Shown here piece by piece: positions 1-64,000 of a DNA stretch of 64,000 bases. The translations under genes were made by a program, and so were the position numbers. The number at the start of each line of letters is the position of its first letter. Within the stretch, counting starts at the first letter, position 1. The stretch is taken from assembly GCF_038002225.1 (NCBI RefSeq), contig NZ_JBBOCA010000001.1, positions 2,046,001 through 2,110,000 of the forward strand, read 5' to 3'. The notes below the pieces were generated by a model. That model made no database searches. It saw only the letters and a program-made list of their open reading frames with translations, and was not told the origin of the DNA. This DNA comes from Paenibacillus sp. FSL R7-0204. GTDB lineage: Bacteria > Bacillota > Bacilli > Paenibacillales > Paenibacillaceae.

Positions 1-80
1 ATTCCCTCAGTGCGGTTTGTATAAACGGCGGCTTTCTCTCGCACACTATCAGCAATATGCAAAAGGAGGCTGAACTAAGA

Positions 81-1091
81 ATGGAACTGGATCTTCAGCT
101 GTATTCGGTACGTACGGACTTGGCGGTGGAAGCGAAAGAAATGGCAGAGCGGCACGCCAATGCACCGATCCCGGGTGTCAATGAGGAAGTGGAAGAAGCC
201 GACGGCATCAAGGTCACGAGACTTGCTGTAGCAGACCTTGCCGGCTCTCAGGCGATTGGACGGGCTATCGGCAATTACGTGACCCTGGAGGTGCCTGGGC
301 TGCGCGGCGGGGATACCGGGCTGCAGCAGAAGGTCTCTACAGTGTTTGCCCGGGAATTCGAGCATTTCCTGGATAAAATCGGCATTGACCGCGATTCCAA
401 GGTCCTCATTGTGGGCTTGGGCAACTGGAATGTGACGCCCGACTCGCTCGGCCCGCTGGTCGTTGAGAATTCGCTGATTACCCGCCAGTTCTATGAACTG
501 GTACCCGACCAGATCTCGCCCGGTTACCGGAATGTCAGCGCTATTGCTCCCGGAGTGCTTGGGTTGACGGGGATTGAATCCAGCGAAGTTGTGCAGGGGA
601 TTGTGGACCGCACCAGCCCGGATGTCATTATAGCTATTGATGCGCTGGCCTCCCGTTCACTGGAGAGAATCAATACCACCATCCAGATTGCTGACATCGG
701 CATTCATCCCGGCTCGGGGATCGGGAACAAACGCAGAGGGCTGACCAAGGAGGTGCTGGGCGTGCCTTGCATTGCCATCGGCGTCCCTACAGTCTGCTAT
801 GCCTCCACCATTGTCAACAACGTGCTGGAGATGATGCGGACCCATTTCGGACAGATGGCTGACGGTGGCGCCCATACCAAAGAGATTATGGGTCTCCTTG
901 ACGATATCTCAGAGCAGGAGCGTCTTGCCCTGGTGAAGGAAGTGCTTGAGCCGCTGGGCCATGACTTGATTGTTACCCCTAAAGAAATCGATGAATTCAT
1001 TGAAGAGATCGCGAATATTGTGGCAAGCGGATTGAATGCCGCCTTGCATGAAGCGGTAGATCCGGGCAATGTCGGAGCTTACACTCACTGA
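81..1091 (+). CDS. gpr: GPR endopeptidase (spore germination protease)
   Basis: Aspartic-type protease (family A25) that degrades the small acid-soluble spore proteins when spores germinate. It is made in the forespore as a zymogen. The 336-residue product begins MELDLQLYSVRTDLAVEA; the SVRTDLA stretch matches the self-processing site that removes the short propeptide in Bacillus GPR. The central DVIIAIDALASRS and the HPGSGIGNKR loop are family landmarks. I chose the ATG at 81 because AAAGGAGG at 62-69 precedes it at good spacing; an ATG at 57 has no such site. It is the first gene of the gpr-spoIIP-yqxA-lepA order known from Bacillus and is closed by its own terminator. Confidence 0.96.
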   Translation: MELDLQLYSVRTDLAVEAKEMAERHANAPIPGVNEEVEEADGIKVTRLAVADLAGSQAIGRAIGNYVTLEVPGLRGGDTGLQQKVSTVFAREFEHFLDKIGIDRDSKVLIVGLGNWNVTPDSLGPLVVENSLITRQFYELVPDQISPGYRNVSAIAPGVLGLTGIESSEVVQGIVDRTSPDVIIAIDALASRSLERINTTIQIADIGIHPGSGIGNKRRGLTKEVLGVPCIAIGVPTVCYASTIVNNVLEMMRTHFGQMADGGAHTKEIMGLLDDISEQERLALVKEVLEPLGHDLIVTPKEIDEFIEEIANIVASGLNAALHEAVDPGNVGAYTH

Positions 1092-1109
1092 TCTGTCACT
1101 TATCACCTG

Positions 1110-1154
1110 GCCCGCACCGCCCTGCTATAACGCAGAACGGGTTGCGGGCTTTTT
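1110..1154 (+). terminator. Intrinsic terminator of gpr
   Basis: GCCCGCA (1110-1116) pairs with TGCGGGC (1143-1149) and is followed by five T residues, 18 bases after the gpr stop codon. An inner CCG/CGG pairing extends the stem. Confidence 0.85.
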
Positions 1155-1204
1155 GTATAAATATAAGAACTTATATGTTTCACACGATAACTTATCCTTC
1201 TATT

Positions 1205-1254
1205 TCCCGCTGAAACGGTACCGTCCTTTAAAAGGACGGTACCGTTTCTACTGG
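1205..1254 (+). repeat. REP-like palindrome, copy 1 of 3
   Basis: A nearly perfect palindrome: GAAACGGTACCGTCCTTT (1212-1229) and its exact complement at 1231-1248, with one base between. It is preceded by a T-rich CGC motif and followed by CTACTGG. The same oriented unit recurs near 5385 and 30916. It lies between gpr and spoIIP and has no T run, so a simple terminator role is unlikely. Confidence 0.75.
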
Positions 1255-1382
1255 GTGTTGCCGGTTCACTTGTCTATCTATGCTCCCTGCTATCTCTCAT
1301 TCTGTGGTTCTAGCATAAACCTTCCGCTCATAGATTTGGAGTATGAGAGATTACAGAGGGCTTAGAGGAGGACATAACAATC

Positions 1383-2756
1383 ATGAACAGAAAATGGTTT
1401 CAGCTATGGAATATAGGGCGGCTGCGCGGACGGCTGATGGATATTCTGTCGCTGGGAAGGACGATGCTGCTGCTGGCCGGAGGTTCGCTTGTGTTATTCA
1501 TGCTGCTTGGAGCCGGCGGATTGGCCGGGCAAAAGCTGAATTCTTCGCCCATTCCTTCTATGAAAGGTCTGGCGGCCTCACTCTCCAGCGGATTCTTCAT
1601 GGAGCTGCTGGGCATGGAGGTTCCCCATCTGCCGAAGGGCGAGCAGCCTTCAGCCTTCTCCGGGGACAAGGTGACCTCCTTCGTATTCCGGCTGCTTACC
1701 AGTGTTGATCCTGGTGATCCCAAGAGCCTGGTCTCGCGTGAGATGCCTGGACTTGCTGCCGATGATCCCTTCCTGCTGCGGCAAGGTTCAGGAGGAAGTA
1801 CAGGAGCGCCGGCCGATTATCATCCGGGGGGCGATGAACTGGCCACAGGGGAAAACCCCGGAGCAGGGGGCGATCCTGGAGCCCTCCCGGATTCAGGGAA
1901 CGGTACAGAGACTGGTAATGGTCATGACAGTCCAGGGGAAGGCGTGGTACAGCCCGAGGCTTCCCCTGTTCCGGACCCGTCCGGAACAGAACCTGACGAG
2001 GGTTACTCCGGAAGCGGAGATGCCGAGAACGGCACGGGAGATACTTCGGTCAAGCGTATTCTCGTCTATCATTCCCATCCGCGGGAAGCATATAACCCGC
2101 TGCTGGGCGCACAGAGCGACAACCCCAGCTCAGCAGTCCCTTCCAAGAATGTCATGCTGGTAGGCTCCTATATTGCCAAGAGGCTGGAAGAACGCGGGAT
2201 CGGAACCGTCCATGCCCAGGAGGACTATGCTACAGAGGTGCCGGGCTACAACTGGAACTTCTCTTATAAATATTCTCGTATGACTGTGAAATCGGCCATG
2301 GCCTCCAATCAAAAGATGAGTGAGCTGATTGATATCCACCGTGATTCGCAGCGGCACGGCAAAACAACGGCCGTGATTAACGGGAAAAATTATGCCCAGG
2401 TGTATTTTATTTTGGGGCATGCGAATAAAAACTGGAAACAAAACGAGGCCTTCGCCAATAAAATCCATCAGCTGCTGGAGAAAAATTATCCTGGAATTTC
2501 ACGCGGGATATGGGGGAAATCGTCCGGAAACGGGAATAATGGGGAATATAACCAGACGTTGTCCCCGAACAGTGTACTTATTGAAGTAGGCGGAATTGAC
2601 AACAGCGCCGATGAGCTGAAGCGGACGGCGGATCTTCTGGCAGATGCGATTGCTGATGTGTATTGGAGCAGCCGGGATGCCGAGAAGGCGGCTGCTCCAG
2701 ATCAGGGCAGTACGAAGTCTGGAGGCACCGGGGCCGAGATATCAACAGGTTCCTGA
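1383..2756 (+). CDS. spoIIP: Stage II sporulation protein P
   Basis: Peptidoglycan amidase/endopeptidase of the SpoIIDMP engulfment machine, which thins the septal wall so that the mother cell membrane can move around the forespore. The 457-residue protein has a basic N-terminus, one membrane helix (about residues 27-50), a long acidic, Gly/Pro/Ser-rich extracytoplasmic linker (about 125-220) and the SpoIIP domain (about 225-435). Motifs include ILVYHSHPREAY, FILGHANKNW and SVLIEVGGIDN, with His and Glu residues placed as in the family. AGAGGAGG at 1364-1371 fits the ATG. The linker is longer than in Bacillus. Expression is expected in the mother cell, but I could not identify a convincing sigma-E promoter. 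Confidence 0.96.
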   Translation: MNRKWFQLWNIGRLRGRLMDILSLGRTMLLLAGGSLVLFMLLGAGGLAGQKLNSSPIPSMKGLAASLSSGFFMELLGMEVPHLPKGEQPSAFSGDKVTSFVFRLLTSVDPGDPKSLVSREMPGLAADDPFLLRQGSGGSTGAPADYHPGGDELATGENPGAGGDPGALPDSGNGTETGNGHDSPGEGVVQPEASPVPDPSGTEPDEGYSGSGDAENGTGDTSVKRILVYHSHPREAYNPLLGAQSDNPSSAVPSKNVMLVGSYIAKRLEERGIGTVHAQEDYATEVPGYNWNFSYKYSRMTVKSAMASNQKMSELIDIHRDSQRHGKTTAVINGKNYAQVYFILGHANKNWKQNEAFANKIHQLLEKNYPGISRGIWGKSSGNGNNGEYNQTLSPNSVLIEVGGIDNSADELKRTADLLADAIADVYWSSRDAEKAAAPDQGSTKSGGTGAEISTGS

Positions 2757-2786
2757 ACGGATTATAGCTGAAAAGGAGCGGAGACT

Positions 2787-3308
2787 ATGACACGGTTCGG
2801 TAAAAAGATGGTGATGTTCGGAATATGGGCGGGCGTGGGACTGCTGGTCGGCCTGCAGTTCGGCGGCGGCAGCGGCGGTACGGGAATATCCGGTATCCTG
2901 CCGGACTGGAGTAAGCCGGCCGGGAGCAGCGCAGCTGGCAGCCAGCTTCCAGCTGGACAGAACGTCACGGCTGGGACTGCGTACGTTCCGGCTGCCAGCA
3001 CGGCCCCGGGGGGGCAGGCTTATGTATACGTACCCGTGACTATTGATCCGGTAACCGGCGCTTACACCGTGCTGCCGGTGCGGCAGCCGGCTGCAGGTAC
3101 ACAGGGGCAGACGGCTGGCGGCACCGGCAGCCTCCCGCAGCAGGAGGTGAAGGATTACTCTGCGCTCAGTCCCGAGCAGATTCTGATCCCGGAGGAGCAG
3201 AAGCCGACAGTAGATGTGCTGGCCGATAAGACCGCCGGCCTGCTCCAGCAGGCTTCGCAGAAGGGCATCCGCTGGGTGGTCTCGCTCTTCGACTCCTCGG
3301 AGGAGTGA
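2787..3308 (+). CDS. YqxA-like small membrane-anchored protein (DUF3679 position)
   Basis: A 173-residue protein with an N-terminal membrane segment (about residues 8-28, GIWAGVGLLVGLQFGG), a low-complexity Gly/Ala/Pro/Gln middle and a short conserved-looking C-terminal part (ILIPEEQKPTVDVLADKTAG to WVVSLF). It sits 30 bases after spoIIP with AAAAGGAG at 2771, so it is probably cotranscribed. B. subtilis has yqxA (DUF3679, function unknown) at this exact place, which is the main reason for the call; similarity in sequence is limited to the N-terminal helix and the amphipathic tail. No enzymatic motif is visible. Confidence 0.7.
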   Translation: MTRFGKKMVMFGIWAGVGLLVGLQFGGGSGGTGISGILPDWSKPAGSSAAGSQLPAGQNVTAGTAYVPAASTAPGGQAYVYVPVTIDPVTGAYTVLPVRQPAAGTQGQTAGGTGSLPQQEVKDYSALSPEQILIPEEQKPTVDVLADKTAGLLQQASQKGIRWVVSLFDSSEE

Positions 3309-3351
3309 GCAGGAAGTGCCCGGAATCTCCCGGGTTACAATGAGGTTGAGG

Positions 3352-3402
3352 ACACAAACGGCTGCGGATGATGGAAGCCCGCACCCGTTTGTGTATTTTT
3401 TT
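3352..3402 (+). terminator. Intrinsic terminator after the yqxA-like gene
   Basis: ACACAAACGG (3352-3361) pairs with CCGTTTGTGT (3385-3394), followed by ATTTTTTT. It closes the spoIIP-yqxA unit ahead of the lepA promoter. Confidence 0.9.
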
Positions 3403-3467
3403 GCAGGATTCAGCCTGCGATTGCAGAGGGTCCGGGCGGTTTCTTTCTTTTCCGGCGGCCGGCGGGA

Positions 3468-3496
3468 TTGATGGGCGGAGCCCGTACTGTTATAAT
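3468..3496 (+). promoter_or_regulatory. Sigma-A promoter of lepA
   Basis: TTGATG (3468-3473), a 17-bp spacer and a perfect TATAAT (3491-3496), 38 bases before the lepA start codon. Confidence 0.75.
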
Positions 3497-3533
3497 AAGT
3501 GGATTAACATTAGGCTGTCTGTGGGGGTAAGGA

Positions 3534-5345
3534 ATGACTGACGTTCAGAAACGACAACAACAAATTCGCAATTTCTCGATTATTGCACATATAGACCATG
3601 GCAAATCGACACTGGCTGACCGCATTCTGGAGTATACGGGTGCGCTCACTTCGCGTGAAATGCAGGAGCAGGTTCTGGATCAGATGGACCTGGAGCGCGA
3701 GCGCGGCATCACCATCAAGCTGCAGGCCGTACGTCTGACGTACCGTGCCGATGACGGACAGGATTATTATCTGAATCTGATTGACACACCGGGGCATGTC
3801 GATTTCACCTATGAGGTATCCCGCAGTCTGGCGGCCTGTGAAGGCGCACTGCTGGTAGTGGATGCAGCTCAGGGGATTGAGGCCCAGACGCTGGCTAACG
3901 TGTATCTGGCGCTCGACAACAATCTGGAGATTCTTCCGGTACTCAACAAAATCGATCTTCCGAATGCTGACGCTGAACGCGTGAAGCAGGAGATTGAAGA
4001 TGTCATCGGGCTGGATGCCAGTGAAGCCGTGCTGGCTTCCGCCAAGGCAGGCATCGGCATCAAGGAGATTCTGGAGCAGGTCGTGAAGCAGGTTCCGGCG
4101 CCGACAGGCAACTCGGAAGAACCGCTCAAGGCGCTGATCTTCGACTCCCATTATGACCCCTACAAGGGCGTTATCGTTTATGTCCGTGTAATGGACGGCA
4201 GTATCCGTGCCGGTTCCAAGATTAAAATGATGGCCACTGACAAAACCTTTGAGGTTATCGAGGTTGGAGCCTTCATGCCGCGCATGACCATTGTACCGGA
4301 GCTGAACATCGGCGATGTCGGCTTCATTGTGGCCGGGATCAAGCATGTAGGCGACACCCGTGTCGGGGATACGGTGACGGATGCCAAGAATCCGACGCCT
4401 GAACCGCTGCCGGGCTACCGCCGGATTAATCCGATGGTTTATTGCGGTCTCTATCCGATTGAGACTTCCGATTATAATGATCTCCGTGAAGCGCTGGAGA
4501 AGCTGCAGCTGAACGACGCTTCCCTGAGCTTCGAGCCGGAGAGCTCCAGCGCCCTGGGCTTTGGCTTCCGCTGCGGCTTCCTGGGACTGCTGCATATGGA
4601 GATTATTCAGGAGCGGATCGAACGCGAGTTCAATCTGCCGCTGATTACTACCGCGCCGAGCGTTATTTACCGCATTAAGCTGACGAACGGGGAGACCATT
4701 CAGATCGACAATCCGTCACATTATCCGGAGATCGGGACGATTGACTTCATCGAAGAGCCGTATGTCAAAGCGGGAATTATTGTACCCAACGACTTCGTGG
4801 GTACCGTTATGGAGCTGTGCCAGAACAAACGCGGTGAATTCGTCAACATGGAGTATCTGGACAGCAACCGTGTAACTATTACGTACGAGATTCCGTTGTC
4901 CGAGATCGTCTACGACTTCTTCGACCAGCTGAAATCCGGCACGAAGGGTTATGCATCCTATGATTACGAGATCTCCGGTTACCGCCAGTCCAATCTCGTG
5001 AAGATGGATATCCTGCTGAACAATGAGCAAGTCGATGCGCTGTCCTTCATCGTTCACCGTGACCGCGCCTACAACCGCGGCCGGGTCATCTGTGAGAAGC
5101 TGCGCGGCATTATCCCGCGCCAGATGTTCGAGGTGCCGATTCAGGCATCCGTCGGCACGAAGGTGGTTGCGCGTGAGACCGTTAAGGCCATGCGTAAGAA
5201 CGTACTCGCCAAATGCTATGGCGGCGATATCTCGCGTAAGCGGAAGCTGCTGGAGAAGCAGAAGGAAGGGAAGAAGCGCATGAAGCAGGTCGGCAGCGTA
5301 GAGGTGCCGCAGGAAGCGTTCATGGCCGTGCTTCAGATTGAGTAG
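3534..5345 (+). CDS. lepA: Elongation factor 4 (LepA)
   Basis: Translational GTPase that binds the ribosome, back-translocates stalled complexes and assists 30S biogenesis. The 603-residue length is standard. G1 is AHIDHGKST, followed by the RERGITIK switch I region, the DTPGHVDF G3 and the NKIDLPNA G4 motif. EF-G-like domains II, III and V and the LepA-specific C-terminal domain (about 490-603, [13 protein letters not shown] to [16 protein letters not shown]) follow. The purine-rich GGGGGTAAGGA lies just before the ATG. It has its own promoter and is followed by a weak hairpin (5356-5371) and a dispersed palindrome before hemW. Confidence 0.98.
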
Positions 5346-5376
5346 CAGCATATAAGCTCCCCCTGGAGCTTTCGGT

Positions 5377-5430
5377 TTATCGCAGAAACGGGTGCCGTCC
5401 TACGCAGGGCGGTGCAGCCGTTTCTTCTTG
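5377..5430 (+). repeat. REP-like palindrome, copy 2 of 3
   Basis: GAAACGGGTGCCGTCC (5385-5400) faces GGGCGGTGCAGCCGTTTC (5407-5424) across a short loop. Left flank TTTATCGCA and right flank TTCTTG match the other two copies. It lies between lepA and hemW, in the same orientation as copy 1. Confidence 0.65.
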
Positions 5431-5489
5431 CTTTTCAGCAGCAGGTACTGTGGCAGGCCTGTATATTAATAGAACAAAGGAGACAGCTA

Positions 5490-6674
5490 ATGAATACAGC
5501 TACGAGCACTGCACACCATGGCCGTCCCCCTGAGGCCGTATATATTCACATCCCGTTCTGCACCAATAAATGCTTCTATTGTGATTTCAATTCTTACGTG
5601 CTGAAGGACCAGCCGGTGATGGACTATCTCCATGCGCTTGACCGTGAGATGGAACTGACTGTGCAGCACACGCCTCCGGGTGTGATCAAGACGATTTTTG
5701 TCGGCGGGGGTACGCCTACAGTACTCAAACCTGATGAGATGGCTTATTTTCTGGAATCGGTCCGCAGGCATTTCCCGCAGTGGGATGAGCACATTGAATT
5801 CTCGATGGAGGCTAACCCCGGCACCACCGATATCGACAAGCTCAGAGTAATGAAGGAAGGCGGTGTCAACCGGGTCAGCTTCGGGGTGCAGGCATTCCAG
5901 AATGAGCTGCTGAGCGGAATCGGCCGGATTCATGATGTGAATGATGTATACCGCAGTCTGGAGAATGCCCGTGCGGTCGGCCTTAATAACCTGTCGCTGG
6001 ATCTGATGTTCGGACTGCCGAACCAGACGGTGGATATGCTCAGAGAGAGCATCGACAAGGCGCTGGCACTGGATCTTCCACATTATTCTATCTACAGCCT
6101 GAAGGTGGAGGAGAACACACTGTTCCATACGCTGTTCAACAAGAACAAGCTTCCGCTGCCGAATGAAGAGGATGAGCTGGCGATGTATCTGCTGCTGATG
6201 TCTACTATGGAGGCCGCAGGGTATACGCAGTATGAGATCAGTAATTTTGCCAAGCCGGGGCTGGAGAGCCGTCACAATATCACGTACTGGCGCAACGAGG
6301 ATTATTACGGTCTGGGCGCAGGGGCGCATGGATATGTGGGCCGTCAGCGGCACATGAATATCAAGGGCGTGAACCCGTATAACGAGGCTTCGCGCAGCGG
6401 GTTGCCGCGTCTGGACAGCTTTGAGGTCTCCGAGCAGGAGGCGATGGAGGATTTCATGATGGTCGGCCTGCGGATGCGTGAAGGGATATCGGATCAGGCA
6501 TTCCGCTCGCAATTCGGAAAACCGCTGGAGGCTGTTTTTGCAAAGCCGCTGCATAAAATGCTGAAGGCCGGGCTGCTGGAGCAGTCCGGGGACAACTATC
6601 GCCTGAGCAAGCAGGGAATCCTGTTTGGCAACGATGTTTTCGGTGAATTTGTCGGTGCTTTGACAGAGGTTTAA
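5490..6674 (+). CDS. hemW: HemW, radical SAM heme chaperone (CPO-III-like)
   Basis: Radical SAM protein related to oxygen-independent coproporphyrinogen oxidase (HemN). HemW members bind heme and deliver it to respiratory proteins and are not coproporphyrinogen oxidases. The 394-residue product has the CTNKCFYC cluster motif (CX3CX2C) near residue 22, then VGGGTPT and the family motif HNITYW, with HemW_C at the C-terminus. AAAGGAGA at 5476-5483 supports the ATG at 5490; upstream in-frame starts lack a site. It follows lepA as in Bacillus, where it is often annotated hemN. Confidence 0.93.
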   Translation: MNTATSTAHHGRPPEAVYIHIPFCTNKCFYCDFNSYVLKDQPVMDYLHALDREMELTVQHTPPGVIKTIFVGGGTPTVLKPDEMAYFLESVRRHFPQWDEHIEFSMEANPGTTDIDKLRVMKEGGVNRVSFGVQAFQNELLSGIGRIHDVNDVYRSLENARAVGLNNLSLDLMFGLPNQTVDMLRESIDKALALDLPHYSIYSLKVEENTLFHTLFNKNKLPLPNEEDELAMYLLLMSTMEAAGYTQYEISNFAKPGLESRHNITYWRNEDYYGLGAGAHGYVGRQRHMNIKGVNPYNEASRSGLPRLDSFEVSEQEAMEDFMMVGLRMREGISDQAFRSQFGKPLEAVFAKPLHKMLKAGLLEQSGDNYRLSKQGILFGNDVFGEFVGALTEV

Positions 6675-6688
6675 TTTTGAAATACCTC

Positions 6689-6717
6689 TTGAATTGTAAT
6701 TCACTGTGTTGTATATT
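6689..6717 (+). promoter_or_regulatory. Sigma-A promoter of the GNAT gene
   Basis: TTGAAT (6689-6694), exactly 17 bp, TATATT (6712-6717), ahead of the GTG start at 6749. This separates the GNAT gene from hemW. Confidence 0.7.
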
Positions 6718-6748
6718 TATTCATATTAATAACAAGGGGTGAGTCAAG

Positions 6749-7258
6749 GTGCTTGTCAAAACGGATCATTTCCAAAAGGCTTCTCCAGCAGGAGAGCAGC
6801 AAGTGATATGCAGAAATGCTACGGTGGAGGATGTAGAGCCGCTGTATCTGATGATAGAGGAGTATGCAAGGCAGGGGATTATGCTGCCCCGTTCAAGGCA
6901 AGCACTGACCCGCCAGATCGACCAGTTCGTAATTGCCGAGATTAACGGCAAATTTGTCGGCTGCGGTTCCTTGTTCCGGCTCGGAAGTGACCTTGTTGAG
7001 GTCCGTTCTATCGGACTGCGTGATGAAGGCAAGGGTAGGGGCGTAGGCTCGATGATCCTGGAGAAGCTGGTTGAAGAAGCCAGACGCCAGCGAATCCCGA
7101 AGATTATGGCGCTGACCTACGCCGTGGACTTCTTCCTTAAGAACGGCTTCGATGTGGTGCAGAAGGAGATTTTTCCCGAGAAGGTCTGGACCGATTGTGT
7201 GAACTGCAAGAAGCAGCATGCCTGTGATGAGATCGCCGTGCTGAAGAGACTGGACTGA
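6749..7258 (+). CDS. ArgA-like GNAT N-acetyltransferase
   Basis: Acetyl-CoA-dependent acyltransferase of 169 residues. The acetyl-CoA loop DEGKGRGVGSMILEKL (motif A) lies near residue 92. The family signature RQGIMLPRSR and the C-terminal VWTDCVNCKKQHACDE segment, with three Cys, are typical of stand-alone N-acetylglutamate synthase-type GNATs that are common in spore formers. The first step of arginine synthesis is a possible role, but the substrate cannot be read from the sequence and no arg gene is nearby. The start is GTG with AAGGGGTGA at 6733. It is monocistronic between its own promoter and terminator and interrupts the Bacillus hemW-hrcA adjacency. Confidence 0.85.
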   Translation: MLVKTDHFQKASPAGEQQVICRNATVEDVEPLYLMIEEYARQGIMLPRSRQALTRQIDQFVIAEINGKFVGCGSLFRLGSDLVEVRSIGLRDEGKGRGVGSMILEKLVEEARRQRIPKIMALTYAVDFFLKNGFDVVQKEIFPEKVWTDCVNCKKQHACDEIAVLKRLD

Positions 7259-7297
7259 TCCGGCGGGCTATAGCCCCCGGTAAACTATATAATAAGA

Positions 7298-7347
7298 AAC
7301 CACTGTTCTCCCGGGAAGCTGATGCTTCAGGGTGACAGTGGTTTTTT
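7298..7347 (+). terminator. Intrinsic terminator of the GNAT gene
   Basis: AACCACTGT (7298-7306) pairs with ACAGTGGTT (7335-7343), followed by a T run. A second small hairpin, GAAGC-TGAT-GCTTC, sits in the loop. Confidence 0.85.
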
Positions 7348-7420
7348 GCAGATATGAGGAGTACCTAAGGATACTAAACATAAGCAAGGGGGCATTGCCT
7401 GGTGGCGCCATGGTGATTCC

Positions 7421-7588
7421 TGCCCATAATACAACATCTTCTTCCACCTAGCGGCCCTAACTCCAAATTGTTGTAGGAAAAGCAGGATTGTACGTAGTTC
7501 AAGCGCCTTGGCAAGAGAATTCCTGTATTTTATACATGATTTCACCAAATGCAAGGGGATCACATCCCTCGAAGCTGCACAACGTACA
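7421..7588. repeat. Array of four 13-bp TGYA-N5-TACA modules, period 51-52 bp
   Basis: Modules TGCCCATAATACA (7421), TGTAGGAAAAGCA (7472), TGTATTTTATACA (7524) and TGCACAACGTACA (7576) begin 51, 52 and 52 bp apart in the 420-bp gap between the GNAT gene and hrcA. Only the modules resemble one another; the intervening DNA does not. No credible gene is present here: the 78-codon reverse-strand frame at 7327-7563 has no ribosome site and no recognisable protein features. Related modules occur at 12749, 32594, 42302 and 50618. Confidence 0.55.
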
Positions 7589-7663
7589 ACAATGATGCCT
7601 GATGGATGTATGGATGTTATCTTGCTTTGACTAAAATAGGCGCAATCAAGTTGCTGAACTCAC

Positions 7664-7693
7664 TTGACAATGGCGAGGTCAGTTTGGTATTTT
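7664..7693 (+). promoter_or_regulatory. Sigma-A promoter of the hrcA operon
   Basis: Perfect TTGACA (7664-7669), 18-bp spacer, TATTTT (7688-7693). The CIRCE operator overlaps the expected transcription start. Confidence 0.85.
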
Positions 7694-7704
7694 TGTATTA
7701 GTGG

Positions 7705-7731
7705 TTAGCACTCATCTCACTAGAGTGCTAA
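7705..7731 (+). promoter_or_regulatory. CIRCE operator (HrcA binding site)
   Basis: The canonical inverted repeat TTAGCACTC (7705-7713), nine bases, GAGTGCTAA (7723-7731), with no mismatch to the consensus. HrcA represses class I heat-shock genes here when GroEL is free to fold it. Confidence 0.97.
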
Positions 7732-7766
7732 CGAATCGGAGCCACAGCCGGGTAGGAGGGAATGAC

Positions 7767-8798
7767 ATGTTAACTGAACGCCAGAGAATGATACTGAATG
7801 CTATTGTAGATGACTATATTTCTTCCGCTGAGCCGGTGGGCTCGCGCAGTATCTCGAAACGCGGGGATGTGGGCTACAGTCCAGCCACGATCCGCAACGA
7901 AATGGCCGATCTGGAGGATCTGGGTTATCTGGAGCAACCTCATACGTCGGCAGGGAGAATCCCGTCCCATAAGGGCTACCGCTATTATGTGGATCATCTG
8001 GTACCGTGGAATTCCGCCGAAACGGCCGAACTGGGCACGATCCGCGCTTTTTTCGCCGAGAAGCTGAATGCTACAGAGCAGGTTATCCAACATGCGGCAA
8101 TGATCCTGTCCAATATGACGAATTATACTTCCATCCTGCTGGGACCGGAGGTTTTTCATACTTCATTGCGCCATTTCCAGCTGCTTCCGCTCGATGACAA
8201 GACCGCTGTAGCGATTATCGTTACCAGCACCGGGCAGGTAGAGAACCGAACCGTGAGTCTTCCTCCGGAGATTTCTGTGTCCGAGATGGAGAAGGTCGTG
8301 AATCTGCTGAACAGCAAGCTGGTCAATGTACCGCTCTACAAGCTGAAGAGTCAGCTTTATTCCGAGCTGGGCGAAGAAATGCAGCGCCACATCTCCCACT
8401 ATGAAGAATTAATGCAGGTGCTGGATAAGGCGCTTGAGAGCGACCAAGATCAGCGGATTTACTTAAGCGGAGCCACGAATATGCTGACCCAGCCGGAGTT
8501 CAAGGACGTCGACAAGGTCAAGACGATTCTCGATCTGCTGGAGGAAACGCCCACGCTGCTCAAAATGCTCACCCCGGCCAGCAGCGGAGCAGGAATGCAG
8601 GTGCGCATCGGTACAGAGAATAAGCATGAGGCTTTTGCCAACTGCAGTCTGATTACCGCCACCTATTCACTGGACGGCAAGCCGCTGGGGAGCATCGGCA
8701 TCCTGGGTCCGACCCGTATGGAGTACGCACGTGTAATGGGTATTCTGGGGATTTTGTCCCGGGATTTGACAGCGATGCTGGCACACTGGTATAAGTGA
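7767..8798 (+). CDS. hrcA: Heat-inducible transcription repressor HrcA
   Basis: Repressor of class I heat-shock genes; it binds CIRCE as a dimer and needs GroEL for activity. The 343-residue protein starts with a winged helix-turn-helix (about 1-75, MLTERQRMILNAIVDDYI, then SPATIRNEMADLEDLGYLEQPHTSAG without a gap), followed by the GAF-like domain with the family's dimerising insert. GTAGGAGGG before the ATG at 7767 decides the start; an earlier in-frame GTG at 7701 lies inside the operator. First gene of the operon and autoregulated. Confidence 0.98.
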   Translation: MLTERQRMILNAIVDDYISSAEPVGSRSISKRGDVGYSPATIRNEMADLEDLGYLEQPHTSAGRIPSHKGYRYYVDHLVPWNSAETAELGTIRAFFAEKLNATEQVIQHAAMILSNMTNYTSILLGPEVFHTSLRHFQLLPLDDKTAVAIIVTSTGQVENRTVSLPPEISVSEMEKVVNLLNSKLVNVPLYKLKSQLYSELGEEMQRHISHYEELMQVLDKALESDQDQRIYLSGATNMLTQPEFKDVDKVKTILDLLEETPTLLKMLTPASSGAGMQVRIGTENKHEAFANCSLITATYSLDGKPLGSIGILGPTRMEYARVMGILGILSRDLTAMLAHWYK

Positions 8799-8846
8799 AC
8801 AGAGTGTACTAGTCCATGTGAATGATATTAAGGAGGTGAAGACAAC

Positions 8847-9434
8847 TTGAAAGAGGAAGAGGTTCAGGAAATGAATGAGAAGAATGATCCTAGTGTGAAT
8901 GAGAATCACGCGGCTGAAGAGGCTGATACCACAGAGGGCGGCGGTTCATTCACGGCTGAAGAGGCCGTCGAGGCGGCTTCAGGCAATGAGGAATACAGAA
9001 AGCTGCAGGAGCTGGCAGATGAGCATCAGGCGCGCACCTTGCGTGTGCAGGCTGATTTCGATAACTTCCGCCGCCGGACCCAAAAAGAAAAGGAAGAGCT
9101 GGCGCAGTACGCAACGTCTAAGCTTGTAACCGAACTGCTTCCGGTAATGGATAACTTTGAACGTGCACTGGCGACACCTGCAGCAGGTGCAGACGCTGAA
9201 GCGTTCATCAAAGGCGTGAATATGATTTTCCGTCAGCTGGAGGGAGTCCTTAAGTCTGAAGGACTTACAGCTATGGAAGTGGTAGGACAGCCTTTTAACC
9301 CTGAATATCATCAGGCGATCATGCAGGTGGAGAGCGAGGAGTACGGGGAAGGTATCGTGACGGAAGAGGTCCAGAAGGGCTATCTCCTGAAGGATAAGGT
9401 TCTTCGTCCGGCCATGGTCAAAGTCAGCATGTAG
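8847..9434 (+). CDS. grpE: Nucleotide exchange factor GrpE
   Basis: Co-chaperone that releases ADP from DnaK and works as a thermosensor. 195 residues: a disordered acidic N-terminus (about 1-45), the long paired helix (about 45-100, HQARTLRVQADFDNFRRRTQ), then the four-helix dimer part and the beta domain ending VLRPAMVKVS. It starts with TTG at 8847, supported by an excellent AAGGAGGTGA at 8830-8839 with seven bases spacing. The rare start may help set GrpE below DnaK. Second gene of the CIRCE operon. Confidence 0.97.
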   Translation: MKEEEVQEMNEKNDPSVNENHAAEEADTTEGGGSFTAEEAVEAASGNEEYRKLQELADEHQARTLRVQADFDNFRRRTQKEKEELAQYATSKLVTELLPVMDNFERALATPAAGADAEAFIKGVNMIFRQLEGVLKSEGLTAMEVVGQPFNPEYHQAIMQVESEEYGEGIVTEEVQKGYLLKDKVLRPAMVKVSM

Positions 9435-9494
9435 TTCTGTTCTATATAAGATAAGCGGGTAGAGCTTGTGAAATTAATTTCCACCATAATATAA

Positions 9495-11390
<1,896 letters not shown>

Positions 11391-11420
11391 CCTTAGACGA
11401 TAAGTTCTAATGTGGTGAGA

Positions 11421-11464
11421 GGGAAGGTCAAGACCGGGGCATCCCGTGTTTTGGCTTTCCTTTT
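11421..11464 (+). terminator. Attenuator-like hairpin between dnaK and dnaJ
   Basis: A long imperfect stem from GGGAAGGTCAAGACCGGG to CCCGTGTTTTGGCTTTCC closes on a GCAT loop and is followed by TTTT. It could terminate part of the transcripts and so lower dnaJ relative to dnaK. Confidence 0.55.
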
Positions 11465-11508
11465 ACCATGTATACAGGGACAATTGACGATGTGCGGAGG
11501 TGAAAGCA

Positions 11509-12636
11509 GTGGCAGATAAACGTGATTATTATGAGGTTCTGGGCCTCGGAAGAGATGCTTCAGAAGACGAAGTGAAGAAGGCCTACCGCAAGCTGGCGCG
11601 CCAGTACCATCCCGATGTGAATAAGGCCAGTGATGCTGAGGCTAAGTTCAAAGAGGTGAAGGAAGCCTATGACGTTCTGAGCGACGGGCAACAGCGCGCG
11701 CGGTATGACCAATATGGGCATATTGACCCTAATCAGGGAATGGGCGGCGGCTTTGGCGGCGGGGGCGGAGATTTCGGCGGTCTTGGGGATATCTTCGATA
11801 TGTTCTTCGGCGGCGGCGGTGGACGGCGTGATCCGAATGCCCCACAGCGCGGCGGGGACTTGCAGTATACGATGACCATTGAGTTCAAGGAAGCGGTGTT
11901 CGGCAAAGAGACCGATATTACCATTCCGCGCACAGAGACCTGCGATACCTGCTTTGGCTCCGGGGCCAAGCCGGGTACGAAGCCGGAGACCTGTTCCGTC
12001 TGCCACGGCAGCGGGCAGCAGGAATTCGTGCAGAATACACCGCTTGGACAGATGCGTAACCGCCGTCCCTGCTCGAATTGCAGCGGCACAGGCAAAATCA
12101 TCAAAGAGAAATGCACCACCTGCGCAGGCCAGGGCAAGGTGAAGAGACAGCGCAAGATTCATGTGCGTATCCCTGCCGGTGTAGATGACGGCGCGCAGCT
12201 GCGCATGACTGGTGAAGGCGAAGGCGGCACACGCGGCGGCCCGGCTGGAGACCTGTACATTGTAATCCGCGTGAAGAATCATGATTTCTTCGAGCGCGAG
12301 AACAACGATATTATGTGCGAGGTTCCCTTGACGTTCGCTCAGGCGGCGCTTGGTGACGAGATTGAGATCCCAACGCTGACCGAGAAGGTGAAGCTCAAGA
12401 TCCCGGCAGGCACTCAGACCGGGACCTTCTTCCGCCTCAAAGGCAAAGGAGTTCCGCATCTTCGCGGTAACGGCGTTGGTGACCAGCATGTCCGTGTCAT
12501 CGTAGTCACGCCTAGCAAGCTCAGCGAAGAGCAGAAGGACCTGCTCCGCCAGTTCGCCTCCCACAACGGAGAGAACACGCATGAGCAGGAACAGTCGTTC
12601 TTTGACCGTGTGAAGCGGGCTTTTCGGGGAGACTGA
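11509..12636 (+). CDS. dnaJ: Chaperone protein DnaJ (Hsp40)
   Basis: Type I J-protein of 375 residues that stimulates DnaK ATPase and presents substrates. The J domain (about 1-68) has the HPD motif (QYHPDVNK). A Gly-rich/GF region (about 75-110, [10 protein letters not shown]) follows, then four CXXCXGXG zinc repeats ([24 protein letters not shown]; the last is CTTCAGQG), then the C-terminal peptide-binding domains. The start is GTG at 11509 with GGAGG at 11496-11500; another in-frame GTG at 11500 overlaps that site. Last gene of the hrcA operon; in Bacillus prmA would follow directly, but here it lies 10 kb away. Confidence 0.98.
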
Positions 12637-12678
12637 ACTTTTAGGTAATGTGAAATAAGGATGGAAAAGCTTGTAGAA

Positions 12679-12719
12679 CAGCACCCCGTCTCCATTAGTG
12701 GAGACGGGGCGCTGTTTTT
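12679..12719 (+). terminator. Terminator of the hrcA-dnaJ operon
   Basis: CAGC plus CCCCGTCTCC (12684-12693), loop ATTAGT, GGAGACGGGG (12700-12709) plus GCTG, then TTTTT. A very stable stem. Confidence 0.95.
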
Positions 12720-12748
12720 ATTGGGGTTTATTGTATTTGTGGTTCTGT

Positions 12749-12812
12749 TGTATTTGCTGCAACAGAATATATATTAGGACGAATTAAAGGGGAATCTAAT
12801 GTAGCAAATGCA
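12749..12812. repeat. Pair of 13-bp palindromic modules 51 bp apart
   Basis: TGTATTTGCTGCA (12749-12761) and TGTAGCAAATGCA (12800-12812) are near-complements of each other and begin 51 bp apart, as in the other module regions of this window. The first also lies in an eight-base inverted repeat, TTCTGTTG/CAACAGAA (12743-12767). Confidence 0.45.
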
Positions 12813-12878
12813 ATCAGAGGTAGTATGCGCGTTATGGCAGCAGCGTCTGTTCCATTGCTCAAACAGCTCTTAACCTAA
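12750..12878 (+). pseudogene. Possible C-terminal remnant of an unrecognised protein
   Basis: An open frame without a plausible start reads VVFAATEYILGRIKGE and continues through NAIRGSMRVMAAASVPLLKQ to a stop at 12876-12878. The composition is protein-like, but I cannot name a family. It is boxed in by the dnaJ terminator and the subtilase terminator and overlaps two 13-bp modules, so it may be chance. Confidence 0.2.
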
Positions 12879-12880
12879 CA

Positions 12881-12927
12881 AAGAGGCTGTCCCGAGTAGT
12901 CTGTAATGACTACTGGGACAGCCTCTT
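12881..12927 (-). terminator. Terminator of the subtilase gene
   Basis: AAGAGGCTGTCCC (12881-12893) pairs perfectly with GGGACAGCCTCTT (12915-12927), with a further inner GTAGTC/GACTAC pairing. It lies directly after the reverse-strand subtilase. T runs on the exit side are short. Confidence 0.75.
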
Positions 12928-12939
12928 AAGCTTATTCTA

Positions 12940-15900
12940 CTACTCGATCAATCCAGTCTTGCTCAGCAATTCATAGAGTGCAGCGGCTGCTGTCTCACGT
13001 GTTGCCGGAGCGGCCGGATTGAAGGCGACTCCCGATTCACTGGCGAAGACACCGGCTTTGGTCAGGGCTTGCAGACTGTCCTTGGCGTAAGGGGCTACCT
13101 TAGCGCTGTCGGAGTAGGTTGTGAACGAAGGATTAGCAACAGCCTTCAGTTCAGTGCCTGTCAGTTTCACTGCTCTGTCCAGAATGACAGCGAGCTCCTG
13201 ACGGGTTACTTTTTGCGTAGGTGCAAACTTGCCGCCTCCGATACCCAGAATCAGACCGGCTTTGGAGGCTGCGGCGACATCCTTGGCGTACCAGTCCGTT
13301 GATTTCACATCGGAGAAGGTTACGCTGGCATCTGTTCGCAGACCCAGTGCACGGGTCAAGAGTGCTGTGAACTCGGCGCGGGTCAGGTTGCTCTGCGGTG
13401 CAAAAGTAGTTGCCGAAGTTCCTTGGATAATCAGCTTATCGGCCAAGGTCTGGATGGCAACAGCTGATTTGGAATTAGCGATGTCAGTGAAGGCTGCTGC
13501 CGGTTTGCTGACTGCTGCATACACGGAGAAGCCTGGACGGCTTACGGTCACAAGGGTTGTTCCATCGGCTTGTGGTGTGAAGACAGAAGCAACCGGGGTC
13601 ACCAGTCCATCTTTCTCAAACAGTACACCCGCAGTCTTCGATTCAATCTTCCCAGGTACAGTAAAGGTGCGCTTGATGAACACGTTGGTTGGAACGTTCA
13701 GGTAAGTGCTGCCTGTTGCTGTAGTCCATGAAGCTTCATAGGATACCGGTGTTCCGATGACCTTGGCACCCGGAGTACCTGCAATCAGCTTGCTGGCAGC
13801 ATCCGGCTCTTGCTTGATTATTAGCTTCAAGCTCTGGCCTGCAGGGGAAGCCGCAAGCAAGGATACCGGCAAGGCTACAGCAGATCCGCCAATATTAACG
13901 ATAATGGTGCTGCCTGCTTGGATGGCAGCCAGTAATTTCACCTGATCAGCAGTCAGGCTCAGTTCAGCAGACTTATCTGAGATGCTGATAAGAGATACAA
14001 CAACGGCTGTCTTGACAGTAGCGGCTTTGGCCAGAACGGCCTTCAGGTCGCTGTCGCTGACGGTTACTGTCGTTACGCCATCCTTCGATGCAGTTATAGG
14101 TGTTACCGTTACCTGTTGAACGCCTTCTTCAACAAGAGATTTTACAGCGCCAGGTACTACCACAGGTGTCGGTGTTACTACAGAGCCGCCACCGCCACCA
14201 CCGCCACTACCGCCGCCACCATTGCTTCCACTGCCAGAGTCAGTAATAAAGCGGAATGAGGTGTAGGTGCTGTAGTATGTGTCTTTGTTATAGTCTATCT
14301 TGATCGGTTTGGTGTTATCTTTGGCTTTAATGCCGAGTACTTCAAGCTTGTAGACCCCATCGCCCAGACTGGCTACGGCAGGGTTTCCATTGGCATCCAG
14401 AATAGGGTCGCCGTTGTGGTCATATGGGTGATAGGTGGATGATATAACCGTGCTATAGTTGCCAGGCTCAAAGAATTTATCCGGTGATCCTGTAGTGGAT
14501 ACTTGGAATGAGCCTTTTTTGGTATCATCAAGGCCAATCAGATTCACTTCATAGTAGTTAATATCTTCGGCCTTCAACTTGTAGTTCAGAACAGCACTTG
14601 AATTGGTGTAAACAATTGGTTGGCTCAGTGCAGCTTCTTGAATGCCTGTACCCCAATCAGGTTGATCGGTTGTCTTATCTACATTGATTGCAAACGGCAA
14701 GTGAAGTGTTGGCTGTCCGTCTGCTTTCAGTACGATATTGCCTTGCAGCATTTGTGGCTCGGTATCAGCAGCAACGGTGACCTTCAGGTTGAACGTGGAG
14801 GCACCTTTGGCAGCAGCAGTTACTGATGATTTGTCGAGAGCCGCAGATACCTTGGGGTCACCATAGTTCCATTCCACGGAGGCAGAATACGTGAGCGTAT
14901 TATCACTTGTATTCTTCAATTGGAGAACTTTCGTAGCCTCAGAACCTGGCAGCAATGTGCCAAAGCTTGTGGATGGATTGTAGTTGATCACATTCTGAGC
15001 GATAAAGTTCTTGTCCAGAATGGAGATTGGCTCGATCGCTTGCAGCAGTGCCGGTGTGTTAATGGCATTTTCTACATTGGCGCGTCCTGGACCTTGTCGA
15101 TAAAGATCTTGTGGTTGGCCGTTAACCGTTAGACCTACTGCGGTATTGGCTAGTGCCGCACGGATATCGAATGGTGTATAGTCCGGATGGGCTTGTTTAA
15201 TGAGCAAAGACAAACCTGCAACATGCGGTGTTGCCATACTTGTACCGCTGAGGCGAGCATAGGCCTTAGAATAATCCGTGTCGGAATGGCCTTTGCCATA
15301 AGCAGGGTAGGTGGACAATACTCCATCACCAGGAGCAACGATGTCCGGCTTGATGCTTAGATTACCATCAAAGTTCGGTCCTAACGATGAGAAAGTACTC
15401 ATTGTATCACCAGTCGTCATTTCATGGTGATATTCAGGACTAAAAGTGAAATAAGTTGGATTGTTTCCATTTTTCAGAATTGCTCTTGCTAATTGGCGCC
15501 CTTTTGAACCTTTAATGTCAAAAGTAGGAATATTTTGATATCCATTACCTAGATTCACACCGATGAAGTCGCTACGATCTTTGTAGTCTTCGTCTAGAAT
15601 AGCTTCACTCTTACCATCTACCTTTTGGGCATTTCCGTTGAAAATTACGATTGCTCTAGCGTTACGCTCTTTAGCATTCGCAATTTTATCTGCAAAGCCC
15701 AGTTCACCACGTGATACCAATACGATGGAACCGCTGATATCTTCGGCAGGGTAATCTTCTTTTGCTCCAAGATCAGCATACACAACGCGTACTGGCTTAG
15801 TACCAATGATAGTCGCGAAATCATCATTTGCCAGCTCATACGCCATCATATGGAATGGAAAGTAGGTATCATAAGTAACAGAAGTTACCGAGTTGGAAAT

Positions 15901-17082
15901 TTCTGCCTTAAATTCGCCGGAGTAAGCATCAATAGGACTGGTTACTGAACCCACTGAGATGGCCAATTGAGAAGCAGCCGGGGAGCCCATAGAGAAATAA
16001 TAACCTTCTTCTCCATTATTCCCATTCGCAATTACAGCAGTTACTCCAGAGAGTACAGCATTATTAATCGCGATGGAATCCGGGGAGTTCACATCCTTCT
16101 CGGAATCGGAGCCGAGCGACAGGTTGATGACATCCATGCCGTCCTTGACCGCACGTTCAATTCCGTCAATGACTTGAGCGGAAGATCCGGAGGAAGTGTT
16201 CGGCTTATCAATATTACGGCCCAATACTTTGTAGACGTACAGTTTTGCTCCCGGAGCTACGCCCTTTTGAGCAACATCGCCTTTAGCTGCATACTGACCT
16301 ATGATTGTGCCGGCTACATGCGTACCGTGGTAAGTTCCCGCATAGCCTACACCATATTCTTTATCTTCCCCCGGAGTCAGCGGTACTTCTTCATAAGGAT
16401 CTTCATCCTGGTAAAAGGAGTCATAGCCGCCTTTATAAGCCTTTGCAATATCCGGATGCGTATAGTCGACACCGGTATCGATCACACCGACCTTCAGTCC
16501 CTTACCGTCAAGACCTTGGTCGGCCGCCCAATCGGCATGAATCTGCTTCAGGGGAGCATTGTCGTTTCTGTAAGTCACTTCGGTCACTGTCTGATCAGGG
16601 AGAGCATACCAGGTGCTGTTTGGATAAATGGAAGACACGCCTGAGATCTTCGCCAGCTCAGGGATTTTGTTAGCCGGAACGGTGACTTCAAAGCCGTTCA
16701 GAATCGTGTCGTACTTGTAATTGACGGTGAGGTCAATCTTCTTGGCTTCAGCCTTATCAAGTACTTCATCCTGCTGGCTGTTCACCGCAGCTTCTGTCGC
16801 TGTATTGGCGAGTGCTGTAATCCCTTGTCTGGCAGCATATTTGCCGACGGCAGCAGGCTGACCGCTGAGTTGAACGATAACCCGGACAAGATTTGAGGAT
16901 TTGGTGTTAATCTGTGGAGAAATATAAGGCTGATTCGCTGGAATCAAGGCTGGAAGATGATTGCCTGATACGGGTGTCTTCAAGCTGCTGGCGGCGAATG
17001 CCGCGCCTGGAATCATACTTGCAGCCACACCCAAAGATAAAGTTAGTAATGATAGTTTACGAGGTAATTTTGTCCACTCCAA
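12940..17082 (-). CDS. SLH-anchored subtilisin-like serine protease (Vpr type, S8)
   Basis: Large secreted protease of about 1380 residues, predicted to stay attached to the cell wall. Order: signal peptide ending near GAAFAASS; an I9-type propeptide (VRVIVQLSGQPAAV onward); S8 catalytic domain with Asp202 (VIDTGVD), His252 (HGTHVAG) and Ser615 (SGTSMATPHVAG); a protease-associated domain inserted before the Ser (VLVSRGELGFADKI region); Fn3-like domains; a poly-Gly linker; a beta-rich segment; and three SLH domains at the C-terminus (AFTDIANS, TFSDVKSTDWYA, TYSDSAKVAPYA). SLH domains bind pyruvylated secondary wall polymer. I prefer the TTG at 17082, which follows GGAGGGG with seven bases spacing. 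It opposes all neighbours. Confidence 0.93.
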   Translation of the reverse strand: MEWTKLPRKLSLLTLSLGVAASMIPGAAFAASSLKTPVSGNHLPALIPANQPYISPQINTKSSNLVRVIVQLSGQPAAVGKYAARQGITALANTATEAAVNSQQDEVLDKAEAKKIDLTVNYKYDTILNGFEVTVPANKIPELAKISGVSSIYPNSTWYALPDQTVTEVTYRNDNAPLKQIHADWAADQGLDGKGLKVGVIDTGVDYTHPDIAKAYKGGYDSFYQDEDPYEEVPLTPGEDKEYGVGYAGTYHGTHVAGTIIGQYAAKGDVAQKGVAPGAKLYVYKVLGRNIDKPNTSSGSSAQVIDGIERAVKDGMDVINLSLGSDSEKDVNSPDSIAINNAVLSGVTAVIANGNNGEEGYYFSMGSPAASQLAISVGSVTSPIDAYSGEFKAEISNSVTSVTYDTYFPFHMMAYELANDDFATIIGTKPVRVVYADLGAKEDYPAEDISGSIVLVSRGELGFADKIANAKERNARAIVIFNGNAQKVDGKSEAILDEDYKDRSDFIGVNLGNGYQNIPTFDIKGSKGRQLARAILKNGNNPTYFTFSPEYHHEMTTGDTMSTFSSLGPNFDGNLSIKPDIVAPGDGVLSTYPAYGKGHSDTDYSKAYARLSGTSMATPHVAGLSLLIKQAHPDYTPFDIRAALANTAVGLTVNGQPQDLYRQGPGRANVENAINTPALLQAIEPISILDKNFIAQNVINYNPSTSFGTLLPGSEATKVLQLKNTSDNTLTYSASVEWNYGDPKVSAALDKSSVTAAAKGASTFNLKVTVAADTEPQMLQGNIVLKADGQPTLHLPFAINVDKTTDQPDWGTGIQEAALSQPIVYTNSSAVLNYKLKAEDINYYEVNLIGLDDTKKGSFQVSTTGSPDKFFEPGNYSTVISSTYHPYDHNGDPILDANGNPAVASLGDGVYKLEVLGIKAKDNTKPIKIDYNKDTYYSTYTSFRFITDSGSGSNGGGGSGGGGGGGSVVTPTPVVVPGAVKSLVEEGVQQVTVTPITASKDGVTTVTVSDSDLKAVLAKAATVKTAVVVSLISISDKSAELSLTADQVKLLAAIQAGSTIIVNIGGSAVALPVSLLAASPAGQSLKLIIKQEPDAASKLIAGTPGAKVIGTPVSYEASWTTATGSTYLNVPTNVFIKRTFTVPGKIESKTAGVLFEKDGLVTPVASVFTPQADGTTLVTVSRPGFSVYAAVSKPAAAFTDIANSKSAVAIQTLADKLIIQGTSATTFAPQSNLTRAEFTALLTRALGLRTDASVTFSDVKSTDWYAKDVAAASKAGLILGIGGGKFAPTQKVTRQELAVILDRAVKLTGTELKAVANPSFTTYSDSAKVAPYAKDSLQALTKAGVFASESGVAFNPAAPATRETAAAALYELLSKTGLIE

Positions 17083-17588
17083 ATGTAATCCCCTCCACAA
17101 TATGATGTTGGTTCTGGCTTACATCTCTCCTGCTACAGACAGTAGACGGATTCTCCTTTTCTATTAATCCGGTTTATTTCCGTCAAGATTACTAGGAAAA
17201 ATATTAAGAAGATTTTACCACTGGTTATTTGTAAAATCCACACAAAATTTATAGTGATTTGAGATTTTTTTCATTTTATGTGGGAGGTTTCATGACACAA
17301 ATAGGCTTTTTAAACTACTAATGAAATTATTAAAGACAAAAAAATACAAAAAAACAGATGAAAAAACAATTTTCGTCATAAATACTGACATGTGTGCGGG
17401 GCGAAAAACAGGGCTGGAAATTTAGAAGTGTGGCTTCAGAATTATGAAATCTGTAGATATCAGAGGGTGGAAGTCCGAATAATCTCTGGAGTCACAGCGA
17501 ACCAAAATGTATAAATTCCTGTCCGAAAATCCAAAATACCCAAGTAAGCTTGAACGAATGAATACCAGGCAGAAAGCAGGGAATTCCG
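17083..17588. other. AT-rich divergent intergenic region
   Basis: About 500 bases between the reverse-strand subtilase and the forward stress-type gene, with several A/T runs (17330-17370). It must hold the subtilase promoter; a reverse-strand TTGACG near 17185 could be a -35 element but no -10 box is well spaced. No gene, riboswitch or clear repeat was found. Confidence 0.5.
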
Positions 17589-17948
17589 ATGTCTGAAAAA
17601 AGTATACTGGCTTACTTCAAAACCCCGGAAGAAGCGGAAGGGGTCTCCCGTAAGCTGCAGGCACTGCGTGCTGAGGAGATTTCGATTGACCGGTTCAGCC
17701 GGTTTGGGGGGAGCGGGCAGGAGCCGGGAGTGAATCCGGTTACCGGCAATTTGGCGAGCATGGATTCGATGACGGCAGTCAGTGACCATACTGGCATATT
17801 AGCTGCAGCGCATACGAGCGGGAGCGGAATGAGCCACGGCGGGGATGGCGGACCGACAGGCAGAAATATTCTGCTGACGGTTATTGTCGATGCGTCTGTC
17901 CATGGTCAGGCGATATCACTGATTGAGGAAGCCGGCGGAATGATGTGA
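17589..17948 (+). CDS. Hypothetical protein, YflT/GSP17M-like N-terminus
   Basis: 119 residues. The first part (EKSILAYFKTPEEAEGVSRK through EEISIDRFSRFG) has the beta-alpha-beta pattern of the general stress protein 17M / YflT domain, in which a strand is followed by a helix that tracks a residue pair. The middle is Gly/Ser/His-rich and probably disordered, and the end (NILLTVIVDASVHGQAISLI) has a second strand-helix unit. No catalytic residues or signal peptide are visible. A weak AGGGA precedes the ATG. It is followed closely by a small YfhD-like gene, and both could be stress induced; I found no sigma-B promoter. Confidence 0.6.
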   Translation: MSEKSILAYFKTPEEAEGVSRKLQALRAEEISIDRFSRFGGSGQEPGVNPVTGNLASMDSMTAVSDHTGILAAAHTSGSGMSHGGDGGPTGRNILLTVIVDASVHGQAISLIEEAGGMM

Positions 17949-17991
17949 AGCTTAGAGTACTAGAAAAAACATTGGAGGCTGATGGCAAGCT

Positions 17992-18171
17992 ATGGACAGA
18001 GAGAACTCGAAAATCTTTTCCAAAACCGAAAAAATGAAAATGCTCTATGAGGCGAAGGCCGAGGATGTTGAATTCTCAGCGGCTGAAGCAGATCAGGATG
18101 ATATAGAGGCTATGGACCGTTCCCGGGAGGCGGACAAGCGGCAGCTGAACGAGATCATGAAGAAGGAATAA
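17992..18171 (+). CDS. Small YfhD-like protein
   Basis: A 59-residue, highly charged protein. The segment EDVEFSAAEADQDDIEAMDR followed by an Ala-Asp-Arg-rich helix matches the YfhD family pattern (DVEFS...AD.DD.EA...A.AAD.R), small cytosolic proteins of unknown function in Bacillales. An in-frame stop at 17980 fixes the start at ATG 17992. The best Shine-Dalgarno, GGAGG at 17973-17977, is rather far (14 bases). It lies 43 bases after the preceding gene and before a terminator, so the two probably form one unit. Confidence 0.65.
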   Translation: MDRENSKIFSKTEKMKMLYEAKAEDVEFSAAEADQDDIEAMDRSREADKRQLNEIMKKE

Positions 18172-18216
18172 TTCAGTAAAGTCAAGAAGAGATGAACAGG
18201 CGAAATGTTGCTATGG

Positions 18217-18242
18217 ATACCCTGCGTAAGTGGGGTATTTTT
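18217..18242 (+). terminator. Intrinsic terminator after the YfhD-like gene
   Basis: ATACCC (18217-18222) and GGGTAT (18233-18238) form a short stem followed by TTTT. Confidence 0.65.
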
Positions 18243-18293
18243 GTGTTGTGGCGTGTATAATGGAGTGATATGCGAAGCCGGGAGGATACATAA

Positions 18294-18653
18294 GTGGATA
18301 CAGTGATAATGTGGGTGGGGCTGGCGCTGCTGGTTGCGCTGTTAACCTTTCTGAACCAGAAGCAGGTCTATTCCTCCAAAGTAAAACAAGCTTACCGGGA
18401 GCTGCGAATGCTCGCTGATAAGGTCCAATCAGAGCAGTCGGAGGCGGCAGATCTGGGGGGCTGGGAAGCTTCCATCGCCGAAATGGAAAAGCACCCCAAT
18501 GAATTCAACAAGCTGGACAAGGAGATCGGCCTGCGCGAGGTTTTCGTCCATTATCTGGAGCGGCATTATCCGCAGGATACGAGACTTCCAGAGTTGCAGG
18601 AAGCAGCTGCGTATCGGAAGGGCAACGTATGGGGGATTAAGATAGGGAATTAA
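18294..18653 (+). CDS. Hypothetical single-pass membrane protein
   Basis: 119 residues that I do not recognise. One N-terminal membrane helix (about 4-20, VIMWVGLALLVALLTFL) is followed by a charged, helical cytosolic part with a possible short coiled coil (SSKVKQAYRELRMLADKVQS) and a tail ending KGNVWGIKIGN. The start is GTG with GGGAGG at 18280; a TATAAT-like box at 18256-18261 may belong to its promoter. It stands alone between a terminator and the chemoreceptor gene. Confidence 0.7.
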   Translation: MDTVIMWVGLALLVALLTFLNQKQVYSSKVKQAYRELRMLADKVQSEQSEAADLGGWEASIAEMEKHPNEFNKLDKEIGLREVFVHYLERHYPQDTRLPELQEAAAYRKGNVWGIKIGN

Positions 18654-18761
18654 AAAACATATCATTTTAAAAGCCTGAAAAGCCGTTAATAAGAGTATAT
18701 AGAAATAAGAGAATATTGTTCGCAGATCAGTTAAAATTGAGATGTATAGGGAGCAGTCAAC

Positions 18762-19673
18762 ATGGAAAATCTAGCAGACCAAGTAGTTACAGACGAACTG
18801 GTTGTCAAAGCTTTGGAAAAGAACCTCGCCATGATCCGGTTTGACCTGGACCGCCGTGTCGCCTACGTCAATGAGATTTTTGCCCGGTCGGTGAAATACA
18901 AAGCGGAGGATATGTATGGCATGCAGCACAGCCAGCTGTGCTTCCCTTCATTCGTGAACAGTCCGGATTATGAATTGTTCTGGCAGAATTTAATGGCTGG
19001 CCGGAGCTTCCAGGACAAAATTGAACGGATGGACGCAGAGGGGAATTCAGTCTGGCTGGAAGCTACATATATGCCGGTGTTTGATGAGACAGAGACCCAT
19101 GTCATCGGCGTATCTAAGGTGGCCACCAACATTACGGAGAGACAGAACAACATGAGCCATGTCGTGGAGCTGATGCAGGGAATGGCGGATAGTCTCAATC
19201 AGCGTGCGGACAAAGGAATTGAACGGAGTCAGGAGCTGCTGCTGAGTATTGACAGGATTGCCGAGGTATCGAGCGAGAATACCGAAACACTGCTGAGTCT
19301 GCAAAAGCAGGCTGCGGCGATCCGCGGCGTAGTGCAGACCATCCGTGATATTGCTTCCCAGACCCATCTGCTTGCCCTGAACGCAGCTATTGAGGCTGCA
19401 CATGCCGGAGAATTCGGCCGGGGATTCGATGTGGTGGCCAAAGAGGTAAGAAAGCTGTCCGCGATGGTGCAGGATCAGATTACCGAAGTCCGGGACAGTG
19501 TCCAGGCCATTACGGAAGAGGTCGGCAGAATATCCACGGGACTGAACCAGGTGCAGGATAATGTGCAGCTCAGCCAGCAGCAGATTCAAGTGGCGCTGGA
19601 TGAATTCACGCTGATCGCAAGCTCTGCGCAGGAGCTGGACAACCAGGCGCGCGAGGTTATGAACATTATCTAA
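18762..19673 (+). CDS. Soluble PAS-containing methyl-accepting chemotaxis protein
   Basis: 303-residue cytoplasmic chemoreceptor without membrane segments. An N-terminal PAS domain (about 15-130; FDLDRRVAYVNEIFARSVKY and a PAC-like VIGVSKVATNITERQ end) precedes a short MCP signalling hairpin whose tip is HLLALNAAIEAAHAGE, the conserved CheA/CheW contact. PAS ligands are often heme, flavin or small molecules; none can be deduced. It should feed CheA. A GCCGTTAA at 18682-18689 resembles a flagellar sigma-D -10 box, but a properly spaced -35 is missing. It ends at its own terminator. Confidence 0.9.
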   Translation: MENLADQVVTDELVVKALEKNLAMIRFDLDRRVAYVNEIFARSVKYKAEDMYGMQHSQLCFPSFVNSPDYELFWQNLMAGRSFQDKIERMDAEGNSVWLEATYMPVFDETETHVIGVSKVATNITERQNNMSHVVELMQGMADSLNQRADKGIERSQELLLSIDRIAEVSSENTETLLSLQKQAAAIRGVVQTIRDIASQTHLLALNAAIEAAHAGEFGRGFDVVAKEVRKLSAMVQDQITEVRDSVQAITEEVGRISTGLNQVQDNVQLSQQQIQVALDEFTLIASSAQELDNQAREVMNII

Positions 19674-19722
19674 GCTATGCTTGCTCTGAAGAGGAGCCTT
19701 TATTCGCGTACAATCTATCGTA

Positions 19723-19767
19723 AGCAGTATGTAGCCTGTTCATTTCAGGTGGACATGCTGCTTTTTT
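19723..19767 (+). terminator. Intrinsic terminator of the chemoreceptor gene
   Basis: AGCAGTATGTAGCCTG (19723-19738) pairs with CAGGTGGACATGCTGCT (19746-19762), with small bulges, and runs into TTTTT. Confidence 0.8.
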
Positions 19768-19862
19768 AGTACATATTGCTGGATATGCTGCTGAAAATGA
19801 ACCTTTTACCGCCCGGAGTTGTTATAAGAAGCAGAACAAACAAGAAAGGAGGGTATGCTCAA

Positions 19863-20420
19863 GTGGACAACAAGGAATTATTCCAGACCTATAGCAAGGA
19901 GGTGTACCGCACCTGCTACTATATGGTGCATGATGCTGCCGATGCTGAGGATCTGTGTCAGGAGGTATTCATCACTCTCTTTCGCAGCGAGTGGCAGGGC
20001 ATTGAATATCTGAAGGCCTGGATTATGAAAATCACTGTCAACACCTGCCTGAACCATCTGAAGCGCAGGAACAGCCTGCAGCAGAAGCTGACGGCCCATC
20101 TCCATATGTTCAGGGAGAATCCGCAGCCGCTGGTAGACAAGCTGGTGGAGCAGAAGGAAACGAAGCTGGAATGGGCGGGATACATGTCCCGGCTCCCGGC
20201 GAAGATCAGGGCGGTGCTGACTCTGCGGTATATGCATGATTTCAGTCTGGAGGAAATCCGCCGGATGCTGGATATTCCGCTGGGGACCGTGAAGTCCAGA
20301 CAGCACAAGGGGCTGCGTATGATGAAGAGGATTCTGGAAGAAGCGGGCGTTCAGCCTATAACGAAGGAGGACGAAGAATATGGACAGAACCGAAGCGCAG
20401 TTAAAGCGTCGCTTAAATGA
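19863..20420 (+). CDS. ECF-type RNA polymerase sigma factor
   Basis: 185-residue sigma-70 family protein with region 2 (about 5-70; DAEDLCQEVFITLF and the WIMKITVNTCLNHL -10 recognition helix) and region 4 (about 125-180; LPAKIRAVLTLRYM, then SLEEIRRMLDIPLGTVKSR). Regions 1 and 3 are absent, as in ECF factors. AAAGGAGGG at 19845-19853 supports the GTG at 19863 rather than upstream in-frame starts. Its stop lies 41 bases inside the next gene, a DUF4179 anti-sigma-type protein, the usual partner. TGAACC (19798-19803) upstream may be the -35 of an autoregulated promoter. Confidence 0.92.
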   Translation: MDNKELFQTYSKEVYRTCYYMVHDAADAEDLCQEVFITLFRSEWQGIEYLKAWIMKITVNTCLNHLKRRNSLQQKLTAHLHMFRENPQPLVDKLVEQKETKLEWAGYMSRLPAKIRAVLTLRYMHDFSLEEIRRMLDIPLGTVKSRQHKGLRMMKRILEEAGVQPITKEDEEYGQNRSAVKASLK

Positions 20421-22041
20421 GGATCAGGAGCTGAATTACCCTGATTTCGAGCAAATGTGGGGCAGAATGGAGCAGGCCCGATATGCATCATCCAAAGGCA
20501 GCAGCCGTGCGGGAGCAGGCAGCCCGATCCGCCACCGTAACTGGCGTAAGATCACTGTCGCAGCCTCCTTCAGCGTAGTACTGATGGCCGTTCCTGTGTA
20601 TGCGGCTGTGCAGTATGACTGGGGTAATCTGCTGAACCATAGAAGCGGTGTACAGGCGGCACTGGAGCAGAACCTGGGTCAGCCCATTGGCCAGACTATC
20701 ACCAAAGATGGAGTAACCCTAACGCTACATACGGCGCTCTCAGATGAGAACCGGACGGTAATTCTGTATAGTCTGGATGTTGGGGGAGACAAGGGCAATG
20801 GAATGTGGAATGTAAATGGAATGTCCCTTAAGGTCGCAAAAGGGAACGGAGACGACAATGAATACAACTACCAGCAGTGGGATGAGAAAAACAAACGGTA
20901 TAACGGTTATTTCGAGACGAACTGGAGCCCGGGACAGGAGACGGTCAAGGTGAGCCTGACCGCAACAGGAATTCAGTCATACTCCCAGCAGGAGGTGGAC
21001 CTGAAGCTGGATACGGACTCGCCGGAACGGCAGAGCTTCCCGGTGAACCGGGATGGACTGGAGTCGTTCAGTGTTCAGCCTTTTAAGGAAGGGAATGAGC
21101 GTCTGATGCTGTCCACGGCAGCGATTTTTAATGATCAGGGAGCCAAGAGCTTGGCATACCCGCAAATCATAGCATACAGAGGTGGAGAGCCTGTCAAGAA
21201 TTCTCAGCCAGGTGCCATGGGCAGGCCGGGGGATAACGGGGAATACACTTCACTTCAGTATTACAATCCTGTAGATGTCCCTCAGGCGGAGACAGCCTAT
21301 AAACTCAGCTACACCAAGCTTGAACGCAATATTGAGGGTCCATGGACGTTCGATTTCGAGCTCAGTAAGCAGAAGATGGCAGGCGCCACGATGAAGACGT
21401 CACTGGATCTGCCGCTGGAAGCGGAAGACGCCAGTAACCGGATTGAGCAAATGGTAGTAACACCTACACAAATCCGTGTGTCCATCCGGACTAAAGCCAA
21501 ATTCGCTGAGCTGCCTTATGTTAATTATACTCTTGAGGTAGGCGGACGGAAGCTGGAAGGCGGATTGTGGTATTCGACATCGGAGGACAAGGATCTGAGA
21601 ACGCTGCGTTTCGAGCGGCCTGTAGATCTTGAGATTACAAAGACAACGCCAATGACGCTTGTAGGTAATTATAAGGTTACCCGGCATGAGGATGACAAGA
21701 AACCACTGAAATTAACCAACATCTCCAGCGAGAAGCAGACGCTAATCAGGCAAACCGGCGGTTATCCGGTGCAGTGGACCTATTATATGCGAGGTGCGGA
21801 TCTCTATGTAGAGATGAAGAGCGATGATCCGCATTTTGGCGGCGTGAATCAGACTCATATCGGCACCGGTAAAGATCGAATCTTGGGTAAAATCTTGACA
21901 GTAGGCTTCCGCGGAGACGGAAACAATCACAGCATCGATGTGTACAAGGACTTCAAAGGCACAGAAGCTTCAATATACATGTTTTTCTATTCTACCAATG
22001 AACCGGACAAAGAGACACGGGTACAGCTGCAAGGACAATAG
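20380..22041 (+). CDS. DUF4179-type membrane anti-sigma factor
   Basis: 553 residues. The cytosolic N-terminus (about 1-55) should bind the sigma factor; a single membrane helix follows (about 57-75, ITVAASFSVVLMAVPVYAAV), then a DUF4179 domain (DWGNLLNHRSGVQAALEQ onward) and further extracytoplasmic beta-rich domains (likely DUF5643) to the C-terminus. The layout suggests that an external signal, perhaps at the envelope, releases the sigma factor. AGGAGG at 20366 precedes the ATG, which overlaps the sigma gene by 41 bases, so translation is probably coupled. The signal is unknown. Confidence 0.85.
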   Translation: MDRTEAQLKRRLNEDQELNYPDFEQMWGRMEQARYASSKGSSRAGAGSPIRHRNWRKITVAASFSVVLMAVPVYAAVQYDWGNLLNHRSGVQAALEQNLGQPIGQTITKDGVTLTLHTALSDENRTVILYSLDVGGDKGNGMWNVNGMSLKVAKGNGDDNEYNYQQWDEKNKRYNGYFETNWSPGQETVKVSLTATGIQSYSQQEVDLKLDTDSPERQSFPVNRDGLESFSVQPFKEGNERLMLSTAAIFNDQGAKSLAYPQIIAYRGGEPVKNSQPGAMGRPGDNGEYTSLQYYNPVDVPQAETAYKLSYTKLERNIEGPWTFDFELSKQKMAGATMKTSLDLPLEAEDASNRIEQMVVTPTQIRVSIRTKAKFAELPYVNYTLEVGGRKLEGGLWYSTSEDKDLRTLRFERPVDLEITKTTPMTLVGNYKVTRHEDDKKPLKLTNISSEKQTLIRQTGGYPVQWTYYMRGADLYVEMKSDDPHFGGVNQTHIGTGKDRILGKILTVGFRGDGNNHSIDVYKDFKGTEASIYMFFYSTNEPDKETRVQLQGQ

Positions 22042-22057
22042 TAACATTATTTTAACG

Positions 22058-22087
22058 GGAAGAACCCTTGTGTTCTTCTCTTTTTTT
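22058..22087 (+). terminator. Terminator of the sigma/anti-sigma operon
   Basis: GAAGAAC (22059-22065) and GTTCTTC (22072-22078) followed by CTTTTTTT. Confidence 0.9.
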
Positions 22088-22153
22088 CGTATACAGTTAG
22101 TAGATACGGCTTGTGTATAGCTGAAGGATCATAAGGCAGAGGAGAGAGGCAAA

Positions 22154-22735
22154 GTGGAACTAAAGCGCTGCGATTGGGTGAACACGGACCCGGTATACAT
22201 AGCTTATCATGATGAAGAGTGGGGTAAGCCGCTGGTTGATGACTTGAAGCTGTTCGAGCTGCTGATGCTGGAGGGGATGCAGGCCGGACTGAGCTGGTAT
22301 ACGGTGCTGAAGAAGCGGGAGGGCTTCCGCGAGGCTTTTGACGGCTTTGATCCGGAGAAGATCGTGCTGTATGGGGAGGACAAAGTCGAAGAGCTGATGC
22401 AAAATGCGGGGATTGTCCGCAACCGTCTGAAGATTAAGGGAGTGATTACCAATGCACAGGTGTACCAGCAGATCTGCCGCGAGGAAGAGGGAGGCTTCGC
22501 CGGTTATTTGTGGAGCTTCGTCGGCGGAAAGACGGTGGTGAACCACTGGAAGAACAGAGCCGAGGTTCCTGCGACCACTCCACAGTCTGATCAGATGAGC
22601 AAGGCGCTGAAGCGCAAGGGGATGAAGTTTGTCGGCTCGACGATCTGTTACGCTTTTATGCAGGCTTCCGGGATGGTGGATGACCATGCGCTGGATTGTT
22701 TTTGCCGCAGCACCCCGGCTGCTATAGAGAGTTGA
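22154..22735 (+). CDS. tag: DNA-3-methyladenine glycosylase I
   Basis: Base-excision enzyme that removes 3-methyladenine from alkylated DNA. 193 residues, starting at a GTG with GGAGAGAGG upstream. The TagI zinc ligands are present: Cys6 (KRCDW), His19 (YHDEEWG), and the C-terminal His and Cys in DDHALDCFC. The catalytic-pocket Glu lies in LMLEGMQAGLSW. It is alone between a terminator and the prmA-associated repeats; its presence between dnaJ and prmA is not part of the Bacillus order. Confidence 0.95.
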   Translation: MELKRCDWVNTDPVYIAYHDEEWGKPLVDDLKLFELLMLEGMQAGLSWYTVLKKREGFREAFDGFDPEKIVLYGEDKVEELMQNAGIVRNRLKIKGVITNAQVYQQICREEEGGFAGYLWSFVGGKTVVNHWKNRAEVPATTPQSDQMSKALKRKGMKFVGSTICYAFMQASGMVDDHALDCFCRSTPAAIES

Positions 22736-22800
22736 ACGCAGTTTGGCGCTGAACGGGTAAGAAATGCTATACTAGCTAAGATAAGCTTCGAGGGACATTA

Positions 22801-22942
22801 TGCTCCCAAAACTGAGTCTATGCTTCCGAAGTAAGTTTGTTCGAAGCAGAATCGAGAGAAGTAACGCTCACAAACTAAGTGTATGCTTTCGAAGCGAGTT
22901 TTGCGCGAAGCAAAGTCGGGTGCAGTAATGCTCGCAAAACTT
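22801..22942 (+). repeat. 64-bp tandem repeat (two full units and a partial third) upstream of prmA
   Basis: Units at 22801-22864 and 22865-22928 are each 64 bp, and a third begins at 22929 and ends at the prmA Shine-Dalgarno. Shared landmarks are TGCTCNCAAAACT at the start, TATGCTTTCGAAG in the middle, a CGAAGC complement 10-12 bases later that can fold back, and GCAGTAA at the end. The repeat therefore lies in the prmA leader. A weak TATACT box (22768-22773) lies before it. Confidence 0.8.
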
Positions 22943-22960
22943 TTAGGAGGATTCATTACC

Positions 22961-24019
22961 ATGCTATGGCACGAATTGACGGTACATACAACGGAGGAAG
23001 CACAGGAGATGATCTCCAATCTGCTGGTTGAAGCCGGAGCGGGCGGAGTCTCTATTGAAGAATCCGGGACGCTGAATAAAACCCGGGATACACGTTATGG
23101 TGAATTATATGATGAACCGCTCAATGACATCCCCGAAGGGGAAGCGGTCATTAAAGGATATTATGCGGAATCGGTGGATATGGACGCGGTTGTGTCCGAG
23201 GTGGCGCCAAGGGTGGAAGAGCTGAGAGAATTCGGCATCGACCCCGGGCTGGCACAGATCTCCTGGAAGACGGTGGATGAGGATGATTGGGCTCATGCCT
23301 GGAAGCAGTACTTCAAGCCGCTGCGCGTCTCCCGGCGGCTGACTATTAAGCCGACTTGGGAAGAATATACCCCGGCCACTGCCGATGAGAAAATCATTGA
23401 GATTGACCCCGGTATGGCCTTCGGAACCGGGACGCATCCAACAACGGCGCTGTGCCTTCGTGCCCTTGAGAAGCATATTGTCAGCGGCGACGAAGTCATC
23501 GATGTAGGTACGGGCTCCGGCATCCTTGCTGTCGGAGCGATGCTGCTCGGTGCAGCCTCCGTCCTGGCGCTGGATCTGGACCCGGTCGCCGTGGAGAGTG
23601 CCCGCGAGAATGTGGCGCTGAACCGGCTGGAGTCCGCAATCACCGTGAAGGAGAGCGATCTGCTCTCGCTGCTGGGTGGTGAGGGGGCGGCGGATACCGC
23701 AGCCGGAGAGATGTGGCCTTCAGCCCGGCCAAGCAGTAGGGCTGACCAAGAGGCCGTTCCTGTTGTAGCGCCGGCGGCAGACGGGCTGGGAGTGACTCTT
23801 CCGGTCCGGGTGGTTGTGGCAAATATTCTGGCCGAGATTATTGTGCTGTTCACGGACGATGTCTACCGTGCGCTTCAGCCGGAGGGGATCTATATTACCT
23901 CGGGGATTTATAAGGATAAGGAAGGGCTGGTCGCGGAAGCGCTGAAGTCTTCCGGTTTCGAGATTTTAGAAGTAACCCGCGAAGAAGATTGGGTGGCGTT
24001 CACAGCCGGAAAGAGGTAG
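22961..24019 (+). CDS. prmA: Ribosomal protein L11 methyltransferase PrmA
   Basis: Class I SAM-dependent enzyme that trimethylates lysines and the N-terminus of ribosomal protein L11. 352 residues. The N-terminal L11-binding domain starts MLWHELTVHTTEEAQEMI; the SAM loop is EVIDVGTGSGILAVGA and the acidic strand end VLALDLDP. About 40 extra residues (about 238-280, Ala/Pro/Ser-rich) interrupt the methyltransferase fold just before VVVANILAEII, making it longer than the usual 310-315. AGGAGG at 22945-22950 selects ATG 22961; an earlier in-frame start at 22883 would translate the tandem repeat and is rejected. Confidence 0.95.
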   Translation: MLWHELTVHTTEEAQEMISNLLVEAGAGGVSIEESGTLNKTRDTRYGELYDEPLNDIPEGEAVIKGYYAESVDMDAVVSEVAPRVEELREFGIDPGLAQISWKTVDEDDWAHAWKQYFKPLRVSRRLTIKPTWEEYTPATADEKIIEIDPGMAFGTGTHPTTALCLRALEKHIVSGDEVIDVGTGSGILAVGAMLLGAASVLALDLDPVAVESARENVALNRLESAITVKESDLLSLLGGEGAADTAAGEMWPSARPSSRADQEAVPVVAPAADGLGVTLPVRVVVANILAEIIVLFTDDVYRALQPEGIYITSGIYKDKEGLVAEALKSSGFEILEVTREEDWVAFTAGKR

Positions 24020-24021
24020 AC

Positions 24022-24705
24022 ATGGGTTCCCTGGATCAAATTTTAGTATATCCTTTGCAGCAGCTTCCGTTTTTTCTGATTACGATTGTTATTGCGTTTA
24101 CGGTGCATGAATTCGCCCACGCTTATTTTGCCAATAAATTCGGGGACCCTACAGCGCGCCTGCTGGGCCGTATGACCTTGAATCCGGCGGTGCATTTTGA
24201 TCTCTTCGGTATCATTCTGCTGCTGATTGCGGGTTTTGGCTGGGCGCGTCCGGTTCCCGTGAACCGGGATAACTTCCGCCGTCCCCGCCTGATGGGTGTC
24301 ATCGTCTCGGCCGCCGGGCCAATCAGCAATCTGCTGCTGGGTATTCTGGGCGCGCTGATCTATGCGATTCTTGTGGGAACGGGCACGATGGATTCAATCA
24401 AGAATGAGCAGGTGCTACGGGCGCTGATCTGGTTCTTCGGGATGTTCATTCACTTCAACTTCTTCCTCTTCGTGTTCAACCTGATTCCGCTGCCGCCGCT
24501 GGACGGTTACCGGATCGTAGAGGATATCGCACCGCGTCCGATCCGGGGAAGGCTTCAGCAGTATGAGCAGTATACGGTTTTCCTTTTCCTGCTGATCATC
24601 TTCATTCCGGGTCTGCGTGCCTATACGATAGAACCGCTTAGCTACTGGGCGACTCGTACGGGCAACGATTTCTTCCAGCTGTTCCTAAAGATGTTCGGGG
24701 TCTGA
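24022..24705 (+). CDS. Site-2 protease family (M50) integral membrane metallopeptidase
   Basis: 227-residue polytopic protein. The zinc motif HEFAH is in the first membrane segment (AFTVHEFAHAYFANKFGD), and the second zinc site NLIPLPPLDG is in a later helix. About five hydrophobic segments are visible. It belongs to the short, PDZ-less branch whose substrates are mostly unknown (YwhC-like). Only two bases separate it from the prmA stop and AAGAGGT is the Shine-Dalgarno, so it is translated with prmA. B. subtilis does not have this gene between prmA and rsmE. Confidence 0.9.
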   Translation: MGSLDQILVYPLQQLPFFLITIVIAFTVHEFAHAYFANKFGDPTARLLGRMTLNPAVHFDLFGIILLLIAGFGWARPVPVNRDNFRRPRLMGVIVSAAGPISNLLLGILGALIYAILVGTGTMDSIKNEQVLRALIWFFGMFIHFNFFLFVFNLIPLPPLDGYRIVEDIAPRPIRGRLQQYEQYTVFLFLLIIFIPGLRAYTIEPLSYWATRTGNDFFQLFLKMFGV

Positions 24706-24792
24706 GTACGGCATTACGGACAGGGACTGTTCAGTGCATGGCAAACGTTGTAGAATATAATGTGATTATTAAGTAGATGAATGATACGTGTG

Positions 24793-24836
24793 AAGCGGCG
24801 GCCGGGACCTGATTTGGCGGGGACTACGCCGCTTTT
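24793..24836 (+). terminator. Terminator-like hairpin before rsmE
   Basis: AAGCGGCG (24793-24800) pairs with CGCCGCTT (24827-24834), followed by TTTT overlap. It may separate prmA-M50 from rsmE-mtaB. Confidence 0.6.
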
Positions 24837-24868
24837 ACGCTGAATAACGGACAGAATGAGGTTGAGAG

Positions 24869-25633
24869 ATGCAGCGTTATTTCGTAACTCCGGCACAGTT
24901 CGGACAAGACAAGGTTACCATTGACGGTGAAGACGCCCGCCATATCGCCAAGGTCATGCGCGGCAAGGCCGGGGACAAGCTGATCGTCAGCGACGGTGTG
25001 TCCCGCGAGGCACTGGCCGAGATTGCTGATATAGAGATCGGCCTGGTCACCGTGAGCATACTGGAGCCTCTGGCCATGACTCATGAGCCGCGCATCCAGA
25101 TTACTGTCGCCCAGAGTCTGCCCAAAGGGGACAAGCTGGAGACAGTCATTCAGAAATGCACGGAGATCGGAGCTGTAGCCTTCACGCCGTTCCTCTCAGA
25201 GCGGACGATTGTGCAGTACGATGAACGCAAGGAGAGTAAGCGGGTAGAGCGTTGGCGCAAAATTTGCAAGGAGGCTGCTGAACAAGCGCACCGGAATATT
25301 GTTCCACAGGTGCATTCACCGCTTAGCTGGAAGCAGCTGCTTCAGAGCTTCAGCGGCTATGACGCCGTCTATTTCTGCTATGAGAAGGAAGAGGGCCTCC
25401 AGCTCCGCAGCGCAGCCGCGCCATGGCTGGCATCGCTTCCGCAGGAGGCTGCGGGCAAAGTGATGATCGTTGTAGGGCCGGAGGGCGGCTTCAGTACGGA
25501 AGAATGCCGGCTGGCCGAGGAGGCTGGAGCAGTCTCTGTCGGGCTGGGGCCGCGTATTCTGCGCTGTGAAACCGCAGGTATGGTTGCCGCCGCCTGCATT
25601 TTATATGAATCCGGAGAAATGGGAGGAGCTTAA
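24869..25633 (+). CDS. rsmE: 16S rRNA m3U1498 methyltransferase RsmE
   Basis: SPOUT-class enzyme that methylates N3 of U1498 in 16S rRNA. 254 residues with the N-terminal PUA-like domain (QRYFVTPAQFGQDKVTIDGE) and the trefoil-knot SAM site formed by VGPEGGFSTEE and LGPRILRCETA near the C-terminus. Length and motifs are typical. It is three bases upstream of mtaB, as in the Bacillus yqeU-yqeV pair. Confidence 0.95.
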   Translation: MQRYFVTPAQFGQDKVTIDGEDARHIAKVMRGKAGDKLIVSDGVSREALAEIADIEIGLVTVSILEPLAMTHEPRIQITVAQSLPKGDKLETVIQKCTEIGAVAFTPFLSERTIVQYDERKESKRVERWRKICKEAAEQAHRNIVPQVHSPLSWKQLLQSFSGYDAVYFCYEKEEGLQLRSAAAPWLASLPQEAAGKVMIVVGPEGGFSTEECRLAEEAGAVSVGLGPRILRCETAGMVAAACILYESGEMGGA

Positions 25634-25636
25634 AAC

Positions 25637-26971
25637 ATGCCATCTGTAGCTTTTTATACACTGGGCTGCAAAGTCAATTTCTATGATACCGAGGCCATCT
25701 GGCAGCTCTTTAAGAATGATGGATATGAGCAGGTAGATTTCGAGGGTTCCGCCGATGTCTATCTGATTAACACCTGTACGGTGACCAATACAGGCGACAA
25801 AAAAAGCCGCCAGATGATCCGCCGGGCGGTCCGCCGCAATCCCGAGGCGATCGTAGCTGTTACCGGCTGCTACGCGCAGACCTCACCTGGAGAGATTCTC
25901 GATATTCCCGGAGTCGATCTGGTGATCGGCAACCAGGACCGTGAACAGATCATGACGCATGTGAAGAATATTCAGGAGTCGCGCCAGCCGGTGAATGCGG
26001 TCCGCAACATTATGAAGACTCGTGAGTTCGAGGAGATGGATGTGCCCGGGTTCGCTGACCGGACGCGGGCGTTCATGAAGATTCAGGACGGCTGCAACAA
26101 CTTCTGTACCTTCTGCATCATTCCGTGGTCGCGTGGTCTCTCGCGCAGCCGTGATCCGAAATCGATTGTCGCCCAGGCGCATCAGCTGGTGGAGGCCGGG
26201 TACAAGGAATTCGTGCTGACCGGCATCCATACCGGCGGGTACGGGGATGATCTGGACAACTACCGTCTCTCCGACCTGCTCTGGGAGCTGGATAAGGTGG
26301 ACGGGCTGGAACGTGTTCGCATCAGCTCTATTGAAGCGAGCCAGATTGACGAGAAGCTGCTGGAGGTGCTGAACCGCAGCACCAAGATGTGCCGCCATCT
26401 GCATATTCCGCTCCAGGCGGGCCATAACGAGGTACTGAAGGCGATGCGCCGGAAGTATACCACGGAAGAGTATTTTGCTAAAATGCAGCTGATCCGAGAG
26501 GCCATGCCTGATGTGGGGATCACAACCGATGTGATCGTCGGCTTCCCGGGTGAGACGGATGAGATGTTCCGGGCAGGCTACGACTTCATGAAGGCGGTCA
26601 ACTATTCGGAGATGCATGTCTTCCCGTATTCCAAACGGACCGGAACCCCGGCTGCGCGGATGCTGAATCAGGTGGATGAGGAGATCAAGAATGCGCGTGT
26701 TCAGGAGCTGATAGACCTCTCAGAAGAGATGCAGCTGGCCTATGCCCGGCGGTTCGTCGGCAAGACGCTGTCCGTCATTCCAGAACGGGCCGCCAAAGGC
26801 TCGGCAGGACGCAGCATACAGCACGGCTTCAGCGACAACTATCTCCAGGTACTGTTTGGCGGCGACGATTCGCTGCAGGGCGAGTTGTGCCAGGTGAAGG
26901 TAACTGAAGCCGGCGTGAATGAATGCCGCGGCGAGCTTGTTAGTGTTAGCCGGGCAGTGCCGACCCCTTGA
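25637..26971 (+). CDS. mtaB: tRNA t6A37 methylthiotransferase MtaB
   Basis: Radical SAM methylthiotransferase that converts t6A to ms2t6A at tRNA position 37 (ANN-decoding tRNAs). 444 residues: UPF0004 domain with three Cys (LGCKVN, NTCTV, TGCYAQ) for the second cluster, radical SAM domain with CNNFCTFC (CX3CX2C), and a C-terminal TRAM domain. GGAGGAGC precedes the ATG. Cotranscribed with rsmE and ended by a strong terminator. Confidence 0.96.
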   Translation: MPSVAFYTLGCKVNFYDTEAIWQLFKNDGYEQVDFEGSADVYLINTCTVTNTGDKKSRQMIRRAVRRNPEAIVAVTGCYAQTSPGEILDIPGVDLVIGNQDREQIMTHVKNIQESRQPVNAVRNIMKTREFEEMDVPGFADRTRAFMKIQDGCNNFCTFCIIPWSRGLSRSRDPKSIVAQAHQLVEAGYKEFVLTGIHTGGYGDDLDNYRLSDLLWELDKVDGLERVRISSIEASQIDEKLLEVLNRSTKMCRHLHIPLQAGHNEVLKAMRRKYTTEEYFAKMQLIREAMPDVGITTDVIVGFPGETDEMFRAGYDFMKAVNYSEMHVFPYSKRTGTPAARMLNQVDEEIKNARVQELIDLSEEMQLAYARRFVGKTLSVIPERAAKGSAGRSIQHGFSDNYLQVLFGGDDSLQGELCQVKVTEAGVNECRGELVSVSRAVPTP

Positions 26972-26987
26972 CCGGACAGACTGTTAC

Positions 26988-27030
26988 AGGATGTCTTCTG
27001 TGCCTTCGGCGGCAGGAGGACATCCTTTTT
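26988..27030 (+). terminator. Terminator of rsmE-mtaB
   Basis: GGATGTC (26988-26994) pairs with GACATCC (27018-27024), with inner TTCTG/CAGGA pairing around a TTCG loop, followed by TTTTTT. Confidence 0.95.
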
Positions 27031-27120
27031 TCGTTAGCCCGTAATTATCTATTTAAATTGGACTTGAAAAAATACAGAAATCAACAAAAAAGCAAAAGAA
27101 GTGGAGGGGGAATTTGAAAC

Positions 27121-27275
27121 TGTAGGAGCGATAGCGTCCGCCTTTTTATTTTGATTTCTACCGCGAGAAGCGGTTCTAATCAAGAAATCTAAATACAATA
27201 GCGGCCGGAGGGCCAAATGTTCACCGCAACGATGACCATGCTTCAATTGCTAATCTTAAGTGCTTTTTATATACA
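27121..27275 (+). repeat. Dispersed intergenic element with hairpin and 60-bp conserved block, copy 1
   Basis: Two parts. The first is a hairpin: 27147-27159 pairs with 27183-27195 (12 of 13) around an inner ACCGC-GAGAA-GCGGT stem. The second, 27208-27272, contains CCAAATGTTCACC, CCATGCTT and AATCTTAAGTGCTTTTTATA and is repeated at 50885-50948, just before sbcD. In the 390-base gap between mtaB and the Big2 gene I see no coding sequence. Confidence 0.7.
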
Positions 27276-27420
27276 ATTCATATAGTTACAAAGACCTGAA
27301 TTTGCCCGGGATTCGTGAAATACGGAAAATGGGGTAAAGACTTGGGCCGGATTTGTCGATATAGTGGAAGAGAGTGGGAAAAAAGTCCACCGATAATCAG
27401 ACCGTCTAAGGAGAGAACAG

Positions 27421-29667
27421 ATGACCGTGTACAGGAAAATGACAAAAACGCTCCTCATTATGATATTGCTCGTTGTAGCCGCTTTTCCGGTAAACGTCTT
27501 TGCCGCTGCTGGAGACACTGTCTCTATTGAATTCGACAGCGCAGCCAAGGTTGAGCTTACCATGGGCCAGTCACCGAAGCAGCTTAAGGTATATGCCAAT
27601 GTGGAGGGCTCCGCATCGAAACGGGATGTAACAGCAGCCGCGACCTGGACTTCTTCCAAGACTGAAGTAGTTACAGTACTCAATGGCCAGCTTAGACCGG
27701 TAAGTGCTGGAACGGCGATGATCACAGCAACCTACAATAATGCGATAGCCTCTGTAGAGGTGTCGGTCACTCACTCCTTCAAGGAACTGAAGTTGACCCG
27801 CAGCACAGAGGGCAGCTATAAATTAGGCGATAAAGATGAATTGCTGTCTGTTACGGCAACCGCCATCGGCGGAACTTCGGCCACTGCGGAGAAGGATGTC
27901 ACGAAGGATGCAGAATGGAGCAGCTCGAATACGGGCGTGCTGACTATTGCTGCGGGCAAGATTACACTGGTCGGTGAAGGTAAGGCTACCATTACCGCCA
28001 AGTACAAAGGATTAACGGAGATTTTAAAAGCGGAGGTAGTGCTTCCTTATGCCGCTATTGTATTGAAAGACATGAAGAACAACACCATCAAGGAAATGGA
28101 AATGCTGGTCGGGGACAATCCGGTCAAGCTGATAGCCAAGACCAAAGCCACTTCGGCAAGTCAGGAGACTACCCTGGGCAATGAGGTGGAATGGAGCAGC
28201 TCCAGTGAGGGCGTAGCTACTGTTAAGAACGGCGAGATTACCATCCTGGGTGTGGGTAAAACGGTCATCACCGCAAGCTGCCTGGGTGTCACCCAGTCGG
28301 TGGATGTCTATGTGCGTGCACCTTATGAAGCGCTTGTGCTGAAGCCTTCCGGCGACCAGTCGCTTTTCCTGGGGGAGAGTCTGAATGTAACCGCAGAAAT
28401 GCGTAATGCCGTCAATTCGACCTCGAATGAAACAGCGTCTGCAGTCTGGACCTCGGATAACCTGATGAATGCTACAGTAATTGCCAATACGGCAGATGCA
28501 GGCAACGCTTATGCCACTGTTACGGGGAAAGCAGTAGGAACCTCAATCATTAAGGCCAGCTATCTGGGAATCAGCAAAAGCTTCAAGATTACCGTCTATC
28601 CGACCCTGACTGAGCTGGGACTGGAGAAGACGGAGCAGGAAATATACACGGCGGATGCAGTAAGCTTGCCGAAGGTGAACGGAACCAAGTATGACGGAAC
28701 CAAGCTTGACATTAGCGATCAGATGGAGTGGGTCTCCGCGAATGAAGAGATTGTGTCCATTAAGGACGGAAAGTTTGTCGGCGGCAAGGCAGGCACAGCT
28801 ATTCTGACGGGTAAGCTCAAGAACGGAGAAGTGACCTCCGCTTCCGCTACAGCCATCCGGTCTAAGACAGTTCAGTTTAATGTAACGGTTCAGAACAAAG
28901 TGCTGGTCCTGATTGGGCCGGATGGAGCACTCGGTGTAGTCATTGGTGAAGAACTGCAGTTGCCTGCTGTCCAGGCTGTATTGGAGAACGGCGACGAGCT
29001 GGACGTATCGGGAAGCATTAAGTGGGAGCTGAGCGGCAGCAATGCTGTTCTTAAGCAGACAAGCACTGCGAAGACCATCAAGGGACTGGTCAAAGGTACG
29101 GCAACCCTGAAGGGGACCTACTCCAACAAGACCCTCAGTGTTCCGGTAACGATTGAACAGAAGGTCGTGAAGCTGGTGGTAGACCCGGCAACGCTGGAAA
29201 TGAACATTAAGGCCTCCAAGTCCATTAAGGCGACCGGATACTTTTCAAACGGTAAATCTGCCAACTTCTCGAGTGCAATGAACTGGGAATCCTCGAACCC
29301 TGCTGTGGCCGCCATTAACGGGACTTCGGTCAAAGCGTTGGCTGAGGGAACTACAACCCTGACTGGTTCTTACCAGGGCATTCAGGCGACGGTTAAGATT
29401 ACGGTTGTTCCCAAGTTGATGAAGCTTACGGTCAGTGAGAACCGGCTGAATCTTGCACCGGGCGCAGGCAAAAACGTAGTGGTAACCGCGCTGTATGATA
29501 CCGGCCGCACTGCAGTTGTCACAGGAAGCATGGTCTGGACCAGCTCCAAACCTGCTGTCGCCAAGGTAAGTGCTACCGGGCAGATTACAGCAGTGAGCAA
29601 GGGGAGCGCATCTATTAAAGGAAAACTGGGAACCAAGACAGTCTCGGTATATGTTAGTGTGAAATAG
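27421..29667 (+). CDS. Secreted protein of eight Ig-like (Big2) domains
   Basis: 748 residues. A signal peptide (about 1-29, cut after VFA) is followed by eight bacterial Ig-like group 2 domains of about 80-100 residues. Each ends in a pattern such as W.SS...V..V..G.I.....G...ITA.Y.G, for example ATWTSSKTEVVTVLNGQL and MVWTSSKPAVAKVSATGQI. Nothing else is present: no enzyme domain, LPXTG or SLH anchor, so it is either released or held non-covalently. Such repeats are common in adhesins and surface scaffolds; the ligand is unknown. AAGGAGAG at 27408 supports the ATG. It is monocistronic and unlike its housekeeping neighbours. Confidence 0.88.
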   Translation: MTVYRKMTKTLLIMILLVVAAFPVNVFAAAGDTVSIEFDSAAKVELTMGQSPKQLKVYANVEGSASKRDVTAAATWTSSKTEVVTVLNGQLRPVSAGTAMITATYNNAIASVEVSVTHSFKELKLTRSTEGSYKLGDKDELLSVTATAIGGTSATAEKDVTKDAEWSSSNTGVLTIAAGKITLVGEGKATITAKYKGLTEILKAEVVLPYAAIVLKDMKNNTIKEMEMLVGDNPVKLIAKTKATSASQETTLGNEVEWSSSSEGVATVKNGEITILGVGKTVITASCLGVTQSVDVYVRAPYEALVLKPSGDQSLFLGESLNVTAEMRNAVNSTSNETASAVWTSDNLMNATVIANTADAGNAYATVTGKAVGTSIIKASYLGISKSFKITVYPTLTELGLEKTEQEIYTADAVSLPKVNGTKYDGTKLDISDQMEWVSANEEIVSIKDGKFVGGKAGTAILTGKLKNGEVTSASATAIRSKTVQFNVTVQNKVLVLIGPDGALGVVIGEELQLPAVQAVLENGDELDVSGSIKWELSGSNAVLKQTSTAKTIKGLVKGTATLKGTYSNKTLSVPVTIEQKVVKLVVDPATLEMNIKASKSIKATGYFSNGKSANFSSAMNWESSNPAVAAINGTSVKALAEGTTTLTGSYQGIQATVKITVVPKLMKLTVSENRLNLAPGAGKNVVVTALYDTGRTAVVTGSMVWTSSKPAVAKVSATGQITAVSKGSASIKGKLGTKTVSVYVSVK

Positions 29668-29751
29668 TGTAATGCTGCCAGCGGTTTGAGCAGCAACAAG
29701 AAGACCTGTACATTTGCCGCTGGATAAGCTTAAGAAGCTGATGTAAATATC

Positions 29752-29783
29752 GACCTGGGGCGATGGCGCCCTAGGTCTTTTTT
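29752..29783 (+). terminator. Terminator of the Big2 gene
   Basis: GACCTGGGGC (29752-29761), GATG loop, GCGCCCTAGGTC (29766-29777), then TTTTTT. Confidence 0.9.
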
Positions 29784-29904
29784 CTATAGGCTTGCGTGAA
29801 TTTCGCCTTTGTTGATTATGCTTCCCTTGCAGATTGGATTAGTACTGTCCGGCGGATTTGAAGTATAATGAGGACTGCGATTACGATTCTTGGAAGGCTC
29901 AGGG

Positions 29905-30888
29905 CTACAGCCGCTGCTCCAGCCGGGACCAGACGGGCAGATAGCATAACGGGAGTACTCCCAGCGAGCAGATGACGTTGAAAATGGTCTGGGCGTGGGC
30001 GAGCTGGGCTGCAGGGCCGCCGCCGATCCAGGCGGACAGGGATTGCAGAGGCTGGATGAAGGGTAGAAAGAGTAAGGCGCCGCCGACATTCAGTGTCACA
30101 TGCGACCAGGCGACGAATACGCCGGAAGGCGTACTGCCAATGGCGGCAATGACAGCAGTGACGCAGGTGCCGATGTTCGCACCGAGGACGATGGCGATGC
30201 CAAGCGCAGGGGGCATCACACCGCTGGCGGCGAGGCCCATCGCCATGCCGATAACTGCGGCGCTGCTGTGCACCATCGCCGTCAGCACAGCCCCGGCGGC
30301 CAGCCCCCAAAGTGCGCTGGTTGCGGCATGCCCGAGAAACCAGCGGAACAGGGCGCTGCCTTCCAGGGCGGGGCCGATGGACTGCATGACCGCGATGCCC
30401 CACAGGACGAGCGCGAAGCCGGTGACCGCGAGGCAGATGAACTGCAGCGGTCCCGAGATCCGGCGGCAGAGCTCAAGCAGCCGCCGGGACTGCGGGGCCA
30501 GCTCGCCAGCCATCACGGCGGCGGCCCACAGGCAGAGCGCCGCGATCAGCAGCGGCGCGGCCAGCGTGCTGATCTGCAGGCTGATCAGCTCCGTTGTCAG
30601 GCAGGTGCCGATGTTGCTGCCGAGAATAATGCCAAGCGTGCGGGCATAGGTCAGCAGCCCGGCATTGACCATGCCGATGGTCAGCACCGTTACTGCGGTG
30701 CTGCTCTGTAGCAGCGCCGACAGCAGGGCGCTGACGATCAGGCCTTTGGCCGGTGTGGAGGTAGCCTTGTGCAGGCTGCGTTTCAGCAGCGGACCGGCCA
30801 GCCGCGACAGTGAGGCTTCCATCACCTTCATACCGGCAAGGAATATGACAAGACCGTAGAGGACAGGGAATAACAGTTCACGGATCAT
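29905..30888 (-). CDS. Na/Pi-cotransporter family membrane protein (YqeW position)
   Basis: 327 residues, mostly membrane helices, in two inverted halves. Each half has the PNaS family hallmark: ALLQSSTAVTVLTIG with GSNIGTCLTTEL, and VHSSAAVIGMAMGL with GANIGTCVTAVI. The family exports or imports phosphate with sodium, though several bacterial members have no proven substrate. It lacks the C-terminal PhoU-like domain found in longer members. The ATG at 30888 has AAAAGGAG at good spacing; the upstream in-frame start is rejected. In B. subtilis, yqeW follows mtaB; here the gene is inverted. Confidence 0.9.
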   Translation of the reverse strand: MIRELLFPVLYGLVIFLAGMKVMEASLSRLAGPLLKRSLHKATSTPAKGLIVSALLSALLQSSTAVTVLTIGMVNAGLLTYARTLGIILGSNIGTCLTTELISLQISTLAAPLLIAALCLWAAAVMAGELAPQSRRLLELCRRISGPLQFICLAVTGFALVLWGIAVMQSIGPALEGSALFRWFLGHAATSALWGLAAGAVLTAMVHSSAAVIGMAMGLAASGVMPPALGIAIVLGANIGTCVTAVIAAIGSTPSGVFVAWSHVTLNVGGALLFLPFIQPLQSLSAWIGGGPAAQLAHAQTIFNVICSLGVLPLCYLPVWSRLEQRL

Positions 30889-30905
30889 AAGGACAGGCTC
30901 CTTTT

Positions 30906-30960
30906 GTTTCTCGCTGAGACGGTACCGTCGTTGAGAGGACGGCAAAGCCGTTTCCACTTG
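30906..30960 (+). repeat. REP-like palindrome, copy 3 of 3
   Basis: GAGACGGTACCGTC (30916-30929) faces GGACGGCAAAGCCGTTTC (30937-30954). Left flank TTTCTCGCT and right flank CACTTG match copies 1 and 2. It lies upstream of the reverse-strand transporter gene. Confidence 0.6.
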
Positions 30961-30984
30961 ATAGAATTTATATTGTTTCGGGGT

Positions 30985-31035
30985 CCCCGCAAAGTACCTG
31001 AGTCATCATCGAAGTTAAAGCCTCACTTTGTGGGG
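30985..31035. other. Long-range hairpin between divergent genes
   Basis: CCCCGCAAAGT (30985-30995) can pair over its full 11 bases (one G-U) with ACTTTGTGGGG (31025-31035) across a 29-base loop. It sits between the divergent transporter and rlmI genes. No convincing T run follows on either strand, so it may be a leader structure or another repeat. Confidence 0.45.
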
Positions 31036-31122
31036 TGATTTTACGGGGGTTGTACCAATATATGAACGCCAGGCATAGGACATGTATATTAATCTGGCAA
31101 CAAGAATAGGGAGTTGAAGGTA

Positions 31123-32526
31123 TTGGCATCAGTAATTCTGGAACGCAACCGTAAAAAAAGACTGGAGCAGGGCCATCCATGGGTCTTCGCCAGTGAAGTA
31201 GCATCTGTAGACGGAGATCCGCAGCCAGGCGGACTGGTGGATGTTCTGACCCATCAGGGGCGGTACTTGGCTACCGGGTACTATAATCCGGCTTCGCAGA
31301 TCCGGGTAAGAATTCTGTCGCAGCACAAGCTGGCGGCGATGGACACGGCGTTTTTTGCACAGCGGTTCGAGGACTGTCTGCGGCACAGGGAACGCTTCCT
31401 GCCTGGGGCGGACGCTTATCGTCTGGTCTACGGGGAAGCGGATTTTCTGCCGGGGCTGATCATTGACCGCTTCGGTGAAGTCCTTGTGGTGCAGCTGCTG
31501 ACACTGGCTATGGATCAGCACCGCTCCGAGATTGTGGAGGCGCTGGTGCAGGTGGTGGCGCCGCGCGGCATCTATGAGCGCAGCGATGTCAGTGTGCGGG
31601 AGCTGGAGGGACTGGAACAGACCACGGGTGTGCTCTACGGCGAATGCCCGCGCCACATTACCGTAAGTGAGAACGGGCTGAAGGTCATCGTCGATATTGA
31701 AGAGGGGCAGAAGACTGGCTACTTCTTCGATCAGCGGGAGAACAGGGCGTCCATAGCTCCGCTGATGAAGGGTTGGGGCGGACGCAGCGGAATCACACTG
31801 CAGAGTATAGAGGCAGAGGACGGTACACTCCAGACGCTGCCAGTCAACAAAAGCGGCAAGCCGGTCTCCTTCCCGTACTGGGACGGTGCAACTGTCCTGG
31901 AATGCTTTGCGCATACAGGAAGCTTCACACTGCATGCCTGCAAGTATGGTGCCAAGAAGGTAACCTGCCTGGATGTATCCGCGCATGCCATCGAGAGTGC
32001 GAAGGCCAATGTGGAGATCAACGGGTTCAGCGACCGGGTGGAGTTCGTGGTAGATGATGCATTTGCTTTTCTGCGCAATCAGGTGAAGGGTCAGGAGGAA
32101 CGCACCGAGCGCGCTACGGGCGGCGCAGCGGCAGAAGGGAAAACCGCAAGCAAACCGGCTGCCAAGGCGGACACCGCGAAGCCGATGACCGCCGGGGGCG
32201 GACGCACGTGGGATGTCGTGATTCTGGACCCGCCTGCTTTTGCCAAGACCAAAAGTGCAGTGGCAGGTGCCGTACGCGGCTACAAGGACATCAATCTGCA
32301 GGGCATGAAGCTGGTGAATGACGGCGGATATCTGGTCACGGCCAGCTGTTCGTACCACATGCAGCCGCAGCTGTTCCTCGATACGATCATGGAAGCGGCC
32401 AAGGATGCCGGCAAGGTGCTGAGACTGATCGAATGGCGGGCCGCAGGCAAGGACCATCCGCAGATTCTCGGGGTGGACGAGGGGCATTATCTGAAGTTCG
32501 CCATCTTTGAGGTGCGCAGCAAATAG
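31123..32526 (+). CDS. Class I rRNA methyltransferase of the RlmI (m5C1962) type
   Basis: SAM-dependent cytosine-C5 methyltransferase family acting on 23S rRNA. About 467 residues: N-terminal PUA domain (RNRKKRLEQGHPWVFASEV), central EEHEE-like domain, then the Rossmann domain with ECFAHTGSFTLHACKYGA, the VILDPPAFAK motif and the ASCSY loop. Two insertions (about 218-255, and an Ala/Lys/Thr-rich stretch at about 324-361) make it some 70 residues longer than typical. TTG at 31123 lies nine bases after AGGGAG; TTG at 31114 would be too close. No analogue at this place in Bacillus. Confidence 0.85.
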   Translation: MASVILERNRKKRLEQGHPWVFASEVASVDGDPQPGGLVDVLTHQGRYLATGYYNPASQIRVRILSQHKLAAMDTAFFAQRFEDCLRHRERFLPGADAYRLVYGEADFLPGLIIDRFGEVLVVQLLTLAMDQHRSEIVEALVQVVAPRGIYERSDVSVRELEGLEQTTGVLYGECPRHITVSENGLKVIVDIEEGQKTGYFFDQRENRASIAPLMKGWGGRSGITLQSIEAEDGTLQTLPVNKSGKPVSFPYWDGATVLECFAHTGSFTLHACKYGAKKVTCLDVSAHAIESAKANVEINGFSDRVEFVVDDAFAFLRNQVKGQEERTERATGGAAAEGKTASKPAAKADTAKPMTAGGGRTWDVVILDPPAFAKTKSAVAGAVRGYKDINLQGMKLVNDGGYLVTASCSYHMQPQLFLDTIMEAAKDAGKVLRLIEWRAAGKDHPQILGVDEGHYLKFAIFEVRSK

Positions 32527-32536
32527 AAGTGTCAGA

Positions 32537-32591
32537 ACCGGCGGGCCAGCCGGTTTTGCGGGAAGAGTCTCTTTTATAGAGGCTCTTTTTT
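32537..32591 (+). terminator. Terminator of the rlmI-type gene
   Basis: AACCGGC/GCCGGTT (32537-32554) is followed by a second stem, AGAGTCTC (32564-32571) with GAGGCTCT (32579-32586), and TTTTT. Confidence 0.8.
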
Positions 32592-32593
32592 GA

Positions 32594-32770
32594 TGTATTT
32601 GGTACAGTTAAAAGGCAGCCCAAAACCAGAATAGCTGCGATAGCTGCATTCTGTACAATTATAATTGGCTCGGAGTACTTTTGGAGGTGAAAGCCGGATT
32701 TTTAGTTGCAGAGGATACACTTAAACCTGTTAAAGCGCCATTTTGGCCGCTTTTAGTTGTACCAAATACA
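32594..32770. repeat. Four-module palindromic element A (177 bp)
   Basis: Modules: TGTATTTGGTACA (32594), TGCATTCTGTACA (32645), TGCAGAGGATACA (32707), TGTACCAAATACA (32758). The first is followed by GTTAAAA; the last two are preceded by TTTTAGT, so the ends form 20-bp terminal inverted repeats with two mismatches (32594-32613 against 32751-32770). Offsets 0/51/113/164 are identical to element B at 42302. The rest of this gap (32771-32978) holds a C-rich stretch at about 32788-32882 and the start region of the permease gene, and no gene. Confidence 0.75.
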
Positions 32771-32978
32771 CCTAAGCACAAAATCAGCCCCAGTCCCGCC
32801 CGTTGCGCCGAACGACCTTGCCACCCGCCCGAGTCCCGCGCCCGCCGCGCCGACCCGATCTCGCCTGCTCGCCCCCCAGCTCAGTAACATCCTCCCCTTT
32901 CAATAGTTGATTTCCCTATCCCGGCAGCGAAGGCGTTCCCTCTATAATCAAGGTACAGATTCTAAGGGGGGCCGTTAT

Positions 32979-33869
32979 ATGAAACAGAAAAAAATACATG
33001 CCTACGTCTTTGTATTTCCCAGTTTGTTCCTGACCCTGGTGTTCGGCATCTATCCTCTGCTGTGGGCCTTACGGTATATGTTCTATGACTATCAGGGGTT
33101 TGGGACGCCTGTATTTATCGGCCTCGATAACTTCGGGCGGGTGCTGCGCGACCATCAGTTCTGGTCTTCTGTCGGCAATACCGGGATCTATGCGCTCGGC
33201 AAGCTTGTGGTGACGATTCCGATGTCGCTGCTGCTGGCGATTATCCTGAACCGCAAAATGAAGGGGCGTTCCTTCCTGCGGGCGATTTATTATCTGCCTA
33301 CGATTTTCAGTGCTTCGGTGATGGCGATTGTCTTCTTCATTATTTTCAACTCCTATAACGGTATCTTGAATCAGCTGCTGATCCGCTTCCATATCATCAG
33401 CGAGCCGATTGGCTGGCTTAGCGCCGACCATGCCATGATGACCACCATCATTATTGCTATCTGGGGTGCGGTCGGTAACTATATGCTGTTGTTCCTCGCG
33501 GGACTCCAAGGCATTCCGAATGATCTGTACGAAGCGGCCTCGCTGGACGGGGCGAATGAATTCCAGAAGCTGAAGAATGTGACCATCCCGCTGCTGGGAC
33601 CGGTGATGCAGATGATTATCATGCTGGCGATCACCATCTCGCTGAAGGGCTATGAGAGCATTATGGTGCTGACCGAAGGCGGGCCGTATGGCAAAACAGA
33701 AGTCATGTATCTGTACCTGTTCAAGCTCCTATTCCCGGTATCGGCGGAAGCACAGTCCATCCAGCAGCTCGGCTATGGCAGTGCAGTCGGCTTCACCACG
33801 GCGGTCATTGTGGGCGGTGTGACGCTGGTCTACTTCCGGATCTCCAAGAAATTAAACGATGTGTACTAG
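32979..33869 (+). CDS. Sugar ABC transporter permease (MalF/UgpA type)
   Basis: 296-residue CUT1-family inner-membrane permease with six hydrophobic segments. The EAA loop, which contacts the ATPase, reads EAASLDGANEFQKLKNVTIP. AGGGGG before the ATG at 32979 decides the start. It is the first gene of the putative uronate-oligosaccharide locus; the second permease begins 21 bases later. No ATPase gene follows, so the importer must borrow one, as MsmX-dependent systems do. Confidence 0.93.
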   Translation: MKQKKIHAYVFVFPSLFLTLVFGIYPLLWALRYMFYDYQGFGTPVFIGLDNFGRVLRDHQFWSSVGNTGIYALGKLVVTIPMSLLLAIILNRKMKGRSFLRAIYYLPTIFSASVMAIVFFIIFNSYNGILNQLLIRFHIISEPIGWLSADHAMMTTIIIAIWGAVGNYMLLFLAGLQGIPNDLYEAASLDGANEFQKLKNVTIPLLGPVMQMIIMLAITISLKGYESIMVLTEGGPYGKTEVMYLYLFKLLFPVSAEAQSIQQLGYGSAVGFTTAVIVGGVTLVYFRISKKLNDVY

Positions 33870-33890
33870 AACCGACAGGAGGAGAGCAGA

Positions 33891-34760
33891 ATGAATAACA
33901 CCCATACCCGTTCCGCCATGTCCCCGCTGCTAACCCGCTCGCTCGGCAAGGCTGTGCTCTGGATCTTTCTAATTGCGGCCGCCCTGCTGGCCTTGTTCCC
34001 GATCATCATGGTCGTGCTGGGCTCGTTCAAGACGAACCAGGAGCTGACCGGGAGTGCAACCATTTGGCCGAAAAGCTGGCATTTCTCGAACTACCTGGAA
34101 GCGTGGAGGAACGCCAATTTCTCCCGCTACACGCTGAACAGTATATTTGTAAGCGTGGCCACCACTGTAGGCACCTTGCTGGTTGCTTCGATGTCTGCCT
34201 ATGCGGTAAACCGGGTTTCTTTTATCGGCAAAAAAGCATACTCCCTGCTCATGGCCTCAACGCTGTTCATCTCGATCGGGGCCGTGGTGCTGCGTCCGCA
34301 ATTTGACCTAATGGTGATGCTCGGCCTGAACAAGACGCTCTGGGGCGTCATTATTATCCTGATCAGCGCCCATGCCACCTGTTATTTCATCTTAATCGGC
34401 TTCTTCCAGAGCATTCCGCGCGACCTGGACGAAGCGGCGATGATCGATGGCTGCAACTTCTACTCTGTCTACCTGCGTATCATCCTGCCGATGCTGCGGC
34501 CTGCGCTGGCGGTTGCCGGGCTGGGGGCATTCCAGGGGTCCTGGAATGAATATATTCTGCCGCTGGTCTTCACGATGAGCAATCCCCAGCTTCAGACGCT
34601 TCCGGTCGGGCTGGCGAATCTGCGCTACGGAATCGGAGCGGCGTCAGAGGTACAGCTGATGATGGCCGGCGCATGCCTGTCCATTTTGCCGCTGCTGGTG
34701 GTCTATGTGTTCGCCAACAAATCCTTCATGCAGGTCACGCTCGGCGCCGTCAAAGGGTAG
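33891..34760 (+). CDS. Sugar ABC transporter permease (MalG/UgpE type)
   Basis: 289-residue partner permease of the CUT1 family. The EAA loop is EAAMIDGCNFYSVYLRIILP, and the C-terminal end (ANKSFMQVTLGAVKG) is typical of MalG-like subunits. GGAGGAG lies before the ATG. It forms a heterodimeric channel with the product of the preceding gene. Confidence 0.93.
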   Translation: MNNTHTRSAMSPLLTRSLGKAVLWIFLIAAALLALFPIIMVVLGSFKTNQELTGSATIWPKSWHFSNYLEAWRNANFSRYTLNSIFVSVATTVGTLLVASMSAYAVNRVSFIGKKAYSLLMASTLFISIGAVVLRPQFDLMVMLGLNKTLWGVIIILISAHATCYFILIGFFQSIPRDLDEAAMIDGCNFYSVYLRIILPMLRPALAVAGLGAFQGSWNEYILPLVFTMSNPQLQTLPVGLANLRYGIGAASEVQLMMAGACLSILPLLVVYVFANKSFMQVTLGAVKG

Positions 34761-34824
34761 TCCCGGAAAGAGTAGTGTTCCGCCCGCACTGTTGTTACAA
34801 TGGGTTGCAAGGAGTGGTTCACGG

Positions 34825-36579
34825 ATGAAACTCGGTTTCTACAAGCAGTCTTTGAAGAAAAGAATTCAGGTGCTGTACATCTTCCTCGCCATTCTCTGCA
34901 TCAGTGTAACGGGAGTCTGCTCGTATCTCTTCGCGGCGCGCAGCATTCAAGGCAGTGCACTTGAGCTGAAGCAAAGCATTCTGAACAAATCGGTTCAGGT
35001 GATGGACGAGCACCTCCGGCATATCGTGGTCTCTTCGTATTCCTTTATGCTGGGTGAGAGCTTCGGGCAGGCGATGAAGGATGTCAGCAACAATAATTCC
35101 GCTCATTATTATCAGAATCTGTCGCTGCTGCAGACTTCTTTTGACCAGCTTAAGCTGGTGGAGCCGCTGATTGATGCGTCCTATCTCAGTACGCCGATTG
35201 GGGATTTTTACTCCACTAAGGATTTCCCCGACCGGAAGACCAACTTCATGGAGAAGTATGGAAGCTATCTGGAGCAGCCGGGTTGGAATACCCTGTGGCT
35301 GGGGGCGCATAGAAGCGAGCTGTTTCAGTCGAAGGGCCGGGTCCTCTCGCTGCTGCTGAAGCCAACGGTGATTGACAATCATAATTTCCCGAACGTCTAT
35401 ATGGTTGTGAACATGAAGGAGGAGGCGATGAGGTCTATCCTGGAGCAGGATCTGATGAATAATCAGGTTCAGCTCTTTTTGCTGCACAAGGATGGATCGA
35501 TGGTTATCCGGCCGGAGACGCAGAACTACGCGTTCAATACGGAGCAGAATTTCGTCAGCCGGTTCAACCAAGGGACGGCTGGCGATTTCAACTATATCAA
35601 TACCAAAGGTGAGGAGCTGCTCGTCAATTACAGCACGCTGTCGATGAATGAGGACTGGATCATGGTCAGCATTCAATCCAAAGCAGACCTGCTGCAGCCG
35701 CTGAAGCAGATCCGCTGGCTGATCTTCTGGATTATGCTGATCTGTACCGTGGTCGCGCTGGCCTTGTCTAACCTGCTCGCCTCTGCACTGCTGGGGCCGC
35801 TCAACAAGCTGCAGCGCCTGATGGTGGAGGTAGAGTATAACGATCTGGATGTGCGGTTTCAGAGCCGGTATGAGGATGAGGTGAGCGCCGTCGGCCATAA
35901 GTTCAACCGGATGCTGGACCAGATTCAGGTTCTGATTCAGGAGGTGCGGACCTCGGAGCAGGAGAAGCGCAAGTCGGAGGTCAAGGCGTTACAGGCGCAG
36001 GTGGACCCTCATTTCTTATACAACACGCTGAATACGATCTTCTGGAAAAGCGAGAATGGCGAGAAAAGCGATGTCAGCGAGATGATCGTGGCCTTGTCGC
36101 TCCTCTTCCGCCTGGGGCTGAACAACGGAAACGATATTACGACCCTCCAGCAGGAGGTCCAGCATGTCCGGCAGTATTTGCAGCTCCAGCAGAAGTGTTA
36201 TGAGAATCTGTTCACCTATACGATTGAAGTGGAGGATGACGCCTATTTGTCCATCAGGATGTTGAAGATTCTGCTTCAGCCACTGGTGGAAAATTCAATC
36301 CTGCACGGCTTCCGCGACAAAGCGGAGCTAGGCACGATTGAGATCCGCATCTACCGCGCTGCCGGATTCCTGATCCTGCGGGTCACGGACAACGGCTGCG
36401 GCATGGATGCCACTCAGCTTGCGAATGCGGTAAATGGCAACGAAGCGGAGCGCAGGGGATATGCCTTGTCCAACCTGCGCAGCAGGCTCAGCCTGCATTA
36501 CGGTGAATCCGCATCGATTGCCTTCAGCAGCATTCCCGATATTGCTACAACTGTAACCGTCACGATACCGATCCTCTAG
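34825..36579 (+). CDS. YesM-type sensor histidine kinase
   Basis: 584 residues. Membrane helix (about 16-38), extracellular sensor region (about 40-290), second helix (about 298-320), HAMP linker, then the His_kinase domain with the phospho-acceptor His396 in QVDPHFLYNTLN, and an HATPase_c domain (N box LLQPLVENSILHGF, G1 VTDNGCGMD). YesM kinases in Bacillales respond to polysaccharide breakdown products and control nearby uptake genes. AAGGAG at 34809 supports ATG 34825. Its response regulator follows nine bases after its stop. Confidence 0.93.
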   Translation: MKLGFYKQSLKKRIQVLYIFLAILCISVTGVCSYLFAARSIQGSALELKQSILNKSVQVMDEHLRHIVVSSYSFMLGESFGQAMKDVSNNNSAHYYQNLSLLQTSFDQLKLVEPLIDASYLSTPIGDFYSTKDFPDRKTNFMEKYGSYLEQPGWNTLWLGAHRSELFQSKGRVLSLLLKPTVIDNHNFPNVYMVVNMKEEAMRSILEQDLMNNQVQLFLLHKDGSMVIRPETQNYAFNTEQNFVSRFNQGTAGDFNYINTKGEELLVNYSTLSMNEDWIMVSIQSKADLLQPLKQIRWLIFWIMLICTVVALALSNLLASALLGPLNKLQRLMVEVEYNDLDVRFQSRYEDEVSAVGHKFNRMLDQIQVLIQEVRTSEQEKRKSEVKALQAQVDPHFLYNTLNTIFWKSENGEKSDVSEMIVALSLLFRLGLNNGNDITTLQQEVQHVRQYLQLQQKCYENLFTYTIEVEDDAYLSIRMLKILLQPLVENSILHGFRDKAELGTIEIRIYRAAGFLILRVTDNGCGMDATQLANAVNGNEAERRGYALSNLRSRLSLHYGESASIAFSSIPDIATTVTVTIPIL

Positions 36580-36588
36580 GAGGCTGCC

Positions 36589-38196
36589 ATGAACCCATTG
36601 ACCCTGTGTGTAATGGATGATATTCAGACTGTCGTCAAAGGAATTGCTTCAACGATCCCGTGGGCGGATCATGGAATCGAGGTGGCGGGGACCGCCGGCA
36701 ACGGTGAGCAGGGCTGGGAACTGCTGCTGGAGAAGGACCCCGACATCGTTATCAGCGATATCCGTATGCCGAAGCTCAGCGGACTTGAGCTCATGAAAAG
36801 AGCTGCCGAAGCGAAGCTGCGCGCCAAATTTATATTCATCAGCGGGTATTCGGATTTCAGCTATGCTCAGGAGGCGATCAAGCTGGGCGCGTCCAACTAT
36901 CTGCTGAAGCCGTTCACCCAGCCGGAGATTGTGGACGCTGTGCTGAAGGTGAAGCAGACTATTGAAGAAGAGCGGGCGAGAGCAGAGCAGATACAGCAAA
37001 TGGAGCAGAAGATGGTAGCCAGCCGTTCCCAGCTCCGCCAGGATTATCTCACAGCCCTGCTGCGCCAGGAGACCAATATCAGCCTGTGTGACAGCCGCTG
37101 GAAGGAGCTGGGCATCGACCTGGATGCCGGCAATCTGCTGGTGATGGCTATTGAGCTGGACTGTTATACCGAATACGGGTACACCCTGCATCTGGATGAC
37201 AGTGAAATCATTCCCTTTGCGATCAAGAACATATTGGAAGAGACACTGAGAATGCACACACGCGGAGTTGTACTGCGCGAGAGCAGACAGCGTCTGGCTG
37301 CGATCTTTAGTCCGCCGGACGCTATGGATACGTTGGAGCTGCTGGAGCTGTGCCGTGAGAATGTGGAGAAATACAGCAAGAATACTGTTTCGATCGGCCT
37401 TGGCACAGCGGCACGGGGACCGCGTGAGATCCGGGCTTCTTTCGTGCATGCGGCCAAAGCGCTGGCCTATCGCTTTTACAGTGAGGGGAACTGTATCTTC
37501 CGCTTCACGGAGCTTGACCCGGAGAACCGCGCAGCCCCGGACTATCCTGAGGAGAAGGTGAAGGAGCTGCTGTACGCGCTCAAATCCGGCAATGAAGAAG
37601 GCTGTCATGAGATCATCGGCGAGATCTTCCGGCAGTGGACCCTCTCCGGCAGATATCCTGATCCGCTGTCGATGGTCCGTCTGTTGTCCGGGCTGACCTT
37701 CGCTATGTACCGGGCATTCTGTGATGAAATCACGGAGGAGGAGCGCATACAGCTGGAGGCTGACCTGACGGCGCTGGAGGAGAACCGTTCTTTAACCTTT
37801 GGCGGCTGGAAAAGCTATATCAATCATTTCGCCAGCATGGGCTGTGAATTCGTCGATAGCAAGCAGTTCCGCGATGTAACACAGTCCATTAACCGGGCCA
37901 GAGAATATATCCGGCTGCATCTGGAGGAGAATCTGACCCTGAACAGCTGCGCGCAGGCCGTCCATCTGAGCCCGAGCTATTTCGCAGGCGCCTTCAAGAA
38001 GGAGACCGGCATGACGCTGATTCAGTATATTACCAAGCTGCGGATGGAGCGGGCGAAGGAGCTGCTGATTGCCGGGGCGCAGGTGCAGGAGATTTCCCTG
38101 ATGCTCGGCTATGAGGACCGCCCTTATTTCAGCGGCCTGTTCAAAAAATACTGCGGACTTACGCCCACAGCGTTCCGGCAGAAATACCTGAAATAA
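36589..38196 (+). CDS. YesN-type response regulator with AraC DNA-binding domain
   Basis: 535 residues. The receiver domain has the acidic pair Asp10/Asp11, phospho-acceptor Asp57 (VISDIRMPK) and Lys107 (YLLKPF). A variable central region (about 130-420) leads to a C-terminal AraC-type double helix-turn-helix (about 435-535; LNSCAQAVHLSPSYFAGAFK and EISLMLGYEDRPYFSGLFKK). It is expected to activate the binding-protein gene downstream when phosphorylated by the adjacent kinase. Confidence 0.94.
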   Translation: MNPLTLCVMDDIQTVVKGIASTIPWADHGIEVAGTAGNGEQGWELLLEKDPDIVISDIRMPKLSGLELMKRAAEAKLRAKFIFISGYSDFSYAQEAIKLGASNYLLKPFTQPEIVDAVLKVKQTIEEERARAEQIQQMEQKMVASRSQLRQDYLTALLRQETNISLCDSRWKELGIDLDAGNLLVMAIELDCYTEYGYTLHLDDSEIIPFAIKNILEETLRMHTRGVVLRESRQRLAAIFSPPDAMDTLELLELCRENVEKYSKNTVSIGLGTAARGPREIRASFVHAAKALAYRFYSEGNCIFRFTELDPENRAAPDYPEEKVKELLYALKSGNEEGCHEIIGEIFRQWTLSGRYPDPLSMVRLLSGLTFAMYRAFCDEITEEERIQLEADLTALEENRSLTFGGWKSYINHFASMGCEFVDSKQFRDVTQSINRAREYIRLHLEENLTLNSCAQAVHLSPSYFAGAFKKETGMTLIQYITKLRMERAKELLIAGAQVQEISLMLGYEDRPYFSGLFKKYCGLTPTAFRQKYLK

Positions 38197-38263
38197 GCAG
38201 GAACTGAAGGAACAGGGACAAGCATTTTTCCCCCCTTACAAAGTTAGAATGTCCCTCACCCCA

Positions 38264-38291
38264 CTGAAAGCGGAACCATTATGATTATGTT
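38264..38291 (+). promoter_or_regulatory. Possible promoter of the binding-protein gene
   Basis: CTGAAA (38264-38269), 16 bp, TATGTT (38286-38291). Weak match to sigma-A consensus, as expected for an activator-dependent promoter in the 145-base gap after the regulator gene. No YesN operator could be defined. Confidence 0.35.
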
Positions 38292-38341
38292 AACAGATAG
38301 CCGATTGCAGGCTGTCAGGACAAGCACAAGGGGGCATAACG

Positions 38342-39760
38342 ATGGATAAAAAATGGGTTGTTGCAACAATGAGTACAGTGCTGGCACTAAGTCTGGCCGG
38401 CTGCGCTGCCGACAGCAATAAGGAGCCCGCGGCAAGTAACAGCAAACCGGCGGACGTCAAGGGAGACAACGGGGCAGCAAGCGGCGGCAAAACCAAAATC
38501 CTCTACTGGACACCCGACCGTCACGACGCCGATTTCATGAAATCAAAGATTGATGAGTTCAACAAGACGAACAAGGATAACATCGAAGTGGAAATGACCG
38601 TGATGGGGGATAATTATCCGCAGGCGGTAGATATCGCTTTTGCCAGTAAACAGGCTCCTGATGTGCTTCAGATTAACGACTTCCAGACCTATTATAAAAA
38701 AGGCTACATGGCCCCGATCAATGACTATATGAGCAGCGAGATGAAGGAGACCTTCAAGGATAGCCTGCTGGAGAACAAGAACACCGTGGACGGCAAGACC
38801 TATACCCTGCCCAACACCGGACAGATCTGGAGACTGATCTATAATAAAGATATCTTCAAGCAAGCGGGCATTGAGAATCCGCCGAAAACACTGGATGAGA
38901 TGGTTGCTGCCGCCAAAAAGATTACCGAAACCGGCAAAAAGGACGGCGTATACGGCTTCGCCAGCCCGTTCAAGAGCTCCAGCGGCTTCTGGCGTGCATC
39001 CAATACCGTAGCAGGCGCGAGCAACAATACCGGCATTGACGGCTACAATTACAAGACCGGCCAATTCGACTTCAGCATGTACAAGGATATTGCACTGGCC
39101 CTGCGTCAGATGAACGAAGACGGCAGCATGCTGCCGGGCGTAGAGAGCCTGGATATCGATCCGCTGCGTGCGCAGTTCGCCCAAGGCAAAATCGGCATGT
39201 ACATTAACCACTCCGCAGAGCCCGGCGTCTACAAAGACCAGTTCCCGACTACCGCCAATTGGGCTGCCGTTGCTGTACCGACTACAGACGGAACGATTAA
39301 GGGCGCATCGCAGATCATCGGCGGCTCCTACATCGGCATCAGCGCGGACAGCACGCACAAGGAAGCAGCGTGGAAGTTCATGGAGTATGTGTACAGCGAC
39401 AGCCTGCAGAGCGAATATTATGAAAAAGGCTACGGCATCTCCCTGATCCCTACAGTCATCAGCTCCGGCAAAAAACCAAGCATTCCCGGCATTGAAGGCT
39501 TCCTGCCGAAGCGTTATGACGCGATTTACCCGGCGAACCCGCTTACCATTACAGAAGGGTCACTGGAGGGCAGCAAATGGAGCGATGCTTTCTCCGTCTT
39601 CGTCTTCACTGGTGGAGATGTGGACAGCATTATCAAGGATCTGGACACCCGGTATAATGCTTCACTAGAGAAAGCAAGAGCCTCCGGCGCAACGGATATT
39701 GTAGCCGATCCAAGCTTTGACGCATCGAAGCTGCAGGGTAAATTATCCACCGAAGAATAA
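38342..39760 (+). CDS. Extracellular sugar-binding lipoprotein (SBP family 1)
   Basis: 472-residue substrate-binding protein of the CUT1 ABC importer. The lipobox LSLAGC places the lipid-modified Cys at residue 21; a Ser/Lys/Gly-rich tether follows, then a two-lobe SBP_bac_1 fold (TKILYWTPDRHDADFMKSKI onward). AGGGGG lies before the ATG. Downstream of the YesM/YesN genes that likely control it. The ligand is inferred to be a uronic-acid oligosaccharide from the two following genes, not from the binding protein itself. Confidence 0.92.
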   Translation: MDKKWVVATMSTVLALSLAGCAADSNKEPAASNSKPADVKGDNGAASGGKTKILYWTPDRHDADFMKSKIDEFNKTNKDNIEVEMTVMGDNYPQAVDIAFASKQAPDVLQINDFQTYYKKGYMAPINDYMSSEMKETFKDSLLENKNTVDGKTYTLPNTGQIWRLIYNKDIFKQAGIENPPKTLDEMVAAAKKITETGKKDGVYGFASPFKSSSGFWRASNTVAGASNNTGIDGYNYKTGQFDFSMYKDIALALRQMNEDGSMLPGVESLDIDPLRAQFAQGKIGMYINHSAEPGVYKDQFPTTANWAAVAVPTTDGTIKGASQIIGGSYIGISADSTHKEAAWKFMEYVYSDSLQSEYYEKGYGISLIPTVISSGKKPSIPGIEGFLPKRYDAIYPANPLTITEGSLEGSKWSDAFSVFVFTGGDVDSIIKDLDTRYNASLEKARASGATDIVADPSFDASKLQGKLSTEE

Positions 39761-39778
39761 GAGGTAAGGTTCAGGCGG

Positions 39779-39812
39779 GCGGCCGATGCTTGATCGATTC
39801 GGCCGCTTTCTT
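39779..39812 (+). terminator. Attenuator hairpin between the binding-protein gene and the cupin gene
   Basis: GCGGCCGA (39779-39786) and TCGGCCGC (39799-39806) are perfect complements, followed by TTTCTTGT. Partial termination here would make the binding protein more abundant than the enzymes. Confidence 0.65.
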
Positions 39813-39838
39813 GTCTAATAGAGAGGAGCAGACCCGAA

Positions 39839-40174
39839 ATGATTATAGAGAATAGAGAAGCCGCAAAGACGGTTCTGAATGAGAGCACTTCCCGCACCCT
39901 GCTTGCAAAGGGGGGCTCGATGATGATGGTGGAGGTTACCTTCGCCAAAGGCGGCATCGGAGAGGTTCATTCCCATGATGCGCATGAGCAGATCAGCTAT
40001 ATTGTGAAGGGCAGCTTTGAGGTCAAGGTCGGGGAGGAGACGCGTATTCTGAAGGCGGGCGACAGCTTCTATGCCGGCTATAATATTCCGCATGGTGTGA
40101 AGGCGCTGGAGGATTCCGTGATTCTGGATGTGTTCAATCCGTTCCGTGAGGATTTTTTGGAGAAGCAGGAATGA
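39839..40174 (+). CDS. KdgF-like cupin
   Basis: 111-residue single cupin. The metal-binding motif is HSHDAHEQISY...E with the second His in YNIPHGVKAL, and the C-terminus LDVFNPFREDFLE is the KdgF signature. KdgF opens the unsaturated ring of uronates released by pectin or alginate lyases to give the linear keto sugar. GAGGAG at 39822 precedes the ATG. Its last four bases overlap the lyase gene, so the two are translated together, which supports a shared pathway. Confidence 0.85.
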   Translation: MIIENREAAKTVLNESTSRTLLAKGGSMMMVEVTFAKGGIGEVHSHDAHEQISYIVKGSFEVKVGEETRILKAGDSFYAGYNIPHGVKALEDSVILDVFNPFREDFLEKQE

Positions 40175-42159
40175 AGGATTATTACCTGAGTGCATCTGAG
40201 CTCCGCAGTGCTGCCGCTTATTATGCCCGCCAATTCCCCATCGAGGCTCAGAACTCAATACAGATTGCTGAGCATGCCGTGGACAATGAATTCATTGTTC
40301 CTTATACCGGCGATCTGAGCCGCTGGATTCCGCTGGGCAGGCCGGTGGCGGACTGGCTGCATAATCCTACGAACGATCCCGAATTCACCTGGGGCATTAA
40401 CCGCCACTGGCATATGCTGGATCTGGGCAAGGGCTATCTGATGAATGGCAAGCCGGAATACGTTACGGCCTTTATCCAGCATTTCCGCAGCTGGCGCGAG
40501 CAGAACCCGATTCCTGTGATCCCGTCGTATGAGGAAGCGGTGTTTTTCCAGAAGCTGGGTCCTTGGCGTCTGCTGGAGACCGGCCTGCGCGTGCAGTCCT
40601 GGATCTCTGCTTACAAATATATGGAGGACAGCCCGCTGCTGGACGAGAGCTTCCGGGGCGAGCTGCTGGAGGGGCTAGCGGAGCATGCTGAATTCCTGAC
40701 CCAATACCTCGGCAGCACGGAGATTAATCATGCCATTATGCATATGCAAGGCCTCTACATGATTGCTGTCTTCCATCACGGGCATCCGCGTGCACCGTAT
40801 TGGCGGCAGCTGGCCGGGGAGCGTCTGGAGCTGTGCCTCTTGCATCAGGTCGGGCTGGAAGGGATTCAGATTGAGCTGACCACCCATTATCATGATGCGG
40901 CCATTGAGATGTTCGGGACGCCTTATCTGCTGGGCGCGTTATGCGGTCACCCGTTCTCTGCCTGGTACGGCGGACAGCTCCGCAAGATGGCCGCGTTCAC
41001 CGAAGCGCTGGTCCGCCCGGATCACCAGTCCACCGGGATCGGAGATTCCGACTGGATCAGCAGCGGCAGGCAGCGGCTGACGCTGCTGGGTGCTATTCTG
41101 AAGGATGATGCGCTGATTGGACGCGGTACAAGGAGCGCGGAATGTCTCTGGCTGCTGGGAGCCGAGGCATATGAGCGGTGTGTGCAGCTTCAGGCGGAGT
41201 CTGCGCCTTCGGTGAGCAGCGTGGCTTTTGTGCAGACCGGATATTATGTGATGCGGGACCCGCAGCAGTATCTGTTCTTCGATGCCGCAGAGATGGGCGG
41301 AGCGCACGGCCATGCGGATGCGCTGAATCTGGAGTGGATGTGGAATGGGCAATTGCTCTTCACGGATACCGGCCGTTACACGTACGAGGAAGGGAAATGG
41401 CGCCGTTATTTCAAAAGTACCCGCGCGCACAACACCATCACCGTAGACGGGTTGGATCAGACGCCGTATATCTCGACCCAGCAATGGGGCGAGCCTGTGG
41501 CTAAGGCCAGCACCTTCCGCTGGGAGAGCAACAGCCGTTACCACTTCATCGATGCGGCTCATGACGGATACATCCGTCTTCCCGGTCCGGTAATGCACCG
41601 GCGCTGGGTGCTGCTGGGCGTGGAGGTGCCGCTGCTGCTGATTGCCGACTGGCTGGAGGCGGATGGCGAGCATGAGCTGGAGCAGCGGTTCCATCTGCAC
41701 CCGGAAGCGGTGCTGGAGCTGTCTTGCGAAGCCGGAGCGGCTGGAGAGGCTGGAGAGGCAGTGAGCGGAGCCGGAGAACCCGAAGCCGGAGCTGCACAGC
41801 CTACAGCAACCGTGGTCTATCCCGGCTCTACAGTGAAGCTGAATATGAGCTGGATGACCAGCGGTCTGAAGGATGAGCAGTTCACGGTGGGTAAGGAGCA
41901 GGGCTGGGTATCGGAAGTATACGGCTCTAAATCGGAGATTCCGGTAGTAGAGGGCCGGGCGGCTTGGGCCGGCAAGGCTGGAATTCTGACGCTGTGCCTG
42001 CCCGAAGATGCAGCGGACGGCAGCGGTCCGCTGCACGTGAGCACCTGTGTGGTGGATGCGGAGCGGCGGCGGGTCGAGCTGTCCTATGTATACGGAGAAG
42101 CGATCGGCACAATTGTAATCGGAACAGACACCCTAGGCTGGACGGAGCGGAAGGAATAA
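40171..42159 (+). CDS. Heparinase II/III-family polysaccharide lyase
   Basis: 662 residues and no signal peptide, so it is probably cytoplasmic and acts on imported oligosaccharides. The alpha-toroid domain fills about 1-340 (WGINRHWHMLDLGKGYLMNG; EINHAIMHMQGLYMIAVF), followed by the heparinase II/III beta-sandwich with GGAHGHADALNLEW and DTGRYTYEEGKWRRYFKST. His and Tyr residues are placed as in catalytic sites of the clan. A 25-residue Ala/Gly/Glu insert lies near 525-545. It cleaves uronic-acid glycosidic bonds by beta-elimination; the exact substrate (heparinoid, alginate, glucuronan or other) cannot be read. Confidence 0.87.
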   Translation: MKDYYLSASELRSAAAYYARQFPIEAQNSIQIAEHAVDNEFIVPYTGDLSRWIPLGRPVADWLHNPTNDPEFTWGINRHWHMLDLGKGYLMNGKPEYVTAFIQHFRSWREQNPIPVIPSYEEAVFFQKLGPWRLLETGLRVQSWISAYKYMEDSPLLDESFRGELLEGLAEHAEFLTQYLGSTEINHAIMHMQGLYMIAVFHHGHPRAPYWRQLAGERLELCLLHQVGLEGIQIELTTHYHDAAIEMFGTPYLLGALCGHPFSAWYGGQLRKMAAFTEALVRPDHQSTGIGDSDWISSGRQRLTLLGAILKDDALIGRGTRSAECLWLLGAEAYERCVQLQAESAPSVSSVAFVQTGYYVMRDPQQYLFFDAAEMGGAHGHADALNLEWMWNGQLLFTDTGRYTYEEGKWRRYFKSTRAHNTITVDGLDQTPYISTQQWGEPVAKASTFRWESNSRYHFIDAAHDGYIRLPGPVMHRRWVLLGVEVPLLLIADWLEADGEHELEQRFHLHPEAVLELSCEAGAAGEAGEAVSGAGEPEAGAAQPTATVVYPGSTVKLNMSWMTSGLKDEQFTVGKEQGWVSEVYGSKSEIPVVEGRAAWAGKAGILTLCLPEDAADGSGPLHVSTCVVDAERRRVELSYVYGEAIGTIVIGTDTLGWTERKE

Positions 42160-42204
42160 GCATGTTGTGCTGGAAGTTATTAAAGATCAAGGATATTAGC
42201 AGAT

Positions 42205-42250
42205 AAGACTTCTCCGCTGGCCGTTTTCCGGCTGCGGGGAGTCTTATTTC
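42205..42250 (+). terminator. Terminator of the uronate locus
   Basis: AAGACTTCTCCGC (42205-42217) pairs with GCGGGGAGTCTT (42234-42245), followed by ATTTCTATT. Confidence 0.7.
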
Positions 42251-42301
42251 TATTGGAGAATTTTTGGGTTTCATTGCAAAGTAGATTGCGATAGGCTTAA
42301 A

Positions 42302-42478
42302 TGCACTTTGTACAACTAAAACATCCGATGTCTAATCGATTACCTGTTTAGGTGTATTTCGTACATTAAAATATTTACGTATTGCCGGTTCTAGCCTCTT
42401 TGGGCAGATTTAGTTGCACAGACTACAGCTATACCAGAAAAGTATGCTTTTTCGCTGCTTTTAAGTGTACAATTATCC
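42302..42478. repeat. Four-module palindromic element B (177 bp)
   Basis: Modules: TGCACTTTGTACA (42302, then ACTAAAA), TGTATTTCGTACA (42353, then TTAAAA), TGCACAGACTACA (42415, after TTTAGT) and a degenerate TGTACAATTATCC (42466, after TTTTAAG). Offsets 0/51/113/164 equal those of element A although the spacers differ. The remaining DNA to addB (42479-42735) holds a hairpin and the addB leader, with no gene. Confidence 0.75.
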
Positions 42479-42552
42479 CTGTCTTGTCCTTCACTTGGGA
42501 GGAGTTGCAGCAGTAACTGTTAGACTTGAGACCTAATTTACATGATTTGTTC

Positions 42553-42600
42553 AGACTCTTCCGCCCGCCGTTTGCGCGGCTCCGGGAGAGTCTTCTTTAT
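42553..42600 (+). terminator. Terminator-like hairpin upstream of addB
   Basis: AGACTCTTCCG (42553-42563) pairs with CGGGAGAGTCT (42583-42593), followed by TCTTTATTTC. No gene precedes it directly, so it could be a leader attenuator of addB or end a short transcript. A possible -10 box TATACT for addB lies at 42658-42663. Confidence 0.5.
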
Positions 42601-42735
42601 TTCTGCATTTGCAAACAATGGCAAACGTACGTTCTGGAGCGTGCGGTGGAGGTATGCTATACTATTGTGACGAGAAGTTTCATAGATTCTGGTATTGCAT
42701 TAGGTGCCAGGGTTCAACGGAAGGAGTCTGCTGAA

Positions 42736-45700
42736 ATGACGGTTAACTTCATCATCGGCCGCTCGGGCAGCGGCAAGACGACTACAATATGGGAGCGGGT
42801 ATCCTCCAGGCTGAAGGAAGAGCCGCTTGGGCCCCCAATCATTATACTTGTTCCCGAGCAGGGATCGTTCGGAGCGGAACGGGGACTGCTGGCTGCGGGC
42901 GGCGTGAAGGGAAGTCTGCGCGCCCAGACGCTCAGCTTCTCGCGGCTTGCCTACCGGGTGAAGCAGGAGACCGGCGGCAGCGCAAGTCTGCCTATCAGTG
43001 AAGAAGGCAAGAAGATGCTGATCTACAAGATTATCAGCAAGCGCAAGGAGGAGCTGAAGCTGTTCGGGGCTTCCTCGGACCGGCCGGGATTTGTGGAGCG
43101 GCTCAGCAGTCTGCACACGGAGCTTAAGCGCTGCTGTCTTGGCCCCGGAGACCTGGAGGAGCAGATCGGCAGAATGCGGGATGCCACGCTGGGCAGCCCT
43201 ATTCTGGCCGGGAAGCTGGATGATCTGCATCTCGTCTTCAGTGAGCTGGACCAGGAGATGTCACAGCTCTATATAGATGAAGAGGACAGACTGGCCGAAC
43301 TGGCTGAGCATATTGCGGAATCTGCCTATATCCGCGGCGCCGAGATCTGGGTGGACGGCTTCCACGGCTTCAGCAACCAGGAATTTATCGTCTTGCGTGA
43401 GCTGATGCAGTACGCGGACACAATGACCATTGCGCTCACACTGGACCGGATCTATCCGCCGGGCGTTGCCCTGCATGAGCTGGAGTTGTTCCATCCGGCG
43501 GCGGTTACTTATATTAAGCTGCGGGGAATGGCGGAGGAGATGGGACTTACCGTATGGGATGAGCTGCTGGCTCCGCCCGTCCTGCCAAGGTTCAAGGACG
43601 CTCCCGTACTCGCCCATCTGGAGCGCGGATTACAGCGCCGGCATCCCTGGACAGGACCGGCTGAACAGGTGAAGGAAGCCATCAGCATCCGGGCTGCAGC
43701 TTCACGCCGCACCGAGGTGGAGGGTGTGCTGCGTGAGATGCAGGCCCTGGCCAGAGAAACGGGAGCCAAATATGGGGAAATGGCGGTATTCATGCGCAAC
43801 ATGGCCGATTATGAGCCGCTCATCGCCCCGTTATTTCAGGACTTCGGCGTTCCGTTCTTCCTGGACCAGAAGCTCAGTGAGCTTCATCATCCGCTGGTGG
43901 AATTCATCCGCTCGGCCCTGGATGTCGTCCGGCGCCGCTGGCGTTATGAAGATGTGTTCCGCTGCGTGAAGACAGAGCTGCTGCTGCCGCTGGATGGAAG
44001 CATTACCCGCGCTCATATGGATGAGCTGGAGAACTACGTGCTGGCCTGCGGAATTCACGGCTCCCGCTGGACGAACGGGCGCTCCTGGAAGGGGATTCCG
44101 CGCCTCTCGCTGGAGGGCAGTGAAGCTGTTGATGAAGCGATGCTGGCAAGGATGGAGGCCTGCCGGAAGGCGGTCACCGAACCGCTGCAGGCATTTGAGC
44201 AGAGAATCAAAGCCAGCCGCAGCGGTCTGGAGCTATGCCGGGCGGTATATCTGCTGCTGGAGGATACGGAAGCGGCTCGCAAGCTCGAAGGGATGGGAGC
44301 GGAATCTCTGAAGCAAGGCCGTCCGGAAGCCACCCGGGAGCATAACCAGCTCTGGGGCGCTGTTCTGGGTCTGCTGGATCAGATTGCCGAGATGATGGGC
44401 AAGGAACGGATAGAATTCAGCCTGTTCGCCGGGGTGCTGGAGACCGGGCTGGCTGAGCTTAAAATGGGGCTCGTCCCGCCCGCACTTGACCAGGTGCTGG
44501 TAGGAACGATGGACCGTACCCGGGTGTCGGGAGTGAAGTACGCCTTCCTGCTCGGTTTCAACGAAGGAGTGGTTCCGGCGCAGTTCAAGGAAGACGGCAT
44601 TCTCTCCGAAGGGGAGCGCCTCCTGCTGGAGAAGTCCGGTATGGAGCTTGCGCCTGGCTCATCCCGGAAGCTGCTGGATGAACGTTTCCTGATCTACAAT
44701 GCGCTTACAACGGCCAGCAGGAAGCTGTGGATCAGCTATGCTGCAGCTGACGACGAGGGGAAGGCGCTGCTGCCCTCGGAGGTCATCCGCCAGCTACAGG
44801 GAATGTTCCCGCAGCAGTTAGATGAACAATTCCTCTCCGGCTTCCCGCAGAGCGGTAATGATGACGACGCTGTCCATATGGACTTCATCGGCCATCCTGA
44901 GCAGACACTCCGCATGCTGCTGCTTCAGCTCCGCCAGTGGCGTCAAGGGGTAGAGATACCTGGCATGTGGTGGGAGGTCTATAACTGGTTTGCGGCGGAG
45001 CAGGGCGCCGACAAGCCTGCGGGTGAACAGGCAGCGGAATACCGCCATGCGGATCTGTCTATGAAGCTGAAGCTGGAGCGGCTGCTCGGCTCGCTGTTCT
45101 ACCGCAATGAAGGCATACGGCTGAAGAAGGAGACCAGCCTGCGCCTGTATGGCGGCTCCACGCTGCGCGGCAGCGTGTCACGGATGGAGCGGTTCGTTGC
45201 CTGCTCGTTCTCTCATTTCGCTTCCTACGGGCTGAGGCTGAAGGAGCGCCAGCTCTACAAGCTCCAGGCTCCGGATATCGGGCAGCTCTTCCATGCGGCC
45301 CTTAGTGAGATGGCGAAGCGGCTGCAGGAGCAAGGCCGGAGCTGGGGCAGCATGACTGCGGAGGAGTGCCGCACGGAGGCGGGGAAGACCGTAGACAGGC
45401 TGTCCCCGCTGTTACAGGGAGAGATTCTGATGAGCAGCAAGCGCTACGGCTATATCTCGCGCAAGCTGAAGAATATTGTCGGCCGCGCTTCGGTCATCCT
45501 TGGGGAGCATTCGCGGCGCGGGAGCTTCGAGCCGGTCGGGCTGGAGCTGGATTTTGGTCCCGGACAGGAGTTGCCTCCGCTGAGAATTACACTGCCGAAC
45601 GGCTGTGTCATGGAGGTAGTCGGCCGGATTGACCGCGTGGATAAGGCTGAAGGGGAGCAGGGGATTCTGCTGCGGGTTATCGACTACAAATCAAGCCAGA

Positions 45701-46296
45701 AGGATCTCAAGCTGCATGAGGTCTACTATGGATTGTCACTGCAGATGTTAACGTACCTTGATGTGCTGCTGACCTATTCCGAGCAATGGCTCGGCCAGGA
45801 AGCACTGCCTGCCGGGGCGCTTTATTTCCACGTTCATGATCCGCTTCTGACCTCAGCCAACGGAATGAACCGGGAGCAGGCGGAGCAGGAGCTGATGAAG
45901 CGCTTCAAGATGAAGGGCCTGCTGACCGCTGACCGCGAGGTGGTCTCGCTGATGGATACCACTCTGGACAAAGGGTATTCCTCTATTGTTCCGGTAGCGC
46001 TGAAGAGTGACGGCAGCTTCTACAGCAGCGCCTCTGTAGCTACCCCAGAGCAGTGGGCTCAGCTGCGGTCCTCGGTGCGCAGCACGATCTCTGAGATCGG
46101 GACCAGCATTACGGAGGGGGATGTGGCGATACAGCCTTACCGCATCCAGCAGGAAACAGCCTGTACCTTCTGCTCCTTCCGCCCCGTCTGCCAGTTCGAT
46201 GAAGCGGTGGAGGGCAATAGCTATAACATTCTAAGTAAGCCGGGCAAAGAAGTGATCTGGGATCTGCTGTCCCGCAAAGGAGGAGAGAAGCTGTGA
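42736..46296 (+). CDS. addB: ATP-dependent helicase/deoxyribonuclease subunit B
   Basis: Subunit of the AddAB end-resection complex (RecBCD counterpart), 1186 residues. The N-terminal Walker A is GRSGSGKTT, but the AddB helicase motor is otherwise degenerate; it reads Chi. The nuclease domain has VGRIDRVDKAEG and IDYKSS. The 4Fe-4S staple uses one Cys in FVACSFSHF and three in CTFCSFRPVC. AAGGAG at 42721 supports ATG 42736; the upstream in-frame extension has no ribosome site. Its stop overlaps the GTG of addA. Confidence 0.97.
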   Translation: MTVNFIIGRSGSGKTTTIWERVSSRLKEEPLGPPIIILVPEQGSFGAERGLLAAGGVKGSLRAQTLSFSRLAYRVKQETGGSASLPISEEGKKMLIYKIISKRKEELKLFGASSDRPGFVERLSSLHTELKRCCLGPGDLEEQIGRMRDATLGSPILAGKLDDLHLVFSELDQEMSQLYIDEEDRLAELAEHIAESAYIRGAEIWVDGFHGFSNQEFIVLRELMQYADTMTIALTLDRIYPPGVALHELELFHPAAVTYIKLRGMAEEMGLTVWDELLAPPVLPRFKDAPVLAHLERGLQRRHPWTGPAEQVKEAISIRAAASRRTEVEGVLREMQALARETGAKYGEMAVFMRNMADYEPLIAPLFQDFGVPFFLDQKLSELHHPLVEFIRSALDVVRRRWRYEDVFRCVKTELLLPLDGSITRAHMDELENYVLACGIHGSRWTNGRSWKGIPRLSLEGSEAVDEAMLARMEACRKAVTEPLQAFEQRIKASRSGLELCRAVYLLLEDTEAARKLEGMGAESLKQGRPEATREHNQLWGAVLGLLDQIAEMMGKERIEFSLFAGVLETGLAELKMGLVPPALDQVLVGTMDRTRVSGVKYAFLLGFNEGVVPAQFKEDGILSEGERLLLEKSGMELAPGSSRKLLDERFLIYNALTTASRKLWISYAAADDEGKALLPSEVIRQLQGMFPQQLDEQFLSGFPQSGNDDDAVHMDFIGHPEQTLRMLLLQLRQWRQGVEIPGMWWEVYNWFAAEQGADKPAGEQAAEYRHADLSMKLKLERLLGSLFYRNEGIRLKKETSLRLYGGSTLRGSVSRMERFVACSFSHFASYGLRLKERQLYKLQAPDIGQLFHAALSEMAKRLQEQGRSWGSMTAEECRTEAGKTVDRLSPLLQGEILMSSKRYGYISRKLKNIVGRASVILGEHSRRGSFEPVGLELDFGPGQELPPLRITLPNGCVMEVVGRIDRVDKAEGEQGILLRVIDYKSSQKDLKLHEVYYGLSLQMLTYLDVLLTYSEQWLGQEALPAGALYFHVHDPLLTSANGMNREQAEQELMKRFKMKGLLTADREVVSLMDTTLDKGYSSIVPVALKSDGSFYSSASVATPEQWAQLRSSVRSTISEIGTSITEGDVAIQPYRIQQETACTFCSFRPVCQFDEAVEGNSYNILSKPGKEVIWDLLSRKGGEKL

Positions 46297-49200
46297 GCAC
46301 AAGACCTGTACCTGAAACGAAGCCGGAAGGCAGTCTATGGAGTGACGACCAGTGGCGCGCCATTGCCGAGAGCGGCAGCGATATTCTCGTGGCGGCGGCA
46401 GCCGGTTCCGGCAAAACGGCGGTTCTCGTCGAGCGGATTATCCGCAAAATCAGCAATGAGGAAGCGGGCTTCAGCGTGGACCGGCTGCTGGTAGCAACAT
46501 TCACCAAGGCTGCCGCCTCCGAGATGCGCCAGCGTATCCGGGAAGCGCTTGAGCGTAAGCTTGCGGAGGACAGTGAAGGCGGGAACGAATATCTGCGCCG
46601 CCAGCTTGCACTCTTGGGCAGAGCCTCTATTACCACGCTGCATTCCTTCTGCCTTGAAGTAATCCGCCGGTATTACCAGATGATTCCGATTGATCCCGGC
46701 TTCCGTATCCTGAATGAGCATGAGGCGGAGATGATGCGCCAGGAGCTGCTGGAAGAGCTGCTGGAAGAGAAATACGGCGAGGTTGCCGAGGACGGGGAAG
46801 ATACCCTGTTCGTACAGCTCGCAGACTGGTTCAGCGGTGAACGGAGCGATGATGCGGTGCATTCGCTGATTCAGCGGCTGCATGATTTCGCGCGCAGCCA
46901 TCCCTGGCCTGCGCAGTGGCTGCGGGATACCGCAGCCGACTTCGCGCTGCCTGATGCCGAGGCTCTGAGCCATACACCTTGGGTGCAGAGCATTGTTGCC
47001 GAAGCCAAGCTGACGCTGAAGGGGGCGATCAGCCAGCTGGAGCAGGGTCGGGAGATCGCGCTTCAGCCCGGCGGTCCGGCGCCTTACGCAGAGAATCTTG
47101 CGGCCGATCTGGAGATGGCACAGGGCCTGCTGGACGCGTTGGACTCACAGCCCTGGGCCGGATTGTATGATATCTTCATGGAGATTTCCTTCGGGAAACT
47201 GAAGCCCTGCAAGAAGGATGCTACCGATCCGCTGCTTCAGGAGAGCGTGAAGGCGATCCGGGATCAGGTGAAGAAGAGCCTGCTCGAGCTGCAAAAATCC
47301 CTGTTCGGCCGTCCGGCGGAATCCTTCCTGGGTGAACTTCATACGGCGGCTCCGCTGATGCAGGAGCTGGCGGAGACGGTAATCGCGTTCGGCGAGCGCT
47401 ATCGGCTGGAGAAGGCAGGCCGGGGGCTGGTGGACTTCAGTGATCTGGAGCATTACTGCCTGCAGATTCTGCGCCATCCCGACTCGCAGCCGGGGCAATC
47501 GCTCCCGTCGGATGCGGCGATGGAGTACCGCAGCCAGTTCGATGAAGTGCTGCTGGATGAATATCAGGACACCAATAGCGTACAGGAGGAGATTGTCCGG
47601 CTGATTTCCCGGGAATCCCCAGGCAACCGCTTTATGGTCGGGGATATGAAGCAGAGTATATACCGGTTCCGCTTGGCGGAGCCCGGTCTGTTTCTGGATA
47701 AATACCGCAGGTTCAGTAATGATCCGTCCTACGGAGACAAGACAGATGCCCAGGCGGGGGCTGATCCGGGACAGGAGGAACGGGAAGATGGTCTGGTCAT
47801 CGATCTGGCCCGCAATTTCCGCAGCAGGCTGGAAGTGGTGAATGCGGTGAATATGGTCTTCCGGCAGATTATGGACAGCAATGTCGCGGAGATCAGTTAT
47901 GACGAGCGGGCAGAGCTGGTGTACGGAGCGAATTTCCCGGGAGCCGAAGAGAAAGGGCCGGATACTTATTTTGCGCCGGAGCTGCTGCTGATCGACAAGG
48001 GGGGCTCTGCCCCGGGGCCGGCGGACGAAGCAGCAGAGGGCGATGAGCTGCCTCTTCTGGAGCTGGAAGCTGCCGAGAGTGAAACTGCGCAGCTGGAAGC
48101 ACGGGCTATTGCCCGGCGCATCTCGCAGATGACGGGAATGACCGGCGGTGAGCCGCTGCTGATCTATGATAAAGCACTGCGGATCATGCGTCCCGTAGTA
48201 TACGGCGACATTGTCATTCTGCTGCGTTCGGCCCGGGTATGGACGCCGCTGATGATTGAGGAGCTGCGGGGTGAAGGTATTCCGGCGTACGGTGACCAGA
48301 ACAAGGGGTATTTTCAGGCTACGGAGGTGGAGATTGCCCTCTCCCTGCTGCAGATTGTCGATAATCCACGACAGGACATTCCTCTAGCCGGAGTGCTGCG
48401 CTCACCGGTGGTGAATCTCCGGGAGGAGGAACTGGCGAAGGTGCGGCTGTGCAGCAGAGGGACGTTCTACGATGCGTTGGTTGCGGCTTCTGAAGCAGGG
48501 GAGGCACTGCGGGACAATCCGGCGGATCTGTTCTGGGAGACCGCGCTGCTGGCGGGGCAGGATGCCGGTACCGGTGACACAGCCGGAGAGACAGCCGCTG
48601 CGTCAGAGCTTACGCCATCGTCAGGAAATGAGGGTGTACAGGAAGGTATAACTGACGGAACCGATGCTTCGGCGGCGCTGCGGGATATTCCGCTTACGCT
48701 GCAGCGTAAGCTTAAGTCCTTCCTGGATATGCTGGAAAACTGGAGAAATGCTGCCCGGCAAGGAAGCTTAAGCGAGCTGATCTGGAGGATCTACCGTGAG
48801 AGCGGATATCTGGAGTGGGTCGGGGGGCTTCCTGGAGGCTTTCAGCGCCAAAACAATCTGAAGGCGCTGTATGACCGGGCTGTTCAATTCGAGAACGAGA
48901 CCTCGGCCAGAGGGCTGTTCCGCTTCCTGGTGTTCATCTCACGGCTGAGAGAGAACGGCGGCGATCTGGGTGTTGCCGGAGGAAGCAGCGAGGAGGCCGG
49001 GGGCGTCAGAATTATGACGATCCACAAGTCTAAGGGGCTGGAGTTCCCTGTTGTCTTCCTGGCAGGTATGGCCAAAATGTTCAACCGTCAGGACCTACAT
49101 TCTCCGTTCCTGATGCATAAGGAGCTAGGCTTCGGGCCGCGTTTTGTGGAGCGGGAGACCCGGGTCAGCTACCCGACGCTGCCCTATCTGGCGATTAACC

Positions 49201-50450
49201 GCCGTTCGCGGCTGGAGCTGCTTGCTGAGGAGATGCGTGTGCTCTATGTCGGACTGACCCGTCCGCGCGACAAAATGATTCTGGTCGGCACGGTCAGGGA
49301 TCTGCCGCGCACGGTTTCGGGCTGGGCAGCGATGCAGGGCCGCGAAGAGCTGTTGCTGGCGGATCACCTGCTGGCCCGGGGCCGCAGTTATCTGGACTGG
49401 GTGGGACCGGCGCTGATCCGCCACCCTGCCGCTGCTATTCTGCGCAAGCTGGCAGGCAGCGAGGGGCCGGTATCCACGGTGCTGCATGGCGATGAGTCGA
49501 ACTGGAGCATTACGGTGACTGGTGCAGCGGAGCTTAGCCCGGGCGCTTTTCTTGCCGGGGACGGTGACCAGGACAAGAACGAACAACGCCGGGTAATTCT
49601 GGAGGCGCTCCGCAGGGGCAGGGCGGTGTCAACACCTGAGACCCCGGCAACTGCGCAGATTGCGGAGAGACTGGGCTGGACTTACCGGTATGCGGCAGCA
49701 TCAAGCATCCCTGCTAAGACCTCGGTCACCGAGCTCAAGGGGTTATTGTCGATGCAGGAGCAGCCGTCTTACGACCAGCTGGAGGAGCGGAAGCTCCCGG
49801 GTGGACCGGACGAACGGGACGAACGCGGGTATAGGGACAGCCTGCATCTCCAGCGGCCGAAATTCATGGAAAAGCGGGGACTTACCCCTGCCGAGCGCGG
49901 AACGGCTTATCACACGGTGATGCAGCATATCCCCCTGGATGAGCCGGTAGACCGGTCTGTGCTGGAAGCTACGCTTGCGCGTCTTGAAAGGCTTGCTATC
50001 CTCAGCAGGGAACAGGCGGATGCGGTGGTGCTGGAGGAAGTGGAGCAGTTCTGCCGGAGTGAGCTGGGCCACAGACTCTTCCATTCTGCCTGGAAGACCA
50101 GAGAGCAGCCCTTCAGCTACACAATGCCAGCCGGTGAAGCCTACCGGGGGCTTGACTATCTGGACGAGGCAGCTGCCGGACTTGCGGATGAGCCGGGCGG
50201 CGGTGATTTTGCGGAGACGGTGCTGATTCAAGGGGTGATCGACTGCCTGTTCCGGGAAGAGGGACGGCTGATTCTGCTGGATTACAAAACAGATCATATC
50301 CCTCCGCACGGGGACGGGCTTGCACAGCTGTCGGACAAATACCGTTTCCAGCTGGAGCTGTACAGTAAGGCGCTGCTGGATATTCTGGGCGAGCCGGTCA
50401 GCGAGATATGGCTGTTCTTTTTCGACGGCGGACATGCTGTGAGATTGTGA
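46293..50450 (+). CDS. addA: ATP-dependent helicase/nuclease subunit A
   Basis: UvrD-type 3'-5' helicase with RecB-family nuclease, 1385 residues. Motif I is AAAAGSGKTAVLVERI, motif Ia LLVATFTKAAASEM, motif II DEYQDTNSVQEE, motif VI VLYVGLTRPRDKM; the nuclease motif LLDYKTD lies at the C-terminus. It is about 130 residues longer than the Bacillus protein, partly through an acidic Thr/Ala/Gly-rich insert at about 758-799. The GTG start overlaps the addB stop (GTGA), giving translational coupling. Terminates without an obvious strong hairpin. Confidence 0.97.
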   Translation: MSTRPVPETKPEGSLWSDDQWRAIAESGSDILVAAAAGSGKTAVLVERIIRKISNEEAGFSVDRLLVATFTKAAASEMRQRIREALERKLAEDSEGGNEYLRRQLALLGRASITTLHSFCLEVIRRYYQMIPIDPGFRILNEHEAEMMRQELLEELLEEKYGEVAEDGEDTLFVQLADWFSGERSDDAVHSLIQRLHDFARSHPWPAQWLRDTAADFALPDAEALSHTPWVQSIVAEAKLTLKGAISQLEQGREIALQPGGPAPYAENLAADLEMAQGLLDALDSQPWAGLYDIFMEISFGKLKPCKKDATDPLLQESVKAIRDQVKKSLLELQKSLFGRPAESFLGELHTAAPLMQELAETVIAFGERYRLEKAGRGLVDFSDLEHYCLQILRHPDSQPGQSLPSDAAMEYRSQFDEVLLDEYQDTNSVQEEIVRLISRESPGNRFMVGDMKQSIYRFRLAEPGLFLDKYRRFSNDPSYGDKTDAQAGADPGQEEREDGLVIDLARNFRSRLEVVNAVNMVFRQIMDSNVAEISYDERAELVYGANFPGAEEKGPDTYFAPELLLIDKGGSAPGPADEAAEGDELPLLELEAAESETAQLEARAIARRISQMTGMTGGEPLLIYDKALRIMRPVVYGDIVILLRSARVWTPLMIEELRGEGIPAYGDQNKGYFQATEVEIALSLLQIVDNPRQDIPLAGVLRSPVVNLREEELAKVRLCSRGTFYDALVAASEAGEALRDNPADLFWETALLAGQDAGTGDTAGETAAASELTPSSGNEGVQEGITDGTDASAALRDIPLTLQRKLKSFLDMLENWRNAARQGSLSELIWRIYRESGYLEWVGGLPGGFQRQNNLKALYDRAVQFENETSARGLFRFLVFISRLRENGGDLGVAGGSSEEAGGVRIMTIHKSKGLEFPVVFLAGMAKMFNRQDLHSPFLMHKELGFGPRFVERETRVSYPTLPYLAINRRSRLELLAEEMRVLYVGLTRPRDKMILVGTVRDLPRTVSGWAAMQGREELLLADHLLARGRSYLDWVGPALIRHPAAAILRKLAGSEGPVSTVLHGDESNWSITVTGAAELSPGAFLAGDGDQDKNEQRRVILEALRRGRAVSTPETPATAQIAERLGWTYRYAAASSIPAKTSVTELKGLLSMQEQPSYDQLEERKLPGGPDERDERGYRDSLHLQRPKFMEKRGLTPAERGTAYHTVMQHIPLDEPVDRSVLEATLARLERLAILSREQADAVVLEEVEQFCRSELGHRLFHSAWKTREQPFSYTMPAGEAYRGLDYLDEAAAGLADEPGGGDFAETVLIQGVIDCLFREEGRLILLDYKTDHIPPHGDGLAQLSDKYRFQLELYSKALLDILGEPVSEIWLFFFDGGHAVRL

Positions 50451-50617
50451 GCGGCGGGGAAGGGTTGCGGTAACTGCGGCGGATATAGGGTGCTGAACGG
50501 TAGCTAAGACAAATTATATGCTTGCGGCCTGGTGATCGCTGGCTGAGCGAATGAAGTGACTGTTTACTAAAATTACTGTCCATTAAAGTCATTGTCCCTT
50601 GGAATGATGCGAAATGT

Positions 50618-50786
50618 TGTACTTATTACAGCTTGGGTGTAGACATTGCTGCGTGTTGGATCGGATTGCTGTATGAAATACAAGAATAGCTCTTTACATC
50701 GGCCTGAAACAGGGGGAATGCTGCTTTTCTTGCAACAATTTCAGTATAAGAACGCTTCTTAGCGCAGGAAGGTTGTATTTCATGCA
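50618..50786. repeat. Four-module palindromic element C (diverged)
   Basis: TGTACTTATTACA (50618), TGTATGAAATACA (50670), a degenerate TGCAACAATTTCA (50731) and TGTATTTCATGCA (50774): offsets 0/52/113/156. The second and fourth modules with flanks form an inverted repeat (50669-50683 against 50773-50787, one mismatch). Lies in the 534-base gap between addA and sbcD, where I see no gene. Confidence 0.55.
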
Positions 50787-50884
50787 GGATTAAATGGCCG
50801 ATGACGAGGTGCAGCCGCTGTCAACCTATTTCAACCTCGAACAGAATGAAAGATCAATGAAATCAGGGGGCAACAGCGTACGGA

Positions 50885-50948
50885 AGTCCAAATGTTCACC
50901 TCAGCGACGGCCATACTTTAAGTTTAAATCTTAAGTGCTTTTTATATA
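50885..50948 (+). repeat. Dispersed 60-bp conserved block, copy 2
   Basis: Repeats the block at 27208-27272: shared words are CCAAATGTTCACC, a GCGACGGCCATACTT-like core and AAATCTTAAGTGCTTTTTAT. The hairpin part present in copy 1 is missing here. It ends 37 bases before the sbcD start, in the same orientation as the gene. Confidence 0.75.
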
Positions 50949-50984
50949 TGATTGCCGCAGACAGGCGGGGAAAAGAGGGCGGAA

Positions 50985-52166
50985 ATGCGTATATTGCATA
51001 CGGGCGACTGGCATCTGGGGCGGACGCTGGAGGGCCGAAGCCGGCAGAAGGAGCAGGAGCAGTTCGTGGATGAACTGGTGGAGATTGCCGATTCCTCCGG
51101 GGCGGATCTGATTTTGATGGCGGGGGATGTCTACGATTCGGTGAATCCTCCGGCTGCGGCGGAGCAGCTGTTCTATGATGCGGCGGCCCGACTGACGGCA
51201 GGCGGCCGTCCGCTGGTGGTTATCTCGGGCAATCACGACCAGCCGGAGCGCGTAGCATCCGTGTCTCCGCTTGTCCGCAGACAGGGGATTACGCTCGTCG
51301 GAATGCCGACTTCGGAACCGGTCACGGTGCATGCGGCGAGAACCGGCGAGGTTGCCAAAATCGCTGCGCTCCCTTACCCCTCCGAAGCCCGTCTCGGCGA
51401 GCTGCTCGCTGGGGATAGCGGAGAGGCTGAACTGCGGCTGGCTTACAGCGCCCGGGTCGGGCGGCTGATGAATCTGCTTGGACGCGAGTTCACCCCGCAG
51501 ACTGTCAATCTGGCGATGAGCCATATCTATGTGCTGGGCGGCGTGGAGAGCGACTCCGAACGGCCGATCCAGGTCGGCGGTGCGTATACCGTTGATCCTT
51601 CGACACTTTCTTGCGGCGCGCAATATACGGCACTTGGGCATCTTCACCGCGCCCAGCGGGTCAAAGGCGACGGGATGATCCGCTACAGCGGCTCTCCGCT
51701 GGCTTACAGCTTCTCTGAAGCAGGTCAGGCCAAGTCGGTGGCCATGATTGATGTGGCACCGGGCGGGGAGCCGGTGTTCGAGGAGATCTATCTCTCCTGC
51801 GGGCGGCCGCTGGTGAACTGGAAGTCCACAGGTGGATTGCAGGAGGTCTACGGCTGGCTGGATGAGGGCAGGGATGAGGGGGCGTTCATCGATCTGGAGC
51901 TGCGCTTAACCGAGGCCATGTCCATGAATGATATCCAGCGGCTGCGCAAGTCGCGGGAAGGCATCGTCCATATCCGGCCAATCTATCCGCAGATGGAGCA
52001 GGAGCTGGAAGAGATGTCCCGCTCCCGCATGCCGGTACAGGAGCTGTTCCGCAGGTTCTATCAGCGCCAGACCGGCGGTGCGGAGCCGGATGACAGCCTG
52101 ATTGCGCTGTTCCTGGAGCTGGCTGAAGAAGAGCGGCATGAAGCTGCGGAAGGGGAGGAGAACTGA
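50985..52166 (+). CDS. sbcD: Nuclease SbcCD subunit D (Mre11-like)
   Basis: Metal-dependent exo/endonuclease that with SbcC cleaves DNA hairpins and protein-blocked ends. 393 residues. Calcineurin-type motifs: HTGDWHLGR, LMAGDVYDS, SGNHDQPER, MSHIYVLGG and LGHLHRAQRV carry the metal ligands. GAGGGCGGA precedes ATG 50985. One base separates its stop codon from the sbcC start. Confidence 0.97.
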   Translation: MRILHTGDWHLGRTLEGRSRQKEQEQFVDELVEIADSSGADLILMAGDVYDSVNPPAAAEQLFYDAAARLTAGGRPLVVISGNHDQPERVASVSPLVRRQGITLVGMPTSEPVTVHAARTGEVAKIAALPYPSEARLGELLAGDSGEAELRLAYSARVGRLMNLLGREFTPQTVNLAMSHIYVLGGVESDSERPIQVGGAYTVDPSTLSCGAQYTALGHLHRAQRVKGDGMIRYSGSPLAYSFSEAGQAKSVAMIDVAPGGEPVFEEIYLSCGRPLVNWKSTGGLQEVYGWLDEGRDEGAFIDLELRLTEAMSMNDIQRLRKSREGIVHIRPIYPQMEQELEEMSRSRMPVQELFRRFYQRQTGGAEPDDSLIALFLELAEEERHEAAEGEEN

Positions 52167-52167
52167 T

Positions 52168-55100
52168 TTGAAGCCGATATTGTTGAAATTATCCGGGCTG
52201 CAGAGTTACCGGGCGGAGCAGGAGATTGATTTTTCCAGCCTGACCGAGACGGGGCTGTTCGGGATCTTCGGTCCGACGGGCAGCGGTAAATCCAGTCTGC
52301 TGGACGCAATTACACTGGCGATGTACGGCAAAGTGGAGCGCGCCGTGAACGGAACCCAGGGAATTATGAACCATTCCGAGGACCAGCTCAGCGTGGCCTT
52401 TACCTTCGAGCTGAACTCCTCTTCCGGGGCGCGTCGCTACCGCGTGGAACGGAAGTTCAAACGCACCGGGGAGCAGTCGGTCAGCAATACGATCAGCCGG
52501 TTCATCGAGGTCAAGGCAGACGGCGATCTTGTGATGGCCGATAAGCTGGCGGACGTTACGCGCTGTGTTGAAGAGCACATCGGGTTGAAGATGGACGACT
52601 TCACCCGGGCGGTTGTGCTGCCGCAGGGCAAATTCGCCGAGTTCCTGTCGCTGCGGGGCGTGGACCGCAGGCAGATGCTCCAGCGTCTGTTCCATCTGGA
52701 ACAGTACGGTGACGGGCTGGCACTGAAGCTGAGCCGCCGCGTCAAGGAGAACGAGGCGGCGCTGCGCGCTCTGGAAGCCGAGCAGCAGGGGCTGGGCAGC
52801 GCGGGCAAGGCAGATGTGGAAGCGGCCGCCGTGCGCGTGCAGGAGGCGATCCGTCATGCGGCGGATTGCCGGGGGCGGCTCACGGAGGCTGCGGAGCGCG
52901 CCGAGCGCTTCGTCCGTATTCGCGAGCTGCAGGAGGAACGGGCCCGCCGCGAGTCGCAGCGGCAGGGTCTGCTGGCACAGGAGGAGCAGATCCTCCTCCT
53001 GGAGCAGAAGCTCGGCAAGGCGGACGAGGCCGAGCGCAGATTGCCTGCGCTGAAGGCTTGGCGCAGCGCGGAGGAGGCCTGGAAGGCCCGGGCGGCCCGC
53101 GCCGGGGGCCTTGAGGCCTTGGCCGCCGCCGCCGTACAGGAGGCGGCGGCGGGGGCGGCAGCGGAAGCAGCGGCCCAGGCCGCGCTGTCCACAGGCGAGC
53201 CGGCCCTCCGCGAGGAGGAGGGCCGGTACCGGCGCGCGCTGGAGCTTGAGGCCGAGCTCGGCGCGCTGCACAGCGAGCGGGCGGCGCTGCAGGCGCGCCG
53301 CGAGGAAGCCGCCCGGTCCTTAGCCGCCGGGCGGGAGAGCCTGGCCCGGGAGCGTGAGCTTTTGGCCCGCGGCCAAAAGAAACAGCACGAGCTGCAGCAG
53401 AGCCTGCAGCCGCTGGCGGTCCGCTCCCAGGAGCGGCAGTCTCTGCAGGAAGCCATGCAGAGACTGCAGGGACTGCGTTCTGCCGAGGCCCAGCGGGATT
53501 CGGCAGAAGGTGAACGCCAGGGCCGTGCGGCGGTGCTCGCGGCGGCGGAAGCGCGGCTGGCCGCCGCCGGGTCCCGGCGGCAGGCGCTGGATGCCGGGCG
53601 CGGGGAACTGCTGGCCGCCGCCGCCCTGCACCAGGAAGAGCTGCGGACGGCCGAAGGGGCAGCGGGAGACGCTGCCGGCCGCCTGGAGGCGCACATCAGC
53701 GCGCTGGAGGCTGCGCTGAAGGAGCAGGAGGTTCACCGGCTCTCGCAGGCGCTCGCCGGTGAACTCCAGGATGGGGTTCCCTGCCCGGTATGCGGCAGTG
53801 AGCATCACCCCTCCCCTGCGCTTCAGCAGAAGGAGGGGGACAATGAGGAGCTGGACAATAGGCTCCGCCATGTCCGCGCTCAGGCCCGGCAGGCGCTGGA
53901 GACGCGCCATCTGCTGCGCAGCCTGCTGGAGCAGGACAGCTCGTGGCTCGCTGGGCTAGCGGGAGCCGCGTCCGAAGAGGCGCTGCACCAGTCTGCCGCT
54001 GGCGCCGCCGGGGCAGAGCCGGCTGCGGACAAGACGGCAAGCATTTCGTTCCACGCCGCACCCGCACCCAAGCTCTCAAGCAGTTCCGGCTTGGATGCCG
54101 GACCTGTCACTCTCAGCAATTCCGAGTCTCATTCAGCTTTCGATTCCTTAGACACTCCAGAGTCTCTTGAGGCTTCCAAGCTCTCAAGCGATTCCGGCTC
54201 TTATACAGCATCTGACTCTCTGAACAGTTCCGGCTTCCACGCCGAACCTGATTCTGTAAGCACCCCGCAGTCAACCGGCTCCCAGACCGCCGCGCAGCTT
54301 CCGGATGAACAAGCCTTATCCGCGCTGGATAGCCGGTTGTCTGCCTTGAATGAGCAACTGGCCGCACTCAAAGGCCGCTCTGCAGAGCTGCGCCGTGCAG
54401 CCTCAGACTGGCAGCGTTCCCTGCAGAAGCTGGAGCAGGTGTATCACAAGGAGGCGGCAGGTGCCGAAGCAGAGAAGACCTGGCTGCAGGGGCTGTCTGC
54501 CAAGGCAGAGGAGCTGGCTGCTTCAGCCGGCAAGCTAAGGGAAGAATGGAGCCGTCTCTTCCCGGAGCTTGCCCCGGAGGAAGCGGAGAGAACGTATCAG
54601 GAGATGCTCAGCAAGGATGAACGCGCTGAAGAGATCCGCAGCCGGCTGGAGATTAGCGTCAAGTTCCTGGATGAGAAAAACCTCGCCGTGCAGACGCTGA
54701 ACGAGCAACTGGCCGGATTGGATAAGGAGCTGGCGCAGTGGGATGCGCAGCTTGAAGGCAAAGAGGCGCTTGCCCGCGATAAAGAGCAGCGCCTGCACGA
54801 AGGGACCGGCGGCCAGCCTGCCGGGGAACTGCTGGCCGCATGTGAACGCAGATTGCTGGAGCTGCAGACTGCGCTGGAACGCAGCCGGCAGGAACACCGC
54901 CGGGCAGCGGACAAAGCGCAGCAGCAGACCCGAGAAGCTGCGGTAGCCCGCCAGGCGGCTGAATCGGCGCAGGAGCATTATAATGCCGCCGCCGCCCAGT
55001 GGGAGGAGAGTCTGCAGTCTTCGCCGTTCACTTCGGCCGCAGAGGTGGAAGCCTCATCGCTGGAGACTGGAGAACGGGCACAAGCCGCCGAACGTGTGAA

Positions 55101-55854
55101 GTCCTACCGCGAAGAAGAGGCGGAGTGTCTGCTGCAGCTGCGGAGCATTGAAGAGAAGCTGGCTGGAGCTGTGCTCAGCAGTGAAGAATGGCAGGAGAGC
55201 CAGGACGTGCTGCTGAGGTGCAAAGAGGAGGATGAAGCCTCGCTTCAGGCCCGTGCGCGGGCAGAGCGGGATCTGGAGGATCTGCAGCAGCGCCATATTC
55301 GCTGGGTAGAGCTGGAGGACAAGCGGGCTGGACATGCCGCGATGCAGGAGCGTCTATCCAAGCTGCAGACCGTGCTGCGCGGCAATGCTTTTGTGGAGTA
55401 TATTGCTGAAGAACAGCTGATGCAGGTATGCCAGGCTGCGTCGCAGCGACTACGGTTCCTGAGCAAGCAGAGATATGCGCTTGAGGTAGATTCAGGCGGC
55501 GGCTTCGTCATCCGGGATGACGGGAACGGCGGCGTAAGACGTCCGGTGTCCACGTTATCCGGGGGAGAGACCTTCCTGACCTCCCTGTCGCTGGCGCTTG
55601 CCCTGTCAGCCCAGATTCAGCTGCGCGGACAATACCCGCTGCAATTCTTTTTCCTGGATGAGGGCTTTGGCACCCTGGACCCGGATCTGCTCGACACCGT
55701 CATCACTTCATTGGAGAGACTGCATAATGACCAGCTGTCCGTCGGCATCATCAGCCATGTTCCCGAGCTTCGGGCCCGCCTGCCGCGCAAGCTGATTGTA
55801 GTTCCTGCAGAGCAGGGCGGCGGGGGTTCAACCATTCTTTTGGAAAAAATGTGA
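52168..55854 (+). CDS. sbcC: Nuclease SbcCD subunit C (Rad50-like ATPase)
   Basis: SMC-like ATPase of 1228 residues. Walker A GPTGSGKSSLLDAI near residue 36, long coiled coils, the zinc hook CPVCGSEHHP (Cys539 and Cys542), and C-terminal signature LSGGETFLTSLSLAL with Walker B FFLDEGFGTLD. About 70 residues after the hook an unusual 95-residue Ser/Asp/Thr-rich stretch (about 612-711) interrupts the coiled coil; it contains degenerate duplications and is less GC-rich than its flanks. GAGGAG at 52156 selects TTG 52168. Confidence 0.96.
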   Translation: MKPILLKLSGLQSYRAEQEIDFSSLTETGLFGIFGPTGSGKSSLLDAITLAMYGKVERAVNGTQGIMNHSEDQLSVAFTFELNSSSGARRYRVERKFKRTGEQSVSNTISRFIEVKADGDLVMADKLADVTRCVEEHIGLKMDDFTRAVVLPQGKFAEFLSLRGVDRRQMLQRLFHLEQYGDGLALKLSRRVKENEAALRALEAEQQGLGSAGKADVEAAAVRVQEAIRHAADCRGRLTEAAERAERFVRIRELQEERARRESQRQGLLAQEEQILLLEQKLGKADEAERRLPALKAWRSAEEAWKARAARAGGLEALAAAAVQEAAAGAAAEAAAQAALSTGEPALREEEGRYRRALELEAELGALHSERAALQARREEAARSLAAGRESLARERELLARGQKKQHELQQSLQPLAVRSQERQSLQEAMQRLQGLRSAEAQRDSAEGERQGRAAVLAAAEARLAAAGSRRQALDAGRGELLAAAALHQEELRTAEGAAGDAAGRLEAHISALEAALKEQEVHRLSQALAGELQDGVPCPVCGSEHHPSPALQQKEGDNEELDNRLRHVRAQARQALETRHLLRSLLEQDSSWLAGLAGAASEEALHQSAAGAAGAEPAADKTASISFHAAPAPKLSSSSGLDAGPVTLSNSESHSAFDSLDTPESLEASKLSSDSGSYTASDSLNSSGFHAEPDSVSTPQSTGSQTAAQLPDEQALSALDSRLSALNEQLAALKGRSAELRRAASDWQRSLQKLEQVYHKEAAGAEAEKTWLQGLSAKAEELAASAGKLREEWSRLFPELAPEEAERTYQEMLSKDERAEEIRSRLEISVKFLDEKNLAVQTLNEQLAGLDKELAQWDAQLEGKEALARDKEQRLHEGTGGQPAGELLAACERRLLELQTALERSRQEHRRAADKAQQQTREAAVARQAAESAQEHYNAAAAQWEESLQSSPFTSAAEVEASSLETGERAQAAERVKSYREEEAECLLQLRSIEEKLAGAVLSSEEWQESQDVLLRCKEEDEASLQARARAERDLEDLQQRHIRWVELEDKRAGHAAMQERLSKLQTVLRGNAFVEYIAEEQLMQVCQAASQRLRFLSKQRYALEVDSGGGFVIRDDGNGGVRRPVSTLSGGETFLTSLSLALALSAQIQLRGQYPLQFFFLDEGFGTLDPDLLDTVITSLERLHNDQLSVGIISHVPELRARLPRKLIVVPAEQGGGGSTILLEKM

Positions 55855-55859
55855 AAGGC

Positions 55860-55911
55860 GGGGTTGGTTGTGATGAGAATCACAGATACACCTCCAACCC
55901 CCTGTTATAAT
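55860..55911 (+). promoter_or_regulatory. Hairpin followed by an extended -10 promoter
   Basis: GGGGTTGG (55860-55867) pairs with CCAACCCC (55894-55901), with an inner TGTGAT/ATCACA stem (55869-55884). TGTTATAAT (55903-55911), an extended -10 with perfect TATAAT, follows at once. No good -35 is visible, which extended -10 promoters tolerate. Confidence 0.55.
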
Positions 55912-55916
55912 ACAGC

Positions 55917-56031
55917 TAAGCCGACATTATTTGAAACACCTCGGCGGACGTATGACAGGGAATGAACTCCTTCTCATACGTCCGCCGCCGAAGCAGCTTA
56001 TATGAGCTGTGAAGGGTGTTTCTTTTTTTTT
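55917..56031 (+). ncRNA. Candidate structured small RNA with terminator, downstream of sbcC
   Basis: Outer stem GAAACACC (55933-55940) / GGTGTTTC (56015-56022) encloses two hairpins: a perfect 14-bp stem, CGGCGGACGTATGA (55942-55955) / TCATACGTCCGCCG (55974-55987), and CAGCTT/GAGCTG (55994-56009). A T8 run follows the outer stem. With the promoter just upstream this is a complete unit of about 115 nt and no ORF. It could instead be only an elaborate terminator of sbcC. I do not recognise it as a known RNA family. Confidence 0.5.
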
Positions 56032-56224
56032 GTCTTTTTTTGGGTCCACACTCAAAATTAGCAGCGGTCATACCCAATGGAGCACCCTCTACTAAGGCAA
56101 TCGAACAAAAGGTATGCGAAACCGAATACATTCTCCACAGCGAGGGTTAGCGAGCCAATTGTGCTAGTGGGTTATGCCCGGACCAAATGTACACGATAAA
56201 CCGAATTTGTTGTGACGCCCACCC

Positions 56225-56460
56225 TGTTATAATACAGCCTGCCTTACCTACACCCTCTGTTATCGTGATACGCCACTCCCATCCCTATTCCCCTGAGCCC
56301 CCACCTAATATCCAGATCCGCTTCTCTGCTCACCCTGATCCTTCCCTCCCTGTGAACCTGTTTCCACACTCCCTGATGCTCAGCCCTCTATTCCTTCATA
56401 GCATAGCTGCCTGCCCACTTTCCCTACCAATCCCAGCATAAGCCGCCCCGAACATCTGAT
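56225..56460 (+). other. Second extended -10 promoter and C-rich transcript region
   Basis: TGTTATAAT (56225-56233) sits in the same CCTGTTATAATACAGC word as at 55902-55916. The next 220 bases are rich in C and T and poor in G on this strand, with no convincing coding frame. The whole gap 55855-56735 (880 bases) holds the candidate RNA, this region, and a final 200 bases before the HIT gene in which I see nothing definite. Confidence 0.35.
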
Positions 56461-56735
56461 TTCACCGGAATATAGCCTTCCGCCTTTCGTAATTGCTCAA
56501 CATCCTGTATGATTAGTTCCATAGTTGAAATTTGTCGCGAAGCCGATCAGAGACATTCAGGCGTGTGCGCCCCGCAGAGCTCAAGCTGTATTGAACGTTA
56601 ACGGAGCATCGCCTGTGAGTGGCGGGTGGCCGTTGCACGAATAAGAGTTATGTTCGTGTCTGTTATCTCAGCTTGTGCTGCGGAAAGTGCCGGATGCAAG
56701 CTTCTGCAATACAAATTTTTTGGGAGGAAGCGTGT

Positions 56736-57095
56736 ATGGAAACTGTATTCAGCAAAATTATCGAAGGTGTAATCCCGTCCAAAAAGGTGTTCGAGAATGA
56801 GCGGATTCTGGCGTTCCACGATATTGAGCCTGCCGCCCCTGTGCATGTGCTTATTATCCCGAAGAAATACATCGCTTCCATGAACGAGGTTACGCCAGAC
56901 GATCTGCCGCTGATTGGCGAGATTCATGCCGTAGCACAGCAGCTTGCCGCAGAGCTCGGAATTGCTGATACCGGCTACCGGCTGATTAACAATTGCGGTC
57001 CGGACAGCGGGATGGCAGTGCCGCATCTGCATTATCATCTGCTGGGCGGAGCCAAGCTTGGTGCCCTAACCGGGAACTCCAGTTCTCATGCCTAA
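56736..57095 (+). CDS. HIT family nucleotide-binding protein (HINT type)
   Basis: 119-residue purine nucleoside phosphoramidase-like protein. The histidine triad is HLHYHLLGG near the C-terminus, and the N-terminal CIFCKI metal motif of longer HIT proteins is replaced by ETVFSKIIEGVIPSKKVF. GGGAGGA at 56722 supports ATG 56736. Located just ahead of rpsU, as often in Firmicutes. Confidence 0.94.
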   Translation: METVFSKIIEGVIPSKKVFENERILAFHDIEPAAPVHVLIIPKKYIASMNEVTPDDLPLIGEIHAVAQQLAAELGIADTGYRLINNCGPDSGMAVPHLHYHLLGGAKLGALTGNSSSHA

Positions 57096-57146
57096 GTAAT
57101 CAATCCAACTATATACAGCCTGGCTGAAAAAAGAATAACGCGAAGG

Positions 57147-57176
57147 TTGACACCTTATTTAGGTTTGACCTATAAT
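57147..57176 (+). promoter_or_regulatory. Sigma-A promoter of rpsU-yqeY
   Basis: Perfect TTGACA (57147-57152), 18 bp, perfect TATAAT (57171-57176): the strongest promoter in the window, as suits a ribosomal protein gene. Confidence 0.92.
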
Positions 57177-57237
57177 GAAAGGTGATGAACCGTGTTGTTA
57201 TGCTCTTGGACGGTCTGGTCGGAGGGAGGGAAAACTG

Positions 57238-57411
57238 GTGTCTGAAACGAAAGTTCGCAAAAACGAGACAATTGATGCTGCACTTCGTCGCTTTAAACGT
57301 TCCATTGCTAAGGATGGTGTCTTGGCTGAGGTGAAGAAACGCAAGCATTATGAGAAGCCAAGCGTAAAGCGCAAGAAGAAGTCTGAGGCTGCTCGTAAGA
57401 GAAAGTTTTAG
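57238..57411 (+). CDS. rpsU: Small ribosomal subunit protein bS21
   Basis: 57-residue, very basic protein ([21 protein letters not shown]-terminus rich in Lys/Arg) that sits near the 16S rRNA 3' end and helps initiation. GTG at 57238 follows GGAGGGAGG (57221-57229); upstream in-frame starts are rejected by family length. Cotranscribed with yqeY, 15 bases downstream. Confidence 0.97.
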
Positions 57412-57426
57412 GAGGATTACCCACGC

Positions 57427-57870
57427 ATGAATCTTAGCGAACGATTAAACGAAGATATGAAGCAAGCGATGAAGAGTAAGGACAAGTTCACACTCTCCAC
57501 CATTCGAATGGTTCGTTCTACAATAAAGTATCTTGAAATAGATTTGAAGAGAACATTAGACGACAACGAAGTGCTTGATATCCTTAGTCGTGAGATCAAA
57601 CAGCGCAAAGATGCCCTCCAAGAATTTGAAGCAGCGGGTCGCGATGAGCTTGCCGCGAGTACTAAGGCAGAAATCGAGATTATCATTAAATATCTTCCCG
57701 AGCAGCTTACCGAAGAAGAAATTAAAGTAATTGTACAGCAGACCATCCAGGAAACCGGTGCTTCTTCGAAAAGTGAAATGGGTAAGGTGATGAGCGCACT
57801 GATGCCTAAGGTCAAAGGTCGCGCCGATGGTAAACTCGTGAACCAGGCGGTTCAGCAATTTCTGCAATAA
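57427..57870 (+). CDS. yqeY: GatB/YqeY domain protein
   Basis: 147 residues matching the YqeY family: an all-helical protein related to the tail domain of the amidotransferase subunit GatB. Motifs include MKSKDKFTLSTIRMVRSTIK and YLPEQLTEEEI. Proposed to bind tRNA; its function is not settled. TAGGAGG precedes the ATG, and it is paired with rpsU in most Firmicutes. Confidence 0.96.
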   Translation: MNLSERLNEDMKQAMKSKDKFTLSTIRMVRSTIKYLEIDLKRTLDDNEVLDILSREIKQRKDALQEFEAAGRDELAASTKAEIEIIIKYLPEQLTEEEIKVIVQQTIQETGASSKSEMGKVMSALMPKVKGRADGKLVNQAVQQFLQ

Positions 57871-57881
57871 TATAACGCTAG

Positions 57882-57906
57882 CACCCCTTTCATTAGGGGT
57901 GTTTTT
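57882..57906 (+). terminator. Terminator of rpsU-yqeY
   Basis: CACCCCT (57882-57888) and AGGGGTG (57895-57901) followed by TTTTT. Confidence 0.93.
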
Positions 57907-57922
57907 CATTATGTGGAGCTTT

Positions 57923-57950
57923 TTGGATAGATCTGCGTATAAGGTATACT
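57923..57950 (+). promoter_or_regulatory. Promoter of nfeD-floA
   Basis: TTGGAT (57923-57928), 16 bp, TATACT (57945-57950), about 76 bases before the nfeD start. Confidence 0.6.
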
Positions 57951-58026
57951 GAGAATTATATGCAGGCTTACATAAAATGATAAGTTGAGAATGCAAATGG
58001 TTCATGTACAAAAGGGGGGCGCAGGC

Positions 58027-59409
58027 TTGAATAAGTTACGCACCATCATATTTTCCTGTATCGCAGCCTTAATGGTTCTTCTGTTCCTGCCGGTGGCAGG
58101 GACCGTTCAGGCGGATAATGAAGCGGTCCGCGCACCGGGAGCGGCCTCGGGTACAGTGGTCAGCGGACCTGTGTTCATTATTCCGGTGGACCAGGAGATT
58201 GAGCGGGGTCTGCAGAGCTTTCTGGAACGGGGCTTTCAGGAAGCAGCGAATTACGGCGCAGTTCTGATTGTTCTGGAGATCGATACACCTGGAGGACGGG
58301 TGGATTCCGCCGAACGAATTGGCACCCTGGTCAGAGACAGCAAGATCCCGGCCGTGGCCTATATTAAAGGCAACGCCGCTTCCGCAGGCAGCTATATTGC
58401 ACTGAGCGCGGACGCTATTATCATGAAGCCGGGGAGTATGATCGGGGCCGCTTCGCTGGTGGACACAAACGGGAAGAGCGTGGAAGACGCCAAGATGATT
58501 TCGTACTGGAAATCCAAAATGATCGGGGCTGCCTCGCTGAACGGGCGTGATCCTGAAGTGGCTGCCGGCATGATGGATGTTCATGTGGTAGTTAACCGCC
58601 CGGAGCTGGGTGTGAACAAGCAGGCGGGCGAGATTATCGCTCTGAGCAGCAATGAAGCGCTTCAGGCCGGTTACGCCGACCGGATTGCAGGAACGGAGCA
58701 GGAGGCGATTACCTGGCTGGGCTACTCGACAGACGACATTTTTCGCGTTGAGCATACAGGTGCGGAGAAAATGTCGCAATTTCTGACCCATCCGGTAGTC
58801 ATGACGATTCTGCTCTTTGTGGGCATCGCCGGTGTGTTTATCGAGCTGCTGGTGCCCGGCTTCGGGGTGCCCGGAATTGTCGGTACGCTGGCATTCGCCC
58901 TCTACTTCTTCGGTAACTATGTGGCCGGCTTCGCCGGGGCGGAGACGCTGTTGCTGTTCATTCTGGGGCTGGTGATGCTAATTCTGGAGCTGTTTGTGCC
59001 GAGCTTCGGTATTCTGGGGATACTCGGTTCCATCAGTCTGGTGGCGGGTGTTGTGAGGGCTGCTTACAGCTTTACACATGCGCTGTTCAGCCTTGGCATT
59101 GCTTTTTCAGCGGCGGCTGTGGTCATTGTGTTTGTGGCCGTAGTCTTCAAGGAGCGGGGAATCTGGAACCGGTTCATCCTTCAGGATAGCCTTACCAGAG
59201 AGAAAGGGTTTGTGCCTGTCCCGGAGAAGCTGCGTCTGATCGGAGCCTCCGGCATGAGTGTAACCCCGCTGCGTCCGGCCGGAACCGCCACCTTTGACGG
59301 TGAACGGATTGATGTGGTGACAGAAGGCGGGTTCATCGAGGCACAGACTGCCGTATCCGTGGTGAAGGTTGAGGGCGGCCGTGTGGTAGTGAAGGAAGCT
59401 GTGAAATAA
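58027..59409 (+). CDS. NfeD-type membrane protein with ClpP-like serine protease domain
   Basis: 460 residues. Signal peptide (about 1-30), a ClpP/SppA-like protease domain (about 45-240; the probable nucleophile Ser lies in [10 protein letters not shown] and the Lys partner in the following MIGAAS..KSVEDAK segment), four membrane helices (about 255-375) and a C-terminal OB-fold NfeD domain ([19 protein letters not shown]). Works with the flotillin encoded next to it in membrane organisation. AAAAGGGGGG before TTG 58027 sets the start. Matches B. subtilis YqeZ. Confidence 0.93.
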
Positions 59410-59447
59410 TTTTTACATATATCAAAATATGGGAGGCTGGTAAGCGT

Positions 59448-60449
59448 ATGTTGGAAGCATCTATGATAACTTTTTTGCTGATCGCGGTAGCCGTGATTAT
59501 TGTACTAAGCGTCTTCTTCAGCTTTTTCCCGGTAATGCTGTGGGTGTCCGCATGGGCCTCCGGGGTCAAAATCAGCATTATCACGCTGGTAGCGATGCGT
59601 CTGCGCCGGGTAACACCGAGCCGGATTGTCAATCCGCTGATTAAGGCGACCAAGGCCGGACTGGGGCTGAATATCAATCAGCTTGAGAGCCATTATCTGG
59701 CCGGAGGGAATGTAGACCGGGTAGTGAACGCGCTGATTGCCGCCCAGAGAGCGGATATTCCGCTGGAATTCACACGTGCCGCCGCCATCGATCTGGCCGG
59801 GCGCGACGTGCTGCTGGCGGTTCAGATGAGCGTTAACCCGCGTGTCATTGAGACGCCTATTGTTGCGGCTGTGGCCAAGAACGGGATTGAAGTCAAGGTC
59901 AAGGCACGGGTAACGGTGCGGGCCAATATCGACCGGCTGGTCGGCGGTGCGGGCGAAGAGACGATTATTGCCCGTGTCGGCGAGGGGATTGTAACCACAG
60001 TCGGCTCCAGTAACTCGCATAAGGATGTGCTGGAGAATCCGGATTCCATTTCCCGCACCGTTTTATCCAAGGGTCTGGACTCGGGGACTGCCTTTGAAAT
60101 TCTGTCCATTGATATTGCGGATGTGGATGTAGGCAAGAACATTGGTGCGTACCTGCAGACCGAACAGGCAGAAGCAGATAAGCGTATCGCCCAGGCGAAG
60201 GCTGAAGAACGCCGGGCGATGGCAGTTGCCCATGAGCAGGAGATGAAGGCCCGCGTGGTCGAGATGAAGGCGCTGGTCGTTGAATCCGAATCCCAGGTTC
60301 CCTTGGCGATGGCCGAAGCGCTGCGCTCCGGCAAGCTTGGCGTGATGGATTATATGAATCTGAAAAATATCGAGGCAGATACGCAGATGCGCGGCTCCCT
60401 CGGCAAACTAAACGATGGGGACGACAGCAGCCGTCCGCCTCACAAATAA
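59448..60449 (+). CDS. floA: Flotillin-like protein FloA
   Basis: 333-residue SPFH protein that forms membrane microdomain assemblies. N-terminal membrane-inserted hairpin (about 5-30), SPFH domain ([20 protein letters not shown] onward) and a C-terminal coiled coil rich in Glu-Ala ([20 protein letters not shown]). GGGAGG precedes the ATG. Directly after nfeD, as in Bacillus yqeZ-yqfA. Confidence 0.97.
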
Positions 60450-60465
60450 AGGGATGTGAGCTCCC

Positions 60466-61062
60466 ATGAGCGGCATGATCTATTTCCTGGTGCTGGCGGC
60501 CATAGCGATCATCACCAATCTGAACAAAAAGAAGGGCAAAGACAAACAGGTCCCGCGCGGGGGGATGCCTACTTTTGGCGGCGGCGGAGGGAACCTTGGC
60601 AATCCGCTGCCCCGCCGCCGGAAGGCCGAGCGTGAGGAGCAGCGTGGCAGCGGTTTTCCGGCACCCGCTGAAACAAGAGCGGAACCGGACCAGCCTGCCC
60701 CGCAGCCGGATGCACAGGAGGCACCGTCTTCGCCAGCATGGGCTGAGGCCGAGCCGCCGGCTGCCGGTGATGAGACCGGCGAAGGGGTGTCTTTGGAACA
60801 GGCCGATGATCTGGACAGCGTGGAGGCCCGCACAGCACGTATGCAGCGGGAGCTTGAGGAGCTGCAGGCTGCCTTCGACGGAATGGCGGCTGCTGTCCCG
60901 TCTGCGGGCTCTGAAGCAGGTGGAGAGGGCACTGGCGCAGCTTCACCAGCATTCGCCAGCCATCCGCTCACAGGCGACCCTGACGCGTTGCGCAGCGGTC
61001 TGGTGTGGGCGGAGGTGCTGGGGCCGCCCCGCGCCCGCCAGCCGCATTCCACGCGGCGTTAA
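60466..61062 (+). CDS. Hypothetical membrane-anchored, disordered protein
   Basis: 198 residues not recognised. One N-terminal membrane helix (MIYFLVLAAIAIITNLNKKK), then a basic Gly-rich stretch and a long Pro/Ala/Glu disordered region with one predicted helix (DDLDSVEARTARMQRELEEL). The position 16 bases after floA suggests an accessory of the flotillin operon. The high GC here gives open frames in other phases, but this one has the membrane helix and conserved placement. It ends at a terminator. Confidence 0.75.
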   Translation: MSGMIYFLVLAAIAIITNLNKKKGKDKQVPRGGMPTFGGGGGNLGNPLPRRRKAEREEQRGSGFPAPAETRAEPDQPAPQPDAQEAPSSPAWAEAEPPAAGDETGEGVSLEQADDLDSVEARTARMQRELEELQAAFDGMAAAVPSAGSEAGGEGTGAASPAFASHPLTGDPDALRSGLVWAEVLGPPRARQPHSTRR

Positions 61063-61105
61063 GAACTTGCCTTCGCTTTCTGGCCAACATGTATGCTGCA
61101 TATAA

Positions 61106-61147
61106 GCCTGAATCCATTCCTTAGCGGGAAGGGATTCAGGCTTTTTT
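61106..61147 (+). terminator. Terminator of nfeD-floA operon
   Basis: GCCTGAATCC (61106-61115) pairs with GGATTCAGGC (61132-61141), followed by TTTTTT. Confidence 0.93.
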
Positions 61148-61242
61148 GCTATTTTGCCGGGAGACCGCATGTGAGTTCTTCTCATAAACGGCCGCCCTGC
61201 CGCATAAGGTGTACAGAAGGCAGGAAGGGGGAGCGTCTACTT

Positions 61243-61536
61243 ATGACCCGTATCGGCCGCAGGCTGCGGGGATGGACAAACGGGATATTGGATCTTCCGC
61301 AGGATGTGCTGCAGGAGATGCCCCGGATCACCCTGATCGGCAATAAGGAGCTGTATATTGAGAACCACCGCGGCGTGCTGCATTTTTCTTCGGAGCAGCT
61401 CAGGCTGGCATTAACCCAAGGAGTGCTGGAGATTTCCGGCGAAGGACTGGTCATTCGCAACATTCTGGGCCAGGAGCTTGCCGTCATTGGAGTAATCGGT
61501 GAAATCAGATATAAGGAAAGTGGGGAGAATCCATGA
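61243..61536 (+). CDS. yqfC: Sporulation protein YqfC
   Basis: 97-residue YabP-like protein (TRIGRRLRGWTNGILDLPQD; GVLEISGEGLVIRNI), known in B. subtilis as a sigma-E-dependent mother cell protein of unknown mechanism. AAGGGGG at 61225 supports ATG 61243; the longer upstream frame crosses the terminator and is rejected. The last four bases (ATGA) overlap yqfD. Confidence 0.94.
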   Translation: MTRIGRRLRGWTNGILDLPQDVLQEMPRITLIGNKELYIENHRGVLHFSSEQLRLALTQGVLEISGEGLVIRNILGQELAVIGVIGEIRYKESGENP

Positions 61537-62714
61537 AAGAACCGCCTCTGTCATCACTGCGGGGGTTCGTTACACTGCATGTGAGCGGACCGCAGGTGGA
61601 GAAATTCATTAATGCTGTAACCGGAGCGGGCATCATCATCTGGGATGTGAGGCCTGCCGGGGACGGCGCTTCTTTGAATCTGCTGCTGGATGACTTTTTC
61701 CGGCTCCGCCCGCTCCTCAAAAAGACAGGCTGCCTTATGCATGTTACAGCCAGGCACGGACTTCCCTTTCGCCTCGCGCGCTTGTGGAGACGGAAATTTT
61801 TTGCCGCAGGGATACTGATCTTCGGTGTAGGCCTGCTGCTGCTCTCCTCGATGATCTGGAGCGTCAAGGTGGAAGGGAATACCCGCATTCCGACCGAGGA
61901 CATTCTGGAAGCCGCACGTAAGGAAGGCGTCTACCCGTTTCAGTGGATTTGGCGCATGCAGGAGTCGGACGAGCTCTCCCGGGAGCTGACCACCCTGGTT
62001 CCGGGCTTGACTTGGGCCGGGTTCCACCGGAACGGGACGAGCATTACCATACAGGTCGTCGAAGCCGACCGCCCGGATAATAAACCGCTGCTCAGCCAGC
62101 GCCATCTCATCAGCCGGACCGATGCGGTGGTGACTGAAATCTATGCGGAGCAGGGCAGACCGGTGGTCAGCCGGAATTCGCGGGTCAAAAAAGGGGACAT
62201 CCTCATCTCCGGAGCACTGGGTGACGAAGAGAATACCGAGTTTGTTGTCGCCAAAGGCATGGTTAAAGGCCTAGTATGGCATGAATATAATCTGGAGGTA
62301 CCGCTCAAAAGAACGGGCAGTGCGTATACAGGAGAACGCAAGGACCGCACCTATCTCGTTCTCGGCAAGTGGGCGATTCAGCTGTGGGGCTACGGGGACT
62401 CCGGGTTTGCAAAGTCACGTACGCTTTCAGAGCCCGACATGCTGTCGTGGCGTTCTTTTCAGCTGCCGCTGGGCCTGATGACCGAGAAGGAACTGGAGAT
62501 CAAGGCTACCGCTGAAGCGCTTACTCCAGAGGCAGCCAGAGCGGAGGGACTAACGCGGGCCAAGAGCGATATTTTGGCGCGTTACGGCGCTGATAGCGTC
62601 ATCAAAAGTCAAAAAATTTTGCATGAGAAGAAAGAGAATGGTAAAGTTTATATGAAAGTGCTGTTTGAGGTGGAAGAGAGAATCGCGGAAGAACTTCCGA
62701 TAGTAAACAATTGA
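61533..62714 (+). CDS. yqfD: Sporulation protein YqfD
   Basis: 393-residue sporulation membrane protein. An N-terminal cytosolic part is followed by one membrane helix (about 88-110, FFAAGILIFGVGLLLLSSMI) and a large extracytoplasmic domain (VEGNTRIPTEDILEAA and beta repeats), which faces the space between mother cell and forespore. Translationally coupled to yqfC, and phoH follows, as in Bacillus. Confidence 0.95.
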   Translation: MKEPPLSSLRGFVTLHVSGPQVEKFINAVTGAGIIIWDVRPAGDGASLNLLLDDFFRLRPLLKKTGCLMHVTARHGLPFRLARLWRRKFFAAGILIFGVGLLLLSSMIWSVKVEGNTRIPTEDILEAARKEGVYPFQWIWRMQESDELSRELTTLVPGLTWAGFHRNGTSITIQVVEADRPDNKPLLSQRHLISRTDAVVTEIYAEQGRPVVSRNSRVKKGDILISGALGDEENTEFVVAKGMVKGLVWHEYNLEVPLKRTGSAYTGERKDRTYLVLGKWAIQLWGYGDSGFAKSRTLSEPDMLSWRSFQLPLGLMTEKELEIKATAEALTPEAARAEGLTRAKSDILARYGADSVIKSQKILHEKKENGKVYMKVLFEVEERIAEELPIVNN

Positions 62715-62729
62715 GGAGAATGAGGCTAC

Positions 62730-63701
62730 TTGTCAGAACAGACTGCAAGCATTCAAATATCTTTGCACAATGCGGGAGAAGCGCAATCCCTGTTCGGCCC
62801 GCAGGACGGATTCCTGAAAATCATTGAGAAAGAAATTCCGGCTGTTATTAACTCACGCGAGGCCGAAATTACGATTCGCGGTACGGAGCGGGAAGTGGAC
62901 ATGCTGGGCCAGCTCTTCAACGTGCTGCTGTCACTCGTACGCGGGGGTTATATATTGAGCGAACGCGATGTGCAGTATGCCGTGGAGCTGGCGAAGGATT
63001 TCCGTGCCGACCAGCTGCTGGACCTGTTCAAGGGCGAGATTACAACCACCTTCCGCGGCAAGCCGATCCGTGTCAAGACGATTGGTCAGAAGCATTATGT
63101 GAGCACCATCAAAAAGCGTGATATCGTCTTCGGCATTGGCCCGGCGGGCACAGGCAAGACTTATCTGGCTGTGGTCCTCGCGGTGACGGCGCTGAAGGAA
63201 GGCTCGGTCAAACGGATCGTGCTTACGCGTCCGGCTGTAGAGGCCGGGGAGAACCTGGGCTTCCTCCCGGGAGATTTGCAGGAGAAGGTAGATCCGTATC
63301 TGCGGCCGCTCTACGACGCCTTGTACGACGTTATGGGGCCTGATCAGGTGGCGAAAGCGCTGGAGCGCGGGCTGATCGAGATTGCACCGCTTGCCTATAT
63401 GCGCGGACGTACGCTGGAGGATGCTTTTATCATCCTTGATGAAGCGCAGAATACCACGCCCGAACAAATGAAAATGTTCCTCACCCGTCTGGGCTTCGGC
63501 TCCAAGATGGTCATCACGGGCGATGTGACCCAGATCGATTTGCCGCGCGGCAAGAAGTCAGGGCTGATCGAAGCCAAAACGATTCTTTCCGGTATCGAGG
63601 AGCTTGGCTTTGTCTACTTCGCTGAGCAGGACGTTGTCCGTCATTCCCTTGTACAGAAAATTATCGTTGCCTATGACCGCTCTGCCGAAAACCTCCAATA
63701 A
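62730..63701 (+). CDS. PhoH-like ATPase
   Basis: 323-residue cytosolic P-loop protein of the PhoH/YbeZ family. Walker A GPAGTGKTYLAVVLAV near residue 140, Walker B AFIILDEAQNTTPEQM, then GDVTQIDLP. It is linked to RNA metabolism and ribosome maturation through neighbouring ybeY in many genomes. Start TTG at 62730 with GAGGAGAATGAGG upstream. Sits between yqfD and yqfF, as in Bacillus. Confidence 0.95.
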   Translation: MSEQTASIQISLHNAGEAQSLFGPQDGFLKIIEKEIPAVINSREAEITIRGTEREVDMLGQLFNVLLSLVRGGYILSERDVQYAVELAKDFRADQLLDLFKGEITTTFRGKPIRVKTIGQKHYVSTIKKRDIVFGIGPAGTGKTYLAVVLAVTALKEGSVKRIVLTRPAVEAGENLGFLPGDLQEKVDPYLRPLYDALYDVMGPDQVAKALERGLIEIAPLAYMRGRTLEDAFIILDEAQNTTPEQMKMFLTRLGFGSKMVITGDVTQIDLPRGKKSGLIEAKTILSGIEELGFVYFAEQDVVRHSLVQKIIVAYDRSAENLQ

Positions 63702-63718
63702 AAAAGGGGATTGTCTTC

Positions 63719-64000
63719 ATGGCCTCAAAGCAACCATCGAAATTAAGCGGATTTGTATATAGCAGTAGCGGATGGAAGTATAGCGCGGTGACGCGCTATG
63801 CTCTTTTCCTGTTACTGGCCGTTGTTTTCTACCTCAGCCTGTCCTCTGATCTGCTGCCCAAAAGGTATGATATCAAAGAGGGAACCCGCAGTGCCAAGGA
63901 GATTACAGCTCCCAAGCAAATTCTGGACACCAACGCCAAGCTCAAGGCCCAGGAGACTGCTGCAGAGAATGTGACCAACCGTTATGCCATTATTCCTATC
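63719..64000 (+). CDS. 7TM-HD cyclic di-AMP phosphodiesterase PgpH/YqfF (5' part)
   Basis: Only the first 94 codons are inside the window. ATG 63719 follows AAAAGGGGA. A basic N-terminus, a first membrane helix (about 27-45, YALFLLLAVVFYLSLSS) and the start of the extracellular 7TMR-HDED domain (YDIKEGTRSAKEITAPKQI) match YqfF. The HD catalytic domain lies beyond the end. Placement after phoH agrees with Bacillus. Confidence 0.9.
   Translation, partial: MASKQPSKLSGFVYSSSGWKYSAVTRYALFLLLAVVFYLSLSSDLLPKRYDIKEGTRSAKEITAPKQILDTNAKLKAQETAAENVTNRYAIIPI

Follow-up and report, generated by a model that had tools for sequence, protein, structure and literature searches.

A two-fold symmetric four-module DNA element with helically phased spacers in Paenibacillus and related genera

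Introduction

Subirana and Messeguer (PMC8161180) described tandem repeats of 52 nucleotides, constant in size and variable in sequence, from Bacillus and other Firmicutes. According to the passages of that paper cited here, such repeats are especially abundant in Paenibacillus; no function is obvious for them, and a polymerising protein was considered by the authors. REPINs, as described in the cited part of PMC3116915, are extragenic; their inverted palindromes enclose a spacer that is less conserved, and a genome has several sequence groups of them. The RAYT-type REPINs have two REPs, hairpin-forming spacers and compensatory changes. Multi-dimer discs or rings that were proposed to wrap DNA, and that were likened to nucleosome-like binding, are described for Lrp/AsnC proteins (LrpC) and RemA octamers (PMC8481266, in the part cited here).

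Here we describe a four-module element from Paenibacillus sp. FSL R7-0204, analysed in a window of 64,000 nucleotides (the whole stretch of DNA under study) and in other genomes. The literature search yielded no paper describing such an element; a 2020 paper on bacterial tandem repeats, which possibly treats Paenibacillus, lay outside its scope. As far as the cited passages of PMC8161180 go, the elements are similar to the 52-nt repeats in their step of 51–53 bp and variable sequence, and in the presence of several families per species with partial conservation from strain to strain. The step and the variable sequence are found in the outer steps of class I elements and in all steps of class II elements. 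Unlike the 52-nt repeats, class I elements are not tandem, but single dispersed units of four modules with a 62-bp central step and two-fold symmetry. Head-to-tail repetition of at least four copies of one unit is not seen in class I, where the spacers are unlike each other and the centre is 62 bp, and no 51–53 bp tandem array was found in the window. The extragenic position, the inverted palindromes around less conserved spacers and the several sequence groups per genome are shared with REPINs (PMC3116915, cited part), from which the elements differ by four modules, little covariation, helical phase and the lack of a link to a Y1 transposase.

Results

The window contains two class I elements, both with steps of 51, 62 and 51 bp. 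All four modules of element 1 (32594..32770; T-type), starting at 32594, 32645, 32707 and 32758, match the pattern TGYA-N5-TACA in 8 of 8 positions. In element 2 (42302..42478; T-type arms as judged by eye) this holds for the modules at 42302, 42353 and 42415; the fourth (42466, TGTACAATTATCC) is decayed and scores 5/8, even with A or G accepted at the eleventh base. The description given in an earlier note, four modules at relative positions 0/51/113/164 in both copies, is therefore exact for element 1 and too generous for element 2, where three of four modules are intact. Two further arrays form class II. One (50618..50786) has modules at 50618, 50670, 50722 and 50774 with steps of 52/52/52 bp and scores of 8, 8, 7 and 8; the other (7421..7588) has modules at 7421, 7472, 7524 and 7576 with steps of 51/52/52 bp and scores of 7, 7, 8 and 8. 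A half class I element with C-type arms, two modules with a 51 bp step, is located at 12749..12812; its other half is absent, and a terminator-like hairpin adjoins it.

The 8-base pattern has 26 strand matches in the window, modules fitting both strands being counted twice, compared with 1.73 expected (sd 1.46; maximum 7 in 100 shuffles), which bears out the earlier claim that it clusters where about two matches would arise by chance. The four-module scores are 32/32 for element 1, 29 for element 2, 30 for the array at 7421 and 31 for that at 50618. The best score per window in 20 block-shuffled windows was 20–23/32, these windows being scored on two geometries and the real window on four.

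Element 1 lies immediately past a terminator-like hairpin, downstream of an ORF ending at 32526. Element 2 is located between an ORF ending at 42159 and a long ORF starting at 42526, which we take from its translation to be addB-like. The class II element at 7421–7588 is followed by the start of a presumably hrcA-like gene; ahead of this start, about 120 bp after the element, we observed an inverted repeat (TTAGCACTC...GAGTGCTAA, 7705–7731) that we assume to be CIRCE-like. The block 32594–42540 between the two class I elements, with ORFs that we take from their translations to be ABC-permease-, sensor/regulator- and heparinase-like, is missing in three relatives (G479, G480 and G481), and in G479 its break falls inside element 1.

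Genome searches confirmed that the elements of the window are real and that the family extends far beyond two copies. With exact spacing and at most three mismatches, the four-module pattern has 37 forward and 36 reverse matches in the host genome (7.71 Mb) and the reversed pattern has 0 and 0, so that the spaced profile exceeds chance; module pairs alone gave 59/62 matches versus 2/2 in the control. In the genus, 51 of 100 genomes have four-module matches, with up to 78 copies, and the remaining 49 have none; the control gave 0 in all 100. Matches in the order were found in 49 of 246 genomes and in 11 of 46 genera, while the control matched none of the 246 genomes; further half-site types are present among the matches listed from the other genera. 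A phylum-spread sample gave matches in 3 of 398 genomes, all three Paenibacillus; the genus-only distribution that this suggested was overturned by the matches in 11 genera of the order. A scan of named genomes retrieved at least 120 stretches, and the 80 titles listed comprise 79 from Paenibacillus and one Paenibacillaceae metagenome assembly. One 241-base query around element 1 had no blastn match in phages and plasmids.

The consensus of 196 unique elements is two-fold symmetric. As most of these elements were retrieved with the exact pattern, the spacing within them does not test the geometry independently. Each module has six near-invariant core bases and two Y/R positions, and forms a palindrome of about 27 bp in which N5 is framed by two arms of about 11 bp. 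Conservation extends about 4 bp beyond the element ends. The arms fall into T (TACA-NY-TA), C (TACA-NY-AG and similar) and other types. All six inner half-sites are of one type in 171 of the 196 elements, compared with 10 expected if they were independent, the copies being related. Of the 37 host copies, 27 were read: 22 have half-sites of C type only and 4 of T type only, and one is mixed.

The spacers have no common sequence; instead, they show an alternation of A+T and G+C that recurs about every 10 bp. With modules and arms masked, the A/T phase of the 196 elements reaches a best power of 0.63 over periods of 9.8–11.0, compared with at most 0.005 in 300 shuffles, and is strongest near 10; when the modules are left in, 10.2 gives the highest power among the tried periods. 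An AAAG...CTTTT fold before the last module, which was noted as possible in the two window copies, is not a family-wide feature, as the respective columns hold only the helix-phased A/T preference. Steps are 51/62/51 bp in class I and 51–52 bp throughout in class II.

Two loci selected on the host genome alone were used for a comparison of orthologous elements, and the 30 best-matching genomes read for each represent the nearer part of the genus. The first locus is the gap between the genes for an ABC-transporter ATPase and an ABC-3 permease, which we read as znuC-znuB-like; the second is the gap ahead of a pyridine-nucleotide-disulphide oxidoreductase gene, in our reading lpd-like. Where both genes were found, the element is present in 24 of 29 znuC-znuB-like gaps and 8 of 26 lpd-like gaps, counting recognisable copies with at least 28/32 core matches and allowing one-base gap changes. 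One more of the 29 gaps (L295) has a decayed copy with 24/32, and class II-like arrays occupy 3 of the 26 lpd-like gaps. The spacing is exactly 51/62/51 in 28 of the 35 elements found at the two loci.

The largest group of similar elements in the znuC-znuB-like gaps comprises 10 genomes. Of 1080 comparisons of the six core bases in each module, 9 show a difference, and these 9 go back to a single change in L290; spacer differences amount to 1313 of 3726 (35.2%), arm differences to 13.7% and differences at the Y/R positions to 18.6%. The lpd-like cluster (8 genomes) has 0 of 672 differences in the cores, 659 of 2324 (28.4%) in the spacers, 16.2% in the arms and 9.8% in the Y/R positions. Flank differences amount to 31.4% at the first locus (7 of the 10 genomes) and 29.2% at the second (8 genomes). 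Near-invariant cores beside spacers that differ by 35% and 28% argue for selection on the modules in place. In 29 ortholog pairs, identity is 94.5% in the core, 71.1% in the spacer and 70.6% in the flank; the pairs were chosen with both members intact, and 29 of 33 with flank identity of at least 60% were pooled. Core change was 13.9% when L286, L288 and L299 were aligned, since one of these elements is of a different type from the other two and was forced onto them. The earlier proposal of selection on geometry with free spacers is thus supported by exact spacing in many copies with controls at zero, by the ortholog cores and by the spacer periodicity of about 10 bp.

Among 25 elements in znuC-znuB-like gaps, 21 have 8/8 in every module and four have one imperfect module. 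They form nine sequence clusters of both types, from which we infer that this gap was filled more than once. Turnover is also seen between close relatives: G445 and G462 lack the element at 42302 and G441 has a truncated copy of it, while G481 has no element in the lpd-like gap and G480 has a different one in the znuC-znuB-like gap. A host subfamily includes about ten copies that are 78–90% alike over about 190–235 bp, three of them over more. Nine copies from P. phytorum, related isolates and two further records are alike only to a few bases past their ends; two pairs in this group share longer flanks and are exceptions to these sharp bounds. The earlier note had offered a very old mobile repeat as an alternative, and this is partly right in that copies disperse, are lost and are replaced. 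The two window copies are not one recent transposon copy, since their spacers are unlike.

No general target duplication was found in 196 elements, where the longest shared flank words are like those of shuffled pairs; a 13-bp near-repeat lies next to the element at one locus. A TA target duplication was rejected: the TA flanks appear type-dependent, and the excess of TA at the ends is ascribed to the outer half-site bases, because the AAT type has TT there. An autonomous transposon was also rejected, as the gene-bearing split element that we followed up turned out to be interrupted in module 3 by an IS. This IS (L255:8440–10279) has a DUF772/DDE_Tnp_1 transposase and ends GGAGACAATTTCATAATTCA, and the element that it interrupts is one of the host genome. 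A four-module element lies inside a longer repeat (about 700 bp; inverted ends, CTATATA...) in L148, L155, L204, L231, L243 and L253; three of the six are from P. tepidiphilus, and L253 is without the left part.

On crude ORF calls, 150 of 198 placed elements lie between two ORFs (52 convergent, 73 tandem and 25 divergent); element-free gaps of at least 200 bp (n = 178) are 32 convergent, 93 tandem and 53 divergent. A further 28 elements are at a locus edge, and 26 overlap an ORF of at least 100 codons, six of these also being at an edge. Clustering of 747 flanking ORFs, with the loci used for ortholog comparisons excluded, revealed no recurrent neighbour gene, the largest cluster having four members.

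Discussion

The four-module element probably provides a frame for several dimers of a DNA-binding protein, on which the DNA is bent or wrapped. Each palindromic module of about 27 bp would bind one dimer, and steps of 5, 6 and 5 helical turns would place the four dimers on one face of the helix, as the earlier note had supposed for the modules. The DNA between the dimers would be bent or wrapped into a compact particle and would need of its sequence only A/T and G/C in alternating phase. At gene ends such a particle may serve as an architectural or insulating node; fast loss and replacement are not readily compatible with an essential host role. The discs or rings of Lrp/AsnC (LrpC) and RemA would suit the phased sites. 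Of the wrapping families, Lrp/AsnC and RemA-like proteins were tested; both occur in all 100 genomes of the genus sample, with or without elements, and so their presence does not discriminate.

The main rival to a protein-binding frame is a population of selfish, non-autonomous repeats of REPIN or MITE type that keeps its sites, the modules being sites of a transposase-like protein and multiplication being confined to copies whose modules and spacing are intact. As the copies spread and are lost, a REPIN-like origin is conceivable, and it would account for the host subfamily of similar copies, the sharp bounds in the P. phytorum group, the differences in presence between close relatives and the copies enclosed in the 700-bp-type repeat. 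It is harder to reconcile with cores that are conserved in place in old orthologs while the spacers are free, and neither a general target duplication nor a recurrent neighbour gene was found; a RAYT link was rejected, since 23 of the 51 element-bearing genomes of the genus have no match to the Y1 (RAYT-type) transposase family PF01797. We regard a selfish origin as rather unlikely. Much less probable still is a set of synaptic or accessory sites for a serine or tyrosine site-specific recombinase that needs whole-turn spacing: no gene family recurs beside the copies and the loci compared give no sign of precise exchange, despite the two-fold symmetric palindromes at 51–52 bp and the 32.6–42.5 kb block missing in three relatives with one break inside an element. 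TGTC...GACA ends in several Bacillus 52-nt consensi, which we take to resemble Tn3-type resolvase sites, also point in the direction of a recombinase.

A structured RNA, with three hairpins closed by an outer stem, is the most improbable of the readings weighed here. The module arms could pair in each unit, and with the half-site type unfixed the outer unit has 4.93 pairs of 7 versus 3.91 expected. Once the type is fixed, a slight excess is left in the T-type outer unit (2.28 versus 2.04 expected of 4 pairs), but the C-type outer unit is barely above expectation (2.51 versus 2.43) and the middle unit is below it (2.01 versus 2.35; C type, 2.35 versus 2.51). Hairpins with compensatory changes are thus not seen apart from that slight excess in the T-type outer unit, and the window has no Rfam match at the gathering threshold. 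One half-site type per element together with little further pairing makes the target look like duplex DNA read by several protein specificities, which would be expected for the T, C and other types under the protein-binding frame.

The protein-binding frame may also bear on the constant-length Bacillus repeats. With 300 shuffles per consensus and p values left uncorrected, 14 of 27 Bacillus 52-nt consensi contain a palindrome at p<0.05; two of these 14 are near-identical, and 13 of the palindromes are odd-centred. The other 13 consensi have no significant palindrome. The power of the 27 consensi at five A/T cycles per repeat is 0.114; shuffles averaged 0.039 and did not exceed 0.065. The value at five cycles was reached in 0 of 2000 shuffles, is the peak among the harmonics listed and is the largest harmonic in 9 of the 27. 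This five-cycle phase is a result of the present analysis and does not appear in the cited passages of PMC8161180. Eleven of twelve Paenibacillus arrays, one having been dropped for its consensus length, gave a similar value for 51/52-bp repeats (0.127; 0 of 2000 shuffles; largest in 5 of 11), some of the arrays being related. The principle common to the two forms would be that each protein dimer takes up five helical turns of bendable DNA.

It is possible, though doubtful, that all these sequences are a bacterial counterpart of nucleosome-positioning elements, in which a DNA-wrapping family has fast-diverging base contacts (T, C, AAT and other types) and a geometry fixed across the order, with the Bacillus 52-nt satellites as its open-ended polymer form. 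Four dimers would then occupy about 177 bp, at a phase of about 10.1–10.3 bp per turn. The four-module elements may thus explain the puzzling constant length of the Bacillus repeats by a readable rule, in which palindromes stand at whole-turn distances along the helix and spacers are constrained in bendability phase only. The unexplained 52-nt repeats become directly testable, both as to which protein binds them and as to whether a half-turn shift breaks binding, and the elements suggest a site-specific DNA-organising system in Paenibacillus relatives.

Among 275 sequences, 51 and 8 are the commonest array periods. Six TGYA-N5-TACA modules at exact 51 bp steps are present at L074:1766–2033, and this array is a link between the modules and the satellites. 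In arrays of 49–54 bp the best dyad is even-centred in 12 of 13, unlike the N5 of the modules. Tandem arrays of 51 bp were observed at L103:39–504, L129:2731–3170, L184:2756–2936 and L214:390–732; their palindromes are AATCAAGGGCA-N4-TGCCCTTGATT and ATGTAATCGG-N4-CCGATTACAT, or variants of these.
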